This document shows positions 1 through 64,000 of a stretch of 64,000 nt of DNA, one piece after another. Both the position numbers and the translations under genes were made by a program. Within the stretch, counting starts at the first letter, position 1. Each line of letters begins with the position of its first letter. The DNA comes from Pseudomonadota bacterium (GTDB taxonomy: Bacteria; Pseudomonadota; Gammaproteobacteria; Burkholderiales; Sulfuriferulaceae), in contig JAJYYK010000002.1 in assembly GCA_021801025.1 (NCBI GenBank), positions 124,001 through 188,000 on the forward strand. The letters are read 5' to 3'. The notes beneath the pieces are model-generated. The model was not told the DNA's origin and searched no databases. It worked only from the letters and a program-made list of their open reading frames with translations.

Positions 1-912
1 ATCGTCGCCCGTGCGGTGGGGCTGGACGGTGTCGTTTCTCCACCCGGAGCAATCCCCGCTAGCGTGCGCCCCGAACAATTTGCAGTCTTTGCCGGCGTTC
101 TGCCCGAAGGGAAATATGACCTCGTGAAGGCGTTTCAGAAGACCGGACACACCGTTGGCATGTGCGGCGACGGGGCCAACGATGCGCCAGCGTTACGCCA
201 GGCGCAGATGGGTATCGCAGTATCGACCGCAACCGATGTGGCTAAATCAGCGGCTGGCATGGTATTGACCAAACCCGGACTCGGGGGCATCGTCGCCGCA
301 GTAAAGGAAGGTCGGGTGACATTCCAGCGTATCCAGACTTATACTTTGAATACCATTATCAAGAAACTCGTGACAGTGCTTTTTCTGGCGTTCGGTCTGA
401 TTATGACCGGGCACGCAATTTTGACGCCGATGCTGATGGTCCTCCTGATGATCATCGGCGATTTTCTGACCATGTCGTTGACAACCGACACCGTGCAACC
501 GTCGCCGCTGCCCAACACATGGCGCATCGGCAACTTGACCATGGCAGGTGCCGTGCTGGCAACCGGTTTTCTGGTTTTCTCTGTTACAGTCATGGCCGTC
601 GGCAAATACAAGATGGGGCTCAACACTGGGGCACTGCAAACCCTCGCTTTTATCACCCTCGAATTCGGCAGCCAGGCGACGCTCTATGCCATTCGTGAAC
701 GCAAGTATCTGTGGCATTCCCCTCCCAGCCTCTGGCTACTCGGTGCAACCGTCGCGGATCTCCTGATCTCCTGCGCATTGGCGATTTTTGGCATCTTGAT
801 GACACCGTTACCAGTGATGGTTGTCGCCAGCACGCTTGCTGCTGCAATCGCCTTCTGGTTCGTTTTGAATCTGGTAAAAATTCCAGTATTCAAACGATTA
901 CAAATCGCATAG
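1..912 (+). CDS. P-type cation-transporting ATPase, C-terminal part (cut by window edge)
   Basis: This is the C-terminal third of a P-type ATPase, most like the plasma-membrane proton-pump (P3A) group. The reading frame is open to the first base, so the true start, the phosphorylated Asp and the nucleotide domain lie outside the window. The hinge motif GDGANDAPALRQA is visible near bases 165-205. It is followed by the typical TDVAKSAAG segment and about six hydrophobic helices, including the IIGDFLTMSLTTD stretch. The family pumps H+ or another cation across the inner membrane at the cost of ATP. The ion specificity cannot be read from this fragment. A 222-bp gap separates it from the methyltransferase gene downstream, so the two need not be co-transcribed. 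Confidence 0.85.
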   Translation: MVARAVGLDGVVSPPGAIPASVRPEQFAVFAGVLPEGKYDLVKAFQKTGHTVGMCGDGANDAPALRQAQMGIAVSTATDVAKSAAGMVLTKPGLGGIVAAVKEGRVTFQRIQTYTLNTIIKKLVTVLFLAFGLIMTGHAILTPMLMVLLMIIGDFLTMSLTTDTVQPSPLPNTWRIGNLTMAGAVLATGFLVFSVTVMAVGKYKMGLNTGALQTLAFITLEFGSQATLYAIRERKYLWHSPPSLWLLGATVADLLISCALAIFGILMTPLPVMVVASTLAAAIAFWFVLNLVKIPVFKRLQIA

Positions 913-1043
913 GGTTTGATTCAATGACCATTTCTGACCACTCATCCTAAAAATAGCAGCTGGGTGAGCCTTATGGTCAACCAGCTATATATCCGTTAGT
1001 CCGCTATGGCTAACTAGATTTTGATGAGCAGACCGATTCTTTT

Positions 1044-1057
1044 TATTTGTACAAATA
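1044..1057. promoter_or_regulatory. Palindrome upstream of the methyltransferase, candidate operator
   Basis: TATTTGTACAAATA is a perfect 14-bp palindrome about 80 bp before the methyltransferase start. A second small inverted repeat, GGAAT-T-ATTCC, lies at 1107-1117, just before the ATG. Some C5-methyltransferases with an N-terminal HTH, such as M.SsoII, repress their own promoter by binding an inverted repeat. The role proposed here is inferred from position and symmetry only. Confidence 0.35.
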
Positions 1058-1134
1058 TATTTCTTGAAGACCCATCACAAAGGTTAAAAATGCGGGCATA
1101 ATGTCCGGAATTATTCCCAGACAAATGGTTTGAT

Positions 1135-2409
1135 ATGACCACAGCTCTTCACACTGCCCCAGATCGGGATATGGCGACAAGCTACCTCACTGCTGCGCTC
1201 AAAACTCACAAACAGGCAGAAATTGCACGGCATTTAGGGATTGATGCCCGCACGGTCCGACGCTGGACGGTTGAGCAGTCCGTACCAGCGCATTACGCAT
1301 TCGGCCTGCAAAGTCTGCTGCCATTAGATTTTCCGCTTGCTGATGATGCCCCATTTACTTTCATTGATCTCTTTGCCGGTATTGGTGGCATCCGTATGGC
1401 CTTCGAAGGTTTGGGCGGGCATTGTGTTTTTACCAGTGAATGGGACAATTACGCGCGGAAAACCTATGCCGACAATTATCCCGGCGGTCACCAGATCAAT
1501 GGCGATATCACGCAAGTGACCGCATCCGATATCCCCGATCATGATGTCCTGTTAGCCGGCTTTCCATGTCAACCTTTTTCGATAGCGGGCGTTTCCAAGA
1601 AAAATGCGCTTGGTCGCGCACACGGCTTCGCTTGCGAAACGCAGGGCACCCTGTTTTTCGATGTCGCCCGCATCATTGAAGAGAAGCAGCCTCGCGCCTT
1701 CTTGCTGGAAAACGTCAAAAATCTCGTCTCACACGACAAGGGGCGTACCTTCGATGTCATCCGCCGTACGTTGAGCGAGGAACTGGGTTATCACATCTAT
1801 TACCGTGTAATAGATGGTGCCCATTTTGTGCCGCAACACCGTGAGCGCATACTCATTATCGGTTTTCGTGAGCCTGTAAACTTTGATTTTGATGCATTGC
1901 CATTACCAGCCAAAGGCAGACGTACATTACGTGAAATTCTGCACAAGACTGATGGCAGCGAGCCTCGTTTGCCATGGGATGGAAATCGTTTTTTCAATCA
2001 CACTGAGCGACACATTGATCCCAAATACACGCTTACCGACAAATTATGGGCTTATTTACAAGGTTATGCAGAAAAGCATCGGGCCAAGGGTAATGGTTTT
2101 GGTTTCGGATTAGTCACGCCTGATAGCGTTACCCGTACCTTGTCTGCGCGCTATTACAAGGACGGCTCCGAAATTCTTGTCTATCAGGGAGAGGGTGTCA
2201 ACCCGCGCCGTTTAACACCGCGCGAATGCGCGCGACTGATGGGCTTCCCGGATATGTTCAGAATTCCGGTGTCGGATACGCGGGCTTATAAACAGTTTGG
2301 AAATTCTGTTGTTGTTGATGTAATGACTCACGTTGCAAAATTGATGCAGCCCATGCTGGAAGCTGATATCCTGGAACCTGAGTTACCCCTTCATTACGCT
2401 ACTGCTTAA
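1135..2409 (+). CDS. DNA (cytosine-5)-methyltransferase, Dcm/EcoRII-like, with N-terminal HTH
   Basis: This 424-aa enzyme transfers a methyl group from S-adenosylmethionine to C5 of cytosine. The conserved motifs appear in order: motif I DLFAGIGG (about residue 78), the catalytic loop GFPCQPFS with Cys145, ENVKNL, QHRERI, the [14 protein letters not shown] block before the C-terminus, and FGNSV near the end. Residues about 20-45 ([19 protein letters not shown]) look like a helix-turn-helix, which in related enzymes serves autoregulation. A later ATG at 1171 is possible. A Vsr gene and an MvaI-type nuclease downstream suggest the target is CCWGG, with the methyltransferase protecting the host. 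Target specificity is inferred. Confidence 0.93.
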
Positions 2410-2418
2410 GGAGAAATC

Positions 2419-2700
2419 ATGCTCACCCAATCACGTATCCCAAAGCTTTATGACACCACTTTTGATGGTGCCTTGTTGTGGTTCTCACAGATGGAATGCA
2501 GCAATCTGCTTTTCCATCCCGAAGACGATCCTGCCAATATTATCCGTATCTCCAGTGACGAACGGCTTTTTTCGGATGGCGAGGTAATAGAATTGAATTT
2601 CTTGTTAAACGAACTTGAGCAAGAGATTGGACACGAAAAACTAATTGAAGCCGCTTATCCGGTTTTTATGAACGCTTGTGGTATTCAACTGGATGCCTGA
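2419..2700 (+). CDS. Small acidic protein of unknown function in the restriction-modification cluster
   Basis: This is a 93-aa protein that I do not recognise. It has a good ribosome binding site (AAGGAG) just before the ATG, starts 9 nt after the methyltransferase stop, and overlaps the vsr start (ATGA at 2700), so all three are probably translated together. It is strongly acidic, with about 17 Asp/Glu against about 5 Lys/Arg. The middle contains HPEDDPANIIRISSDERL, and the second half looks mostly helical. It has no cysteine motif, signal peptide or membrane segment. It could be a regulator, an antirestriction-like DNA mimic, or a partner of Vsr or the nuclease. None of these is supported by more than context and charge. 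Confidence 0.75.
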   Translation: MLTQSRIPKLYDTTFDGALLWFSQMECSNLLFHPEDDPANIIRISSDERLFSDGEVIELNFLLNELEQEIGHEKLIEAAYPVFMNACGIQLDA

Positions 2701-3179
2701 TGATTGATATTGTTGATTCGGCTACCCGTAGCCGGATGATGTCTGGTATCCATTCGAAAAACACAAAACCGGAAAGACAAATCCGGTCCGCGCTTCACAG
2801 GCTCGGCTTTCGATTCAGGCTGAATCAATCTTCCCTCCCGGGGAAACCTGATCTGGTTTTTAGAAAATATAAAGCGGTTATATTTGTTCACGGGTGTTTT
2901 TGGCATGGTCATGAATGTCACTTATTCAAGTGGCCATCTACTAACATATCTTTTTGGCATGGCAAAATTGAGCAAAATCGTATCAAAGATGCTGAGGTTA
3001 TTGATGCGCTTATCGCCGCAGGATGGCGCGTGATGGTAATTTGGGAATGTGCGCTCAGGGGAAAAACGCAAATTGGCAAATTTCCCATTATTATTGACAA
3101 TGTCAGCTCCTGGTTGTCAGGTTCAGAAGCTTCATTTCAAGAAATATCCGGAGGGCAGGTACATGGTGCAAAATCTTAA
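2700..3179 (+). CDS. vsr: Very short patch repair (Vsr) T:G mismatch endonuclease
   Basis: Vsr nicks beside the T of T:G mismatches that arise when 5-methylcytosine deaminates in Dcm-type sites, starting short-patch repair. The ATG at 2700 overlaps the previous stop and gives 159 aa. With that start the catalytic residues fall at the same numbers as in E. coli Vsr: Asp51 in GKPDLVF, and His64 and His69 in HGCFWHGHEC. The N-terminal SRMMSGIHSKNTKPE block is also typical. The C-terminus runs past the usual end by a short tail and overlaps the next gene by 17 nt. Its presence supports a C5-methylated CCWGG-like target for the neighbouring methyltransferase. Confidence 0.95.
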   Translation: MIDIVDSATRSRMMSGIHSKNTKPERQIRSALHRLGFRFRLNQSSLPGKPDLVFRKYKAVIFVHGCFWHGHECHLFKWPSTNISFWHGKIEQNRIKDAEVIDALIAAGWRVMVIWECALRGKTQIGKFPIIIDNVSSWLSGSEASFQEISGGQVHGAKS

Positions 3180-4491
3180 AGTAGATACGCTCAGCAATCT
3201 GATAAAGATGTTTGCCGACAGGGGTATTACCCGGCTGTACATGAAAATCCTTGCAAAAAACAATAACAGGAAACAGCAAATTTATTTTGGTACCAGTTTC
3301 TCCATTCTTTCTTTGTTTCCTACTCTGGGAATTTTCCCTTCGCCAAATGGTGACAACCCGATTTTCAAGGCAAAAATAAATTTTTGGTGGATGATGGGTT
3401 CTGGTGAGATCTGTAATGCCCCTGGATCACAGCTTATTTTTTATCCCCAGTATCCGGAAGTGCGTTTTTCCGGCTTCCTTGATAGTTGCAATAATGGCCC
3501 GTCAGATTTGTTGGATGAAACAACCTGCATGGCAGGTCGCCTACTGTTCCTGGGAGTACATCCCGATGGCCGAATTATTGGTGCCTTGTTACCACACACT
3601 CACCCTGTTAGGCAGGAAATAGACCAAGCGACCTACCTCAATAAAATTCGGATCTTCTATGAGATTCCCATTGAGGGCGATGGCCGCAAAGAGCTTCTGG
3701 AACGTTTAAAAGTAATTCATGAAAAAGGGTGGATTGACTCCAAGCGTCTGGATAGTCTTGGCAATATTCTTCCTTGCACGGCTTCTCAATGCGGTGGTTA
3801 CACATTGGAGGCAGAGTTTGGTATTTCGCCAAACGGTGATGCTGCGCCTGATTTTAAGGGGTGGGAATTAAAACAATACTCGGTGGACAACTTCAAACGC
3901 GTTAACAGTTCAGTAATTACCCTGATGACTCCAGAGCCAACTGGAGGATATTATAAAACCCATGGGGTAGAACTTTTTATCCGAAAGTTTGGCTATCCAG
4001 ACAAGATGGGGCGCGTGGATCGTCTCAACTTTGGTGGCGTCCATAAGGTGGGTGAAAAACACACTACTACCGGACTCACCTTAACCCTGGTGGGATTTGA
4101 CGCTACAGATGGCAAAATCCTTACCAAGTCTGCAAGTCTTTCATTGCTCACGGATACCGGAGAAGAGGCTGCTACATGGACCTATGTGGACTTGATGAAC
4201 CACTGGAATCACAAGCATGCTCAAACCGCCTACATTCCATCTCTGAAACATATTGACCCACGGCTTCAATACAGATATGGCAATACGGTCCGTCTGGGTG
4301 AAGGTGTAGATTTTCTGCTGGTGTTGAAGGCAATGTTCCAAGGCAAGATTTATTATGACCCCGGAATAAAGCTGGAAAATGCTTCGAGTGCAAAACCAAC
4401 CACAAAACGCCGTAACCAGTTCCGGGTCAAGTCAGGGGACCTGTCTTCCCTGTATTTGAAAATGGAGCCTGTTGATGTGTCAGAGATATAA
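3163..4491 (+). CDS. MvaI/BcnI-family type II restriction endonuclease with long N-terminal extension
   Basis: This 442-aa protein is taken from the ATG at 3163, which has a GGAGG ribosome binding site. Upstream in-frame starts would lie inside vsr. The nuclease core has CGGYTLEAEFGI followed by PDFKGWELKQ, giving Asp230, Glu235 and Lys237. This matches the D-x4-E-x-K active site of MvaI, a monomeric enzyme that cuts CCWGG. MvaI itself is about 246 aa with the site near its N-terminus, so about 180 residues are extra here. That extension (IKMFADRGITRLYMKILAKNNN and on) shows no domain I can name and could be a DNA-binding or effector module. It is the presumed restriction partner of the methyltransferase. 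Confidence 0.85.
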   Translation: MVQNLKVDTLSNLIKMFADRGITRLYMKILAKNNNRKQQIYFGTSFSILSLFPTLGIFPSPNGDNPIFKAKINFWWMMGSGEICNAPGSQLIFYPQYPEVRFSGFLDSCNNGPSDLLDETTCMAGRLLFLGVHPDGRIIGALLPHTHPVRQEIDQATYLNKIRIFYEIPIEGDGRKELLERLKVIHEKGWIDSKRLDSLGNILPCTASQCGGYTLEAEFGISPNGDAAPDFKGWELKQYSVDNFKRVNSSVITLMTPEPTGGYYKTHGVELFIRKFGYPDKMGRVDRLNFGGVHKVGEKHTTTGLTLTLVGFDATDGKILTKSASLSLLTDTGEEAATWTYVDLMNHWNHKHAQTAYIPSLKHIDPRLQYRYGNTVRLGEGVDFLLVLKAMFQGKIYYDPGIKLENASSAKPTTKRRNQFRVKSGDLSSLYLKMEPVDVSEI

Positions 4492-4674
4492 AAAGGTGAG
4501 CGCAAGAAAACAACAAATATATAGCTGCGATCTTTACTTTTTCAAAATCATTGCATAAAACCGTTACGAACAATGCGCGTCCACTTATAGCTTTTGAGCT
4601 TCACACCTGTTCAGTTTGACACACCAGTTTTTCCTGACCCACCCTGCGCATTCGACAACAAATCAACCAAAGTA

Positions 4675-5787
4675 CTAATGCAAAGACACGCCCAGCGCAT
4701 GGCCAATGACATAACTGATAGACCCAGCACCTGCGCCGATAAGCAACATGCGCAAACCGCTGTACAACGCATTACGTCCGGTAAACAGACTCAGACTGGC
4801 ACCCATCACAAATAATGCCACCGCGCTCACTCCTATGACTGCAGACAGTGCCGCTTGACCACTGACCGCCACAAAAGGCAGCAAAGGCAACCCTGCCCCC
4901 ACGCAAAAAGCCAGGAATGAGGAGAGCGCAGCAGACCATGGTGAACCCAAGTCTGCTGGATTTAAGCCCAACTCCTCACGCGCCAGGGTATCCAGTGCTT
5001 TATCGGGATCACTGATCAAAGCGTAGGCAACGCGGTGAGCCTCTTCTGCCGCTATGCCCTTGGCACGATAAATCATCGCCAACTCTTCCGCCTCTTCCTG
5101 AGGGTAAAGAGTCAATTCTTCCCACTCCAAACCGATTTGATATTCATACATTTCCCGCTGGGAGCGCACCGACACATACTCACCCGACGCCATCGAAAAT
5201 GCACCCGCCAGCAAACCCGCCATACCGGTCAAGATAACCAGATGTGTCTGGTCTGAAGTGGCACCCGCCATACCCAGGATTAAACTTGCATTGGAAACCA
5301 GCCCATCATTCATGCCAAACACTGCTGCACGCAAATTGGCCTTACCATTGACTTGATGATGGTCAAGCAACTCTTCAACACTGGCTGGCATCGCATGGTG
5401 TGGAAGCGGCGCGTTAAAGATTGCCATGCCACGAATTTTCATCGCAGACAGAATCGGTCGCAATACCCGAGCACCGAAAAGACGCGCCAATGCAGCCACC
5501 AATCGGCTACGCAGGTCAGGTCGGTAACTGTCTGGCACAGAAAAACCCGATTGTTGCAGTGCATCCGCCCAAATCAGCGCTTGATGCTCAGCGGCATCAG
5601 CCAAGCCGGCAAACAAAACTTTCTGGGTAACATCGCTGCACAGGGCCAGCTGTCGGTATAACCAGGCGGATCGTTTTTCTTCTTGCCAATTGGACAGATG
5701 GTTGACTTGTTCAAGCTGACCCACCGGTTCTTTACCATGGTCGGAACGTTTAGTTTGGTTAGGCATTGTTGATACAATCCAGAACAA
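4675..5787 (-). CDS. VIT1/CCC1-family iron/manganese transporter with N-terminal ferritin-like domain
   Basis: This is a protein of up to 370 aa; an ATG at 5766 is an alternative start and would remove 7 residues. The N-terminal ~150 residues are helical and resemble a rubrerythrin/ferritin-like domain (EKRSAWLYRQLA, then AEHQALIWADAL). The rest is a VIT1/CCC1 membrane domain with the hallmark FGMNDGLVSNASLILG, then a helix with SMASGEYVSVRSQRE, a cytoplasmic loop rich in Glu, and three C-terminal helices. Proteins of this architecture, such as MbfA, export Fe2+ or Mn2+ from the cytosol. No Fur or IscR box was recognised in front of it. It is convergent with the restriction gene upstream in the window. 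Confidence 0.88.
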   Translation of the reverse strand: MFWIVSTMPNQTKRSDHGKEPVGQLEQVNHLSNWQEEKRSAWLYRQLALCSDVTQKVLFAGLADAAEHQALIWADALQQSGFSVPDSYRPDLRSRLVAALARLFGARVLRPILSAMKIRGMAIFNAPLPHHAMPASVEELLDHHQVNGKANLRAAVFGMNDGLVSNASLILGMAGATSDQTHLVILTGMAGLLAGAFSMASGEYVSVRSQREMYEYQIGLEWEELTLYPQEEAEELAMIYRAKGIAAEEAHRVAYALISDPDKALDTLAREELGLNPADLGSPWSAALSSFLAFCVGAGLPLLPFVAVSGQAALSAVIGVSAVALFVMGASLSLFTGRNALYSGLRMLLIGAGAGSISYVIGHALGVSLH

Positions 5788-5801
5788 TAATGAACATATA
5801 A

Positions 5802-7292
5802 TCAGGCAAAACGCCGATATTGGACTGCTTCGCCGATATGTTTGGCCAATAACACTTCAGAGCGATCCAAATCCGCAATCGTGCGCGCCACTTTTAAAAT
5901 GCGGTGGTAGGCTCGTGCAGACAAATTAAGTCGGCTCATCGCTTGTTGAAGCAGTGTGTTGGCACTGGTATCCGTCTGGCAGTGGCATTCGATGTCCGCA
6001 CTGCCCAGCCGCGCGTTGGGTACTCCCTGTCTTTGCATTTGTACTGCGCGTGCGCGCACCACCCGCTGCCGAATCACCGCACTGCTTTCGCCGTCAGCCG
6101 GCTGCTGCAAAGCAATACTGGGTAAAGGTGGTACATCGACTTGTAAATCAATGCGATCCAGCAAAGGACCGGACAGCTTGCCCCGGTAGCGTGCAATTTG
6201 GTCGGGGGTGCAACGGCATTGCCCGGAAGGATGCCCCAGATAACCGCAAGGGCAAGGATTCATCGCAGCGATCAATTGAAATTGCGCAGGGAATTCAACC
6301 TGTCTGGCTGCGCGCGAGATACTGATGTGCCCCGCTTCCAGCGGTTGACGCAACACTTCCAGCACCGCGCGAGAAAATTCCGGTAGTTCGTCCAAAAAAA
6401 GCACGCCGTGGTGTGCCAATGAAATTTCTCCGGGACGCGGGTGTGAGCCTCCACCCACCAAAGCCACTGCAGAAGCGGTGTGATGCGGTGCACGATAGGG
6501 TCTGCGCCGCCAATGTTGCGGGTGAAAACTGCCATTGAGCGACAACAAAGCAGCGGATTCCATCGCTTCCTGTTCATCCATATCTGGCAGAATACCTGGC
6601 AGCCGGCTGGCCAGCATGGATTTTCCCGTGCCGGGCGGACCGGACATCAACACCGAATGGCCGCCGGCTGCCGCAATTTCAAGCGCACGTTTCACCGCAT
6701 GCTGAGATTTCACCTCTTGAAAATCAGGCCAAACCAGGTCATCGGTACAGGCTGGCGTGGGAGTTTGTGGTGTCAGCAAAGTCCGGCCTGTCAAGTGTGC
6801 GCACACAGCCAGCAAAGATGCTGCCGGATAAATCGTCGCCCGTTGTATCAGCGCAGCTTCCGCTGCATTATCCACCGGCAGGATGAATCCCCGTTGCTGA
6901 CCGCAAACACCCAGTGTCATGGCCAGTGCGCCACGTACCGGCCGCAAAGCACCCGTCAAGGCCAGTTCACCTGCAAACTCATAGTCATTCAATGCCGCCA
7001 CCGGAATTTGCCCCGATGCAGCCAAAATGCCGAGTGCAATAGGCAGGTCATAGCGCCCTGACTCTTTGGGTAAATCAGCAGGCGCAAGATTGACTGTGAT
7101 GCGACTGACTGGAAAATCAAAACGTGAATTTTGTATCGCAGCACGTACTCGATCACGCGACTCTTTTACTTCGGTTTCAGGCAAACCAACTATGGTAAAA
7201 CTTGGTAACCCATTGGCCAAATGCGCTTCTACGGTCACCTCGGGCGCATTCATACCCGACAATGCCCGACTGCGAAGAACGGCGATGCCCAT
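5802..7292 (-). CDS. yifB: YifB/ComM-family AAA+ ATPase (Mg-chelatase-like)
   Basis: This is a 496-aa protein of the YifB/ComM family. The N-terminal third carries the characteristic GMNAPEVTVEAHLANGLPSF and SRITVNLAPADLPKESGRYDLP blocks. The central AAA+ module has Walker A GPPGTGKS, the YRAPHHTASAVALVGGG segment and Walker B LFLDELPEF. A cysteine-rich segment (NPCPCGYLGHPSGQCRC) follows. ComM homologues are hexameric helicases that extend branch migration when foreign DNA is integrated during natural transformation. The gene starts 6 nt after ubiK stops, on the same strand, so the two are probably co-transcribed. Confidence 0.94.
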   Translation of the reverse strand: MGIAVLRSRALSGMNAPEVTVEAHLANGLPSFTIVGLPETEVKESRDRVRAAIQNSRFDFPVSRITVNLAPADLPKESGRYDLPIALGILAASGQIPVAALNDYEFAGELALTGALRPVRGALAMTLGVCGQQRGFILPVDNAAEAALIQRATIYPAASLLAVCAHLTGRTLLTPQTPTPACTDDLVWPDFQEVKSQHAVKRALEIAAAGGHSVLMSGPPGTGKSMLASRLPGILPDMDEQEAMESAALLSLNGSFHPQHWRRRPYRAPHHTASAVALVGGGSHPRPGEISLAHHGVLFLDELPEFSRAVLEVLRQPLEAGHISISRAARQVEFPAQFQLIAAMNPCPCGYLGHPSGQCRCTPDQIARYRGKLSGPLLDRIDLQVDVPPLPSIALQQPADGESSAVIRQRVVRARAVQMQRQGVPNARLGSADIECHCQTDTSANTLLQQAMSRLNLSARAYHRILKVARTIADLDRSEVLLAKHIGEAVQYRRFA

Positions 7293-7297
7293 TCTAT

Positions 7298-7573
7298 TTA
7301 TTCGGCAACAGGCGAAACCGTTTCAGTTGCTGACGGCGCAGCCGCCAGTTCCAGTGCAACAATCCGGCCTTCCAGTGCCACCAGTTGCTCACGGGTACGC
7401 ACCAGAACCTGTTGCTGCACATCAAATTCTTCACGTGTCACAAGGTCGAGTTTTTGTAACAGACTTTGCAATAAAGCGCGCAGATTACTCTCCACATCCT
7501 TCAACGGGCCAGATTGCAAAGTTTGGCTGAATTTACTGCTCACTTCATCAATCAAATTTTGATTGAACAACAT
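7298..7573 (-). CDS. ubiK: Ubiquinone biosynthesis accessory factor UbiK (YqiC/BMFP family)
   Basis: This is a small protein of about 91 aa with the UbiK pattern: an N-terminal amphipathic helix (LFNQNLIDEVSSKFSQTL), a charged middle, and a C-terminal coiled coil beginning DLVTREEFDVQQQVLVRTREQL and ending LEGRIVALE. UbiK assists the cytosolic ubiquinone biosynthesis complex and binds UbiJ and lipids. Three starts lie in a row (GTG 7579, ATG 7576, ATG 7573). The GGAG at about 7581-7584 favours one of the ATGs. The C-terminus ends in an Ala/Val-rich tail. Confidence 0.88.
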   Translation of the reverse strand: MLFNQNLIDEVSSKFSQTLQSGPLKDVESNLRALLQSLLQKLDLVTREEFDVQQQVLVRTREQLVALEGRIVALELAAAPSATETVSPVAE

Positions 7574-7663
7574 CATCACTCTCCGTCAATAAATTAGATC
7601 ACGCTATTCTAACCCGTATCCAAACTGAATATAATGCGTTCGTAAAAAATACCCACCACATTC

Positions 7664-7680
7664 CGCACCACATTGGTGCG
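7664..7680. promoter_or_regulatory. NtrC-binding-site-like palindrome, strong copy
   Basis: CGCACCACATTGGTGCG is a 17-bp palindrome that fits the enteric NtrC (GlnG) site TGCACC-N5-GGTGCA except at the two outermost bases. It lies about 140 bp upstream of the sigma-54 promoter at 7820, in the range expected of an enhancer. Confidence 0.7.
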
Positions 7681-7695
7681 CAACCTTTCTGCAAA

Positions 7696-7712
7696 CGCGC
7701 TGATATAGTGCG
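7696..7712. promoter_or_regulatory. NtrC-binding-site-like palindrome, weaker copy
   Basis: CGCGCTGATATAGTGCG keeps the GC and GTGC positions of the NtrC consensus but is less symmetrical than the first copy. Its centre is 32 bp from that of the first site, which is three helical turns. This is the spacing of the paired NtrC enhancer sites at E. coli glnAp2. Confidence 0.5.
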
Positions 7713-7819
7713 GAGTAAATCAAAGTGGAACATGAAATCAACGATCCGAATGAAGTATCCATCTCAACCATTAAAAAAATCACCTTTAATTACATATTAA
7801 TATGATAAAAATAAGTCTT

Positions 7820-7835
7820 TGGCACAGTGTGTGCT
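7820..7835 (+). promoter_or_regulatory. Sigma-54 promoter for the porin-glnK-amtB genes
   Basis: TGGCACAGTGTGTGCT has the invariant GG (7821-7822) and GC (7833-7834) elements of a -24/-12 promoter with exactly 10 nt between them. It lies 46 bp before the porin start and downstream of two NtrC-like sites. Together these predict activation under nitrogen limitation. Confidence 0.72.
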
Positions 7836-7881
7836 TAATATCACATCGCAATATTGCGTTTTTATTATTCGGAGCATAATG

Positions 7882-8706
7882 ATGAACAAAATGAAAAAAT
7901 CTTTACTGGCTATCGCACTGGCTACCTTGGCGGGCCCCGTTTTGGCAGACACCGCAGCACCTGCGGCACCTGCACCCAGCTACACTTTAACGGCAAACGT
8001 CGATTTGAGCAGCCAATACATTTATCGTGGCCTGACACAAACTAACGGCAATCCTGCAATTCAAGGCGGTGCCGATTTGACCATGGCCAATGGTTTTTAC
8101 CTCGGTACTTGGGGCTCCAATATCAGCTGGTTTTCAGATGCCAATCCAGCACCTGCATCATCTTTAAGTATGGAATGGGATTTATACGGTGGTTACGCCC
8201 AGACCATCGGCGACTATGGTTACAACGTCGGTGTATTACAGTATTACTATGATGGCAGTTATGGGAACTTGTACTCAGCCACCTCTGGCACTGTAAATCC
8301 CAACACCACGGAAATTTATGCCTTGGTGTCGTACAAAACCCTGAGCTTTAAAGTGTCTGATGTCGTGTCCACAGGTTTATTCGGGGTTGCAGATGCCAGC
8401 GGCTCTTATTATGCAGACCTGTCATGGAACCCTGCGTTGACTGACACCCTGACGCTGAACACGCACGTGGGAGAACAAAAATACACAGGGACATCTGCAT
8501 TCGGAAAACCATCTAACGATTCCCTGTATTCTTATACAGATTACAAATTGGGAATCACCGCAGACCTGAGCAAGGAATTGGGTACTGGCTGGAGTGGTAC
8601 AGCGTATTACACCTATGCCAACACAAGTGGCATAGGTTTCACAAACAGCATGACCAGTAACATTGGCGGTAGTCGCACCACCGTTGCCATCGCTCGCACC
8701 TTCTAA
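7882..8706 (+). CDS. TorF-family putative outer-membrane porin
   Basis: This is a 274-aa outer-membrane protein. The ATG at 7882 is chosen for its distance from GGAG at 7871-7874; ATG 7879 is the alternative. It has a clear signal peptide (KKSLLAIALATLAGPVLADT), an Ala/Pro spacer, then the family hallmark TANVDLSSQYIYRGLTQT and alternating aromatic beta strands ending in a C-terminal Phe. This family is often found beside glnK-amtB in proteobacteria, and the sigma-54 promoter directly in front points to nitrogen control. It may let ammonium, urea or small nitrogen compounds cross the outer membrane. The substrate is not known from the sequence. Confidence 0.88.
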   Translation: MNKMKKSLLAIALATLAGPVLADTAAPAAPAPSYTLTANVDLSSQYIYRGLTQTNGNPAIQGGADLTMANGFYLGTWGSNISWFSDANPAPASSLSMEWDLYGGYAQTIGDYGYNVGVLQYYYDGSYGNLYSATSGTVNPNTTEIYALVSYKTLSFKVSDVVSTGLFGVADASGSYYADLSWNPALTDTLTLNTHVGEQKYTGTSAFGKPSNDSLYSYTDYKLGITADLSKELGTGWSGTAYYTYANTSGIGFTNSMTSNIGGSRTTVAIARTF

Positions 8707-8742
8707 TTATTTCTGTTAAATTAAATGGATGCAGACAAATGA

Positions 8743-9111
<369 letters not shown>

Positions 9112-9122
9112 GGGGGAACAAA

Positions 9123-10619
9123 ATGAAAAAATGGCTCATTGCGTTAAGCATGTTGTTCACTCTGGGTGCAAACGGCGTGGCGTTGGCGGACAATGCCACA
9201 CCGGCTGTTGCACCACCTGCGGCGGTCTCGGCAGCAGCAGCACCACCTGCTGCGACTGTAGCGCCAACGACTCCTGCAGCAGCAACGCCTGCGGCAGCGG
9301 CACCTGCAGCCGCACCAACGCCCATTGATAAGGGCGACACCACGTGGATGCTGATTTCCACTGCGCTGGTGATCATGATGACCATCCCTGGCTTGGCCTT
9401 GTTTTACGGTGGTTTGGTTCGCACCAAAAATATGCTGTCCATGATGACGCAAGTGTTCGTCATTTTCTGCCTGATCTCGGTGTTGTGGATGGTGTATGGC
9501 TATTCGTTTGCCTTCACCGATGGCGGCTCGCTCAATAACTGGATAGGCGGCGCTTCACGGGTATTTATGCATGGCTTGAACCCGCAGGACGTTTTGGCGG
9601 CCACGGAAACTTACACCAAAGGGGTGTATATTCCTGAAATCGTGTTCATGGTGTTCCAGATGACTTTTGCTGCAATCACCGTGGCTTTGGTAGTGGGTGG
9701 TTTGGCTGAACGGGTGAAATTCTCCGCTTTACTGGTGTTCTCGGTACTGTGGTTCACCTTTGCTTATCTGCCCATTTCCCACATGGTGTGGTTCTGGGGT
9801 GGTCCTTCTTCCTACCAGGCCCCCTCGGGTTTCCTGTTTGGCAAAGGTGCGCTGGACTTCGCCGGTGGCTCTGTGGTACACATCAACTCTGGTATCGCCG
9901 CGTTAATGGGCGCGATTGTATTGGGCAAACGCATCGGCTACGGCAAAGAACCCATGGCGCCACACAGCATGGTCATGACCATGATCGGTGCTTCACTGTT
10001 ATGGGTGGGTTGGTTCGGCTTCAATGCCGGGTCTAACCTGGAAGCCGCCTACCCTGCCGTCCTTGCTATGGGTAACACCATTGTGGCGACCGCAGCCGCT
10101 GCTTTAACCTGGATGTTCATTGAATGGTTATTGCGTGGCAAACCCACCCTGCTGGGTGTCGTATCTGGCGCTGTCGCAGGTCTGGTAGCAGTGACCCCAG
10201 CTTCCGGTTTTGTCGGCCTGATGGGTGCTTTGGTACTGGGTATGGTAGTTGCAACGGTTTGCTACTGGAGCGTCAACAGCCTGAAAAGAATGTTGGGTTA
10301 CGATGATGCGCTGGATGCATTCGGTGTCCATGCCGTGGGCGGTATTGTGGGTTCCATCGGCACAGGCATTCTGGTCAACCCAGCCCTGGGCGGTACAGGC
10401 GTATTTGACTACGGCGCAAACAAAGTCGCGGCGTATGTGCTGCATGATCAGCTGATCAGCCAGTTTTGGGACATTGGCGTGACCATCGTGTGGTCGGGCG
10501 TGGTCAGCTTCGTGCTGTTCAAACTGATCGATATGACCATGGGCTTGCGTGTTTCTGCAGAAGATGAACGTGAAGGTCTGGATATCACTTCACACGGTGA
10601 ACGCGCTTACGACATGTAA
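9123..10619 (+). CDS. amtB: Ammonium transporter AmtB, copy 1
   Basis: This is a 498-aa ammonium channel of the Amt/Rh family. A cleavable signal peptide (KKWLIALSMLFTLGANGVALAD) is followed by an Ala/Pro-rich spacer of about 40 residues, then 11 transmembrane helices starting at GDTTWMLISTALVIMMTIPGL. The pore and dimer hallmarks are present: ALFYGGLVRTKNMLS, WFWGGPSS, DFAGGSVVHINSG with its pore His, and DAFGVHAVGGIVG with the second pore His. The C-terminal tail ends in EGLDITSHGERAYDM, where GlnK docks. It follows glnK by 11 nt. A terminator lies 24 bp after the stop. Confidence 0.96.
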   Translation: MKKWLIALSMLFTLGANGVALADNATPAVAPPAAVSAAAAPPAATVAPTTPAAATPAAAAPAAAPTPIDKGDTTWMLISTALVIMMTIPGLALFYGGLVRTKNMLSMMTQVFVIFCLISVLWMVYGYSFAFTDGGSLNNWIGGASRVFMHGLNPQDVLAATETYTKGVYIPEIVFMVFQMTFAAITVALVVGGLAERVKFSALLVFSVLWFTFAYLPISHMVWFWGGPSSYQAPSGFLFGKGALDFAGGSVVHINSGIAALMGAIVLGKRIGYGKEPMAPHSMVMTMIGASLLWVGWFGFNAGSNLEAAYPAVLAMGNTIVATAAAALTWMFIEWLLRGKPTLLGVVSGAVAGLVAVTPASGFVGLMGALVLGMVVATVCYWSVNSLKRMLGYDDALDAFGVHAVGGIVGSIGTGILVNPALGGTGVFDYGANKVAAYVLHDQLISQFWDIGVTIVWSGVVSFVLFKLIDMTMGLRVSAEDEREGLDITSHGERAYDM

Positions 10620-10642
10620 GTTAATTTTCACCGGCAACAAGA

Positions 10643-10672
10643 ACAGGGCACCTTTCGGGGTGCCCTGTTTTA
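10643..10672 (+). terminator. Rho-independent terminator after amtB copy 1
   Basis: CAGGGCACC and GGTGCCCTG form a 9-bp GC-rich stem around a short TTTCGG-type loop, followed by TTTTATTT. It closes the first glnK-amtB transcript. Confidence 0.9.
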
Positions 10673-10890
10673 TTTCATGGTGATCAATCCATGATCCTAA
10701 AAACAGCAGTTGATCGCTTGTTTGCGGATGTCACAATTTACAGCCAAAGAACATTTTATTCTTTCGCCATTCACCCATTTGGCTATTTTAATTCTCACCC
10801 TGTTTTCACCCTGCCATGGTCATTTCGCGCATGTTTTGCTGATTTCTGTTAAATTATGCGAGTACAAACACAAAATTCGTACTCAATTAA

Positions 10891-11241
<351 letters not shown>

Positions 11242-11256
11242 GGGGAGGGCAAAAAA

Positions 11257-12720
11257 TTGAAACAATGGTTCATTGCATTAAGCCTATTCTGCACCTTGTG
11301 TGGCCACAGCGCCGCATTTGCTGACAATGGGTCGTCGATTGCCAACGCACCTGTGGCAATCGCCAGCGGCATGCCAACTTCCAGTGTGTCACCCCTTCTC
11401 GCCGCGACACCCACACCAAAACCGATTGATAAGGGCGACACCACATGGATGCTTATTTCTACAGCGCTGGTGATCATGATGACCATCCCGGGCCTGGCAT
11501 TATTTTATGGTGGTTTAGTTCGCACCAAAAATATGCTGTCCATGATGACGCAAGTGTTCGTCATTTTTTGCCTGATCTCGGTGTTATGGATGCTGTATGG
11601 TTACTCGTTTGCTTTCACCGATGGGGGAGCACTCAATAACTGGATAGGCGGTACTTCACGGATATTCATGCATGGCTTAAATCCACAAGACGTTTTAGCC
11701 ACCACGGAAACTTATACGAAAGGGATATATATTCCTGAAATCGTCTACATGCTGTTTCAAATGACCTTTGCCGCAGTCACTGTCGCAGTGGTTGTCGGTG
11801 GCTTGGCTGAGCGGGTAAAATTTTCTGCATTGTTAATTTTCTCGGTGCTATGGTTTACTTTTGATTATTTACCTATCTCCCACATGGTATGGTTTTGGGG
11901 TGGCCCTTCTTCTTATCAGTCTCCTTCCGGTTTCTTGTTTGGCAAAGGCGCGCTAGATTTCGCAGGCGGTTCTGTGGTGGAAATCAACTCTGGCGTGTCT
12001 GCTTTAGTCGGTGCATTGGTACTAGGTAAACGCATCGGTTATGGCAAAGAACCGATGGCGCCACACAGCATGGTCATGACGATGATTGGCGCGGCACTGT
12101 TGTGGGTAGGCTGGCTCGGTTTCAATGCTGGCTCTAACCTTGAAGCCACGTACTTCGCCGTGTTGGCCATGGGTAACACCATCGTAGCGACCGCAACGGC
12201 AGCCATGACCTGGATGTTCATTGAATGGCTGTTACGTGGCAAACCCACCCTGTTGGGTGTCGTGTCTGGTGCCGTAGCTGGCGCAGTTGCCATCACACCT
12301 GCGGCGGGTTTTATCGGTTTAATGGGCGCTTTACTATTGGGCATCATCGTTGCTGTAGTCAGCTACTGGAGCGTCAACAGCTTGAAAAGAATGTTAGGCT
12401 ATGATGATTCGCTGGATGCATTCGGTGTCCATGCCGTAGGTGGCATCGTAGGATCCGTTGGTACAGGCATCCTGGTTGACCCCGTTTTGGGTGGTAGAGG
12501 TGTATTTAACTATGGCACAAACAAAATGGCGACGTATGTGTTGCACGACCAACTCATCAGCCAGTTTTGGGATATTGGCGTAACCATCGTGTGGTCCGGT
12601 GTGGTCAGCTTTGTGCTGTTCAAACTGATCGACATGACCATGGGCTTGCGTGTTTCTGCCGAAGATGAACGCGAAGGTCTGGATATCACTTCGCACGGTG
12701 AACGCGCTTACGACATGTAA
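11257..12720 (+). CDS. amtB2: Ammonium transporter AmtB, copy 2
   Basis: This is a 487-aa ammonium channel starting at TTG (11257), 15 nt after glnK2, with a GGGAGG ribosome binding site. It has a signal peptide, a shorter and less Ala-rich spacer than copy 1, then the same 11-helix core. One clear change is in the first pore-His region: copy 1 reads DFAGGSVVHINSG, while this copy reads DFAGGSVVEINSG. The second pore His (DAFGVHAVGG) is kept. The C-terminal GlnK-docking tail is identical. The His-to-Glu change in the twin-His motif is known from fungal Mep2-type paralogues and alters conduction and pH dependence, so this copy may differ in transport mode. Confidence 0.95.
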   Translation: MKQWFIALSLFCTLCGHSAAFADNGSSIANAPVAIASGMPTSSVSPLLAATPTPKPIDKGDTTWMLISTALVIMMTIPGLALFYGGLVRTKNMLSMMTQVFVIFCLISVLWMLYGYSFAFTDGGALNNWIGGTSRIFMHGLNPQDVLATTETYTKGIYIPEIVYMLFQMTFAAVTVAVVVGGLAERVKFSALLIFSVLWFTFDYLPISHMVWFWGGPSSYQSPSGFLFGKGALDFAGGSVVEINSGVSALVGALVLGKRIGYGKEPMAPHSMVMTMIGAALLWVGWLGFNAGSNLEATYFAVLAMGNTIVATATAAMTWMFIEWLLRGKPTLLGVVSGAVAGAVAITPAAGFIGLMGALLLGIIVAVVSYWSVNSLKRMLGYDDSLDAFGVHAVGGIVGSVGTGILVDPVLGGRGVFNYGTNKMATYVLHDQLISQFWDIGVTIVWSGVVSFVLFKLIDMTMGLRVSAEDEREGLDITSHGERAYDM

Positions 12721-12742
12721 ATCATTCATTACAAATGGCGCC

Positions 12743-12773
12743 AAAGGGCACACTTCGGTGTGCCCTTTTTTTA
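12743..12773 (+). terminator. Rho-independent terminator after amtB copy 2
   Basis: AAAGGGCACA and TGTGCCCTTT form a 10-bp stem around CTTCGG, followed by a run of T residues. It separates the ammonium genes from murI. Confidence 0.92.
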
Positions 12774-12827
12774 TTGATCTGTATGCTAAAATGGAACACC
12801 TTATCGTCATTCAACGCCAATTTAACC

Positions 12828-13634
12828 ATGCGCTCTGATCCCCATTCAGCAATAGGTGTCTTCGATTCCGGTGTCGGCGGTTTAACGGTGGTGCGCGCAC
12901 TCATGGAACGCTTGCCATTTGAGCACATCGTTTATTTTGGCGATACGGCACGCGTACCTTACGGCGTAAAGTCCGTGGAAACCATCGCACATTACACCCA
13001 GCAAATCGCCCAATTTCTGCTCGAAAAAAATGTTAAGGTACTCATTATTGCTTGCAATACCATGGCCGCCGTTGCCGCACAAACCGTGCGGGATGCAGCA
13101 CCGGTGCCTGTACTGGACGTGATTGAAGCTGGCGCTCAGGCCGCAGTGCAAGTCTCGATTTCAGCCCAGATTGGTGTCATCGGCACACCCGCCACCGTCA
13201 ACAGCAATGCCTATGCGCGAGCGATACACGCCCAGTTGCGTGACGCACGCGTGTATTCACAAGCCTGCCCATTATTTGTTCCCCTGGTGGAAGAGGGTTG
13301 GCTGGAACACGAAGTTACACGCCTCACCGCGCAAGAATATCTGCGTCCGGTGATTGCCGAAGGCGTAGATACGCTGGTGTTGGGTTGCACCCACTACCCC
13401 CTCATTAAACCGTTGCTGCATTCAGTGATGGGCAAAGGCGTCCGCCTGGTGGATTCTGCAGAAGCCATGGCGCAAAAAACCGCTGAATTACTGGCTGCGC
13501 AAGGTTTGCTGAACCCCAGCCTGAATCAACCTGACTACGATTATTACGTGACCGATGTGCCGGTAAAATTTCAAACCATCGGCGAACGATTTCTGGGGCG
13601 TTCCCTGAATGACGTCCATGTGGTGAAGTGGTGA
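12828..13634 (+). CDS. murI: Glutamate racemase
   Basis: This 268-aa enzyme interconverts L- and D-glutamate for peptidoglycan synthesis. Longer in-frame starts exist inside the terminator region, but the ATG at 12828 puts the conserved AIGVFDSGVGGLTV close to the N-terminus as expected. The two catalytic cysteines are Cys76 (IIACNTMAA) and Cys187 (LGCTHYPL). It lies directly after the amtB2 terminator and is followed 70 bp later by a gene for a J-domain-like protein. Confidence 0.95.
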   Translation: MRSDPHSAIGVFDSGVGGLTVVRALMERLPFEHIVYFGDTARVPYGVKSVETIAHYTQQIAQFLLEKNVKVLIIACNTMAAVAAQTVRDAAPVPVLDVIEAGAQAAVQVSISAQIGVIGTPATVNSNAYARAIHAQLRDARVYSQACPLFVPLVEEGWLEHEVTRLTAQEYLRPVIAEGVDTLVLGCTHYPLIKPLLHSVMGKGVRLVDSAEAMAQKTAELLAAQGLLNPSLNQPDYDYYVTDVPVKFQTIGERFLGRSLNDVHVVKW

Positions 13635-13704
13635 TCAGCGCATCACCAAAATTGTGCTGTTCGCAAACCGGTCTTCCACGATCTGGTTCGAGTTTATTCT
13701 TGTC

Positions 13705-14814
13705 ATGACACCCAAAACACCCTTAACCGTTACAATGGATGTCCGCATCGCTGCCGACCAATCCATACGCCCACTGAGCAAAGCACAACAAACTTTCAAT
13801 GCACTGATTGAAAAAATAAATAAAAACAGACAATGCCTTGCAGAATGGGAAACCATTCTGCCCGAATTTCACCGTAGATGGCAGAAGGATTTCCTGCCCG
13901 TTTATCAAAAGATAGACCGTTTGCGGGTAGAATGGCTATTCTGTATGGACGATGTCATTGACCAAAAAGGACTGAGTCAAAACGAGCGCGACCTGCTACG
14001 GGAGCTGATTTGCGAACACAGCGCCAGGCTACTTGAAGACAGTGAGGATGAGCAACTGAAAGACCTCTATAAAAAACACAGTGGATCAGACTTTGACGAA
14101 AAAGAAGCCGAGTTCATGGCTGACTTAAAAGCCAGAATACAGGATGATCTGGACATTGATTTAAGTGAAGCTGCTCACATCGACAACCCCGAGGACATGC
14201 TCCGCTGGATACGGCAAAAAGCCTCTGAACAAGATGCGAAAAGTGCCCATGGCAACGCAGAATATACCTCGCACACCGAATCAAAAAAATCTGCCCGGCA
14301 ACTTGCCCAGGAAGCCAAAGCTGCTGCAGAAATAAAACTGTCGTTACGCGAGATTTATCGTAAATTAGCCAGCATGTTACACCCTGATCGAGAAACGGAT
14401 GAGCAGTCCCGCGAGCAAAAAACGCTGTTGATGCAACGCGTCAACGATGCCTATTCCAGCAATAATTTACTGCAACTGCTTGAAATACAATTGCAGGTTG
14501 AACACATCGACCAATCCACAATCAACGCACTCACGGATGAACGCCTGAAACAATACAACAAAATCTTGCGAGAACAACTGAAAGAACTGGAAACAGAGAT
14601 CTTGCACAGACAACACACCACGATGGATCAACTTCAAAGCCATGCCCATTCATTCCTAACACCCAGGAATCTGATACGTCAATTAGCTGAGAAAATAAAT
14701 TTGACCAAACGAAGGGTGGAGTTGATTAAACAAGAATTAACCGTCTTCCAGGACATTAAACAGGTTAGATCGTGGCTTAAAATGATGCGGCAGACGCGGT
14801 ATATGGACTATTAA
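13705..14814 (+). CDS. J-domain-like coiled-coil protein of unknown role
   Basis: This is a 369-aa cytosolic, strongly charged protein. ATGs at 13654, 13705 and 13735 are all possible, and none has a strong ribosome binding site. An internal J-domain-like segment (SLREIYRKLASMLHPDRE) carries the HPD tripeptide at about residues 226-228. It is followed by a helix (RVNDAYSSNNLLQLLEIQ), which is the usual helix III/IV arrangement. Both flanks are predicted coiled coils. There is no Gly/Phe or zinc-finger region, so it is not DnaJ itself. It presumably stimulates an Hsp70. It ends 23 bp before ovoA on the same strand, so a shared transcript is possible. Its client is unknown. Confidence 0.72.
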   Translation: MTPKTPLTVTMDVRIAADQSIRPLSKAQQTFNALIEKINKNRQCLAEWETILPEFHRRWQKDFLPVYQKIDRLRVEWLFCMDDVIDQKGLSQNERDLLRELICEHSARLLEDSEDEQLKDLYKKHSGSDFDEKEAEFMADLKARIQDDLDIDLSEAAHIDNPEDMLRWIRQKASEQDAKSAHGNAEYTSHTESKKSARQLAQEAKAAAEIKLSLREIYRKLASMLHPDRETDEQSREQKTLLMQRVNDAYSSNNLLQLLEIQLQVEHIDQSTINALTDERLKQYNKILREQLKELETEILHRQHTTMDQLQSHAHSFLTPRNLIRQLAEKINLTKRRVELIKQELTVFQDIKQVRSWLKMMRQTRYMDY

Positions 14815-14837
14815 AACCCAAAGTTGGAGTGTTTGTG

Positions 14838-16949
14838 ATGATCACTGAGTTCTTTCCCAGAACCCCGCAATTGGATGGTGACAATGTTGACGCAGTACGC
14901 CAACAAATTCGCATCTATTTTAATGCAACCTTTTCGCGCTACGAACAGTTATTTGAAATACTCACTTGTGATGAGGCCTACTTCCACAAACCCATTCCGC
15001 TGCGCCATCCACTCATTTTCTATTTTGGCCACACTGCCACATTTTTCATCAATAAACTGTTGATTGCCGGTTTAATCACCCAGCGCATCAACCCGGAATA
15101 TGAAGCAATGTTCGCTGTGGGTGTGGATGAAATGAGTTGGGACGACCTGGATGAAAACCATTATGCCTGGCCCACTGTGGCAGAAGTCAAAGCCTACCGC
15201 AGTGCAGTGCGCAAGGCGGTGGATACCCTGATCGCACAAACCCCATTAAGCTTGCCCATACACTGGACGCACCCCTGGTGGACCATTTTAATGGCGATAG
15301 AGCACGAGCGCATCCACCTTGAAACCTCATCTGTCCTCATACGGCAACAAAGGATCGAATGGGTACGCCCTCATTCCGCCTGGCCTGCCTGTCCTTTAAC
15401 AGGCCAGGTACCTGAACATGCCCTGGTCACTATTGCAGCAGACCAGGTAAAAATGGGCAAACCACGTAATGACCCCCTATACGGATGGGACAATGAATAC
15501 GGTGAGCAAATTGTCGCCGTCGCCGATTTTCAAGCAGGCAAATATCTGGTTTCCAATGCCCAGTTTCTGGCATTTGTTGAGGCTGGCTGCTACGAAAATA
15601 CCACATTCTGGGATGAGGAAGGTTGGGCCTGGCGTTGCTTCACTCAAGCGCAACATCCTGAATTTTGGCTAAAACCAAATGATGCCTGGCAACTGCGCCT
15701 GATGACTTCCCTCATTGACATGCCCTGGGATTGGCCGGCGGAAGTTAATTACCATGAAGCACGCGCATGGTGCAAGTGGCACGCCACTGTAACAGGCGAG
15801 TCGGTGCGTCTGCCAACCGAAGCCGAGTGGTATCGCTTGTACGATGCCACGCATCGAAACGAATTACCGCCTGACGCCCGGGATAACGCCAATTTGCATC
15901 TGGATTATTGGGCATCGGCTTGCCCGGTTACGCAGTTTGCTCAGGGCGATTTTTTTGATGTGGTCGGCAACGTGTGGCAATGGTGTGCCACGCCAATTTA
16001 CCCTTTTCCGGGCTTCGAAGTGCACCCCTATTATGATGATTTCACCGTCCCCACCTTCGATGGACATCATATGCTCATCAAAGGTGGCTCCTGGATTTCC
16101 ACCGGCAATGAAACCCGCCGTTCCGCGCGTTATGCCTTTCGCAAGCACTTTTTTCAGCATGCCGGTTTTCGTTATGTTGTGGGCGAGGCGCCACCCCCTC
16201 CACCTGATCTGTACTATGAAAGTGATCAACAACTGGCAGAATATGCAGAATTTCATTACGGTGCTTGCTACTACAACGTGCCGAATTTTCCAAAAACCCT
16301 GGCTAAACTGGCCATCACAGCCATGCAGGGTAAAACCATGCACACTGCACTGGATTTAGGCTGTGCAGTAGGCCGTGCCTCATTTGAGTTAGCCCACGCG
16401 TTTGATCACGTCACTGGTGTGGATTTTTCAGCCCGATTTATTCAAATGGGTGCAATGCTCGCGCAATCGGGCCAAATTCGTTACAGCCTGGTGGAAGAAG
16501 GCGATCTGCGTACCTACACCACGCGAGAATTGGCCGCCATGGGTTTGGATACGGTGCGCCATAAAGTACATTTTTTACAGGGCGATGCCTGTAACCTGAA
16601 AATCACATTACGCGGTTTTGATTTGATACTGGCAGCCAATCTTATCGACCGGCTATATCGCCCCGAACTATTTTTGCGTGAGGTGCACAACCGCATCAAT
16701 GTAGGCGGCGTACTGATGATCACTTCTCCCTATACCTGGCTAACAAGCCATACCCCACGAGAAGAATGGCTGGGCGGCTTCAAGCGTAATGGCGAAAACG
16801 TAACGGGGCTGGATGGGTTAAAAGCCATTTTAAGCGCTCATTTTCGGTTGATGGCGCCACCCGTTGATGTGCCCTTTGTCATCCGCGAAACCCGACGCAA
16901 ATTCCAGCATAGCCTGTCGGAGGTGAGTTTATGGGAGCGCTTGCCCTGA
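14838..16949 (+). CDS. ovoA: 5-histidylcysteine sulfoxide synthase / 4-mercaptohistidine N1-methyltransferase OvoA
   Basis: OvoA joins cysteine to C5 of histidine using non-haem iron and oxygen, the first step of ovothiol A synthesis, and in this two-domain form also methylates the imidazole later. The ATG at 14838 has GGAG 8 nt upstream and gives 703 aa, the usual size. Order of parts: an N-terminal DinB-like domain with the iron motif H156-x3-H160-x-E162 (HERIHLE); a formylglycine-generating-enzyme-like domain with RLPTEAEWYRL, VGNVWQW and KGGSWIS; and a SAM methyltransferase domain from about residue 500 (ALDLGCAVGRASFE, DFSARFIQ). The downstream PLP lyase overlaps its stop, which completes the pathway. 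Confidence 0.93.
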   Translation: MITEFFPRTPQLDGDNVDAVRQQIRIYFNATFSRYEQLFEILTCDEAYFHKPIPLRHPLIFYFGHTATFFINKLLIAGLITQRINPEYEAMFAVGVDEMSWDDLDENHYAWPTVAEVKAYRSAVRKAVDTLIAQTPLSLPIHWTHPWWTILMAIEHERIHLETSSVLIRQQRIEWVRPHSAWPACPLTGQVPEHALVTIAADQVKMGKPRNDPLYGWDNEYGEQIVAVADFQAGKYLVSNAQFLAFVEAGCYENTTFWDEEGWAWRCFTQAQHPEFWLKPNDAWQLRLMTSLIDMPWDWPAEVNYHEARAWCKWHATVTGESVRLPTEAEWYRLYDATHRNELPPDARDNANLHLDYWASACPVTQFAQGDFFDVVGNVWQWCATPIYPFPGFEVHPYYDDFTVPTFDGHHMLIKGGSWISTGNETRRSARYAFRKHFFQHAGFRYVVGEAPPPPPDLYYESDQQLAEYAEFHYGACYYNVPNFPKTLAKLAITAMQGKTMHTALDLGCAVGRASFELAHAFDHVTGVDFSARFIQMGAMLAQSGQIRYSLVEEGDLRTYTTRELAAMGLDTVRHKVHFLQGDACNLKITLRGFDLILAANLIDRLYRPELFLREVHNRINVGGVLMITSPYTWLTSHTPREEWLGGFKRNGENVTGLDGLKAILSAHFRLMAPPVDVPFVIRETRRKFQHSLSEVSLWERLP

Positions 16950-18118
16950 ACTTCGATTTTGATCAACCACTTGACCGCACCGATACGCACAGCTTGAAGT
17001 GGGATGGCCGTTTATCGCGCTTCGGCAGTCGCAACGTATTGCCTTTGTGGGTGGCCGATATGGATTTCCCCGGACCACCGCAGGTCAGTGAAGCCCTGAT
17101 CGCGCGAGCAAAACATCCTGTTTATGGCTATACCCTGGCCCATCAAGGTGTGTATGACAGCCTGATCAACTGGACACAAGATCAATTCGATTTGCGTCTG
17201 CAACGCGAACAAATTATCCTCGCACCGGGCGTACTGACTTCTTTTCACTTGACATTACAAACATTTACTATACCCGGCGATGGCATTATTCTGCAAACCC
17301 CACTGTATGCACCGTTCCTGTCAGCCATTCATGCCAGTGGTCGTGTTCCAATAGAAAACCCACTGATTTTAGAAGAAATTGACGGTCACTTGCATTACCA
17401 CATGGATCTACCGCATCTGGAGCAGTGTGCTGCACTGGGCGCAAAAATATTGGTGCTGTGCTCCCCGCACAATCCGGTGGGTCGCGTTTGGCAACGCGAT
17501 GAACTGCAGGCTGTGCTCAACATTGCCCGGCGTCACCATTTAATCGTATTCAGCGATGAAATCCATGCCGATCTCATTTATCCGGAATTTCAGCATACGC
17601 CACTTGCGCAATTAGCAAGCGAAGATGACCGTTTGATTATGGCAGTGAGCCCGGGGAAAACCTTCAACCAGCCTGGGTTGGGTTTATCCGCGCTGGTCAT
17701 CATGAACGGTGAGACGCGCATGCACATGCTGTCGATAATGGCAGACATGACGACACACAACCCCTTCAGTCTCACCGCCTGGGAGGCCGCTTATCACCAT
17801 GGTAAAGCCTGGCGCGATGCGCTGATGCTGTATTTGCGTGACAGCCGGGAACAAATCATGCACGCCATACGCCAGCACTGGCCGCAAGTGCGCCCGATTT
17901 CACCACAAGGTACGGTGTTGATGTGGCTGGATTGTCGCGCTTATGGTTTGGATGATACGGCACTGCAAGCCCTGTTTGTAGAAACATATCATCTTGGTTT
18001 AAGCCCCGGCATTCAATTTGGTCACGCAGGCAGCGGGTTCATGCGATTGAATTTGGCCACACCACGGCAACGTTTGCTGGCAGCCATCACAACAGGCAAG
18101 CCACTCCAATTCCAATAA
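16931..18118 (+). CDS. PLP-dependent C-S lyase (MalY/PatB family), probable OvoB
   Basis: This 395-aa fold-type I PLP enzyme has a strong ribosome binding site (GGAGGTGA) inside the end of ovoA and overlaps it by 19 nt, so the two are translationally coupled. It shows the MalY/PatB features: PLWVADMDFP near residue 40, HNPVGRVW, SDEIHADL, and the PLP lysine Lys243 in SPGKTFNQPGL. In ovothiol synthesis a PLP sulfoxide lyase (OvoB) cleaves the histidylcysteine sulfoxide to 5-thiohistidine. The coupling to ovoA makes that role likely. A general cystathionine/cysteine-conjugate beta-lyase activity is the alternative. Confidence 0.88.
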   Translation: MGALALNFDFDQPLDRTDTHSLKWDGRLSRFGSRNVLPLWVADMDFPGPPQVSEALIARAKHPVYGYTLAHQGVYDSLINWTQDQFDLRLQREQIILAPGVLTSFHLTLQTFTIPGDGIILQTPLYAPFLSAIHASGRVPIENPLILEEIDGHLHYHMDLPHLEQCAALGAKILVLCSPHNPVGRVWQRDELQAVLNIARRHHLIVFSDEIHADLIYPEFQHTPLAQLASEDDRLIMAVSPGKTFNQPGLGLSALVIMNGETRMHMLSIMADMTTHNPFSLTAWEAAYHHGKAWRDALMLYLRDSREQIMHAIRQHWPQVRPISPQGTVLMWLDCRAYGLDDTALQALFVETYHLGLSPGIQFGHAGSGFMRLNLATPRQRLLAAITTGKPLQFQ

Positions 18119-18121
18119 ACA

Positions 18122-19156
18122 TCACCTCACATCCAGACTCTGCGTCAATCCTGCTCGCCGCCAAAATCGCAATATATCCCGACGAGTAATGTGCCAGCTT
18201 AAAACCTGTCCAGCGTATTCGCTCCATATTTCGAGGCTGTCTAATTCAGCCTGTTTTAATTGAGTCAGCCACGGCGCAAACCAGTGCTGTTCAAGCTGAA
18301 GCAAGTTTTCGCGCCAAGTGGTGTAATCGCCATATTGCGCGCTGCCTTCCAGCGCATCGAGCAACAACATACCTGATTGCCGAATCAGTTTGGCCTGATC
18401 GGGCAGAGCGGTATACGGAATATGTGAAAATTCCGCCACAGCACACAGATCAGAATCGGTGCTCCATAGAAAACCGTCTTTTTTGGCCGATTGCACAGGC
18501 AGAATGCCGCCGCCCCAACACCAAATGCTGTTCACCGGTAATTCACCGCGCGATTCGCGAGCCGCATTCACCGGCAGGTTAAAAAACAACATTTGAATTT
18601 CATTGTACAGGCGGTGCCAGTCCAAAGCATCTTCACCCTGTGGCAATAATTGATTGATGGCCTGTCCGCTGGCGCTGCGCAAAGGGTGTGTACGCATCCG
18701 GGGAGAATGAGCCGTTTGCAGATACCAGCGTTTTGGGTGCGGTGCCAACAGTCTGTAGGCACGATCATGAAAATGCTGGTTAAAGGCGTCTACCATCTGT
18801 TTTGCTTCATCTGCATCGAGCGCAAAAGCAGCTTGATCGACCAACATCAGTTGATCGCGTGCCGGCTGCAAATGAACAGGGTCGGCTCGAAACCAATGGG
18901 CTTTTTCTGGTTCATGTCCATCGCGCAACAAGGTGATGGGTGCAATCGGCCAATCGTTTTGGCGGGTGATGCCCAGCGCGGCATACAAAGCCCCATGCAG
19001 GCTGTCGATATCGGTGTGGCGCGTGAGCTTTGCCCGGGCCAGTAACGTACCCAAGCCTGGCAACGCCATATCGTTCAACAAAGGCGCAAGCATGGTCGAT
19101 GCAGGAATCAAGCCTGGTATATAAGCGATTAACTGTTTTTTTGTGGCATGGGTCAT
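18122..19156 (-). CDS. Phosphoglycerate-mutase-like protein (RpfE-type regulatory family)
   Basis: This 344-aa protein resembles the family annotated as cofactor-independent phosphoglycerate mutase or RpfE-type regulatory protein in beta- and gammaproteobacteria. Recognisable parts are the N-terminal IAYIPGLIP, the region after HPKRWYLQ, the ENEIQMLFFNLPVN-type segment, and the tryptophan/glycine motif WCWGGG. I see none of the metal-ligand motifs of true iPGM enzymes, so catalytic activity is doubtful. It is convergent with the ovothiol genes, only 3 bp away, and lies downstream of nadC on the minus strand. Its real role is unknown. Confidence 0.65.
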   Translation of the reverse strand: MTHATKKQLIAYIPGLIPASTMLAPLLNDMALPGLGTLLARAKLTRHTDIDSLHGALYAALGITRQNDWPIAPITLLRDGHEPEKAHWFRADPVHLQPARDQLMLVDQAAFALDADEAKQMVDAFNQHFHDRAYRLLAPHPKRWYLQTAHSPRMRTHPLRSASGQAINQLLPQGEDALDWHRLYNEIQMLFFNLPVNAARESRGELPVNSIWCWGGGILPVQSAKKDGFLWSTDSDLCAVAEFSHIPYTALPDQAKLIRQSGMLLLDALEGSAQYGDYTTWRENLLQLEQHWFAPWLTQLKQAELDSLEIWSEYAGQVLSWHITRRDILRFWRRAGLTQSLDVR

Positions 19157-19265
19157 CGGCGCGTCAAATCAAACGGTGTAGGGAGCCAAGGCATGGGCGA
19201 CGCAATGACCGTGCAAAAGTTTCAACTTTAACCTGCGCCGACATATTCATTGGCAGAAATTCGGA

Positions 19266-20111
19266 TCAGGCATGCAGCGCGTCAATACGTAAAGAAAGGT
19301 CAATGGCACGTATATGTTTGGTCATACCCCCAATTGAAATGCGCTGCACCCCAGTCGCTGCAATTTGCGGAATGTCTGCCAATGCTATGCCACCGGAGGC
19401 TTCCAGCACAGCCCGGCCCGCTGTCAATGCAACCGCTGTATACAACTGGGCAATGTTAAAGTTATCCAGCAGAATAAGTCGCGCCCCCGCATCCAAAGCG
19501 CTTGCCAATTCATCCATATTTTCAACTTCGATTTGCACCGGCACCGTGGCGTTCCGCGTTGCGGCCAGCGCCGCAGAGACACCTCCCGCCGCAGCAATAT
19601 GATTTTCTTTGATAAGAATACCATCGAACAAGCCAATACGCTGATTACTGCCGCCCCCCATCAGCACAGCGTACTTTTGTGCCATGCGCAAACCAGGCAA
19701 GGTTTTCCGTGTGTCCATAATAAGGCTGGCTGCACCCGCCAGAGCAGTGACATATTGCCTGGCCTGCGTGGCTGTCGCGGACAAAGTTTGTAGAAAATTC
19801 AATCCGGCACGTTCTGCAGTAAGGATTGCGCGAGCATTGCCTTGCATCTCACAAAACACCTGATCTGCAGCAAGGATATCGCCATCTTGCGCATGCCAAA
19901 TCATTTCAATTTGCTCATCCAGTCGGCGAAAGCAGGTTTCAAACCAAACTTTCCCACACAATACGGCGGTTTCACGGCTGATTACGCGCGCATGCGCTTG
20001 GGCAGATGCGGGGATCAATTGTGCAGTGAGATCGCCATTGCCCACATCTTCCTGCAGAGCATCACTGACATTACGTTGTATGGCTTGAGCGAGCGCGTAT
20101 TGATCAAGCAT
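19266..20111 (-). CDS. nadC: Quinolinate phosphoribosyltransferase (nicotinate-nucleotide pyrophosphorylase, carboxylating)
   Basis: This 281-aa enzyme converts quinolinate and PRPP to nicotinate mononucleotide, the third step of de novo NAD synthesis. It shows NGDLTAQLIP near the N-terminus, ERAGLNFLQTLSATAT, MDTRKTLPGLR, and the active-site run GGGSNQRIGLFDG followed by ILIKENHI. Most family members have His before the Arg in that run (NHR); here it is Gln (NQR). The length and all other binding residues look normal. It is followed on the same strand by the phosphoglycerate-mutase-like gene, about 110 bp away. Confidence 0.95.
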   Translation of the reverse strand: MLDQYALAQAIQRNVSDALQEDVGNGDLTAQLIPASAQAHARVISRETAVLCGKVWFETCFRRLDEQIEMIWHAQDGDILAADQVFCEMQGNARAILTAERAGLNFLQTLSATATQARQYVTALAGAASLIMDTRKTLPGLRMAQKYAVLMGGGSNQRIGLFDGILIKENHIAAAGGVSAALAATRNATVPVQIEVENMDELASALDAGARLILLDNFNIAQLYTAVALTAGRAVLEASGGIALADIPQIAATGVQRISIGGMTKHIRAIDLSLRIDALHA

Positions 20112-20207
20112 AACTTAAGATTTTTGAAGACATTTCAAACTATTCCTGTCTGGCTTGCTCAACGTTAAAATTTAATGAAGGGCAGATTCAAGTTCAAAGA
20201 GCCGTGG

Positions 20208-20271
20208 GTCGGGTTTCAACCCGACAAACCACCAGTGCAATTTTCACCACCGCGTCAGGCTAAAGCCTGAC
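20208..20271. repeat. Pair of REP-like palindromes
   Basis: Two perfect inverted repeats lie 28 bp apart between nadC and iscX: GTCGGGTTTCAACCCGAC (20208-20225) and GTCAGGCTAAAGCCTGAC (20254-20271, followed by CTACC). The two stems differ in sequence but share the GTCRGG/CCYGAC frame, like a bacterial interspersed mosaic element. They may stabilise or end the long isc transcript coming from the right. Confidence 0.7.
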
Positions 20272-20335
20272 CTACCAAAAATGCACCGTCTGACACACGC
20301 CAAAAAAATACACTGCTGACTTGACTCCGCGAATC

Positions 20336-20530
20336 CTAGTCCGCTTCGTCCATCCACGCCATCTGGATTGCTTCAAGAATTTTTTCATTTGAACGCTCTG
20401 GCGCGTCGGCAAAATTCGGCAGTGCAACCACCCAAGCGTGCAGGTCTGTAAAGCGTACATAGCGCGGATCAATGTCGGGATGCATTTCAAGCAGTGCGAT
20501 GGCAATGTCCTGGGTGTCTGTCCATTTCAT
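20336..20530 (-). CDS. iscX: Fe-S assembly protein IscX
   Basis: This 64-aa protein is the last gene of the isc operon. The start is placed at MKWTDTQDIA (20530), which overlaps no other gene and matches the family; a longer frame would run into fdx. The acidic patterned sequence (EMHPDIDPRYVRFTDLHAWV, then ILEAIQMAWMDEAD) is characteristic. IscX binds IscS and iron and tunes the rate of cluster assembly. It starts 2 nt after the fdx stop. Confidence 0.93.
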   Translation of the reverse strand: MKWTDTQDIAIALLEMHPDIDPRYVRFTDLHAWVVALPNFADAPERSNEKILEAIQMAWMDEAD

Positions 20531-20531
20531 T

Positions 20532-20870
20532 TTAGTGCCCTTCCTTGACCATGTTAACAGTGTATTTTGGAATTTCAATCACCAAATTCTGTGTACTGAC
20601 AATGGCTTGGCAAGACAAACGGGAATGAGGGGCGAGCCCCCAGGCTTTGTCGAGCATGTCGTCTTCAAGTTCATCCGAGGGCACCAGTGAATCGAACCCT
20701 TCACGGACGATCACATGGCAAGTGGTGCATGCACAAGATTTTTCGCAGGCGTGTTCAATGGCAATACCATTGTCCAATAAAACGTCGCAAATACTCTCGC
20801 CCTCAGGCGCGTCAAGCACGGCGCCTTCCGGGCAGAGCAAGGCATGGGGTAAAACGATCAGTTGCGTCAT
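20532..20870 (-). CDS. fdx: ISC-type [2Fe-2S] ferredoxin
   Basis: This is a 112-aa adrenodoxin-type ferredoxin. The cluster cysteines are in HACEKSCACTTCHV, with the fourth in LSCQAIV. The LVPSDELEDDMLDKAWGL segment is typical of ISC ferredoxins. It supplies electrons to the IscS-IscU complex for sulfur reduction. It sits between hscA (14 nt) and iscX (2 nt). Confidence 0.95.
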   Translation of the reverse strand: MTQLIVLPHALLCPEGAVLDAPEGESICDVLLDNGIAIEHACEKSCACTTCHVIVREGFDSLVPSDELEDDMLDKAWGLAPHSRLSCQAIVSTQNLVIEIPKYTVNMVKEGH

Positions 20871-20884
20871 AGGTTTCTCCGTAC

Positions 20885-22765
20885 TTACCCGAATTTACTG
20901 GAAATTTCATCTAAATTCTGTCCAGCCAGAGCTTGGCGCACATGGGTATCCATACGGCGGGCAGCAAATTCGGTGGTGGCTTGATTCAGCTTTTCTGTTG
21001 CCGCTTTAATCGCCAAATGATCTGTCCCCAACAACACTTCGCCCAGTGCTTGCATTGCAGCCAAAATGTTTGCATAATCATCGCTACTCAACAAATTGGT
21101 GCCATCTTCTTCCAGGGCCGTTTGCGTGGCATCGATCAGTCGCCCGGCATCTACGCGCACTTCCTGCAATGCCCTCGCCGCCATATCTTCGCGTGCAAAA
21201 GTGTTGCCCGCCTGCAACATTTTTGCGATATCTTCGTCACCCAAACCATAAGTCGGCTTGACTGTCACCGCTGCCTGTACGCCGCTTTGCATTTCTTGTG
21301 CCGCCACGGATAACAAGCCATCCGCATCCACCTGAAAGCTCACCCGAATTCGCGCCGCACCCGCCACCATAGGGGGTATGCCGCGCAACTCGAAACGTGC
21401 CAGCGAACGACAATCCGTCACCAACTCGCGCTCACCTTGCAACACATGGATACTCATGGCAGTTTGCCCATCCTTGTGGGTAGTAAATTCTTGTGCGCGG
21501 GCAACAGGCAGCGTGGTGTTTCGTGGAATAATTTTTTCCACCAAACCGCCCATGGTTTCTATGCCCAGGGACAATGGCGTGACATCCAGTAACAGCCAAT
21601 CTTCCTCATCTTGACGATTACCCGCCAGCACATTAGCTTGCATGGCGGCGCCCAAAGCCACGACTTTGTCGGGATCAAGGTTGGTCAAAGGGGGTTGTCC
21701 AAACAAACTGGCCACCGCCGCCTGAATACAAGGCATTCGCGTTGCCCCACCCACCATCACCACGCCGCAGATGTCTTCAATACTGAGCCGCGCATCGCGC
21801 AAAGCCTTACGTACCGGTTGCAAAGTTTTATTCACCAATGCCGCAGTCAACTCATTAAATTTTTCCGCCGTCAGTACCATATCAATTGTCAGCCCTGAAG
21901 CCAATACGGCAGTAATCGACACTTCCGGATACTCTGTCAGTGCTTCTTTTGCCGCACGGGCGTGGGTCAACAGCAAGCGGTTATCTTCAGGCGTCAAATC
22001 GGGAAAACGAGCCTGTTCAAGTATCCAGCAAAACAGACGCTGATCAAAATCATCGCCGCCCAACGCAGAATCGCCATTGGTGGACAGTACCTCAAACACA
22101 CCGTGAGACAAACGCAGGACGGAAATATCAAATGTGCCGCCACCCAAATCATACACCGCATAAACGCCCTCGGCGGCATTGTCCAGGCCGTAAGCAATCG
22201 CAGCCGCAGTCGGCTCGTTGAGCAAGCGGAGCACGTGAATGCCAGCCAACTGGGCAGCGTCCTTGGTGGCTTGGCGTTGCGCATCATCAAAATAAGCCGG
22301 CACAGTAATCACTGCACCCATCAATACACCGCCCAAGGTGAGTTCAGCGCGGGTACGCAACACCGACAAAATTTCTGCCGATACTTCGACTGCATTTTTT
22401 ACGCCGGCCGCAGTGCGCCATTGCACCATACTGGGCGCATCCGCAAAGTGATAGGGATAACTGGCCGCATCGGCGATATCAGCCAGCGCCCGGCCCATAA
22501 AGCGCTTGGCCGAAACAATTGTATTAAAGGGGTCCCGCGACTGCATGTGTTGCGCGGCATATCCCACCACCGGGGCGGCGTTGACCTGATAACGCACCAC
22601 CGAAGGCAGAAGAGCACGCCCATCTGCGTCATTTAACACCATCGCCACACCATTGCGCACACTGGCCACCAAAGAATTTGTGGTACCCAAGTCAATGCCC
22701 ACAGCCAATCTGTGCTGATGTGGCGCAGTACTTAAACCAGGTTCGGAAATTTGCAATAATGCCAT
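20885..22765 (-). CDS. hscA: Hsp70-class chaperone HscA
   Basis: This is a 626-aa specialised Hsp70 that, with HscB, helps transfer Fe-S clusters from IscU to acceptor proteins by binding the LPPVK motif of IscU. The ATPase domain contains [34 protein letters not shown] and [10 protein letters not shown]. The linker region ([19 protein letters not shown]) and the substrate domain follow. It lies 3 nt after hscB. Size and composition are normal for HscA. Confidence 0.97.
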
Positions 22766-22768
22766 AAT

Positions 22769-23314
22769 TTACATATCCAATGCGGCGTAACTGTCGTCGA
22801 TTTCTTCGCGAATTTTATCGATAAATTTAAGTTGACGTGCAGTTTGTGCAGCAGCGGACCACTGCTTATGCACGTCAAGTTCTTCGGCCAACTGTGCTGC
22901 GGTCATTTTGTCCGCTCGATTCAAATCACGCTCAATCGCTTGCAAAGCAGACACATCACCCGCGCTACGCGCAGATTGTATTCCCTCGCGCCACTCAATT
23001 TGTTGCATCAGAAACGCCATTGGCAGCTGGGTATTCTCGGGTGCCAATGCATTGATTCCATGCAATGTCAGCAAATAAATCGCCCGATTAAGTGGTGTTT
23101 TAAGTGCCTGATAGGCCTCATTGACGCGGGTTGACCATTGCATCGACACCCGTTGCTCCGATTCAGGCAAATGGGCAAACTTGTCTGGATGGACTTGCAC
23201 CTGTAAATGTCGATAAGCTGCATCCAGCTGCACCCCGTCCAGTTCAAAGCGCTCCGGCAGACCAAACAGTTCAAAATGCGTGGATTTAAAATCGGGTAAC
23301 ATTGGACTAACCAT
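22769..23314 (-). CDS. hscB: Co-chaperone HscB (J-type)
   Basis: This is a 181-aa J-protein that delivers IscU to HscA and stimulates its ATPase. The N-terminal J-domain has THFELFGLPERFELD, the HPDKF tripeptide and NEAYQALKTPLNRAIYLL. The C-terminal part is the helical IscU-binding domain (MAFLMQQIEWREGI and on). An ATG four codons later is an equally possible start. Confidence 0.95.
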   Translation of the reverse strand: MVSPMLPDFKSTHFELFGLPERFELDGVQLDAAYRHLQVQVHPDKFAHLPESEQRVSMQWSTRVNEAYQALKTPLNRAIYLLTLHGINALAPENTQLPMAFLMQQIEWREGIQSARSAGDVSALQAIERDLNRADKMTAAQLAEELDVHKQWSAAAQTARQLKFIDKIREEIDDSYAALDM

Positions 23315-23339
23315 CAGGGTTCGTTAAATAAATAAACCC

Positions 23340-23666
23340 TTAAACATTAAAGCTTTCACCGCAACCACACGCATCCTTCACATTCGGGTTGTTAAATTTA
23401 AACCCTTCGTTAAGACCTTCACGCGTAAAATCCAGCTCCATGCCATCAATATAAGGCAAACTCTTTGGGTCCACCAAAACGCTGACGCCGTGATCTGTAA
23501 AAACCAGGTCGTCAGCTTCGATATGATCCGCAAATTCCAGTTTATACGCCATGCCTGAACATCCACTGGTGCGCACCCCTAAACGCAGGCCTACACCTTT
23601 GCCCCGCTTCGCAATAAAATCGGCGACACGCTGCGCTGCTGATTCCGTGAGTGTGATGGACATCAT
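23340..23666 (-). CDS. iscA: A-type iron-sulfur carrier IscA
   Basis: This 108-aa A-type scaffold/carrier has the three conserved cysteines: [14 protein letters not shown] and the C-terminal CGCGESF. It holds iron or a cluster and passes it to apoproteins. It starts with a clear AGGAGT ribosome binding site and lies 2 nt after iscU. Confidence 0.96.
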
Positions 23667-23668
23667 GT

Positions 23669-24073
23669 TTACTCCTGTATTTCGGCCACGACCTGCGCAT
23701 GCTTGTTACGGTAATCTTCTACCGCAGCCTTAATCGCATCCTCAGCCAAAATAGAACAATGAATTTTTACCGGTGGCAAAGCCAACTCCTCAGCAATAGC
23801 GGTATTTTTGATGTCCAACGCCTGATCGAGGGATTTTCCTTTGACCCACTCCGTCACAAGAGAACTGGAGGCGATGGCCGAACCGCAGCCATACGTCTTG
23901 AATTTAGCGTCTTCAATGATACCCGCATCATTGACACGGATTTGCAATTTCATCACATCTCCGCAGGCGGGTGCGCCCACCATGCCCGTGCCAATACCTT
24001 CATCTTCAGCTGCAAAGCTACCCACATTGCGTGGGTTTTCATAATGATCAAGTACCTTTTCGCTGTATGCCAT
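23669..24073 (-). CDS. iscU: Fe-S scaffold protein IscU
   Basis: This is the 134-aa scaffold on which IscS-derived sulfur and iron are assembled into a cluster. The three ligand cysteines are present in [21 protein letters not shown] and [11 protein letters not shown]. The HscA recognition motif LPPVK directly precedes the last. A strong GGAGAG site lies before the ATG. Confidence 0.97.
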
Positions 24074-24088
24074 GATAGCTCTCCTAAA

Positions 24089-25297
24089 TTAATGTGCTGC
24101 CCATTTGACCGTATTCAAATCAACGCCCTCTTTGTACATATCCCAAAGAGGTGACAAATCACGCAACTTTTGAATTTTTTCATGCAGCAGCGCAATGGTG
24201 TAATCCACTTCTGCTTCAGTCGTAAAACGACCGATCGAGAAACGAATGGAACTGTGTGCCAATTCATCTGGCAGTCCGAGCGCTTTCAGTACATAGGAAG
24301 GCTCCAAACTGGCTGAAGTACAGGCCGAACCCGATGAAACAGCCAAATCTTTGATGGCCATCAATAAAGATTCGCCTTCCACATAGTTAAAGCTGATGTT
24401 CAAATTGTTTGCAACGCGGTGTACCATGTCACCATTGACGTGAACTGCCTCGATGTCAGACAGTCCTGCCAGCAAGCGATCGCGCAAACGACGAATACGC
24501 ACATTTTCAATGGCCATCTCTTCACGTGCAATTTGGAATGCTTCCCCCATGCCTACAATCTGATGGGTGGCCAGGGTGCCTGAGCGCATACCCCTCTCAT
24601 GCCCTCCACCATGCATTTGTGCTTCCAGGCGGACGCGCGGCTTGCGTCGCACATACAACGCACCAATCCCTTTCGGACCGTAAGTCTTGTGGGCTGAGAA
24701 CGACATCAAATCCACTTTTAGTTTCTTCAGGTCAATATCCACTTTCCCAGTCGCTTGTGCGGCGTCCACATGGAAAATGACACCGCGTTCACGACAGATT
24801 TCGCCCAATGCGGCCACATCCTGAATCACACCGATTTCATTGTTAACGAACATCACAGAAGCGACGATCGTATCAGGTCGTATCGCCGCACGGAACGAAT
24901 CTATATCCAGCAGACCATTGGCCAGCGGTGCCAGATAAGTGACTTCAAAACCTTCGCGCTCCAAATCTCGCAACGTGTCCAGGGTGGCTTTGTGTTCAGT
25001 CATCACGGAAACAAGATGCTTGCCCTTGTCTTTGTAAAAATGTGCCGCGCCCTTTAAAGCCAGATTGATTGCTTCTGTCGCACCGGAAGTCCAAACAATT
25101 TCTTTTGAATCAGCATTCACCAATTGCGCGACTTGTTCGCGTGCGTGCTCCACAGCTTCTTCAGCGACCCAACCAAACGAATGCGAACGACTGGCGGGAT
25201 TACCAAATTGTTGGGTCAGCCAGGGAATCATTTTTTCTGCCACACGCGGATCCACCGGAGTGGTAGCCGCATAGTCCAAATAGATGGGTAAATTCAT
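24089..25297 (-). CDS. iscS: Cysteine desulfurase IscS
   Basis: This 402-aa PLP enzyme takes sulfur from cysteine as a persulfide for Fe-S clusters and tRNA thiolation. The start at [18 protein letters not shown] (25297) is preferred over an in-frame TTG 15 nt upstream. Landmarks are [24 protein letters not shown], the PLP lysine in [15 protein letters not shown], and the active-site cysteine loop [17 protein letters not shown]. It lies between iscR and iscU. Confidence 0.97.
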
Positions 25298-25328
25298 TTC
25301 TTTCAACTCCAATTTAAGGAATAAAGCC

Positions 25329-25811
25329 TTATGCGGTTTCAGCCATTCTGGTCACTTTCGCTGCTTGAGGTTCCTGGCTCAACTTCGCACAACGATCTTT
25401 CTTTGCGAGTTGGGCATTCACCAAACTGGCCAAAGTCACCGTTTCCAGATAATCCCGAATATGTGTGTTCAGGTTGCTCCACAACTCATGTGTCATACAG
25501 GGGCGCTCTTCGCCCTGGCAATCCTGTTTTCCGCCGCATTGGGTGGCATCCATAGGTTCATCCACCGCACGGATAATTTGTCCCACCGTGATATCCTCAA
25601 ATGGTGTTTCTATCAAATAACCACCGCCGGGCCCACGCACACTTTCGACCAACTTGCGACGACGCAACTTGCCAAACAACTGTTCCAGATAGGACAAAGA
25701 AATTTTTTGCCGCTCGCTGATGGCAGCCAGTGTCACCGGCCCTTGTTGATGGTGCAAGGCCAAATCAATTAATGCCGTGACGGCAAAGCGACCTTTGGTT
25801 GTCAAACGCAT
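25329..25811 (-). CDS. iscR: Rrf2-family Fe-S regulator IscR
   Basis: This is a 160-aa winged-helix repressor. The start is [14 protein letters not shown] (25811) with GGAGG just upstream. The DNA-binding helix is [15 protein letters not shown]. The cluster ligands lie in the [14 protein letters not shown] segment, spaced as in [2Fe-2S] IscR. Holo-IscR represses this operon, and the apo form activates other genes. A near-consensus type-1 IscR site covers its own promoter, which predicts feedback control. After the last cysteine the C-terminus is rich in Lys and Ala. Confidence 0.96.
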
Positions 25812-25845
25812 AAGACACCTCCACACCGATAACAATATGTTACGA

Positions 25846-25874
25846 AGCATATAATACCCAAATGTTTTAGTCAA
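25846..25874 (-). promoter_or_regulatory. Promoter of the isc operon (sigma-70 type)
   Basis: Read on the minus strand, TTGACT (25869-25874) and TATGCT (25846-25851) are separated by exactly 17 nt. The -35 box lies inside the last codons of cysE, so the isc promoter is embedded in the end of the upstream gene. Confidence 0.7.
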
Positions 25875-25878
25875 CTAT
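25854..25878 (-). promoter_or_regulatory. Type-1 IscR binding site
   Basis: On the minus strand the 25 bp from 25878 to 25854 begin ATAGTTGACTAAAAC and end TTTGGGTAT. They match 23 of 25 positions of the known type-1 consensus (ATASYYGACT..., ending RRSTAT) and cover the -35 box. This predicts repression by [2Fe-2S]-IscR. Confidence 0.75.
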
Positions 25879-26628
25879 TTTATTCAGGTAATCGGGATCG
25901 AAATTATCTGGCTTCGGTGCTGATTCAGGAGCACGATTTTCCATTTGCTGTATCTGATTTTGTGCCCAGGCCAGACGCTCGTCCAACTTTGCCACGTGAT
26001 TGATCAAGCCATGCATGGCTTTCACCATAGGGTCATTCATGTCGGCACTGATTGCGTAGGCCGCAAAATCAATCTGTTTCAATTCGGCGGGTCTCAGTGC
26101 AGGCTTTTCATCAGCTTGTGGATTAATGATTCGCGCAGGAATGCCTACCGCCGTTGCGCCACCTGGCACATCCTTGACAACCACGGCATTCGATCCGATC
26201 TTCGCGCCATCACCGATCATAATGGGGCCAAGAATTTTAGCGCCTGCACCCACGACCACGCCACACCCTAAAGTAGGGTGGCGTTTACCCTCACGCCACG
26301 AGGTTCCGCCCAGGGTAACCTGGTGATAGAGAGTACAGTCATCGCCAATCACTGCCGTCTCACCAATGACCACGCCCATACCATGATCAATAAACACCCG
26401 CCGTCCAATTTGGGCGCCCGGATGAATTTCTATCCCTGTCGCCCAACGTGCAAAGTAAGCGGTAAAGCGCGCCAGCCATTTCCAGCCGAAATGCCACATA
26501 CACGCCGCCCAGCGATGCAAAATCAGGGCATGAATGCCAGGGTAAGTCGTGAGCACCTCAAACACCGAACGTGCCGCAGGATCCCGGTCAAACACCACAG
26601 CTATATCTTCTCGCAGTTTATGAAACAC
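25867..26628 (-). CDS. cysE: Serine O-acetyltransferase
   Basis: This 253-aa enzyme makes O-acetylserine, the cysteine precursor. It has the N-terminal helical domain ([21 protein letters not shown]) and the left-handed beta-helix with hexapeptide repeats ([29 protein letters not shown], split over the fold). The catalytic His/Asp lie in FIDHGMG, and the [11 protein letters not shown] loop is present. The C-terminal tail after the helix is longer than in the short SAT class. The gene's 3' end carries the isc promoter, linking cysteine supply and Fe-S assembly in position. It follows trmJ by 78 bp. Confidence 0.95.
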
Positions 26629-26706
26629 GATTGGTCTTTACCGCCGCGTTAAAAATACTTGCGAGTATGCAATACAGAACAGAATTATTCAACCCAGGAT
26701 ACAGAG

Positions 26707-27474
26707 TCAACGGTCATGTTCAGATTCAATAGCGCGAGCTCCCTCTTTGGGCTGATGGATACGTTTTAATATTCCCATCAAAATATTAAGTTCTTCCCGC
26801 TCGATGCGTGCACGGGCATACAAGCGCCGTAGCCGCGTCATTAAACGCCTTGGCGCCGCAGGATTCATAAACCCAATTTCAATTAAAGTATGTTCCAATA
26901 ATTGATAGTAGTGCTCCATTTCATCGTGCTGCGCCAGCGGCAAATCTGCCTGATCCGGCATGATTCCGGTACCACAAGCGATACGCATCTCATAAGCGAG
27001 TATTTGTACCGCTGCGGCCAGATTCAACGAGCTGAAATCCGGGTTGGCAGGAATATGCACGAGTAAATGACATAAATTCAATTCGGCATTGGTCAAACCC
27101 GACATTTCGGTGCCGAATACCAATGCCACAGGTGAATGCGCAGCTTGTGCTGCCATCTGGGGCACAGCGTCACGGACGCTCAACATGGTATGTGATAGAC
27201 CACGCGTGCGTGCTGTGCAACCGGCCACCAAAGTCACGCCGACCAAAGCCTCTTCCAGACTTCCAACCACTTGCGCGCTGTCCAGCAGATCAGCAGCACC
27301 GACAGACATCGCTACCGCAATGGCATCAGGGAACCGCTTGGGATTCACCAGATACAAACGGGATAGTCCCATGGTTTTCATGGCCCGGGCTGCCGAACCG
27401 ATGTTACCTGGGTGGCTGGTATGACTAAGCACCACACGCACCTGACTCAAACTTTCAACCTGATTTTGTTGCAT
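26707..27474 (-). CDS. trmJ: tRNA (cytidine/uridine-32-2'-O)-methyltransferase TrmJ
   Basis: This 255-aa SPOUT-class (TrmH-like) enzyme methylates the 2'-OH of residue 32 in tRNA anticodon loops. It shows VVLSHTSHPGNIGSAARAMKTMG at the start, then VFGTEMSGLTNAEL, IPANPDFSSLNLAAAVQI, and the C-terminal helical extension found in TrmJ. It is divergent from suhB and upstream of cysE-isc, the same order as in many proteobacteria. Confidence 0.94.
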   Translation of the reverse strand: MQQNQVESLSQVRVVLSHTSHPGNIGSAARAMKTMGLSRLYLVNPKRFPDAIAVAMSVGAADLLDSAQVVGSLEEALVGVTLVAGCTARTRGLSHTMLSVRDAVPQMAAQAAHSPVALVFGTEMSGLTNAELNLCHLLVHIPANPDFSSLNLAAAVQILAYEMRIACGTGIMPDQADLPLAQHDEMEHYYQLLEHTLIEIGFMNPAAPRRLMTRLRRLYARARIEREELNILMGILKRIHQPKEGARAIESEHDR

Positions 27475-27608
27475 TGTATTTTTCTAAACCTTGGACCTGA
27501 ATATTCCACACCATTAATCATGGGTAGAGACAGGCAAAAACATATCGAATCGTGCAAACTACGCGATTTAGGATAAAATAGCCACTGTTTTTGCTTACCT
27601 ACCCCATC

Positions 27609-28409
27609 ATGCACCCTATGCTCACCACGGCAATTAAAGCCGCCCGCCGCGCCGCCGCCATCATTAACCGCGCTTCGCTCGATCTCGATCAACTGACTGT
27701 ACTCACAAAACAGCATAACGATTTTGTCAGCGAGGTTGACCGCGCAGCAGAGGCCGCCATTATAGAAACGCTGCTGGAGGCCTACCCGGATCATGCCATC
27801 CTCGCTGAAGAAAGCGGTCGCCAGGGTTCGTCAGACTTCCAGTGGATTATTGATCCACTGGATGGCACCACCAATTTTATTCACGGGTTTCCACAATATT
27901 CGGTTTCCATCGCGCTGGCGGTCAAAGGCCAACTCGATCAGGCCGTAGTATATGACCCAACCCGGAACGATTTATTTATTGCCTCGCGCGGCAAAGGTGC
28001 TTATTTAAACGACCGTCGAATTCGCGTTTCCAAACGTATCCGGCTTTCCGAGTCACTCATTGGCACCGGATTCCCTTACCGGGATTTTAAACATATGGAC
28101 ACTTATCTCGCCATGTTCCGTGATTTGCTACAAAAATCAGCAGGCCTGCGTCGTCCGGGGTCCGCCGCACTGGATCTGGCTTATGTTGCAGCGGGACGCC
28201 TGGATGGCTTTTGGGAAATTGGACTGTCTAAATGGGATATTGCTGCCGGTTGCCTGCTCATCCAGGAAGCGGGTGGTTTGGTGGGTGATTTCAAGGGTGA
28301 TGACAGTTACATCGAAAGTGGTAACATCGTCGCTGGCACCCCAAAGGTGTTCGCACAATTATTACAGGTTTTAGCACCCCATTTGACACCGGCACTGACT
28401 GAAATTTAA
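27609..28409 (+). CDS. suhB: Inositol-1-monophosphatase family protein SuhB
   Basis: This is a 266-aa Mg2+-dependent phosphatase. The ATG at 27609 ([16 protein letters not shown]) fits family starts better than the TTG 18 nt upstream. Metal-binding motifs are present: [21 protein letters not shown] and [17 protein letters not shown]. Besides inositol phosphate hydrolysis, SuhB joins the rRNA antitermination complex in E. coli. It is divergent from trmJ. Confidence 0.94.
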
Positions 28410-28492
28410 CGTAAAGCACCATCTCGCCAAAACCGCTCAGCTCGGTTAAAATAGCAGACTAACGAGACATACAGCAGAAATATATTGAACCC

Positions 28493-29722
28493 ATGGCTTT
28501 AATTGTACAAAAATACGGTGGCACATCTGTCGCCAGCGTTGAACGCATCAAACATGTCGCCGAACGCGTTGCAAAATTCAAAATGCTGGGCCACCAAGTG
28601 GTGGTGGTACTCTCTGCCATGAGCGGTGAAACCAACCGGCTGATTGCTCTCGCGAAAGAAGTGCAATCCGAACCTGATCCACGCGAACTGGATGCGCTGA
28701 TTTCTACCGGCGAACAAGTCACTGTTGCGTTGATGGCCATGGCACTGAAAGACCTCGGTTTAAAAGCCCGCAGCTACACCGGCGCGCAAGTCCGCATTCT
28801 CACTGATAACGCCCACACCAAAGCGCGCATTGTCAGCATCGAAGAACAAAATATGCGGCAAGATCTGGAATCCGGTCGTGTTGTGGTGGTGGCGGGCTTT
28901 CAGGGTGTTGATGAACAAGGCAATATTACCACTTTGGGTCGTGGTGGGTCAGACACCACCGGGGTTGCGCTGGCTGCTGCACTCAATGCAGACGAATGTC
29001 AAATTTACACTGATGTTGATGGCGTCTATACCACTGACCCACGCATTGTGCCCAATGCCCGCCGTCTGGATACCATTACCTTTGAAGAAATGCTGGAAAT
29101 GGCCAGCCTGGGCTCAAAAGTACTGCAAATCCGCGCGGTTGAATTTGCGGGCAAATACAAAGTCAAACTGCGCGTGCTGTCCAGCTTTCAGGACGAAGGT
29201 GAAGGCACGCTCATTACTTTCGAGGAAGAACCTAACACCATGGAACAAGCGATCATTTCCGGTATTGCGTTTAATCGCGACGAAGCGAAAATCACCATTC
29301 TGGGCGTGCCAGATACCCCCGGCGTCGCTTATCAGATACTGGGTCCCGTTGCGGAAGCCAACATTGATGTAGACATGATTATCCAAAATACTGGTGCGGA
29401 CAACACCACCGATTTCACTTTCACGGTGAATCGTAATGAATACCCACGCACCATGCAACTGCTTACTTCGCTACAAGCCAAACTGGGTGCCAAAGAGATC
29501 AAAGGTGACAAGCATATCGCCAAACTGTCCATCGTCGGAGTGGGTATGCGCTCCCATGTTGGCATCGCCAGCACCATGTTCAAAACGCTTGCGCAAGAAA
29601 ACATTAATATCCAAATGATCTCTACCTCGGAGATTAAAATCTCTGTGGTGATTGATGAGAAATACCTGGAACTGGCCGTGCGCATCTTGCATGATGTGTT
29701 TGAATTAGAAAAACCACGTTAA
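28493..29722 (+). CDS. lysC: Aspartate kinase (lysine/threonine-regulated type)
   Basis: This 409-aa enzyme phosphorylates aspartate in the first step of Lys, Met, Thr and diaminopimelate synthesis. It has the N-terminal kinase motif VQKYGGTSVAS, GGSDTTGVALAAAL and the C-terminal pair of ACT domains (ITILGVPDTPGVAYQIL and LSIVGVGMRSHVGIAS). The length matches the alpha subunit of hetero-oligomeric Bacillus/Pseudomonas-type enzymes. An internal start for a separate beta subunit was not resolved. dapB and dapE of the same pathway lie at 41-44 kb. Confidence 0.96.
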   Translation: MALIVQKYGGTSVASVERIKHVAERVAKFKMLGHQVVVVLSAMSGETNRLIALAKEVQSEPDPRELDALISTGEQVTVALMAMALKDLGLKARSYTGAQVRILTDNAHTKARIVSIEEQNMRQDLESGRVVVVAGFQGVDEQGNITTLGRGGSDTTGVALAAALNADECQIYTDVDGVYTTDPRIVPNARRLDTITFEEMLEMASLGSKVLQIRAVEFAGKYKVKLRVLSSFQDEGEGTLITFEEEPNTMEQAIISGIAFNRDEAKITILGVPDTPGVAYQILGPVAEANIDVDMIIQNTGADNTTDFTFTVNRNEYPRTMQLLTSLQAKLGAKEIKGDKHIAKLSIVGVGMRSHVGIASTMFKTLAQENINIQMISTSEIKISVVIDEKYLELAVRILHDVFELEKPR

Positions 29723-29790
29723 ATCAAAATAATGCCTCATGAATACCGCGTGGTCGCCCACTTGGGCCAGTCATATCGCAACGATGAAAT

Positions 29791-29819
29791 TTGACGGTAC
29801 ACGCTTCTTGGGATACTAT
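29791..29819 (+). promoter_or_regulatory. Sigma-70 promoter of the tRNA-Ser gene
   Basis: TTGACG (29791-29796), a 17-nt spacer and TACTAT (29814-29819) lie 27 bp before the tRNA. A GCGCGCC run follows the -10 box, like the GC-rich discriminator of stringently controlled stable-RNA promoters. Confidence 0.7.
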
Positions 29820-29846
29820 GCGCGCCTGTGTTGAGCTGCAACACAC

Positions 29847-29939
29847 GGAGAGATGGCCGAGTGGTCGAAGGTACTCCCCTGCTAAGGGAGCGTAGGGTTT
29901 ATAGCCTTACCGAGGGTTCGAATCCCTCTCTCTCCGCCA
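29847..29939 (+). tRNA. tRNA-Ser (anticodon GCU)
   Basis: The gene folds as a class II tRNA. The acceptor stem is GGAGAGA/TCTCTCC with discriminator G and an encoded CCA end. The anticodon stem is CTCCC/GGGAG around the loop CTGCTAA (anticodon GCT, reading AGC/AGU). A long variable arm (about GTAGGGTTTATAGCCTTAC) and the T arm AGGGTTCGAATCCCT follow. The 3' side opens into an AT-richer region with gene remnants, a common integration situation. Confidence 0.97.
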
Positions 29940-29970
29940 AATAATTGACATAACGCATTGATTTTATTGT

Positions 29971-29992
29971 GTGTTTCTTAAACAAGAAACAC
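29971..29992. other. Hairpin after tRNA-Ser
   Basis: GTGTTTCTT and AAGAAACAC form a perfect 9-bp stem around AAAC, 32 bp after the tRNA. No T-run follows, so it is not a classic intrinsic terminator, though it could slow transcription or protect the 3' end of the tRNA precursor. Confidence 0.45.
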
Positions 29993-30096
29993 ATGGTATA
30001 CCATCCGGTATGCCATAATATTCTGGCTTCCTTTGGTTAATGTTGGATAAATTGAGACAGCTTTCTCGTTTTCTAGCCCTTCGCATGTGAAAAAAC

Positions 30097-30447
30097 TTAT
30101 TTTTCTGGATCGTATTCATCTCTTTTTACCCATGCTTCTTCTGCCTTCAAGAATACTAAATCTTTCATACCGCTTCCGTACTCTTCTAATAAGCGATCAT
30201 AACTACTGGCATCTAACCCAAGTTCGTCTGAGTTAAGGTCCAGTTGAATTTCTGCGAAATAGTCCACATTAGTATCGGTTATTTCCAATAAAAAACTGGT
30301 GGCATCATTTAGATTTGAAATTGTCGCACTTTGTCCTGTTAACCAGTCAGTAATTTTGTACTTATTTTCTCCTATCCCTTCAACATGAAGTCTAAAATCA
30401 GATGCTGTTAAATGGCTTTCAGCCAAGTTATAAGCATCGATAGACAA
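30097..30447 (-). CDS. Hypothetical protein, possibly the C-terminal remnant of a larger gene
   Basis: This is a 116-aa frame starting at TTG that I do not recognise. It is AT-rich, acidic (DSSYDRLLEEYGSGMKDL-like C-terminus, ending KRDEYDPEK) and has no signal peptide, helix-turn-helix or cysteines. The frame stays open upstream for another 20-25 codons (reading HEVIEIAERAGEL) until a stop, without an ATG. This suggests that the start has been lost and the gene is a fragment. It stands alone between the tRNA and the interrupted GGDEF-EAL gene, in a segment that looks foreign by composition. Confidence 0.45.
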   Translation of the reverse strand: MSIDAYNLAESHLTASDFRLHVEGIGENKYKITDWLTGQSATISNLNDATSFLLEITDTNVDYFAEIQLDLNSDELGLDASSYDRLLEEYGSGMKDLVFLKAEEAWVKRDEYDPEK

Positions 30448-30528
30448 TTCACCGGCTCTTTCGGCAATTTCGATTACTTCATGTAGAACTCTCTCGTATC
30501 AAGAAAATTCTACTTCTATTCCCAACTT

Positions 30529-30553
30529 TTTGCAGGGAGGATTACCCTGCAAA
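30529..30553. other. Hairpin in the region behind tRNA-Ser
   Basis: TTTGCAGGG and CCCTGCAAA form a perfect 9-bp inverted repeat around AGGATTA. Neither strand follows it with a clear T-run of terminator type. Its role is unknown. Confidence 0.4.
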
Positions 30554-30650
30554 TGAAAGTACCGCGTTTGTCGTTGTCAATTACTGACCAATTTCGTGTT
30601 CAGAAAATATTTCGTATATAATTGCTCAGTATGATCGTTTTGCTCGCATT

Positions 30651-30676
30651 TTTGGACCCCTAATTTGGACCCCTAA
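30651..30676. repeat. Perfect 13-bp tandem repeat (two copies)
   Basis: TTTGGACCCCTAA occurs twice back to back. Short tandem repeats with a GGACCCC or GGGGTCC core near a tRNA gene resemble arm-type integrase sites at the ends of integrated elements. That reading is inference; no integrase gene remains here. Confidence 0.6.
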
Positions 30677-30737
30677 TGGTTTCGTTTATGGATGGGAACT
30701 AGTTATTATTAACTCTTTCACTCAAACTAATCGTGCC

Positions 30738-31206
30738 TTGCGCCTTTTAAACACCTGTAACCGATCCCTGATTCAATCCAAGGATGAGCAAACTTTGCTT
30801 TCAGAAATATGCCGAATAGCAGTCGAATCGGGTGACTATCTCATGGCTTGGATTGGATATGCCGAGCAAAATACCGAAAAGTCTATACACATCATCGCGC
30901 AAGCCGGTTACGACGAAGGTTATCTGAGCAGCAACAAGTTTTCTTGGGATGATGCGGTTGTTATTGGTCGCGGCCCTAGCGGTGCAGCCATCAGAACAGG
31001 CGTCTGTCAAATCAACCAGAATTGCTACACCAATCCGAATTTTTCTCTGTGGCGCGAAGAAGCCATAACACGCGGTTATCAGTCCAGTATTTCCATTCCA
31101 CTCACCGACAAGAATCAAACATTGGGTGTTCTGAATCTTTACTCATCAGAACCCAATAGTTTCGATTCTGAGGAAATATCGCTACTGGAGGAAATGGCAA
31201 GCAATC
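30738..31206 (+). pseudogene. GAF-domain N-terminal part of an IS-interrupted GAF-PAS-GGDEF-EAL gene
   Basis: About 156 codons encode a GAF sensor domain: RLLNTCNRSLIQSKDEQTLL, then LMAWIGYAEQ, VIGRGPSGAAIRTG and PLTDKNQTLGVLNLYS. The frame then runs into the IS630 element, which supplies a false ending and a stop at 31241. Upstream the frame is open back to about 30588 without an ATG, so the true N-terminus is missing or altered too; TTG at 30738 is the only plausible start seen. The other half begins immediately after the element at 32458. A paralogue with the same GAF, PAS, GGDEF and EAL order is intact at 54765-58376. Confidence 0.85.
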
Positions 31207-31208
31207 TA

Positions 31209-32455
31209 GTAGTCTGTTCCAATAAAACAATTACACATTAAACGACACCAAGATCAAACTTATTCCAACGAAATACAACGGGTGATGCGTTAATTTCGTC
31301 GATACCCTTCAAGATGCGTGTTTTCAGTTCGTCTATGGACTTGACTCGGATGTGGCGTAGAAATGTTCTGGCCATCTTTGAGAACGCGCACTCGATCAGG
31401 TTAAGCCAGGAGCCGTGCTTGGGCGTATGAACATACTCGAAGCGTCCTGGGCGGGTTGCGAGATAGGCCATGGTCTCTTTCGATATGTGTGCCGAATGAT
31501 TGTCCAGCACTACGCGGATGATCGCATCCAGTGGGTAATATTCGTCGAGCCGCTTGAGCAGCGCGATGAATTCCACGCTGCGATGGCGGTCTTCCACGTT
31601 GCCAAAGATATGACCCGAGTGCAGATCGATTCCGGCCAGTATCGACACAGTGCCATGACGGATATATTCGTAGTCGCGCCCTATGGCTGCGTATTTGCCC
31701 GGAACCGGCGGCAGGTCGGGTGCGGTCAGCCCGATGGCTTGAACCCCGGGTTTTTCATCGACGCTGACAGTATAGATAGGGCCCGGTCGCCCGTCATGAA
31801 CGGCGCCTTCACCGTAGATCGAAACATCCCGATAAACCAGCAGGACTTCCTGCATCTTGCGATCAAAGTCTGGATCACGTTTTTCCAAGTAGTAGCGAAT
31901 CTTGTGGGGCTTTATTTCGTTCTCGTCGAGGATGCGCCATATTGTGCTCTTGCCCGCGTGCGCCAGACGGGGAAAGCCCGCAGACTCGGCACACCCGGAC
32001 ACAAAGTGCGCCAGACCGGAGATCGACCACAGTTCCGCAGCTAAACCATGATCACGGGGTTTGGTGCAGGCGATGCTCGCCACCCAAGCACGGGCTTCAT
32101 CGCTGATCTCCGGTTCGTGCGGACGGTGGTAAGCGTCCTTCAATCCCATCTGCACCCCCGCCGCCAGCGCCTTGTCGATGCACTTGTAGATCATCGGACG
32201 ACTGACCCCTATCTGTCGTTGCAGGTCCGTAATCGAGATGCCATCGGCATAGCCAATCAGCACCTTGGCGCGCTCAACCTCACGCGCCGGTGCTGTTCTC
32301 GATCTGGACAATTCCTTTAACATCGTCTTTTGATCCTCCGCCAACATCAGTGCCGCACGTTTCGTCTTGCCCGCCATGATCGCCTCCGTTAATGGTTGCA
32401 TAAGTTCCATGGCTATTATAGGCTATTCTGTAATCTTATTGTTGGAACGATCTAC
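31209..32455 (-). mobile_element. IS630-family insertion sequence
   Basis: This is a complete 1247-bp element flanked by the TA duplication of the IS630 family (TA at 31207-31208 and 32456-32457, within CTAG). The imperfect terminal inverted repeats match at about 20 of 27 positions: the left end begins GTAGTCTGTTCCAA, and the right end read inward begins GTAGATCGTTCCAA. It carries one transposase gene on the minus strand. Removing the element and one TA joins the two flanking gene halves in frame, so its borders are defined to the base. Confidence 0.93.
31238..32410 (-). CDS. IS630-family transposase (DDE)
   Basis: This transposase of 390 aa shows the Tc1/mariner-like DDE signature of the family: VSVDEKPGVQ (first Asp), VVLDNHSAH (second Asp) and HGSWLNLIECAFSKMART (Glu). 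The N-terminal part has the HTH typical of IS630 (ITDLQRQIGVSRPMIYKCIDKA). A second start, MAGKTKRAALML, lies 11 codons in. There are no frameshifts or stops, so the element could still be active. Confidence 0.94.
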   Translation of the reverse strand: MELMQPLTEAIMAGKTKRAALMLAEDQKTMLKELSRSRTAPAREVERAKVLIGYADGISITDLQRQIGVSRPMIYKCIDKALAAGVQMGLKDAYHRPHEPEISDEARAWVASIACTKPRDHGLAAELWSISGLAHFVSGCAESAGFPRLAHAGKSTIWRILDENEIKPHKIRYYLEKRDPDFDRKMQEVLLVYRDVSIYGEGAVHDGRPGPIYTVSVDEKPGVQAIGLTAPDLPPVPGKYAAIGRDYEYIRHGTVSILAGIDLHSGHIFGNVEDRHRSVEFIALLKRLDEYYPLDAIIRVVLDNHSAHISKETMAYLATRPGRFEYVHTPKHGSWLNLIECAFSKMARTFLRHIRVKSIDELKTRILKGIDEINASPVVFRWNKFDLGVV

Positions 32456-32457
32456 TA

Positions 32458-34185
32458 GTGTTCGGCATCAAGGTGATGCGTGATCACCACAATCTCAAAC
32501 AAGCTGAAGAAAAACAATTGATTGCTGCCATCGCTTTCGAATCACAGGAAGGTATGATGATCACCGATGCCAGTGGCATAATTTTGCATGTCAACAAGTC
32601 ATTTACCGAAACCACAGGCTACACAATCGAGGAAGTAAAAGGCAAGACGGCGGCTTTGCTCAAGTCAGGACGCCATAATATAGATTTTTATCATGATATG
32701 TGGGAGACCATCAACCGCACCGGCGGGTGGCAAGGTGAAATCTGGGATCGGCGCAAGAATGGCGAGGAGTATCCAAAATTGCTCACCATCTCAGCAATAA
32801 AGAACAAAGAGGGAGTTACCACTCATTACCTCGGAACACATTTCGATATTACTGAACGCAAGGCGGCTGAAGAAAAGATCAAAAACTTGGCTTTTTTTGA
32901 TCAACTGACAGGGCTGCCTAACCGCATACTCCTGCTGGATCGCTTGAGGCAAGCCATGTCCGCCAGTTCACGCAACGGCCGTTATGGCGTACTAATGCAG
33001 CTTAACCTTGATAATTTCGCATTGGTAAACGTCACGCAAGGCCCCGACATTGGGGACATGTTGCTGAGTCAAGTCGCACAGCGTCTGACGCGGTGTACGC
33101 ACGAGTGCGACACTGTGGCCAGAATAAATGGTGACGAATTCGTAGTGATGCTCACAGGATTGAGCACAAACGAAATTGATGCTGCCAAGATTAGCGAAGA
33201 AGTCGCAAGCAAGATACTTGCCTTGCTCAGCGTCCCCTACCAGTTAGGCGATGAGACTTACCGCAGCACAGGATCTATTGGCGTTACTTTGTTTAGGGGC
33301 CATCTTGCCACGATCGCTGATCTGATCAAGCAGGCCGATCTTGCCATGCACAAGGCAAAGGAAGCTGGCCGAAACGCTTGTCGGTTTTTTGATCCGCAAA
33401 TGGAATCTCTGGTGATTGAGCGCGCGGCACTGGAGAAGGATTTACATCAGGCCATCGTCGAGAAACAATTTTTGCTCCACTATCAGCCTCAAGTTGGCGA
33501 TGATGGTCATTTGACGGGAGCAGAAGCCTTGGTGCGCTGGGAACACCCACAACGCGGCATGGTGTCGCCTGCCGATTTTATTCCCATGGCCGAGGAAACC
33601 GGGTTGATTCTGCCACTGGGCAAATGGATTATGGAAACTGCCTGCGCGCAGCTGGTGCTGTGGGCAAGCCACCCCAAGATGAAACATCTCACGCTTGCAG
33701 TGAATGTCAGCGCCCGCCAGTTCCACCACGCCAGCTTTGCCGATCAAGTACTGGCGATACTCCAAAGCACGGGAGTGGATCCACAGCGGCTGAAACTGGA
33801 GCTGACCGAGGGTATGATGGTAGAGGATATTGAAGATGTTATCGAAAAAATGTTAGTCCTGAAAACTAGGGGCATTGCTTTCTCGCTGGATGATTTTGGA
33901 ACCGGCTTTTCCTCGCTGACTTACTTGAAGCGCCTCCCGTTGGATCAACTGAAGATCGACCAGTCGTTTGTGCGTAATGTACTCACTGACGCGAACGATG
34001 CTGGTATTACAAGAGCTGTCGTAGCGTTAGCCCAGAGCCTCGGATTGGACGTCATCGCTGAGGGCGTTGAAACCGAAGCACAGCGGAACTTCTTAGCAGA
34101 GATCGGCTGCCGTGCCTATCAGGGCTATTTATTCAGCCGACCATTGTCTAAAGAAAATTTCGAGGTATTTGCACAGCAATTCTAA
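32458..34185 (+). pseudogene. PAS-GGDEF-EAL C-terminal part of the IS-interrupted gene
   Basis: This 575-codon part starts right at the IS boundary (GTG). Joined to the upstream half it reads SNLVFGIKVMRD. It contains a PAS domain (EGMMITDASGIILHVN), a GGDEF domain with the signature degraded to NGDEF and no RxxD inhibitory site (HECD instead), and an EAL domain that keeps EALVRW, ELTEGMM, DDFGTGFSS and KIDQSFV. If expressed, it would more likely hydrolyse than make cyclic di-GMP. It may still be translated from the GTG or from a promoter reading out of the IS, but it lacks its sensor half. Confidence 0.88.
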
Positions 34186-34758
34186 TACGCGCCAGAATGC
34201 ATCTACAGCATGCTACCCAGTTCCGCTATTGGGGAAGTGGAGCCCCATCAAATTCGGACTATTTCCTGATGCTCCCAAGTTTGGGCTGATGGTGCGATGC
34301 ATGCATCGCACCACGAGCCATATTCACAGACAGCAAACGGTCCAATTGTGTCAAACAGCACGCAAAATTTTCCACTTTTTGACAAAATCAGCGCGCTGTA
34401 AAAATTACATAAGTACTTATGCTATAAGCAGTTATTTAAATTTATCGCTGGAAAACACGCGCTGATTCATGGCAAAAATTAGACACTGATTGACAGTTCA
34501 GGCACACAGGGTGGAGGACAGCTGTTGTTCATTGACTCTCTGATGCATCAAGACCCTCTGTGGAAACCAGTGAAACCATGCATGCAGCCTGATAAAATCT
34601 ACTCTCCGTGCAACGAATAATGTGTTAGAGTTAAACCATTGTGGCACCAGGATGATTGTTTTAGCGCTGACGGCACTGCATATTTCCCCATCTCGAACCA
34701 TATCGCATCAAATCTGATCTGACGAAAAATCCGCAGCTATTTTCGGAGGCTTTAGTAC
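34186..34758. other. 573-bp intergenic region without recognisable genes
   Basis: No convincing reading frame or RNA gene was seen. The left part contains an AT-rich stretch near 34400-34450 (many A/T runs). No terminator with a T-run could be assigned to the interrupted gene, and no molybdenum-cofactor riboswitch was recognisable before the oxidoreductase genes. Confidence 0.5.
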
Positions 34759-35307
34759 ATGTCTGACAAAACACATGAAACCGGCACAGACCAAATAATA
34801 AAACCATCTGCCGAAATCTTTGGGCCTGGTACCATTTCAATGGTCCTGAATGTAAACGGCATTTTACAGTCTATTGAGATGGAACCACGGACGACACTGG
34901 CTGAGGCATTACGAACCTCATTGAAACTGACGGGAACGAAGGTTGCCTGTAACCATGGGGCCTGTTCTGCCTGCACAGTTTGGCTTGACGACTTGCCCGT
35001 CGCCGCGTGCGGTATATTGGCCATTGAAGTTGTCTCACGAAAAATCACCACAATCGAAGGACTGGGTGATGCGGATCATCTGCACCCTGTACAAAAATCG
35101 TTTATCGAACACGACGCTATCCAGTGCGGCTTTTGCACGCCCGGCATGGTGATGAGTTGTGCCGCCCTTTTGGCACGAAATCCTCACCTTGGCGTTGAAG
35201 AAGTTGAGACTGCCATCAGCGGTCACCTTTGCCGCTGCGGTACCTATCCCCATGTGGTGCAGGCGATGCTGTCCCTGTCCGCTGAACAGGAGGCCGACCA
35301 TGGATAA
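34759..35307 (+). CDS. Molybdenum aldehyde/xanthine-type oxidoreductase, [2Fe-2S] subunit
   Basis: This is the 182-aa small subunit of a molybdenum hydroxylase, carrying two [2Fe-2S] clusters that pass electrons from the molybdenum site to FAD. The first set of cysteines is in CNHGACSACTVW with the later Cys of VAACG. The second is in QCGFCTPG and LCRCGTYP. It resembles PaoA of the periplasmic aldehyde oxidoreductase but has no twin-arginine signal, so this enzyme is probably cytosolic. It has a GGAGG site upstream and overlaps the large-subunit gene by 8 nt. Confidence 0.92.
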   Translation: MSDKTHETGTDQIIKPSAEIFGPGTISMVLNVNGILQSIEMEPRTTLAEALRTSLKLTGTKVACNHGACSACTVWLDDLPVAACGILAIEVVSRKITTIEGLGDADHLHPVQKSFIEHDAIQCGFCTPGMVMSCAALLARNPHLGVEEVETAISGHLCRCGTYPHVVQAMLSLSAEQEADHG

Positions 35308-37642
35308 CAATACGCCAAAACGTGATGAACTGCTTTCCGTGGGGATGGCTCACCTCGGCCTGAAAAAAGTGACACGGGAGATACCTGATGACGAGCCGCC
35401 AGCGTTGCCTCCAAATGCCGGGCTGAATTTTATTGGTCGCAGTTCGCCACGATGGGATGCGGTGGATAAAGTCACCGGTGCTGCCTGTTATACCGTCGAC
35501 GTACAATTGCCGGGCATGCTGTTCGCAGCTGTGATGCGTTCGCCTCTTCCCCACGCCCGGATCCGGTCTCTCGACCTTGTTGCGGCGCGTAACTTTCCGG
35601 GTGTACGGGCCGCAGTCACCCTGATCGAAGCATTGTCTGATGGCAGTGCGCCTGCTGTACTTTATGTCGGCCAACCCATCGCCGCCATTGCTGCAGAAAC
35701 GCTCGATGCCGCCGAAGCCGCCATCCAGTTAATCGGGATTGAATTCGATCCCCTGCCCTTTGCCGTTGATCTTGATTCAGCCATGAAACCGGATGCATCA
35801 GTTGTCTATCAAAAAAACGAGGTGGCGCATATCCCGTTTATCGGTTTTCCGTTCGTTGGGGAACTGCCACTTGAAGGCAACGTCCGTGGCCCCAACAAAA
35901 TGGTGCAAGGCAATATAAACGATGGGTTTTCTTCTGCAGACTTTATTGTGGAAGAGACTTTTTCCACTCAGGTACAAACCCACTGCTGCATGGAACCGCA
36001 TGCCATCGTTGCAGACTGGCATGAAGATAGGCTGGATGTATGGATGTCGACACAATTTACCGCAGGCGTTCGTGCCCAGCTTGCAGCGACTTTCCGGCTG
36101 CCGCTGTCACGCGTCCGGGTTCGTGCGCAGGCCATCGGCGGCGGGTTTGGCTCCAAATCGCAGCTTGGCCAGTATGGGAAAACCGCCGTCATGCTTTCCC
36201 GCATGGCCAAAGCGCCTGTCCGCCTTGTGTACCGGCGTGATGAGGAACAGATGGACAGCGGGAATCGCCCATCCAGCAGACAGCATTTACGGATCGGTGC
36301 CAGCCGCGATGGGAAACTCACCGCCATCTCGCTACATGCCTGGGGAAGTGCCGGTGTGGCACAGGGCGCAGGGGTGGGGAATATTGCGATGGCTCTCTAT
36401 GTCTGCCCCAATCTTGAATCCTTGCAATACGATGTTTTCACCAACACCTCACCAAGCACCGCTATGCGGGGACCGGGTAACACACAGGGGGCTTTCGCAC
36501 TGGAACAATCAATCGATGCGCTGGCAGAAAAACTGTCCTTCGATCCCGTTGCGCTACGCGATGTGATTGACCTCAGCCCGGTACGACGCGAGGAACGGCG
36601 GCTCGGCGCCCTAAAAATGGGTTGGGCACAACGCAAATCGCCCGGCTTTGATTCTGGTCCAGTCAAGCGTGGCTTGGGGATGGCCCAGTCGCTGTGGCCA
36701 ACCAATATTCAGCTCAATGCTGCCTGTGAAGTGCGCCTGTGGCGAGATGGCAAGGTTGAGGTGCTGTCCAGCGTACAAGACATTGGTACCGGTGTCGGCA
36801 CGCTGCTCAAGCAGGTTGTTGCTGAAGAACTGGGCCTGCGGCCCGAGGCGATTGAGATACGAATTGGCGACACGGAATTCCCTTCTGGACCACCTTCCTA
36901 CGGGAGTCGCACCTCAGCATCCATCACCCCGCCAGCTCGTTCTGCGGCATGGCAGATCAAAAATGCTCTGTTACAATCGGTTGCATCACACTGGCGGCTT
37001 GATCCGCAGCAATTGACAATACAGGACAGCTGGATACAGTCCGCAGACAATCCGTCTCAACGCATGTCATGGCAAGAAGCGGCCAGTACGTTACGTACAG
37101 ACCGAATCAGTGTCGTCACCGGCCGCAGCGATGATTACGCCGGATTTCGCAGCAGCCATGGTGATGCTGCAATTGCACTGAATGATTTGGGTGGTGTACA
37201 GTTCGTGTCCGTTGCGGTCGACACTCAAACTGGCGTCATACATGTCGAACGGGTGGTGGCTGTTCACGATTGCGGAAGGCCTATCAATCCCCTGCAAATC
37301 GAAAGCCAAATCCATGGCGGTATCCTGATGGGCATTTCTTATGCGCTGCTGGAGGAGCGCATCATCGATCCCCATACTGGCTGGATGTTGAATCCAAATT
37401 TTATCGACTACAAATTTGCCGGGCCCAGCGGACTGCCGCAAATTGACGTCATGGTGCTGGAAAATTATCAGGGTTTTAGCGCAACCGATGCTTACGGTGT
37501 GGCTGAGCCTGCCAACATTGCCACCGCCGCAGCCATCGCGAATGCGGTTTACAACGCCATTGGCATCCGGATCAATACGCTGCCGATGACGCCCGCCAGG
37601 ATCCTTCAGGCGCTGCATGGCGCAGACAGGAGAACCTGCTGA
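35300..37642 (+). CDS. Molybdenum aldehyde/xanthine-type oxidoreductase, molybdopterin subunit
   Basis: This is the 780-aa catalytic subunit binding the molybdenum cofactor. The ATG at 35300 has GGAGG before it and lies inside the small-subunit end; a longer frame starting at 35159 would run through that gene. Family marks are GRSSPRWDAVDKVTGAA, YRRDEEQ, GGGFGSKSQ, MRGPGNTQGAFALEQ and SYGSRTSAS. The base that activates the substrate is Glu736 in GVAEPANIATAAA. Members oxidise aldehydes or aromatic heterocycles with water as the oxygen donor. The actual substrate is unknown. It overlaps the FAD subunit start (TGATG). Confidence 0.93.
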   Translation: MDNNTPKRDELLSVGMAHLGLKKVTREIPDDEPPALPPNAGLNFIGRSSPRWDAVDKVTGAACYTVDVQLPGMLFAAVMRSPLPHARIRSLDLVAARNFPGVRAAVTLIEALSDGSAPAVLYVGQPIAAIAAETLDAAEAAIQLIGIEFDPLPFAVDLDSAMKPDASVVYQKNEVAHIPFIGFPFVGELPLEGNVRGPNKMVQGNINDGFSSADFIVEETFSTQVQTHCCMEPHAIVADWHEDRLDVWMSTQFTAGVRAQLAATFRLPLSRVRVRAQAIGGGFGSKSQLGQYGKTAVMLSRMAKAPVRLVYRRDEEQMDSGNRPSSRQHLRIGASRDGKLTAISLHAWGSAGVAQGAGVGNIAMALYVCPNLESLQYDVFTNTSPSTAMRGPGNTQGAFALEQSIDALAEKLSFDPVALRDVIDLSPVRREERRLGALKMGWAQRKSPGFDSGPVKRGLGMAQSLWPTNIQLNAACEVRLWRDGKVEVLSSVQDIGTGVGTLLKQVVAEELGLRPEAIEIRIGDTEFPSGPPSYGSRTSASITPPARSAAWQIKNALLQSVASHWRLDPQQLTIQDSWIQSADNPSQRMSWQEAASTLRTDRISVVTGRSDDYAGFRSSHGDAAIALNDLGGVQFVSVAVDTQTGVIHVERVVAVHDCGRPINPLQIESQIHGGILMGISYALLEERIIDPHTGWMLNPNFIDYKFAGPSGLPQIDVMVLENYQGFSATDAYGVAEPANIATAAAIANAVYNAIGIRINTLPMTPARILQALHGADRRTC

Positions 37643-38682
37643 TGGAAGCTTTTGAATGGCAACAGGCCGCATCGCCAGAAAATGCCGCCTCTTTGGCAAC
37701 ACACACCACCACCGAAGCCATGCTGAGTGCCCAGGGCACGCGTGCCGCATTCACCCAGGCCATGCTCATCAAGGCGGGCGGAGTAGATCTGATTGGCCTC
37801 ATGAAGGATGGTCTGGTGAGTCCTGTGCGTTTGATTGACATCAACCATCTGCCAGAACTTCAGGGTATCTCGGAAAATGCCGGGGGCGGATTTACCATTG
37901 GCGCATTGACCACGCTGGCCCAAATTGCCACACACGCTGGCCTGATGAAACATTATCCAGCCTTTGTCCAAGCGGTAACCACTGCGGCAAGCCCACAAAT
38001 CCGCAACCGGGCCACCTTGGCAGGCAACCTTTTACAACGTCCGCGATGCTGGTACCTCCGCTCAGCTGCGCACCACTGTCTGCGCAAAGGGGGGGAACAC
38101 TGCTTTGCCTATGCGGGTGACAACCGTTACCACGCCATATTGGCCAATCATGACGGATGCGCCATTGTCCATCCATCCACCCCGGCCACGGCGTTGCTGG
38201 CTCTCCAGGCACAAATTGAGTCTGTCAGCGCCAATGGCGTTCAACGGGTGATTTCCATCGATGATTTTTTTGTGCTGCCCTCCATTGACCTGCACCATGA
38301 GAATGTCCTTCGAACGGGAGAACTGATCACGGCGATCAACCTGCCCGCACCACACCACACACATCGCTCCGCCTATTTGCAACTGGGCGAAAAAACGGCT
38401 TTTGACTGGCCCCTGGCTGCGGTGGCTGTCTTTTTCGCCATTGACGACAAGGGCATTTGCCAGCAGACCAGAATTGTTCTCGGCGGGGCCGCCCCAACGC
38501 CCTGGAGAGCGCGAGAAGCTGAACGCATTATAGAAGGCAGCAAAATCGACCAAAACAACGCAAGATCTGCAGCTGAAGCCGCCATTGCGGTTGCGACGCC
38601 CCTGTCCGGCAATGCTTACAAGTTGCCGCTGTTGTGTACACTCATCAACCGCACAATTATGAAGGCAGCCACCTCTGAATGA
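37642..38682 (+). CDS. Molybdenum aldehyde/xanthine-type oxidoreductase, FAD subunit with extra Fe-S motif
   Basis: This is the 346-aa FAD-binding subunit. TIGALTTLAQIA and RNRATLAGNLLQR mark the flavin domain. Right after it comes a cysteine-containing insertion (CWYLR, then HHCLRKGGEHCFAYAG), like the [4Fe-4S] loop of PaoB and related enzymes, which lengthens the electron chain. The remainder is the CO_deh_flav_C-type domain (LQLGEKTAFDWPLAAVAV). It starts at the ATG overlapping the large-subunit stop, so the three subunits form one translationally coupled operon. Confidence 0.92.
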   Translation: MEAFEWQQAASPENAASLATHTTTEAMLSAQGTRAAFTQAMLIKAGGVDLIGLMKDGLVSPVRLIDINHLPELQGISENAGGGFTIGALTTLAQIATHAGLMKHYPAFVQAVTTAASPQIRNRATLAGNLLQRPRCWYLRSAAHHCLRKGGEHCFAYAGDNRYHAILANHDGCAIVHPSTPATALLALQAQIESVSANGVQRVISIDDFFVLPSIDLHHENVLRTGELITAINLPAPHHTHRSAYLQLGEKTAFDWPLAAVAVFFAIDDKGICQQTRIVLGGAAPTPWRAREAERIIEGSKIDQNNARSAAEAAIAVATPLSGNAYKLPLLCTLINRTIMKAATSE

Positions 38683-38824
38683 CTACTCACCTGTTAATGA
38701 AGGTTTACTTGCGACAGAAATTGCTTGTTGAACAAGATAACGGCATACAACCCAAGGTTATTTTTTCTGTTTCACCATTCACCAGAATCTTGAGCGTGCT
38801 ACGCATTGCATTGCCTGTTCCACC

Positions 38825-39403
38825 ATGATTCAGGGCCTTATCCTTGCTGCCGGGCGATCACGACGCTTCGGATCCGACAAACGGCTTGCTCTCATCGATG
38901 GGCAAGCGATGGTGTTGTATTGTGCACTAAAATGGCTCGATGTCATGGATGAGGTACTCGTCATCCTTCGATCTGAAGATGTTGAACTGGCACAACATCT
39001 GTCCAAAGAAGGCATTACCTGTAGCCACTGCCCACAATCTGATCTGGGCATGGGCCACAGCCTTGCACACGGGGTGATGCAAACAGCGCATGCTGAAGGC
39101 TGGCTCATTGGTCTTGCCGACATGCCTCAGCTGCGCGCCTCCAGTATCATGGCGGTCATGCAAGCGGCAAGGCAGGGGCAGATCATTGTGCCGCTGTGCG
39201 CTGGCAAACGGGGTCATCCGGTGTATTTTGACCGTATTTTTGGCCCCGCACTGATGGCTTTGCAGGGCAATATGGGTGCTCGTATCCTGTTACACACTCA
39301 TGCAGCAGTGATCCGGGAACTGGAACTGAATGACCCCGGGGTATTATTCGATGTGGACTTTCCGCAGCAACTGCCGTTCTTGGATTGCACTCACTTAAAG
39401 TGA
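38825..39403 (+). CDS. mocA: MobA-like molybdenum cofactor cytidylyltransferase
   Basis: This 192-aa nucleotidyltransferase begins with GLILAAGRSRRFGSDKRL, the CTP/GTP-binding loop, and contains GLADMPQLRASSI with the metal Asp and the GKRGHPVYFDR segment. MocA couples CTP to molybdopterin, making the cytosine dinucleotide form used by Pao/CODH-type hydroxylases. Its position 142 bp after the oxidoreductase genes fits cofactor supply for that enzyme. MobA (GTP) is less likely from this context. Confidence 0.88.
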   Translation: MIQGLILAAGRSRRFGSDKRLALIDGQAMVLYCALKWLDVMDEVLVILRSEDVELAQHLSKEGITCSHCPQSDLGMGHSLAHGVMQTAHAEGWLIGLADMPQLRASSIMAVMQAARQGQIIVPLCAGKRGHPVYFDRIFGPALMALQGNMGARILLHTHAAVIRELELNDPGVLFDVDFPQQLPFLDCTHLK

Positions 39404-40131
39404 TCAGCAATCCGATCCAGGCTATCGTGTAATTCTTTCCAGGTATTCTCGGCGCCGGTTTTAATGTCTTGCCAAGCCTCGGTACTCCGGTTGCGCAATT
39501 GCGCTAATTGGGCTTCAGCCGCATCACGATGCGCTTCCAGCGCATACATTTTTGATTGAAGGTTCGATTGCGCTTCAACACCTTTATTTTTTGCCCTGGC
39601 TTTAAGGTTTTGATATCGAACGTCCCAAACCGCCAGTTGAGTGGTCAGCTGCTGTTCAAAAACCTCTTTCTGACTGGCCGCATGATCATAAGCATCCTGC
39701 ATTTTCGCCAGAATTTGCTCGGTCTGATGCTTCAGGTCATCCCACGTCAAGGCGGTACTGGTTTGCAGTGCATTGAGCCTTGCTTTGAGCGCCTCGCGGT
39801 TGGCAGTCATTTCGCCGATTTGCTTTTTGATGCTGGCCTTAGCTGTGGTCCTGGCCGTTTTGGCATTTTCGGCCAACTGATCAAGACGAGCATCCCAACG
39901 CGTAATCTGCTGCCGGAGCGTGTCTTCAAAAGAAAGGTTTTTTACCATATCCCCAGAAACTGAGCGCAATTGTCGATCAATTTCGGCCTCGGCCTCAATC
40001 CAGTCCTGCGCCATGTCCGCACTGGCAAAGTGCCGTTTTTCAGCCCGAAAATAAGCCGCTTCGGCGATCATCCGGTAACGTTGTTCGGCAGTAACGGACG
40101 AGGTGGATTCGGTAACAGATTTTGTACCCAT
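39391..40131 (-). CDS. DUF2934-type coiled-coil protein
   Basis: This 246-aa cytosolic protein has a strong AAGGAGA site. Residues about 15-60 (AEQRYRMIAEAAYFRAEKRHFAS and AQDWIEAEAEIDRQL) match the DUF2934 pattern. The rest is a long, regular, highly charged coiled coil (repeating TQL/KAR/EALKARLNAL), rich in Ala, Gln and Lys. There is no enzyme motif. Homologous proteins are found across betaproteobacteria without an assigned role; stress or envelope functions have been guessed, but nothing here supports one. It overlaps the end of mocA by 13 nt on the opposite strand. Confidence 0.72.
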   Translation of the reverse strand: MGTKSVTESTSSVTAEQRYRMIAEAAYFRAEKRHFASADMAQDWIEAEAEIDRQLRSVSGDMVKNLSFEDTLRQQITRWDARLDQLAENAKTARTTAKASIKKQIGEMTANREALKARLNALQTSTALTWDDLKHQTEQILAKMQDAYDHAASQKEVFEQQLTTQLAVWDVRYQNLKARAKNKGVEAQSNLQSKMYALEAHRDAAEAQLAQLRNRSTEAWQDIKTGAENTWKELHDSLDRIADHFK

Positions 40132-40169
40132 AACTTAATCTCCTTAATATTGCGCACATTAGTGGATGA

Positions 40170-41150
40170 TCAGGTATTTCCTGAAAGCTTACTGACTCTG
40201 TTGACCTCTGTCGACTGGTTTCTAATCAAAATCATGTGCGCGAGAACAGATACCGCAATTTCTGGAGGCGTGCGACTTCCTGTAAACAGGCCCACAGGGC
40301 CATGCAAGCGGGCGATTTCCTCCTGAGTGAGGCCGAGCAGGGCCAACCGCGCACGCCGTTTCATGTTATTGGCTTTGGAACCAAGCGCACCGATATAAAA
40401 TGCAGGGGTTTTAAGTGCCTCCAGCAATGCCATATCATCCAGTTTGGGATCGTGGGAGAGCGCCACAATGGCCGTACAGGGATCGACCTCAAACGCCAAC
40501 ACAACCTCGTCAGGCATTTCGCTCACCAGAACAGTGTCTGGCACATCCCATGTTTGGTGCAGGGTTTCAGTTGGATCGCAAACGGTGACATGATAATCGA
40601 GGGCTTGGGACATGCGTGCGAGGTAACTGGAAGTCTGGCTGGCACCAATGATCAATAACCGCCAGCGGGGACCATGCACCGTGATCAGATATTCGCCGTC
40701 AAAGGTAGTCGCTTCGTTTCGGTCGGCATTGTCCAGTAACACCTGCATGGATTCAAGATGCACAGTACGGCGAACAAGTTGATGAGATTGAATGGATTGC
40801 AGTACTCGCCCGATCCAATCCGGATTCCGTACCGGTTCAATAACAAGGCGCAATGCCCCGCCACAGGGTAATCCAAAATTTTTTGCCTCTTCCTGCGTCA
40901 CGCCATACATGACCACCTCACAATGGTCGAGCTTGAGTTGTCCTTGTATCGCTCGCCTGACGAGGTCACCCTCAATACACCCCCCCGATACCGAACCTAC
41001 CACAAGACCATCACCGCGCAAGGCAAGCATGGCCCCCTTCTGACGCGGACTTGAGCCAAAGGTCTCCACCACGGTCACCAGCCAAAGCGGGAACGGTCCC
41101 GTTTGCCAGCCGTGAAGGGTTTTCAGGACAGAAAGATCAACACTATCCAT
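40170..41150 (-). CDS. XdhC-family molybdenum cofactor insertion protein
   Basis: This 326-aa protein has the N-terminal XdhC domain (LWLVTVVETFGSSPRQKGAML, SGGCIEGDL) and the C-terminal Rossmann-like XdhC_C domain (IIGASQTSSYLA, FYIGALGSKAN, LHGPVGL). The family binds the Mo cofactor, keeps it sulfurated and inserts it into the hydroxylase. It lies on the opposite strand to the oxidoreductase subunits but within the same cluster, so it is the likely maturation factor of that enzyme. Confidence 0.92.
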   Translation of the reverse strand: MDSVDLSVLKTLHGWQTGPFPLWLVTVVETFGSSPRQKGAMLALRGDGLVVGSVSGGCIEGDLVRRAIQGQLKLDHCEVVMYGVTQEEAKNFGLPCGGALRLVIEPVRNPDWIGRVLQSIQSHQLVRRTVHLESMQVLLDNADRNEATTFDGEYLITVHGPRWRLLIIGASQTSSYLARMSQALDYHVTVCDPTETLHQTWDVPDTVLVSEMPDEVVLAFEVDPCTAIVALSHDPKLDDMALLEALKTPAFYIGALGSKANNMKRRARLALLGLTQEEIARLHGPVGLFTGSRTPPEIAVSVLAHMILIRNQSTEVNRVSKLSGNT

Positions 41151-41349
41151 GACGCATCCTGTTCCAGCTATGCTTCAATATTCATCCATCAGAAGATGAT
41201 GATGGCGAGACAAGTTGCAAGACAGACTTTTGAGTTGAGGGAAGTGTACAGTAAAGTGTGAGGGTTGAACAAGCCAGGGTAATGGCGGAAAATTGACCGC
41301 CAGCACCCATGCAGGCTCGCAGAAGATTCGCCTGATGAATGACTTGGGT

Positions 41350-42616
<1,267 letters not shown>

Positions 42617-42625
42617 AATCAATAC

Positions 42626-42653
42626 TTGCAAAGTAAAGCAAAGCCTCTATGAT
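42626..42653 (+). promoter_or_regulatory. Probable promoter of fur
   Basis: TTGCAA (42626-42631), a 16-nt spacer and TATGAT (42648-42653) lie 33 bp before the fur ATG, in the divergent fur/bamE gap. No clear Fur box was identified. Confidence 0.5.
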
Positions 42654-42686
42654 AGCCTATATTCTCATTAAAACGCACGAATTGTC

Positions 42687-43117
42687 ATGAGCACACCGAC
42701 CAATTTAAAGAGCACAGGTCTAAAAGCCACCCTGCCACGTCTTAAAGTGCTGGAATTGTTCGAGCACAGCACCAAGCAACATCTTACTGCCGAAGACATT
42801 TACCGCATGTTGATTGCGGACGATATCGATATTGGCCTGGCAACAGTTTATCGTGTGCTCACCCAGTTTGAACAAGCGGGCCTGTTGATTCGCCATCATT
42901 TCGACAGCGACAAAGCGGTATACGAACTCAATGTCGGACAACATCACGATCACCTGGTTTGTCTTCAATGCGGTCATCTCGAAGAGTTTTTTGATGAGGA
43001 AATTGAACGCCGGCAAAAAAGTATCGCTGCAGAACGAGGCTTCACCATCCACGACCATTCGTTGCATCTGTATGTAGATTGCAATCGGGTTAATTGCCCA
43101 CATCGGAGTGCAATAAA

Positions 43118-43121
<4 letters not shown>
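42687..43121 (+). CDS. fur: Ferric uptake regulator
   Basis: This is a 144-aa metal-dependent repressor. It has the N-terminal winged helix (LKATLPRLKVLELFEHS, AEDIYRML, GLATVYRVLTQFEQAGL) and the metal-site domain with HHDHLVCLQCGHLEEFF and the later HDHSLHLYVDCNRVNCPHR. Fe2+-Fur represses iron acquisition genes. The stop overlaps the start of the next gene (GTGA). Confidence 0.97.
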
Positions 43122-45560
<2,439 letters not shown>

Positions 45561-45879
45561 GTTACCTCTATCCCTCTTCCCTTAAGGGAGAGGGGATTCT
45601 TGACACAAACCCTGCTTTCGTTATTTTTACGCAAACGGGAATCCAGTATTTAAACATTCCCCCACCGCGATGCATCATCTATCAGCGCCCTGCTGGAGGC
45701 AAAAATTGGTGACCGAACCTGAACCATCCAGGTCACCGTCTGATCCGAACAACACTTCTCCAGCATGTACATTGCCCATTTTTTTCCAAATAACACACCA
45801 CCGCACTCATATTCTCATGCGAAAAGTAGCTGTTTTGCGGTAAAATCCACCTCAATTATTTTGGAAAAATCCCATCATC
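45561..45879. other. Intergenic region with a palindromic repeat
   Basis: No gene is evident. At 45572-45594 lies CCCTCT-T-CCCTTAAGGG-AGAGGG, an inverted repeat with one bulged base. It may act as a bidirectional or rho-assisted terminator or be an interspersed palindrome; no long T-run follows it. The right end holds the acnA upstream region. Confidence 0.5.
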
Positions 45880-48552
45880 ATGACATCAGCGTATCCATTT
45901 CATACCCTTTCCCATTTCAAAACCGGCGATGGCACAAACGGTCAGATGGTTTCACTTCCCGCGCTGGAAACGGCAGGGATCGGTACAATTTCCCGCTTGC
46001 CGGTTTCGATTCGCATGGTACTGGAATCGGTATTGCGCCATTGCGATGGCCAAAAAATCACCGAGCAACATGTGCGCCAACTGGCAAACTGGCAGCCGAA
46101 CGGTCCGCGTACGGAAGAAATTCCTTTCGTGGTGTCGCGCGTGATCTTGCAAGACTTTACCGGCGTGCCTTTGCTGGCCGATCTGGCCGCCATGCGTGCT
46201 GCCGCAGTACTGGCCGGCAAAGACCCTGGTCTGATTGAACCGCTCGCCCCGGTGGATATGGTGGTGGATCATTCTGTGCAGGTAGATGTATTTGGTCAAG
46301 CCGATGCGTTGCAACAGAACATGGCCCTGGAGTTTTCACGCAATCAGGAACGCTATGAACTGCTGAAATGGGGCATGCAGGCGTTTAACACGTTCAAGGT
46401 AGTCCCACCCGGCATCGGTATTGTGCATCAGGTCAATATGGAATATCTGGCGCATGGCGTCATGCACAAAGATGACATGTATTTCCCAGACAGCCTGGTC
46501 GGCACGGATTCACACACTACCATGATTAACGGTCTGGGCATCGTGGCTTGGGGTGTTGGCGGCATTGAAGCTGAAGCCGCCATGCTGGGTCAACCGGTGT
46601 ACTTTCTCACCCCTGATGTGGTGGGTGTGAATCTGGTCGGACACGTGAAAGCGGGTGTCACCGCTACCGATGTAGTGCTGACATTGACTGAAATGTTGCG
46701 CCGCGCCAAGGTCGTGGGCAAGTTTGTCGAATTTTTTGGCGAAGGTGCGCGAGCTCTTTCCCTGCCGGATCGTGCGACCATTGCCAACATGGCACCGGAA
46801 TACGGTGCAACGATGGGTTTTTTTCCGCCGGATGAAGCTACCTGCGATTATTTGCTGGCCACCGGACGTGACCCGGTTGATGTGACCACGCTACGCAATT
46901 ACTTCCAGGCTCAGTGCTTATTTGGCATACCATCGGCGGGAGCTTGCGACTATTCCGAAACGCTGGTGTTCGATTTATCTACCGTAGTGCCTTCTGTCGC
47001 TGGCCCACAACGACCACAAGACCGCATTGCGCTCGATCTGGTGGCGCAAAAATTTCACGATTTCATGGCACTGCCTAAAAGTGAAGGGGGCTGGGAAAAA
47101 GCAGCAACGCCGCTTGTCAACGATACGAATGCCACACATCAGATCGCGCACGGCGACATTGTGATTGCCGCGATCACCTCTTGCACCAACACGTCTAACC
47201 CCAGCGTTATGCTGGCGGCTGGCTTATTGGCCAAAAAAGCCGCAGCACGCGGAATGCGCGTACCAGCACACGTCAAAACCTCATTGGCACCTGGATCACG
47301 CGTGGTCACCGATTACCTTCAGGCCGCCGGATTGTTTGAACCGCTGGCACAATTGGGTTTTAATCTGGTCGGTTATGGCTGTACCACGTGTATCGGCAAC
47401 TCGGGACCTTTGTCGGCCGACATTGAAACGGCCATTGTGGAAGGTGATCTGGTGGTGGCTGCGGTACTGTCCGGCAACCGCAATTTTGAAGCGCGTGTAC
47501 ACCAAAATGTGAAAGCCAATTTTCTGATGAGCCCCCCACTGGTGGTAGCCAGTGCCCTGGCAGGCAATATGCGTATCAACCTCGCACAAGATGCGCTAGG
47601 CACCGATGCACAAGGACAGCCGGTTTATTTGCGCGACATTTGGCCGAGTGTAGAGGAAATTGCGGCCGTCATGTATACTGCCACGAACCCTGCCAGCTAC
47701 CGCGTCCGTTACGCCGACCTCAGCGCAGACAATCCGTTGTGGGCGGCGGTGCCTGCCCCCAGCGGACAGGTGTATGCCTGGAATCCCGACTCCACTTACA
47801 TCCAGCAACCGCCTTTCTTTTCCGGCGAAGTGCCTGCCATGGGAGATATCCATCACGCACGGGCACTGGCGATTTTCGGTAATTCGGTCACCACAGACCA
47901 CATCAGTCCTGCGGGGTCTATTCGTGCCGATTCCCCTGCTGGCCTGTACTTGCAAGCGCATGGCGTCAACAAGGCCAACTTCAACAGTTACGGCGCGCGC
48001 CGTGGCAACCATGAACTGATGGTGCGCGGCACATTTGCCAATGTACGCATCAAAAATCACATGGTGCCCGGTAGCGAAGGTGGCATTACCCGCTTTCAGC
48101 CTGAAGGTGAAATTCTCCCCATTTACGATGCGTCCATGCGTTATCAGTCTCAACACACCCCGTTAATGGTGTTTGCTGGGGAAGAATACGGCACGGGTTC
48201 ATCACGGGACTGGGCGGCCAAAGGCACCCGATTGCTAGGTGTGAAAGCCGTTATCGCTAAAAGTTTTGAGCGCATTCACCGCGCCAATCTGGCTGGCATG
48301 GGTGTGTTGCCCTGTCAATTCAAAGCGGGCGACAGTGCAGAAAGTCTGCAGCTGGATGGTAGCGAACAATTCGATTTACTGGGCCTGGACCAGGGCATCA
48401 CTCCGCAACAGGACGTGCAACTGGTGATTCATTATGCGGATGGCCGCACCCGCACGGTCACGTTGACCTTGCGCATCGACACGCCGATCGAAGTCGACTA
48501 CTACCGCCATGGCGGTATTTTGCCGTATGTGTTGCAACAACTGTTAAAATGA
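45880..48552 (+). CDS. acnA: Aconitate hydratase A
   Basis: This 890-aa [4Fe-4S] enzyme interconverts citrate and isocitrate in the TCA cycle. Cluster cysteines appear in [12 protein letters not shown] and [13 protein letters not shown]. The substrate domain shows [26 protein letters not shown] and [14 protein letters not shown]. The C-terminal swivel domain ([16 protein letters not shown]) is complete. The gene is monocistronic as far as can be seen, with metG 52 bp downstream. In iron limitation the apoenzyme of this class binds mRNA; the sequence alone does not show this here. Confidence 0.96.
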
Positions 48553-48604
48553 AACAAGTGTGCGTCATATTGACGCGCCACATTGAATAGCGATAGAAAT
48601 ACCT

Positions 48605-50650
48605 ATGATCCGTAAAATTTTAGTCACTTCTGCACTGCCTTATGCGAATGGCGCCATTCATCTTGGCCACCTCGTGGAACACGTCCAAACCGACATTTGG
48701 GTACGTTTCCAGAAGATGAATGGCCATGAATGCTACTATGTGTGCGCTGACGACACGCACGGTACGCCCGTGATGTTGCGTGCACAAAGTGAAGGCATTA
48801 CACCCGAGGAACTCATTGCACGCGTTCACCAGGAACACCTGCGTGACTTTACCGGGTTTAATGTCGAATACGACAATTATCACTCTACCCATTCGGAAGA
48901 AAACCGTATCCTGTCAAGCGAAGTGTTTGTGAAGCTGCGCGAAGCAGGTCTGATCGAACGTAACACCATCGAGCAGTACTACGATGTCAGCAAAGACATG
49001 TTTTTGGCGGATCGCTTTATCAAAGGTCAATGTCCCCGCTGCGGTGCAGCAGATCAGTATGGCGATGGCTGCGAAGTGTGCGGCGCCACCTACTCCCCCA
49101 CTGATCTCATCCAGCCCATTTCCGCTTTGTCAGGCACCGTACCGGTACGGCGGCTGTCAGAACACTACTTTTTCAAACTCGGCGATTGCACTGAATTTCT
49201 GCAGCACTGGACGCGTTCCGGCACACTGCAACGCGAAGCCGCCAACAAACTGGATGAATGGTTCAAGGTCGGCCTCCAGAATTGGGACATTTCCCGTGAC
49301 GCACCGTATTTCGGCTTTGAGATTCCTGATGCGCCGGGCAAATATTTTTATGTGTGGCTGGATGCGCCGATCGGCTACATGGCCAGCTTTGCCAATTTTG
49401 CCAAAAAGAAACACCTGGATTTTGATGCGTGGTGGGGTGCTGGCAGCGAAACTGAACTCTATCATTTCATCGGCAAGGACATTCTTTACTTCCACGCCCT
49501 GTTTTGGCCGGCCATGCTGCATGGCGCGGGGTATCGCACGCCGAATGGCGTTTTCGTGCATGGCTTTTTAACGGTCAATGGCGCAAAAATGTCCAAATCA
49601 CGCGGCACTTTCATCACCGCTCAAAGTTATTTGGAAAGCGGCATGAACCCCGAATGGTTACGCTACTATCTGGCGAGCAAGCTGAATGGCAGTATGGAAG
49701 ACATTGATCTCAATCTGAGCGATTTTATTGCCCGCGTCAACAGCGATTTGATAGGGAAATACGTCAACATCGCCAGCCGTACCGCCGGTTTTATCCAACA
49801 GCGGTTTGCGGGAAAATTGGCGGTACAATGCCCGGACCATGCGTTGTTGACCACCACACAACAGGCAGCGGACAGCATCGCCAACGGCTACACTACGCTT
49901 GATTATGGCCGTGCACTGCGTGAAATCATGGCGCTGGCCGATCTGGCCAACCAGTATGTGAATGAGCACAAACCCTGGGATATCGCTAAACAGGCTGGAC
50001 GTGATGCCGAGCTGCATGACGTATGCAGCGTGGCCATCAACCTGTTTCGCCTGCTCACGCTGTATTTAAAGCCCGTGTTGCCCCATCTCGCCCGCGATGC
50101 CGAGCGATTCCTCAATATCGCGCCGCTGCAATGGCCGGATGCCCAACACCTGCTCAGCGACCACACGGTCAATATTTATCAACACCTGATGGCGCGTGTC
50201 GATACCAGGCAAGTGGATAAAATGCTGGATGCCAATGCTGCACCTGCCACTGCCGCACCTGAGCCTGTCGCAACACCGCCAACCAAAAAAACTGTACCAC
50301 CAGCTGAAACGATGCAATCCGACACCATCAATGTGGACGATTTTGCTAAAATTGATTTGCGCATCGCCCGCATTCTCAACGCTGAACACGTTGAAGGTGC
50401 AGACAAATTGATCCGCCTCACCCTGGACATTGGCGAAGCCACGCCGCGCAATGTGTTTGCCGGTATTAAATCGGCCTACGATCCGACCAGGCTGATCGGG
50501 CGATTAACGGTGATGGTCGCCAACCTCGCACCACGTAAAATGAAGTTCGGTCTGTCCGAAGGCATGGTATTGGCCGCTTCTGGTGATGCGCCGGGGCTGT
50601 TTTTGCTGGCACCCGACGAGGGCGCCCAACCGGGGATGCGCGTGAAATAA
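48605..50650 (+). CDS. metG: Methionyl-tRNA synthetase with C-terminal tRNA-binding domain
   Basis: This 681-aa enzyme charges tRNA-Met. The class I motifs are [11 protein letters not shown] (HIGH-type) and [11 protein letters not shown] (KMSKS). The zinc knuckle cysteines are in GQCPRCGA and CEVCGATY. After a Pro/Ala-rich linker (residues about 540-570) comes the tRNA-binding domain related to Trbp111 ([24 protein letters not shown]), which dimerises the enzyme. The length is that of the full E. coli-type protein. Confidence 0.97.
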
Positions 50651-50659
50651 AGGAATAGC

Positions 50660-51115
50660 ATGTTTGAAGAAAAGCTGATTGTTGCCCTGACCCGTTTCAA
50701 CCGCTTGCTGCATGTAGCCCTGGCAATCGCACTGGTTGTCGGCAGCGTTATGGTGATCTGGGAATTCAGTATGGAAGTCAGCAATTCCATCCTGCACAAT
50801 CACCTCATCACCGGCTTTCTACAGTCCATGGGCACCCTGTTTCTGGTGTGGACATTATCCAGCTTAATCTCAGCTGAAATCAGTTACTTGCAAGATGGTG
50901 TGCTGCAAGTGCGTGTATTTATCGAAGTGGCTATCATCACCTTGCTGCGTCAAATCATCACCAAACCCGTCATGCTTGCCACCGGACACAGCAACGCAGA
51001 CGACCTGTTCGATCCGGTACAGTATGGCTTAATCCTGACTGCTTTACTGGTGGCAGGCATTCTGCACTGGCTGGTGGGCAGTGCCAGTATTTCCGTTCAA
51101 CAAAAACCGAAATAA
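50660..51115 (+). CDS. PsiE-family membrane protein
   Basis: This 151-aa protein has about four hydrophobic helices (LLHVALAIALVVGSVMVIW, GFLQSMGTLFLVWTLSSLI, FIEVAIITLLRQIIT, LILTALLVAGILHWLV). The loop SYLQDGVLQVRVFIEVA matches the PsiE (phosphate-starvation-inducible) family, whose biochemical role is unknown. It has an AAGGA site and starts 10 nt after metG, so the two may be co-transcribed. It is convergent with the next gene. Confidence 0.8.
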   Translation: MFEEKLIVALTRFNRLLHVALAIALVVGSVMVIWEFSMEVSNSILHNHLITGFLQSMGTLFLVWTLSSLISAEISYLQDGVLQVRVFIEVAIITLLRQIITKPVMLATGHSNADDLFDPVQYGLILTALLVAGILHWLVGSASISVQQKPK

Positions 51116-51123
51116 CCCTCTGT

Positions 51124-51849
51124 TTAAAAGCGGTAGCCAGCCTGTATTCCAACCTGATTGAGAGAAGGCTTTGTCACAGAATTTGTCACGATGCCTTCAT
51201 TCGTCGTGACACCTGCCAACCCTGTTAATTCCCAATTCTGATCCAGATAATAATCCACACCGACATGAAATCCTGTCGGCCTGTCTTGCGGGGCAATCAA
51301 AGTATTGTTTGTGGCGGGCAAGGGAAGACCATTCCCGACATCGAGACCAAATCCGTTAACAGACCCCGTCCCACCGGCTTTTTCTGTCTTCGCGAGAACA
51401 CTGCGCTGAAGATTGATTTTAACCGGCTCGCCGCGGTTGACGGGTTGCGTCAGCAAGTTGCCTGTCTGCATTCGGCGTATCACCGATACCTTCCCCAGCT
51501 GTTCCGTGCTTTCTTTCTGTACTTGCGCCACGGGCTTCCTGTGTTTTGGCTGAATGTTTACCGCAACAACCGGAGCATTTTTATTGTCTCCGGTTGGGCG
51601 AATAACAGGATGCGGCGCTCGCTTTGTCACCTGCACGGCTTGCCGATAAATCTGTTGCACGGTTTTCATTTGCGGACGACTTCTAACGGGCTGTCGGCCA
51701 CTTGGCGAATCGGGTTGAATGATCTGTTGCCCGGTTTGCAGATTTGGCTGAACAGCGATGCAGGTGCGAATCCCGCCCCACAGAAGAAGCACGACAACAC
51801 ACGCCGAAACAACGATCACACCAAACAGATTCTTTCCCAATATGTTCAT
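51124..51849 (-). CDS. Unknown membrane-anchored protein with beta-barrel-like C-terminus
   Basis: This 241-aa protein, taken from the ATG at 51849, is not recognised. It has an N-terminal membrane anchor (LFGVIVVSACVVVLLLWGG), then about 130 residues of Gln/Pro/Arg/Lys-rich low-complexity sequence. The C-terminal ~60 residues look like a short set of beta strands (FHVGVDYYLDQNWELTGLAGV) ending in GIQAGYRF, a terminal Phe as in outer-membrane barrels. It could span the periplasm from inner membrane to outer membrane or peptidoglycan. There are no cysteines near a lipobox. It precedes recJ on the same strand in reverse order, but the gap of 82 bp gives no operon evidence. Confidence 0.55.
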   Translation of the reverse strand: MNILGKNLFGVIVVSACVVVLLLWGGIRTCIAVQPNLQTGQQIIQPDSPSGRQPVRSRPQMKTVQQIYRQAVQVTKRAPHPVIRPTGDNKNAPVVAVNIQPKHRKPVAQVQKESTEQLGKVSVIRRMQTGNLLTQPVNRGEPVKINLQRSVLAKTEKAGGTGSVNGFGLDVGNGLPLPATNNTLIAPQDRPTGFHVGVDYYLDQNWELTGLAGVTTNEGIVTNSVTKPSLNQVGIQAGYRF

Positions 51850-51934
51850 CACCCTGATTCGACCACCGATAATATGGATAAGTTCTCAATCCTGCATACC
51901 ACCCGACACGCGGATTGATACAACACAGACTGTT

Positions 51935-53644
51935 TTAACCTGACGCGGCACACCAATCACTGATCCTCAGCTGCACTTCTGCACTGTCCCTGTAGCAGTT
52001 CCAGTCCAATTGATACACCGCATGAATGGTTTCGGGCAAGGTTTCATGACAATTAAACAAGATGCTGTTCCAGTGCTGCATGCCTTGAGACAAGCGCAAT
52101 TTTAGGTGTTTTTCTTTCAGTATGCGTTGTTGTGCCACCCGAAAAACGCCATAAAAACTGGGCTGTGGAAAGCCTTGCCCCCACACCTGTTCTGCGATCG
52201 CCTGCGCCAAATCCGGCGTCATATCAACTGCGGCCAATTCACCATCGGTCCAAATGCTGGTTTGCAAGTCTTGTGGCGTGAGAAAAGTTTGTGCTGCCTG
52301 CTCAAACCACATGACAAACTCTTTGAATCTGAATTCAGGAATAGACAGCCCCGCTGCCATGGCATGCCCGCCAAATTTCAAAATCAAACCCGGGGCCTGT
52401 TTGCTGATCCAATCCAGTGCATCGCGCAAATGCAAGCCAGGAATTGATCGGCCAGAACCTTTAATCTCATCCCCTTGACCACGCGCAAAACAAATCACTG
52501 GGCGATGATAACGCTCCTTTAAGCGCGACGCCAGAATACCCACCACGCCCCCATGCCAGGTCGGATCATACACCGCCATACTGTACCCGGATGCGGGATC
52601 AATGTTGTCTTGCAGTGCCGCTTGCACTTGATCTTGCATGGTGGCTTCTATTGCACGCCGTTCGGTATTCAATTCGTGTAACCGCTGCGCCAACTGCGTT
52701 GCATCGTCTTCGTTATCGCTCAACAGGCAGGCAATGCCTTGCGACATGTCTTCCAGACGCCCAGCGGCGTTCAGTCGGGGGCCGATCATAAATCCCAAAT
52801 CACTCGCGCCGGCTTGTTCAAGTTGACGTCCTGCCACGGTAAACAGGGCATTCACGCCTGCGCAAGCACATCTTTGCCGAATACGACGCAAACCTTGCTC
52901 CACCAGAATCCGGTTGTTTTCATCCAGTTTCACCACATCCGCTACGGTGCCCAAAGCCACCAAATCCAGCAATTGCGCCAAATTCGGTGCGCCATTCGGC
53001 CACACACCACGCGCTTGCAATTCGGCGCGTGTCGCCAACAACACATAAAACATCACGCCTACGCCCGCCAGATGCTTGCTTTCAAATGGGCAACCGGGCT
53101 GGTTTGGATTTACAATCAATGCATTCGGCACTTGTTCACCTGGCAAGTGGTGATCCGTAATCAGTACCTCAGTACCCAATTCATGCGCTGTTTCCACCCC
53201 ATCGAAACTGGACATCCCGTTATCAACAGTCAAAATGATCTCGGGCTTGTCTTCCCAATCCGCCACCATACGAACGATTTCTGATGTAAGGCCGTATCCA
53301 TGAATAAACCGGTTGGGCACCCAGAAGCGTATCGGCAAACCCAGCAAACCCAGCCCGCGCACCGCCACGGCACATGCTGTGGCCCCATCTGCATCATAAT
53401 CGGCAATCACCACCACACGTTCGCCTGCTTGCACTGCATCGGCCAGACGTTGCGCCATGGCTTCGATATTTTTCAGGGTCCGATAATGCAGCAAGCCGGA
53501 CAAAGCCCCATCCATCTGTTCTTTTCGCACCACGCTTCGCGCTGCATACACCCGTGATAAAACAGGGTGCAACCCATCAGCCATCAATTGTTTGGCCACT
53601 CCTTCATCATAGGGTCGTTCCACCAACTGGTTCAGATTCAACAT
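51935..53644 (-). CDS. recJ: Single-stranded-DNA 5'-3' exonuclease RecJ
   Basis: This 569-aa DHH-family nuclease works in recombination and mismatch/base-excision repair. The start is MLNLNQLVERP (53644), 10 bp after the miaA stop; a longer frame overlaps miaA. Conserved motifs are VVIADYDADGATACAVAV, TVDNGMSSFDGVE, ITDHHLPGE, and the DHHA1-type GSGRSIPGLHL and FGGHAMAAGLSI. The Mn2+-binding Asp and His residues are all present. Confidence 0.95.
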   Translation of the reverse strand: MLNLNQLVERPYDEGVAKQLMADGLHPVLSRVYAARSVVRKEQMDGALSGLLHYRTLKNIEAMAQRLADAVQAGERVVVIADYDADGATACAVAVRGLGLLGLPIRFWVPNRFIHGYGLTSEIVRMVADWEDKPEIILTVDNGMSSFDGVETAHELGTEVLITDHHLPGEQVPNALIVNPNQPGCPFESKHLAGVGVMFYVLLATRAELQARGVWPNGAPNLAQLLDLVALGTVADVVKLDENNRILVEQGLRRIRQRCACAGVNALFTVAGRQLEQAGASDLGFMIGPRLNAAGRLEDMSQGIACLLSDNEDDATQLAQRLHELNTERRAIEATMQDQVQAALQDNIDPASGYSMAVYDPTWHGGVVGILASRLKERYHRPVICFARGQGDEIKGSGRSIPGLHLRDALDWISKQAPGLILKFGGHAMAAGLSIPEFRFKEFVMWFEQAAQTFLTPQDLQTSIWTDGELAAVDMTPDLAQAIAEQVWGQGFPQPSFYGVFRVAQQRILKEKHLKLRLSQGMQHWNSILFNCHETLPETIHAVYQLDWNCYRDSAEVQLRISDWCAASG

Positions 53645-53654
53645 GCTTTTACCC

Positions 53655-54620
53655 TTATGACTGTTTGGCCGCAGCCAAAAATGCCAGCACCTGTTGCTCA
53701 ACCTGCGCATGCAAACGGGTATCCAGACAATCGAGAATATGGACATCGGGCATACTGCGCAACCACGTCATCTGCCGCTTGGCCAACTGCCGCGTCGCAA
53801 AAATACCGCGCTCGCGCATCTCCGCGTACCCATACTCACCGGATTGAAAGGCCCAAGCTTGCCGGTAACCCACACAGCGCATGGATGGCAATTCTGAATG
53901 CAAATCATAATGTTGACGCAAGTCACTCAACTCCTGTAACAAACCCGCTTCCAGCATGGCATCAAAACGCCGGGCAATGCGTTCATGCAGCACACCACGT
54001 TCGACCGGCATCAGTGCAATAGGGAGCCAATGAAAGTTGGGCCTCTTGGCTCGCCCTGATGCCCACAGGCGAGACATCGGCTGACCGGTGATGCGCATCA
54101 CTTCCAGAGCACGTTGAATACGCTGCGTATCACCGGGTTTCAGGCGCAAACCGGTTTCAGGGTCAAGCCTGGATAACTCCCCGTGCAGTGCTGCCCAACC
54201 CTGTTGGCGGGCTTCAATTTCAATTTGAGCACGTACGGCTTCATCGGCAGGTGGAAGCTCACTCAGACCTTCCATTAAAGCCTTAAAATACAACATTGTT
54301 CCACCGACCAACAACGGCACACAGCCTCGCGCACGGGCCGCAGCCATCAACGGCAACGCATCCGCACAAAACTGCGCAGCAGAATAGGCTTGCAGGGGAG
54401 AAATCAGATCAATGAGATGATGTGGGGCTGCCACAAGCGTCGCGGCATCCGGCTTGGCAGTACCGATGTTCATCTCCCGGTAAACCATTGCCGAATCGAC
54501 ACTGATGATCTCCAGCGGAAACCGTTGCGCCAGACTCACCGCCAACGCGGTTTTTCCTGAGGCGGTAGGGCCCATCAAGAGAATGGCAGGCGGGGCGTCA
54601 GAATTGATGATGTTTTGCAT
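53655..54620 (-). CDS. miaA: tRNA dimethylallyltransferase
   Basis: This 321-aa enzyme adds the dimethylallyl group to A37 of tRNAs reading U-starting codons. The P-loop LLMGPTASGKTALAV, SVDSAMVYREMNIGTAKP, the catalytic region GGTMLYFKALMEGLS and the C-terminal RCVGYRQAW are all present. It is followed by recJ after 10 bp on the same strand, so the pair is probably co-transcribed. Confidence 0.95.
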   Translation of the reverse strand: MQNIINSDAPPAILLMGPTASGKTALAVSLAQRFPLEIISVDSAMVYREMNIGTAKPDAATLVAAPHHLIDLISPLQAYSAAQFCADALPLMAAARARGCVPLLVGGTMLYFKALMEGLSELPPADEAVRAQIEIEARQQGWAALHGELSRLDPETGLRLKPGDTQRIQRALEVMRITGQPMSRLWASGRAKRPNFHWLPIALMPVERGVLHERIARRFDAMLEAGLLQELSDLRQHYDLHSELPSMRCVGYRQAWAFQSGEYGYAEMRERGIFATRQLAKRQMTWLRSMPDVHILDCLDTRLHAQVEQQVLAFLAAAKQS

Positions 54621-54764
54621 AGGGGATACAGCGCCTTGAACAATCTTATGATAAACGACCTTCGCATGGACTTATATTTTGTATGGCCTGGAAACGACAG
54701 CTGGACGGGTTGGCATGCGCATTCATCCACCAGGAAGTCGTCCCGAATGTGCGCACGTGGCTGA

Positions 54765-57700
54765 TCAAGCTTCACGAAAAACCAAATCCTGAAACTCTTC
54801 GATTGGCACCGGTTTGCCAAACAGGTAACCCTGATACGCGCGACAACCATTGCGCTCAAGGAAGTCACGCTGCTGTTCGGTTTCTACCCCTTCAGCAATG
54901 ACGTTCAACCCGAGGTTGTTCGCCATCCCGATAATGGTCTGAACAATCGCGGCATCGTTCGGGTCGGTAATGATGTCGCGCACAAAACTTTGATCGATCT
55001 TGATTTGATCCAGCGGCAGGCGTTTGAGGTAGGCCAGTGAGGATTGCCCGGTACCAAAGTCATCCAGCGAGAACCGTATGCCAATACTGCGCAATACCTG
55101 CATTTTGTCGATGCTGTCAGCAATATTATCCAGCACCAGGCTCTCAGTCAATTCGAATTTGAGTTTGAGTGGGTCAATACCAGACTTATTCAATACCTCA
55201 AGCACTTGCTCAATCAGATCCGGCTGGCGGAATTGCCGCGCGCTGACGTTGACGGCAAGCTGGAGGTGACGGGTACGCGGATCGCTCTCCCATTGCTTGA
55301 GTTGGGCACAAGCCGTTTGCAGCACCCATTGCCCGATCGGTACGATGAGGCCGCTTTCCTCGGCGAGCGGGATAAATTCCAGAGGTGAAACCAGCCCCCG
55401 CTCGGGATGCCGCCAGCGCAGCAACGCTTCGGCACCTACAACACCGTGCTCATCGACCTGTACCTGGTAGTAAAGCTTGAGTTGCTGTTGCGGCAGCGCC
55501 TGTCGCAAGTCATCCGTCAGGGTGGCGTGCATTTCCAGCTTAGCTTGCATGACAGGATCAAAAAAATACATCGTGTTGCGGCCAGAAGTCTTGGCCTGAT
55601 ACATCGCAACATCGGCATGCTTGAGCAAGTCGTCCATGCTGCTGATCTCATCACTGCGGAACAGGCTGATACCGATACTGGATGAGCCGTGATATTCAAT
55701 TCCATGAAGATCAAATGGCCGGCTGATGGTCGCAAGAATTTTTTTGCCGACACCTTGCGCCAGAGTCACTGCTTCCTGGGCGTCTTCACTCAAGTCCTCA
55801 AGGATGACAACGAATTCGTCGCCACCCAGTCGGGCGATCGTATCGTTACTGCGCACGCAGTCATGAAGACGTTCGGCGACCTCAATCAGCAGCAGATCGC
55901 CGATATCGTGACCACGGATATCATTCAGCACCTTGAAATTATCCAGATCAATAAACAGCACCGCCCCCCCACGCTGACTACGAAGGCTGGCCGTCATAGC
56001 CTGCTGCAAACGATCCCGCAACAGACGCCGATTGGGCAGATTGGTGAGCGGATCATAAAAAGCAAGCTCGTGTATCCGTTCATCCGCCTCTTTACGCGGT
56101 GTAAGATCTGAAGACACCCCGACATAATTCGTCACCTGTCCATCTTCATCAGTAACAACAGTGATGGTTTGCCATTCTGGATAAATCTTGCCATTCTTGC
56201 GCCGGTTCCAGATTTCCCCCTGCCAGTATTTGTCGCGAGCAAGGGTTTCCCACATGCTGCGGTAAAACGCTTCATTCTGTCGTCCGGACTTGAGCATGGC
56301 GGGAGTCTGACCGATCGCCTCTGCGGCACTGTAACCGGTCAGGCGAGTGAAGGCAGCGTTGACCCGAAGGATGCGGGTATCCCGGTCGGTAATCATGATG
56401 CCTTCCTGCGTCTCGAACGCCGTGGCGGTAATGCGCAATTCCTGCATGGCTTGCTTGCGTTCGGTGATGTCCTGAATAATAGCGACAAAGACCGGTATGA
56501 CTTCTTTGGTTGACAGGTGCAGACGGATTTCTACGGGATAAAAACTCTTGTCCTTGCGCTGGTGTTCGGCCTCGAAAACCACGTTGTCCACCTCGCCAAG
56601 TCTGAGAGGCGCGATGAGGCGCTCGAATATTTCCGGCTTGAGTTTTGGCTTGAGGTCGAGCGGGGTAAGCGCCCTGAGTTCGTCTATGGTATAACCCAAG
56701 TTGCGCTGTGCGCCAGCGTTGACCAGTATGAAATGCAACGTTTGAGCATCGAACATATAAAGCTCGTTCGACGAGTCGTCAAGGATACGCCCCAAGAGGA
56801 TTAGCATATCTTCCGTCTTCTTGCGCTCAGTGATATTCTCAACCAGCGAGACCACATAATCAAGGTCGCCAGTCGCCTTGCGTACGCCGCGCACGGCGAT
56901 ATGGACATAAATGATGGTGCCGTCCTTGCGGATGAAGCGCTTGTCCAATGCATATTCGTCGATCTCGCCGCGCAGCATCCGGTCGAACAGGGTTTCGTTA
57001 GCGGCAAGGTCGTCCGGATGGGTCAATTCTGTCCAGCTCAAGCGCATCAGTTCTTCACGCGAATAACCCAGCATCTGGCAGAGGGCATCATTGACCTCCA
57101 ACCAGCCTTTTTCCAGGCTGGTGGCGGCCATGCCCACCATGGAACGCTCGAAATAGGCGCGAAAATGGCGTTCGCTGCCGAGGAGCGCCGACTGCGTTTG
57201 CCCGCGTTCATTTTCCCGGTCGAAACTGTCCAGCGCAAATGAAATGTCGCGCGACATTTCATCCAGAAGCCCGATCATTTCGGCGTCAAAAGCGCCGGAA
57301 TGCGAATGGTAAACGTTAAAGACAACAAACACTTTTCCTGCGCGCCGGATCGGAAAGAACCCACCTGACCCCCAGTCGTAGCGCAAAGCAAGCTCATGCC
57401 ACGGGGCTGTAAGCTCGTTCGTCTGAAAGTCATTAACGATGACGTTACGGTTTTCGCGGAATGCGGTTCCGACCGGGCCGCGCCCTTCCGTCGCGTCCTC
57501 CTTCGACGAAATCACGATCTCATTCAGATATTCAATCCCGTTGCCATAGCTCACTACCGGCTCGATCAGGCCATTGGCCTCGTTCAACTGGCCAATCCAG
57601 GCCATCCTTATGCCACCGAAGTCCACCGCCATCCGGCACACCAACGGGAACAGCGTGGAGGCATCATCCATCCGCACAATGGCCTGATTGACTTCGCTGA

Positions 57701-58376
57701 GGGCCCGATAAAGTTTCGTCAGACGTTCGATGCGCGCTTCCGATGCCTTGCGCTCGGTGATGTCGCGCCCGATGATCACCAATCCCTTGCGTCGCCCCGC
57801 CTCATCGAACATCGGCATCTTGCGCGCCTCGATGATCGTGCATCGACCATCTTCCCCTGCCACGTTTTCTTCGTCCACCTGCAACCGCCCAGCCTGCCAG
57901 GCCTTTTCGTCGCTCGCCATGCATCCCTCGTGAGCAGCACGAAATGCTGGGTGCAGATCCGCCAGTTCCCTCTCGGTTTTCCCCTGCCAGGGAATGTCGT
58001 TCAACTGAAAAAGTTGCTCGGCCGGTTGATTAATGACCAGCCAGCGGCCCTCGCCATCTTTTAAAAAAACCGCATCGGGAATAGCCTCAATCAATACCGC
58101 CAGTTGCTCATTGTGGTGCAGCATGTCTGGCTGCCGTTCGAGCTTGATTTGCTGTTTACTTATTGGTTTGAAAATAAAGACATAGAGGGTAGCGGAAACG
58201 AGTGCGGCAAGCACAATGGGATCGAAAAAATCCCAAAAACTTGCTCCCCTGCTTCCAGAGGTAGAGTGGAGAGCATTTATCAGCAGCATGATCAAAAAAT
58301 TGTTCACCAACACAATCAAACCCGCTCCGACCACCAACCAGACGGGAGTGCCCAGAAGGGCCGTCAATCTTTTCAT
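54765..58376 (-). CDS. Membrane PAS/GAF-GGDEF-EAL signalling protein (cyclic di-GMP)
   Basis: This 1203-aa protein is taken from the ATG at 58376 (GGGAGA site). Domains in order: two N-terminal transmembrane helices (GTPVWLVVGAGLIVLVNNFLI; VLAALVSATLYVFIF), a PAS domain, a GAF domain (about 230-390), three further PAS/PAC units, a GGDEF domain with an intact LGGDEF and an RSND inhibitory site five residues upstream, and an EAL domain with EALLRW, ELTESLV, DDFGTGQSS and KIDQSFV. Both catalytic domains look competent, so it could make and break cyclic di-GMP depending on signals. Its GAF-PAS-GGDEF-EAL half matches the interrupted gene at 30.7-34.2 kb, which is probably a shorter paralogue. Confidence 0.94.
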   Translation of the reverse strand: MKRLTALLGTPVWLVVGAGLIVLVNNFLIMLLINALHSTSGSRGASFWDFFDPIVLAALVSATLYVFIFKPISKQQIKLERQPDMLHHNEQLAVLIEAIPDAVFLKDGEGRWLVINQPAEQLFQLNDIPWQGKTERELADLHPAFRAAHEGCMASDEKAWQAGRLQVDEENVAGEDGRCTIIEARKMPMFDEAGRRKGLVIIGRDITERKASEARIERLTKLYRALSEVNQAIVRMDDASTLFPLVCRMAVDFGGIRMAWIGQLNEANGLIEPVVSYGNGIEYLNEIVISSKEDATEGRGPVGTAFRENRNVIVNDFQTNELTAPWHELALRYDWGSGGFFPIRRAGKVFVVFNVYHSHSGAFDAEMIGLLDEMSRDISFALDSFDRENERGQTQSALLGSERHFRAYFERSMVGMAATSLEKGWLEVNDALCQMLGYSREELMRLSWTELTHPDDLAANETLFDRMLRGEIDEYALDKRFIRKDGTIIYVHIAVRGVRKATGDLDYVVSLVENITERKKTEDMLILLGRILDDSSNELYMFDAQTLHFILVNAGAQRNLGYTIDELRALTPLDLKPKLKPEIFERLIAPLRLGEVDNVVFEAEHQRKDKSFYPVEIRLHLSTKEVIPVFVAIIQDITERKQAMQELRITATAFETQEGIMITDRDTRILRVNAAFTRLTGYSAAEAIGQTPAMLKSGRQNEAFYRSMWETLARDKYWQGEIWNRRKNGKIYPEWQTITVVTDEDGQVTNYVGVSSDLTPRKEADERIHELAFYDPLTNLPNRRLLRDRLQQAMTASLRSQRGGAVLFIDLDNFKVLNDIRGHDIGDLLLIEVAERLHDCVRSNDTIARLGGDEFVVILEDLSEDAQEAVTLAQGVGKKILATISRPFDLHGIEYHGSSSIGISLFRSDEISSMDDLLKHADVAMYQAKTSGRNTMYFFDPVMQAKLEMHATLTDDLRQALPQQQLKLYYQVQVDEHGVVGAEALLRWRHPERGLVSPLEFIPLAEESGLIVPIGQWVLQTACAQLKQWESDPRTRHLQLAVNVSARQFRQPDLIEQVLEVLNKSGIDPLKLKFELTESLVLDNIADSIDKMQVLRSIGIRFSLDDFGTGQSSLAYLKRLPLDQIKIDQSFVRDIITDPNDAAIVQTIIGMANNLGLNVIAEGVETEQQRDFLERNGCRAYQGYLFGKPVPIEEFQDLVFREA

Positions 58377-58559
58377 GTCATCTCCCAATTCCAGACTTTA
58401 CCTTTGAGAGCATCCACCACGAATACTCAATATACTCGCACCAGACTCGATAGCCGGGCTCCCGTGTCCAGCCATCACCCAGCCAGTTCACACCACCAGG
58501 TTATCAACCACAACTCAAAACGGTCTTATTTGTTTTTAACGTCTAATTCAGCAACCTGA

Positions 58560-59000
58560 TTAATGATGCATTTTTGCAAAATGCTGGTCTGCTATGACGC
58601 GTTGTTCCGGTGTTAATACCGCATAAAGCTGCTTGAGCGCATCGTCCATCCTTTCAAAACTTGCCAAACGTTCCTTCATCAGCTCAATATGACGATCAAA
58701 ACGTTCTGGTGCCGTTTGCGGTTTGTCGTGCATCGCTTCATTCATCCGGTCTCTGATCTCCTTGACATTACGCTTGGTCTTTTCAGCATAGGTCATCCAT
58801 GATCGCTCTTGATCTGGCGTGATTTTCAGTTCGCTTTTGAAAATAGAAAGATGTCTTTCAGCATTCGCGACAGGGTCAGCATGTTGATACATCATGCTGT
58901 TGCTTCCACCCGCCACAGATTCATCAGCATAAACAGGGATGACCATACTTATCCCAAGCAGGGTAGCGCATACAACGATTATTTTTTGGATATTTTTCAT
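58560..59000 (-). CDS. Spy/CpxP-like LTXXQ-motif periplasmic protein
   Basis: This 146-aa exported protein has a GGAG site and a signal peptide (KKIIVVCATLLGISMVIPVYA region) at its start. The LTPEQRVIADQHF motif near the C-terminus, with the earlier ITPDQERSW repeat, identifies the LTXXQ family of Spy and CpxP, alpha-helical cradle chaperones or two-component modulators. A frame extending upstream to 59219 would overlap the glycine-rich lipoprotein and is rejected. It ends the minus-strand group that starts with glrK. Confidence 0.85.
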   Translation of the reverse strand: MKNIQKIIVVCATLLGISMVIPVYADESVAGGSNSMMYQHADPVANAERHLSIFKSELKITPDQERSWMTYAEKTKRNVKEIRDRMNEAMHDKPQTAPERFDRHIELMKERLASFERMDDALKQLYAVLTPEQRVIADQHFAKMHH

Positions 59001-59070
59001 CAATAACTCCTTACATTTTAAAAGGCAGGCTCCCGGCCCCGGATTGTAACCATGAAATCCCGGGACAAAT

Positions 59071-59292
59071 TCAATCGTCATCGCCCATACCACCAAACCC
59101 TCCGTCACCCATGCCACCGTACCCGCCATCATCCATACCACCACCCCCGTTATCCATACCGCCAAATCCCCCATTATCCATGCCGCCATAATAACCTCCG
59201 CCATATCCTCCGCCGCCAACGAATTCGCCCATAGGACCGCAACCCGTCAACGCGAATAATAACAACGCATTCACAACGATCAGTTTTTTCAT
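59071..59292 (-). CDS. Glycine-rich repeat lipoprotein
   Basis: This 73-aa protein starts at an ATG behind AGAGAGG. The signal peptide ends in the lipobox LTGC, so it is probably lipid-anchored. The mature part is almost entirely Gly with Met, Asp, Asn, Tyr and Phe in decapeptide-like units (GGMDNGGFGGMDNGG and so on, ending GGMGDDD). At the DNA level this is a run of near-identical 24-30 bp units. It has no known relative that I can name. The acidic, Met-rich repeats could bind metal, but that is speculation. Confidence 0.7.
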   Translation of the reverse strand: MKKLIVVNALLLFALTGCGPMGEFVGGGGYGGGYYGGMDNGGFGGMDNGGGGMDDGGYGGMGDGGFGGMGDDD

Positions 59293-59377
59293 TAATCACC
59301 TCTCTGTTAGAACAAAAAACAAAACGCTGCCAAACCTTAATAAATGATCACCCTCACCTGTTCGGCAACAAAGTCTA

Positions 59378-60739
59378 TCAGTTCGATAATGGTTTAAATG
59401 CAGATGGTTCAAGTTGGTGCCTCTGAAGCAACTTGTAAAATTCAGTGCGGTTCCGTTTGGACAATCTGGCAGCTTGCATAACATTGCCTTCCGATATTTT
59501 TAGAACACGAACCAGATAATCTCTTTCAAAACGTCTTTTAGCTTCTTCAAGAGAAATGGAATGCGCTTCCTCTTTATGTATTGCATCTTCTACAAGCGCC
59601 AATGAAATAAGGGGTGTTGTGCACAGGGCGACACTTTGTTCAACGACATTCAAAAGTTGGCGCACATTACCCGGCCAGGACGCGCCAACAAGTATTTCCA
59701 TCGTATCCGGCGTAAATCCATTGATATACTTGCCATATTTATCAGCCAGCAACGAAAGAAAATGCTTGGCTAACAGAGGGATGTCCTCACGTCGCTGGGA
59801 CAAGGGTGGAATGGTCAATTTCACCACATTAAGGCGATAGTAGAGGTCTTCGCGAAAATTCCCCGCGTCAACTTCCGCTTTTAAATCCCGATGCGTCGCA
59901 GAGATGATTCTCACATCCAGCGGAATGGTCTGCGCGGAACCGACGGGGCGTACCTGCCTCTCCTGGAGAACACGCAACAGCTTGGCCTGCAACGGCAACG
60001 GCATATCACCAATTTCATCGAGGAAAAGCGTGCCGCCCTCCGCCACTTGAAACAATCCTTTATGATCTTTGATCGCACCGGTAAAGGCACCTTTGGCATG
60101 CCCGAAAAGTTCGGATTCAAGCAATTGTTCAGGAATAGCGACGCAACTGACGGCAATAAAAGGGCGATGTTTACGTCGGCTTGCATAATGAATCGCTTGA
60201 GCGAACAGTTCTTTTCCGGTACCACTCTCGCCCTGAATGAGCACACTTGCATCACTCTCCGCAACGAGTTTTGTTTTCGCGAGCAACTCTGTCATCACGG
60301 CGCTTTGAGTGACAATAGCCGCCTGCCAGTTATCCTTGTGCGGCACAGTATGGGTCACCGCACCCACGGAAAGCCTTAACGCACGATCAACCAGATCCAG
60401 CAGTGTTTTGCTGTCAAATGGCTTGCTCAGATAGCCAAACACCCCGCGCTGGGTAGCGGAAACCGCATCCGGGATTGTGCCGTGGGCGGTGAAGATAATC
60501 ACCGGCAAGGTTGGTGTGGTACGATGAATGTGTTCAAACAGTGCCATGCCATCCATACCACTCATCTGCATATCAGTGATCACCAGATGTGGACGCGACA
60601 CGTCCAAATAGTTCAATGCCGCCTCGGCAGACTCAACCGTGATCACTTCAAAACCTGCCACGGTGAGACGAATCGAAAGCAATTGCAACAAGTCCGTATC
60701 ATCATCAACAACCAGAATAGTCGGACGGAATTCATTCAT
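59378..60739 (-). CDS. glrR: Sigma-54-dependent response regulator GlrR (QseF)
   Basis: This 453-aa NtrC-family regulator has a receiver domain with phospho-acceptor Asp56 (LVITDMQMSG), a AAA+ domain with GESGTGKE, the sigma-54-contact GAFTGA, and GGTLFLDEIGD, and a C-terminal Fis-type HTH (EGNVMQAARLSKRNRTEFYKLL). It activates sigma-54 promoters when phosphorylated by the kinase at 61296-62801. It starts in an ATGA overlap with the lipoprotein gene. In E. coli GlrR activates glmY, but no target is visible in this window. Confidence 0.93.
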   Translation of the reverse strand: MNEFRPTILVVDDDTDLLQLLSIRLTVAGFEVITVESAEAALNYLDVSRPHLVITDMQMSGMDGMALFEHIHRTTPTLPVIIFTAHGTIPDAVSATQRGVFGYLSKPFDSKTLLDLVDRALRLSVGAVTHTVPHKDNWQAAIVTQSAVMTELLAKTKLVAESDASVLIQGESGTGKELFAQAIHYASRRKHRPFIAVSCVAIPEQLLESELFGHAKGAFTGAIKDHKGLFQVAEGGTLFLDEIGDMPLPLQAKLLRVLQERQVRPVGSAQTIPLDVRIISATHRDLKAEVDAGNFREDLYYRLNVVKLTIPPLSQRREDIPLLAKHFLSLLADKYGKYINGFTPDTMEILVGASWPGNVRQLLNVVEQSVALCTTPLISLALVEDAIHKEEAHSISLEEAKRRFERDYLVRVLKISEGNVMQAARLSKRNRTEFYKLLQRHQLEPSAFKPLSN

Positions 60740-61299
60740 TGCGGTTTGTTCCCATTAATCGGGTTCTTTTCCATGTCTTTAATGGCATCTATTTTACTTT
60801 GAAGTATTTCGGCACGTTTCTGCTCTTCCTTGAGTTTTTTCTCCAGGTCATTGAAAGCATTGCCTGATCGTTGCTGTTGCATGAGCAATGTACTCAGCAA
60901 GCGGGTAAAGCCATGTAGCGCTGAAGGGGAAGTACCCTCGTCTTTTGGCCAGTTATTAAGCAAATTGAGCGCGGCCGTCGTGTCGTGAAATGGGGTATCG
61001 GGCAGCGCGAGCAACATCGCCAGACGCAAGCGACTTGAATCACTCGCGGTTTGTGAATAATCCTGACTGGCTTTTTGATATGCGTCACCCAACTCCGTAA
61101 CCGGCAGCTTACCCAGATCATCATAATCCAGCATAAGTTTTTCTATTCGACTTGCCTGAAGTGGTTGTGATGGCGGCAATGGCGCCGGTGACACGTCCAC
61201 ACATACCGTATCAGTTGGGGCGGCAGGCATATTCGAACAGGCAGCGATTGTTGCACACAGCAGGCATACAGCCAGCATCCGCAGGTAACCAACACTCAT
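60736..61299 (-). CDS. qseG: QseG-like outer-membrane lipoprotein
   Basis: This 187-aa lipoprotein has the lipobox IAACSNMP after a short signal peptide. The C-terminal ~60 residues are a charged coiled coil (LEKKLKEEQKRAEILQSKIDAIKDME). Its place between kinase and regulator genes, with 4-nt overlaps on both sides, matches QseG/YfhG, which contacts the QseE kinase in the periplasm. The sequence itself is weakly conserved, so the call leans on context. Confidence 0.82.
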   Translation of the reverse strand: MSVGYLRMLAVCLLCATIAACSNMPAAPTDTVCVDVSPAPLPPSQPLQASRIEKLMLDYDDLGKLPVTELGDAYQKASQDYSQTASDSSRLRLAMLLALPDTPFHDTTAALNLLNNWPKDEGTSPSALHGFTRLLSTLLMQQQRSGNAFNDLEKKLKEEQKRAEILQSKIDAIKDMEKNPINGNKPQ

Positions 61300-62801
61300 G
61301 CGACACCCGCCAAATCAATAACTGGCAACGTCACACGAAAATGCGCACCAACACCCACCTGTGCCACCAGTTCAATGGTACCGCCATGTTCAAGTACGTA
61401 TTCACGCGCGATGGACAATCCCAGCCCCGTTCCCTTAATCGTGCTCAGCGGTGTTCTCTGCCCGCGATAAAATGCATTAAATATTTTGTCCCGATCAATG
61501 ATATCAACACCCGGTCCTGCATCCAGAACATCCAGAAAAATATGATCAACTGTCTGACTCACACATACCTCAATACGGGAACCTGATGGGGCAAATTTGA
61601 CTGCATTGGATAAAAGATTGTCCACAACAATTCTGATTTTTTGTTCATCGCACGCCAGCAGGATATCTGGACAAACAAGTTCAATTTGCAAATTTTTGTT
61701 GATAATAGCGAGATCATGGTCCCGCAATACACCATCCAGAAGCGGCTTAAGTACGACTTGGCGTCCGACAAACCTCGATTTTTCAGTTTGAAGCGCACTG
61801 TAGTTTAACAGGTCCTCAATGCGTTTTTGCAATTGTACACTGTTACTGAAAAGTATCTTTGCCACGTTTTTCTGCTTTGCACTCAGTTCGCCGACAGCCC
61901 CTTCCACCAACAAGTCTGCGCCTTCGCGAATCGAGGTGAGCGGCGTCTTGAGTTCATGCGAAATATGTTGCAAAAACTTGGTCTTTTGTTCTTGCAGCTC
62001 AAGCAGACGCAAGCGCATCCAATCTAATCTGTCTCCCAGACGCCGTAAATCTTCGGGACCATTCACCGTCACCGGCCGCAACAACTCGCCCTGCCCCATA
62101 TGCCGGATCGCCTCGTCAATTTGGCGAATTGGGCGAGTGATTAATACAGAAAACCCTGACGCCAACAGCATCGCAAACGGAATCAGCGCGAGCAGCTGCC
62201 AAATGACAATTTGGCGTGCCCGCACGGCCCTTTCCTGCATCGCATCGACTTCACTTTCGATGAGCACGAGACCGTGATCCAGAAAATTTCGTGTCGAATC
62301 CAGTAAAGGCACAAAATCGCCAACCTCGTATTTGAGCGCTTCGGGTGATTGCCGGTCAGCAACCACTTTCCGAAAAATTGCAGTATCTGACAAACGCAAA
62401 CCATCCAGCAATTGTTGTTGGTCAACACTCAGAGACAAGGCGGAAAGACTTGCTGCCGTCTTTTCAAAATTCGTGTGCGCCCGGAAATAGCCGTCAAGCA
62501 AAGAAGCATCACCAAGAATGACCGACAACCTGACACTGCGTTCCATCGCTGACACTTCGTCCACAAGGATACGACTTCCGTGCGCAATTTGTTCGGCTTG
62601 ATAAACCGTTTTTCGGTTCTGTTCCGCCAACTGGTCGATGGACATGGCGCTATAGATGAGCGCGAAAATTAATGGCAATACCACGAGGGAGAAACCGGTG
62701 AGAATCAGTTTCAGAAAGGATTTTGGGTAGTACCGTAATAACCTCCGGATGGCATTGCCAGGCCCTCCCACCGCTTCTGTCGACTCAAAGTGAGTACTCA
62801 T
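61296..62801 (-). CDS. glrK: Sensor histidine kinase GlrK (QseE)
   Basis: This 501-aa membrane kinase has an N-terminal helix (FLKLILTGFSLVVLPLIFALIYS), a periplasmic helical sensor region with a second helix (IVIWQLLALIPFAMLLASG), HAMP (RPIRQIDEAIRHMG), the phospho-acceptor HISHELKTPLTSIREG, and an ATPase domain with NLLSNAVKFAPSG and GTGLGLSIAREYV. It phosphorylates GlrR. The three genes form one translationally coupled operon, read leftward, with no other gene upstream but the divergent opgH region. Confidence 0.93.
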   Translation of the reverse strand: MSTHFESTEAVGGPGNAIRRLLRYYPKSFLKLILTGFSLVVLPLIFALIYSAMSIDQLAEQNRKTVYQAEQIAHGSRILVDEVSAMERSVRLSVILGDASLLDGYFRAHTNFEKTAASLSALSLSVDQQQLLDGLRLSDTAIFRKVVADRQSPEALKYEVGDFVPLLDSTRNFLDHGLVLIESEVDAMQERAVRARQIVIWQLLALIPFAMLLASGFSVLITRPIRQIDEAIRHMGQGELLRPVTVNGPEDLRRLGDRLDWMRLRLLELQEQKTKFLQHISHELKTPLTSIREGADLLVEGAVGELSAKQKNVAKILFSNSVQLQKRIEDLLNYSALQTEKSRFVGRQVVLKPLLDGVLRDHDLAIINKNLQIELVCPDILLACDEQKIRIVVDNLLSNAVKFAPSGSRIEVCVSQTVDHIFLDVLDAGPGVDIIDRDKIFNAFYRGQRTPLSTIKGTGLGLSIAREYVLEHGGTIELVAQVGVGAHFRVTLPVIDLAGVA

Positions 62802-63336
62802 TTTATCCGTCCGCCTCGTGTCATCACCAGTCGGGTAACCGGTGAGATAGTAAAAATATTATTTGTTACATGTAATTACTTTAACCCAAACAGGCTCTTT
62901 AAGTCTTCACAAACGAAGATAATTTATTTCTTTGCCATGTTCAGTTCAGCACCTGTCGTTCACAACGCGCTTCTTTCAATCCAGATGACCGTGCCTCGTC
63001 ATCTCGCATCCTGATGGATTATTCGGATTTCACAAATAAGCGGTTAATGATCATGTTTCATGACGCGCAACAACCTGCCTTATCCCGCAAAACCGTCTCC
63101 ATTCAGAGACAATAATAATTCACTTTATTTTCATTATGTTGCAACTATAACCGAATCATTTGGGGATGATCTGTCGCTGTCAGGCGACAGATCATCCTGA
63201 ATCGTAACGCCAGCTCACACATCAATTCCTTTTATTTATACTAAAAAATACAATTAATCAATAAGATAATAAGAACATCTTATTTTGGCCCAATAATTGC
63301 TTAATGTACTGCAACTCATCACCACACACCTGCAAC
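62802..63336. other. 535-bp divergent intergenic region between glrK and opgH
   Basis: No protein or RNA gene was recognised. The centre is AT-rich. Promoters for glrK and opgH should lie here, but none could be assigned with confidence. It contains the strong hairpin at 63164-63197. Confidence 0.5.
63164..63197. other. Perfect 14-bp inverted repeat upstream of opgH
   Basis: GGATGATCTGTCGC and GCGACAGATCATCC flank the 6-nt loop TGTCAG. No T-run follows on either strand, so it is not a simple terminator. It may be an operator or an RNA structure 140 bp ahead of opgH. Confidence 0.6.
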
Positions 63337-64000
63337 ATGAAACCATACGATATCTCAACGATCATTCGGCCTACTACCCCTCCTATCCATCGTGGCAGCA
63401 TGACGCCACGTCCATGGACCGGCTTCTGGCGTGGCCTTTGGCTTGCACTGTTTCGCAGCACTGCTGCAGACCGGGAAGCACATAATTCTCCACCGTCATG
63501 GAAAGGCGCAGCTTCCCGGCGACGCGTCGCACTCATGGCAATTGCCGTCGCCAGCACCAGCATCGCCGCCACGCTGCTTTTTCATACCCAGACTGTTAAC
63601 AGCCCCCATCCACTTCTGCACTTCATTCAACTGACGTTGTTTGTGCTGCTGTTTGGCTGGGTAACAGTGGGCTTTGTCACGGCCCTGATGGGATTCTGGA
63701 TGCAATGGCATCCCGATCCCCATACCCTGTCCCTCGCTACGGGGCACCATCAGGTTCTGGATGAGAATGCCCGCACAGCGATCATCATGCCGATCTGTAA
63801 CGAACCCGCCGCACCTGTGTTTGCAGGGTTGCGCGCGACCTGCGAATCACTGGCCGAGGGCAAGCATGCCGATCTGTTTGATGTTTATGTACTGTCCGAT
63901 ACTTATGACCCGGTTTTGCGCACACAAGAACTGGTCGCCTGGATCGCCTTGCGGGAACAGCTCGGCGATCGCTGCCGCCTTTATTACCGTTTGCGCCAGC
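63337..64000 (+). CDS. opgH: Glucan biosynthesis glucosyltransferase OpgH (MdoH), 5' part
   Basis: The frame is open from the ATG at 63337 to the window edge (221 codons). The N-terminal part has a membrane helix (RRVALMAIAVASTSIAATLLF) and a second (LLHFIQLTLFVLLFGWVTVGFVTAL). It is followed by the glycosyltransferase-2 start TAIIMPICNEPAAPVFAGLRAT and FDVYVLSDTYDP. OpgH makes the beta-1,2-glucan backbone of osmoregulated periplasmic glucans from UDP-glucose. No strong ribosome binding site was seen; an ATG at 63400 is an alternative start. The rest lies outside the window, and no opgG is visible upstream. Confidence 0.88.
   Translation, partial: MKPYDISTIIRPTTPPIHRGSMTPRPWTGFWRGLWLALFRSTAADREAHNSPPSWKGAASRRRVALMAIAVASTSIAATLLFHTQTVNSPHPLLHFIQLTLFVLLFGWVTVGFVTALMGFWMQWHPDPHTLSLATGHHQVLDENARTAIIMPICNEPAAPVFAGLRATCESLAEGKHADLFDVYVLSDTYDPVLRTQELVAWIALREQLGDRCRLYYRLRQ

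Follow-up and report, generated by a model that had tools for sequence, protein, structure and literature searches.

A very likely NtrC/sigma-54 promoter in front of a TorF-family porin gene, glnK and amtB

Described operons and the genes of the locus

The closest described counterpart is the nlmA-glnK-amtB (orf1-glnK-amtB) operon of Herbaspirillum seropedicae. According to the accessible passages of PMC3023670, its expression depends on NtrC, and nitrogen limitation raises an amtB::lacZ fusion 21-fold. They name NlmA as a membrane protein detected when nitrogen was limiting, and give its location as 'most probably in the periplasm'. Likewise, the accessible text of PMC10274813 describes a Caulobacter operon of glnK and an AmtB-family gene that NtrC binds and activates.

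Because the accessible part of PMC3023670 is silent on NlmA as a TorF protein, the published forward primer was searched in 392 genomes (the family of genome G191). It matches 12/392, all of one genus code. All 12 loci carry a porin-like match, glnK and amtB in this order, preceded in every case by a sigma-54 element that scores 11/12 against the consensus and by an exact NtrC-like palindrome. In one of these genomes (G496, locus L256), both published primers match exactly around a glnK that lies behind a Gcw_chp gene (E 9e-47), and from these primers we infer that it is H. seropedicae. By this route nlmA would belong to the same Gcw_chp family as the porin described below.

The DNA analysed here is a stretch of 64,000 nucleotides (the window). 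Like the H. seropedicae operon, it has a Gcw_chp-family first gene followed by glnK and amtB, and profile searches with Pfam and NCBIfam agree with the earlier note in calling these genes a TorF-family porin, glnK and amtB. The putative porin gene (TorF family, Gcw_chp, TIGR02001; nlmA homologue) occupies 7879-8706 on the + strand, starts with ATG at 7879 or 7882 and encodes 275 aa, with an N terminus that looks signal-peptide-like by eye. It matches PF09694 at E 5.8e-43 (148 bits; cut-off 24) and TIGR02001 with 139.4 bits (cut-off 47.15). It is the only Gcw_chp match in the genome (2.38 Mb, 20 contigs). On the same strand follow glnK (8773-9111; NF007946, 184.9 bits, cut-off 181) and amtB (9123-10619; TIGR00836, 441.8 bits, cut-off 343.3), with gaps of 66 bp between porin and glnK and 11 bp between glnK and amtB. 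A pattern scan found no + strand terminator in either gap. After amtB lies a terminator-like + strand hairpin at 10640-10671 (fold -24 kcal/mol, z -5.16), which is absent from the list of the pattern scan. The same locus is found in Sulfuriferula multivorans TTN (NZ_BGOW01000003.1).

Upstream, a divergent UbiK-like gene of the BMFP family lies at 7298-7579 on the - strand (Pfam BMFP E 3.5e-24; NCBIfam UbiK 71.5 bits, below the cut-off of 100). The intergenic stretch between it and the porin gene, 7580-7878, holds all three promoter motifs described next.

Promoter elements and their recurrence

Site 1 of the putative enhancer, GCACCACATTGGTGC (7665-7679, centre 7672), is a GCAC-N7-GTGC palindrome with 8/8 matching positions, and site 2, GCGCTGATATAGTGC (7697-7711, centre 7704), is a 7/8 copy. 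Downstream of them on the + strand, the putative sigma-54 -24/-12 element TGGCACAGTGTGTGCT (7820-7835) has GG at 7821-7822 and GC at 7833-7834. The earlier note had proposed two palindromes with centres 32 bp apart and a -24/-12 element with the correct 10-nt spacing, and both are borne out. Its placing of the palindromes upstream also holds, although their distance is slightly larger than the 110-140 bp given: from their centres to the GG it is about 118 and 150 bp, and the sites start 123 and 155 bp ahead of the -24 element. The sigma-54 consensus is TGGCACG-N4-TTGCW, against which TGGCACAGTGTGTGCT scores 10/12. The strict pattern TGGCAC-N5-TTGCW has 6 matches genome-wide and misses TGGCACAGTGTGTGCT because the -12 half is GTGC, not TTGC.

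This arrangement is that of glnAp2-type enhancers, with paired GCAC-N7-GTGC sites about 30 bp apart and 100-plus bp upstream of a -24/-12 element. The difference lies in the genes, as the glnAp2-type promoter drives glnA whereas that of the window would drive porin-glnK-amtB. The 12 Herbaspirillum-type loci, whose first-gene products are 34-39% identical to that of the window, carry a single exact site, 116 bp upstream of the -24 element (in two of them joined by an additional distant 7/8 site), rather than two sites at 123 and 155 bp.

From the position of the -12 element, transcription is predicted to start near 7846. At this predicted start lies another palindrome, CGCAATATTGCG (7847-7858), which is kept within the genus: the pattern CGCAA-N(0-6)-TTGC occurs in 6/7 genus loci, with a near match in the seventh (L146), and in 7/91 loci overall. 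The RNA of the 5' leader (7845-7884) folds no better than its shuffles (z 0.11).

Could these motifs have arisen by chance? Shuffling the dinucleotides of 7581-7879 20,000 times never produced the site pair (0/20,000); it produced a sigma-54 element of at least 10/12 in 56 cases and one exact palindrome in 33. On both strands of the 64-kb window there are 7 sigma-54-like sites of at least 10/12, and only TGGCACAGTGTGTGCT has NtrC-like sites (at least 7/8) within 300 bp upstream. Sites 1 and 2 are also the sole pair 29-34 bp apart among the 33 window sites of at least 7/8. Genome-wide, exact palindromes number 57, versus 31 for the reversed control pattern. A lone exact palindrome is not rare in this genome, and the combination of motifs is. 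These shuffles, together with the comparisons below, go against the view that the resemblance is accidental and the operon is transcribed from a sigma-70 promoter. That view can point to one weak sigma-70-like match at 7840-7868, the scan finding 5 matches versus a shuffle average of 6.8, and we regard it as extremely improbable.

The genome's own glnA promoter provides a reference. There, a 9/12 sigma-54 element is preceded by exact NtrC-like sites at distances of 126 and 156 bp, nearly the geometry of the porin promoter (123 and 155 bp). Downstream of glnA come one small open frame and then a histidine kinase gene and ntrC. The genome has one match to rpoN, which encodes the sigma-54 factor, and one to ntrC above cut-off (690 bits). 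Five further long matches to the ntrC profile fall below cut-off, and a sigma-54 activator other than NtrC might therefore use the palindromes. On the other hand, a like palindrome pair precedes glnA near ntrBC, and the homologous Herbaspirillum operon requires NtrC according to the accessible text of PMC3023670, so that we consider a different activator very improbable.

Among congeners, the matching pair lies 77 and 108 bp before the -24 element, versus 123 and 155 bp in the window, whose enhancer is thus about 46 bp farther upstream. An alignment of six genus promoters places 43 bases unique to the window at 7739-7781, between enhancer and -24 element, with ends that depend on the alignment.

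Elsewhere in the genome (contig C12, locus L153, 1028-1313), two exact NtrC-like palindromes 23 bp apart accompany a 10/12 sigma-54 element. They precede an open frame whose dCache match falls short of the Pfam cut-off, and this may be a further NtrC target. The 16-base sigma-54 element of that locus is repeated at position 63286 of the window.

Recurrence in relatives was scored in 117 porin loci, taken best matches first with none dropped. The features scored were a sigma-54 element matching 10/12 or better within 400 bp, an NtrC-like site matching 7/8 or better, and a pair of sites 29-34 bp apart. Loci with glnK and amtB downstream of the porin gene were called linked (96) and the others unlinked (21); because the panel consists of best matches and is not a random sample, the linked share of 96/117 is not an unbiased estimate. 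The porin itself is not universal within the genus or the order, being matched in 10/18 genus genomes (E ≤ 0.001) and 162/300 genomes of the order (E ≤ 1e-20).

In linked loci, a sigma-54 element occurs in 91/96, together with an NtrC-like site in 87/96 and with the pair in 59/96, so that the paired motif pointed out in the earlier note is also found before TorF porins of relatives. The corresponding numbers for unlinked loci are 4/21, 3/21 and 3/21. Composition shuffles of the linked set give 20/1920, 2/1920 and 0/1920. Measured back from the -24 element, the sites concentrate at offsets of 76-81 and 107-112 bp. Exceptions among linked loci are 9/96 without element plus site, 37/96 without the pair and 5/96 without a sigma-54 element at the cut-off (L034, L118, L119, L122 and L159). 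Three of these glnK-linked loci, L118, L119 and L122, share one family code (f32). A panel of named genomes (77 of 80 named loci), which shares genomes with the 117-locus panel and is not independent of it, gives 57/58, 51/58 and 31/58 for linked loci and 3/19, 0/19 and 0/19 for unlinked ones.

We also considered the divergent UbiK-like gene as the owner of the enhancer. It is not favoured, because the reverse-complemented linked stretches give a sigma-54 element in 1/96, none with an NtrC-like site (0/96) or pair (0/96). Reverse-complemented unlinked stretches give 3/21, 2/21 and 2/21, both pairs coming from L157 and L158.

Given the rarity in shuffles, the recurrence in relatives, the genome's own rpoN and ntrC and the similar glnA promoter, NtrC/sigma-54 control of porin-glnK-amtB is very likely. 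The nitrogen control suggested for the porin together with glnK and amtB in the earlier note is thus strongly supported, by conservation, by the own glnA promoter and by the published NtrC dependence in Herbaspirillum. Since that dependence is published for a homologous operon, the regulation is not new; the promoter is an ordinary one, with experimental precedent.

We assign a probability of roughly 0.8 to the whole explanation, namely that 7665-7835 is the NtrC/sigma-54 promoter of torF(nlmA)-glnK-amtB and that the encoded barrel raises permeability for a nitrogen solute. When nitrogen is short, dimers of phosphorylated NtrC would occupy both sites and form an active oligomer, which would loop to the sigma-54 polymerase at 7820-7835. 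A single torF(nlmA)-glnK-amtB transcript would then start from about 7846, as motif and homology suggest. Its first product, predicted to be a small 12-strand outer-membrane barrel, would be made together with AmtB, the inner-membrane ammonium channel, and the regulator GlnK. The barrel would most likely serve to make the outer membrane more permeable to a small nitrogen solute at low external supply, with ammonium or methylammonium as first candidates, or else urea or amides.

Tandem to this operon is a second glnK-amtB copy, which goes unmentioned in the earlier note. The order is amtB, the strong terminator-like hairpin, glnK2 (10903-11241, +; 301/339 bases identical to glnK) and amtB2 (11257-12720, +; TIGR00836, 431 bits), with another terminator-like hairpin at 12743-12768 after amtB2. 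Over 1500 aligned positions, amtB2 and amtB have 1193 identities, 268 mismatches and 39 gaps. As the stretch ahead of glnK2 (10617-10902) has neither a sigma-54 element scoring 8/12 or better nor an NtrC-like site scoring 7/8 or better, glnK2-amtB2 appears to lie outside the promoter at 7665-7835. The second copy is not seen in the compared stretches of three congeners (L154-L156), where other genes follow amtB.

The porin and its possible solute

AlphaFold2 applied to 22 aligned porins gives 12 strands with a mean pLDDT of 82.6. Among solved structures, KdgM and NanC come closest in fold (Z about 16 over 163-185 aligned residues), and autotransporter and phospholipase barrels are also among the fold neighbours of the model. 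Thus the porin is predicted to be a 12-strand barrel like KdgM and NanC. A PDB search with the porin profile found no relative by sequence (E ≤ 1). Because Foldseek alone returns a large and mixed set of barrels with low TM-scores, we claim the barrel class alone and no substrate from the structure. All 22 aligned porins match Gcw_chp, and none matches another Pfam family at E ≤ 0.001.

The linked porins do not form a single clade. On a tree of 121 rows, among which the L266 row (84 aa, very long branch) is to be ignored, the 'unlinked' label needs 14 changes, at least 10 of them by well-supported branches. Within the genus, glnK-linked porins sit on separate branches (L008 with L154-L156; L012 with L018; L146). 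The changes of label and the scattered branches suggest that selection may keep such a barrel in the operon slot rather than one porin lineage.

A search covering mostly open-access literature listed PMC3023670 as the only paper on this porin, nothing under the name Gcw_chp and, in accessible passages on the TorF porin, none on nitrogen control.

Two congeners (L157 and L158) carry another TorF-family gene behind an 11/12 sigma-54 element and a weaker NtrC-like pair. In one of them the gene is followed by the urea-transporter genes urtABC, and in the other by a formamidase gene, an FmdB-type gene and urtA/urtB-like genes. Because the barrel model fits and family members adjoin urea and formamide genes in these two congeners, import of a nitrogen source by the porin is plausible.

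Porins are tied to nitrogen uptake in two further described systems. The fmdCABDEF genes of Methylophilus methylotrophus encode a porin, a formamidase and an amide/urea ABC transporter, and are repressed by high ammonia according to the accessible text of PMC10781810. The likeness is that an outer-membrane porin gene stands beside nitrogen-compound uptake; in genome G004, a TorF-family gene precedes fmdA-fmdB. In contrast, the genes before fmdA in four genomes of family f26, among which M. methylotrophus itself was not identified, are open frames of 380-402 aa that do not match TorF. Two of these frames were scanned, and one has a weak Porin_O_P match (E 3e-5) and neither matches Gcw_chp. TorF in the place of FmdC is not a general rule, being found in 1/30 formamidase loci (30 loci out of 40 places listed; L270, the same place as L158). 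Homologues of the L157/L158 paralogue in other genera (L266-L269) have no urea or formamidase match in their short flanks.

In Burkholderia cenocepacia, the porin BCAL3473 is raised by nitrogen depletion and is involved in amine and amino acid transport, while its change in an NtrC mutant is given once as down and once as up in the accessible passages of PMC10117139, and as -4.2 in a table of PMC5491218. It is a different porin, one of a large Burkholderia porin family by its published description as far as accessible.

A competing possibility accepts NtrC/sigma-54 control of the promoter but gives the porin a task other than nitrogen import, such as adapting the envelope in general or letting another solute pass under nitrogen stress. 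As 18/21 unlinked members lack the motif combination, a nitrogen role, judged from promoters, is not a trait of the whole TorF family, and the accessible part of PMC5955497 annotates the Shewanella gene torF, from which the family takes its name, as a porin of the TMAO reductase system. Against this stand the repeated coupling to glnK-amtB behind this promoter and the fact that in two congeners a family member adjoins urea or formamidase genes. We thus hold a non-nitrogen role to have a real but minority chance, and a nitrogen-solute channel remains the likeliest role of the porin.

A broader proposal, which we make tentatively and put a little short of even odds, is that low-nitrogen scavenging has an outer-membrane arm made of TorF barrels. 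One branch would serve ammonium with GlnK-AmtB and the other urea and short amides with an ABC transporter and formamidase, both under NtrC/sigma-54. If so, nitrogen starvation would tune outer-membrane permeability as well as inner-membrane uptake, and passage of ammonium or urea through the outer membrane would come under regulation alongside Amt transport. The finding connects a little-studied, putative outer-membrane family (of unknown function by its Pfam title) with nitrogen starvation in many genomes of one order, and opens the TorF-family substrate to direct tests.

Two observations concern the paralogue loci. At L157 (2980-9753) and L158 (3197-10000), sigma-54-like elements face both ways, the second one towards a solute-binding protein gene. 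At L015 and L132, unlinked TorF-family genes adjoin a distant relative (27-29% identity) of that solute-binding protein.
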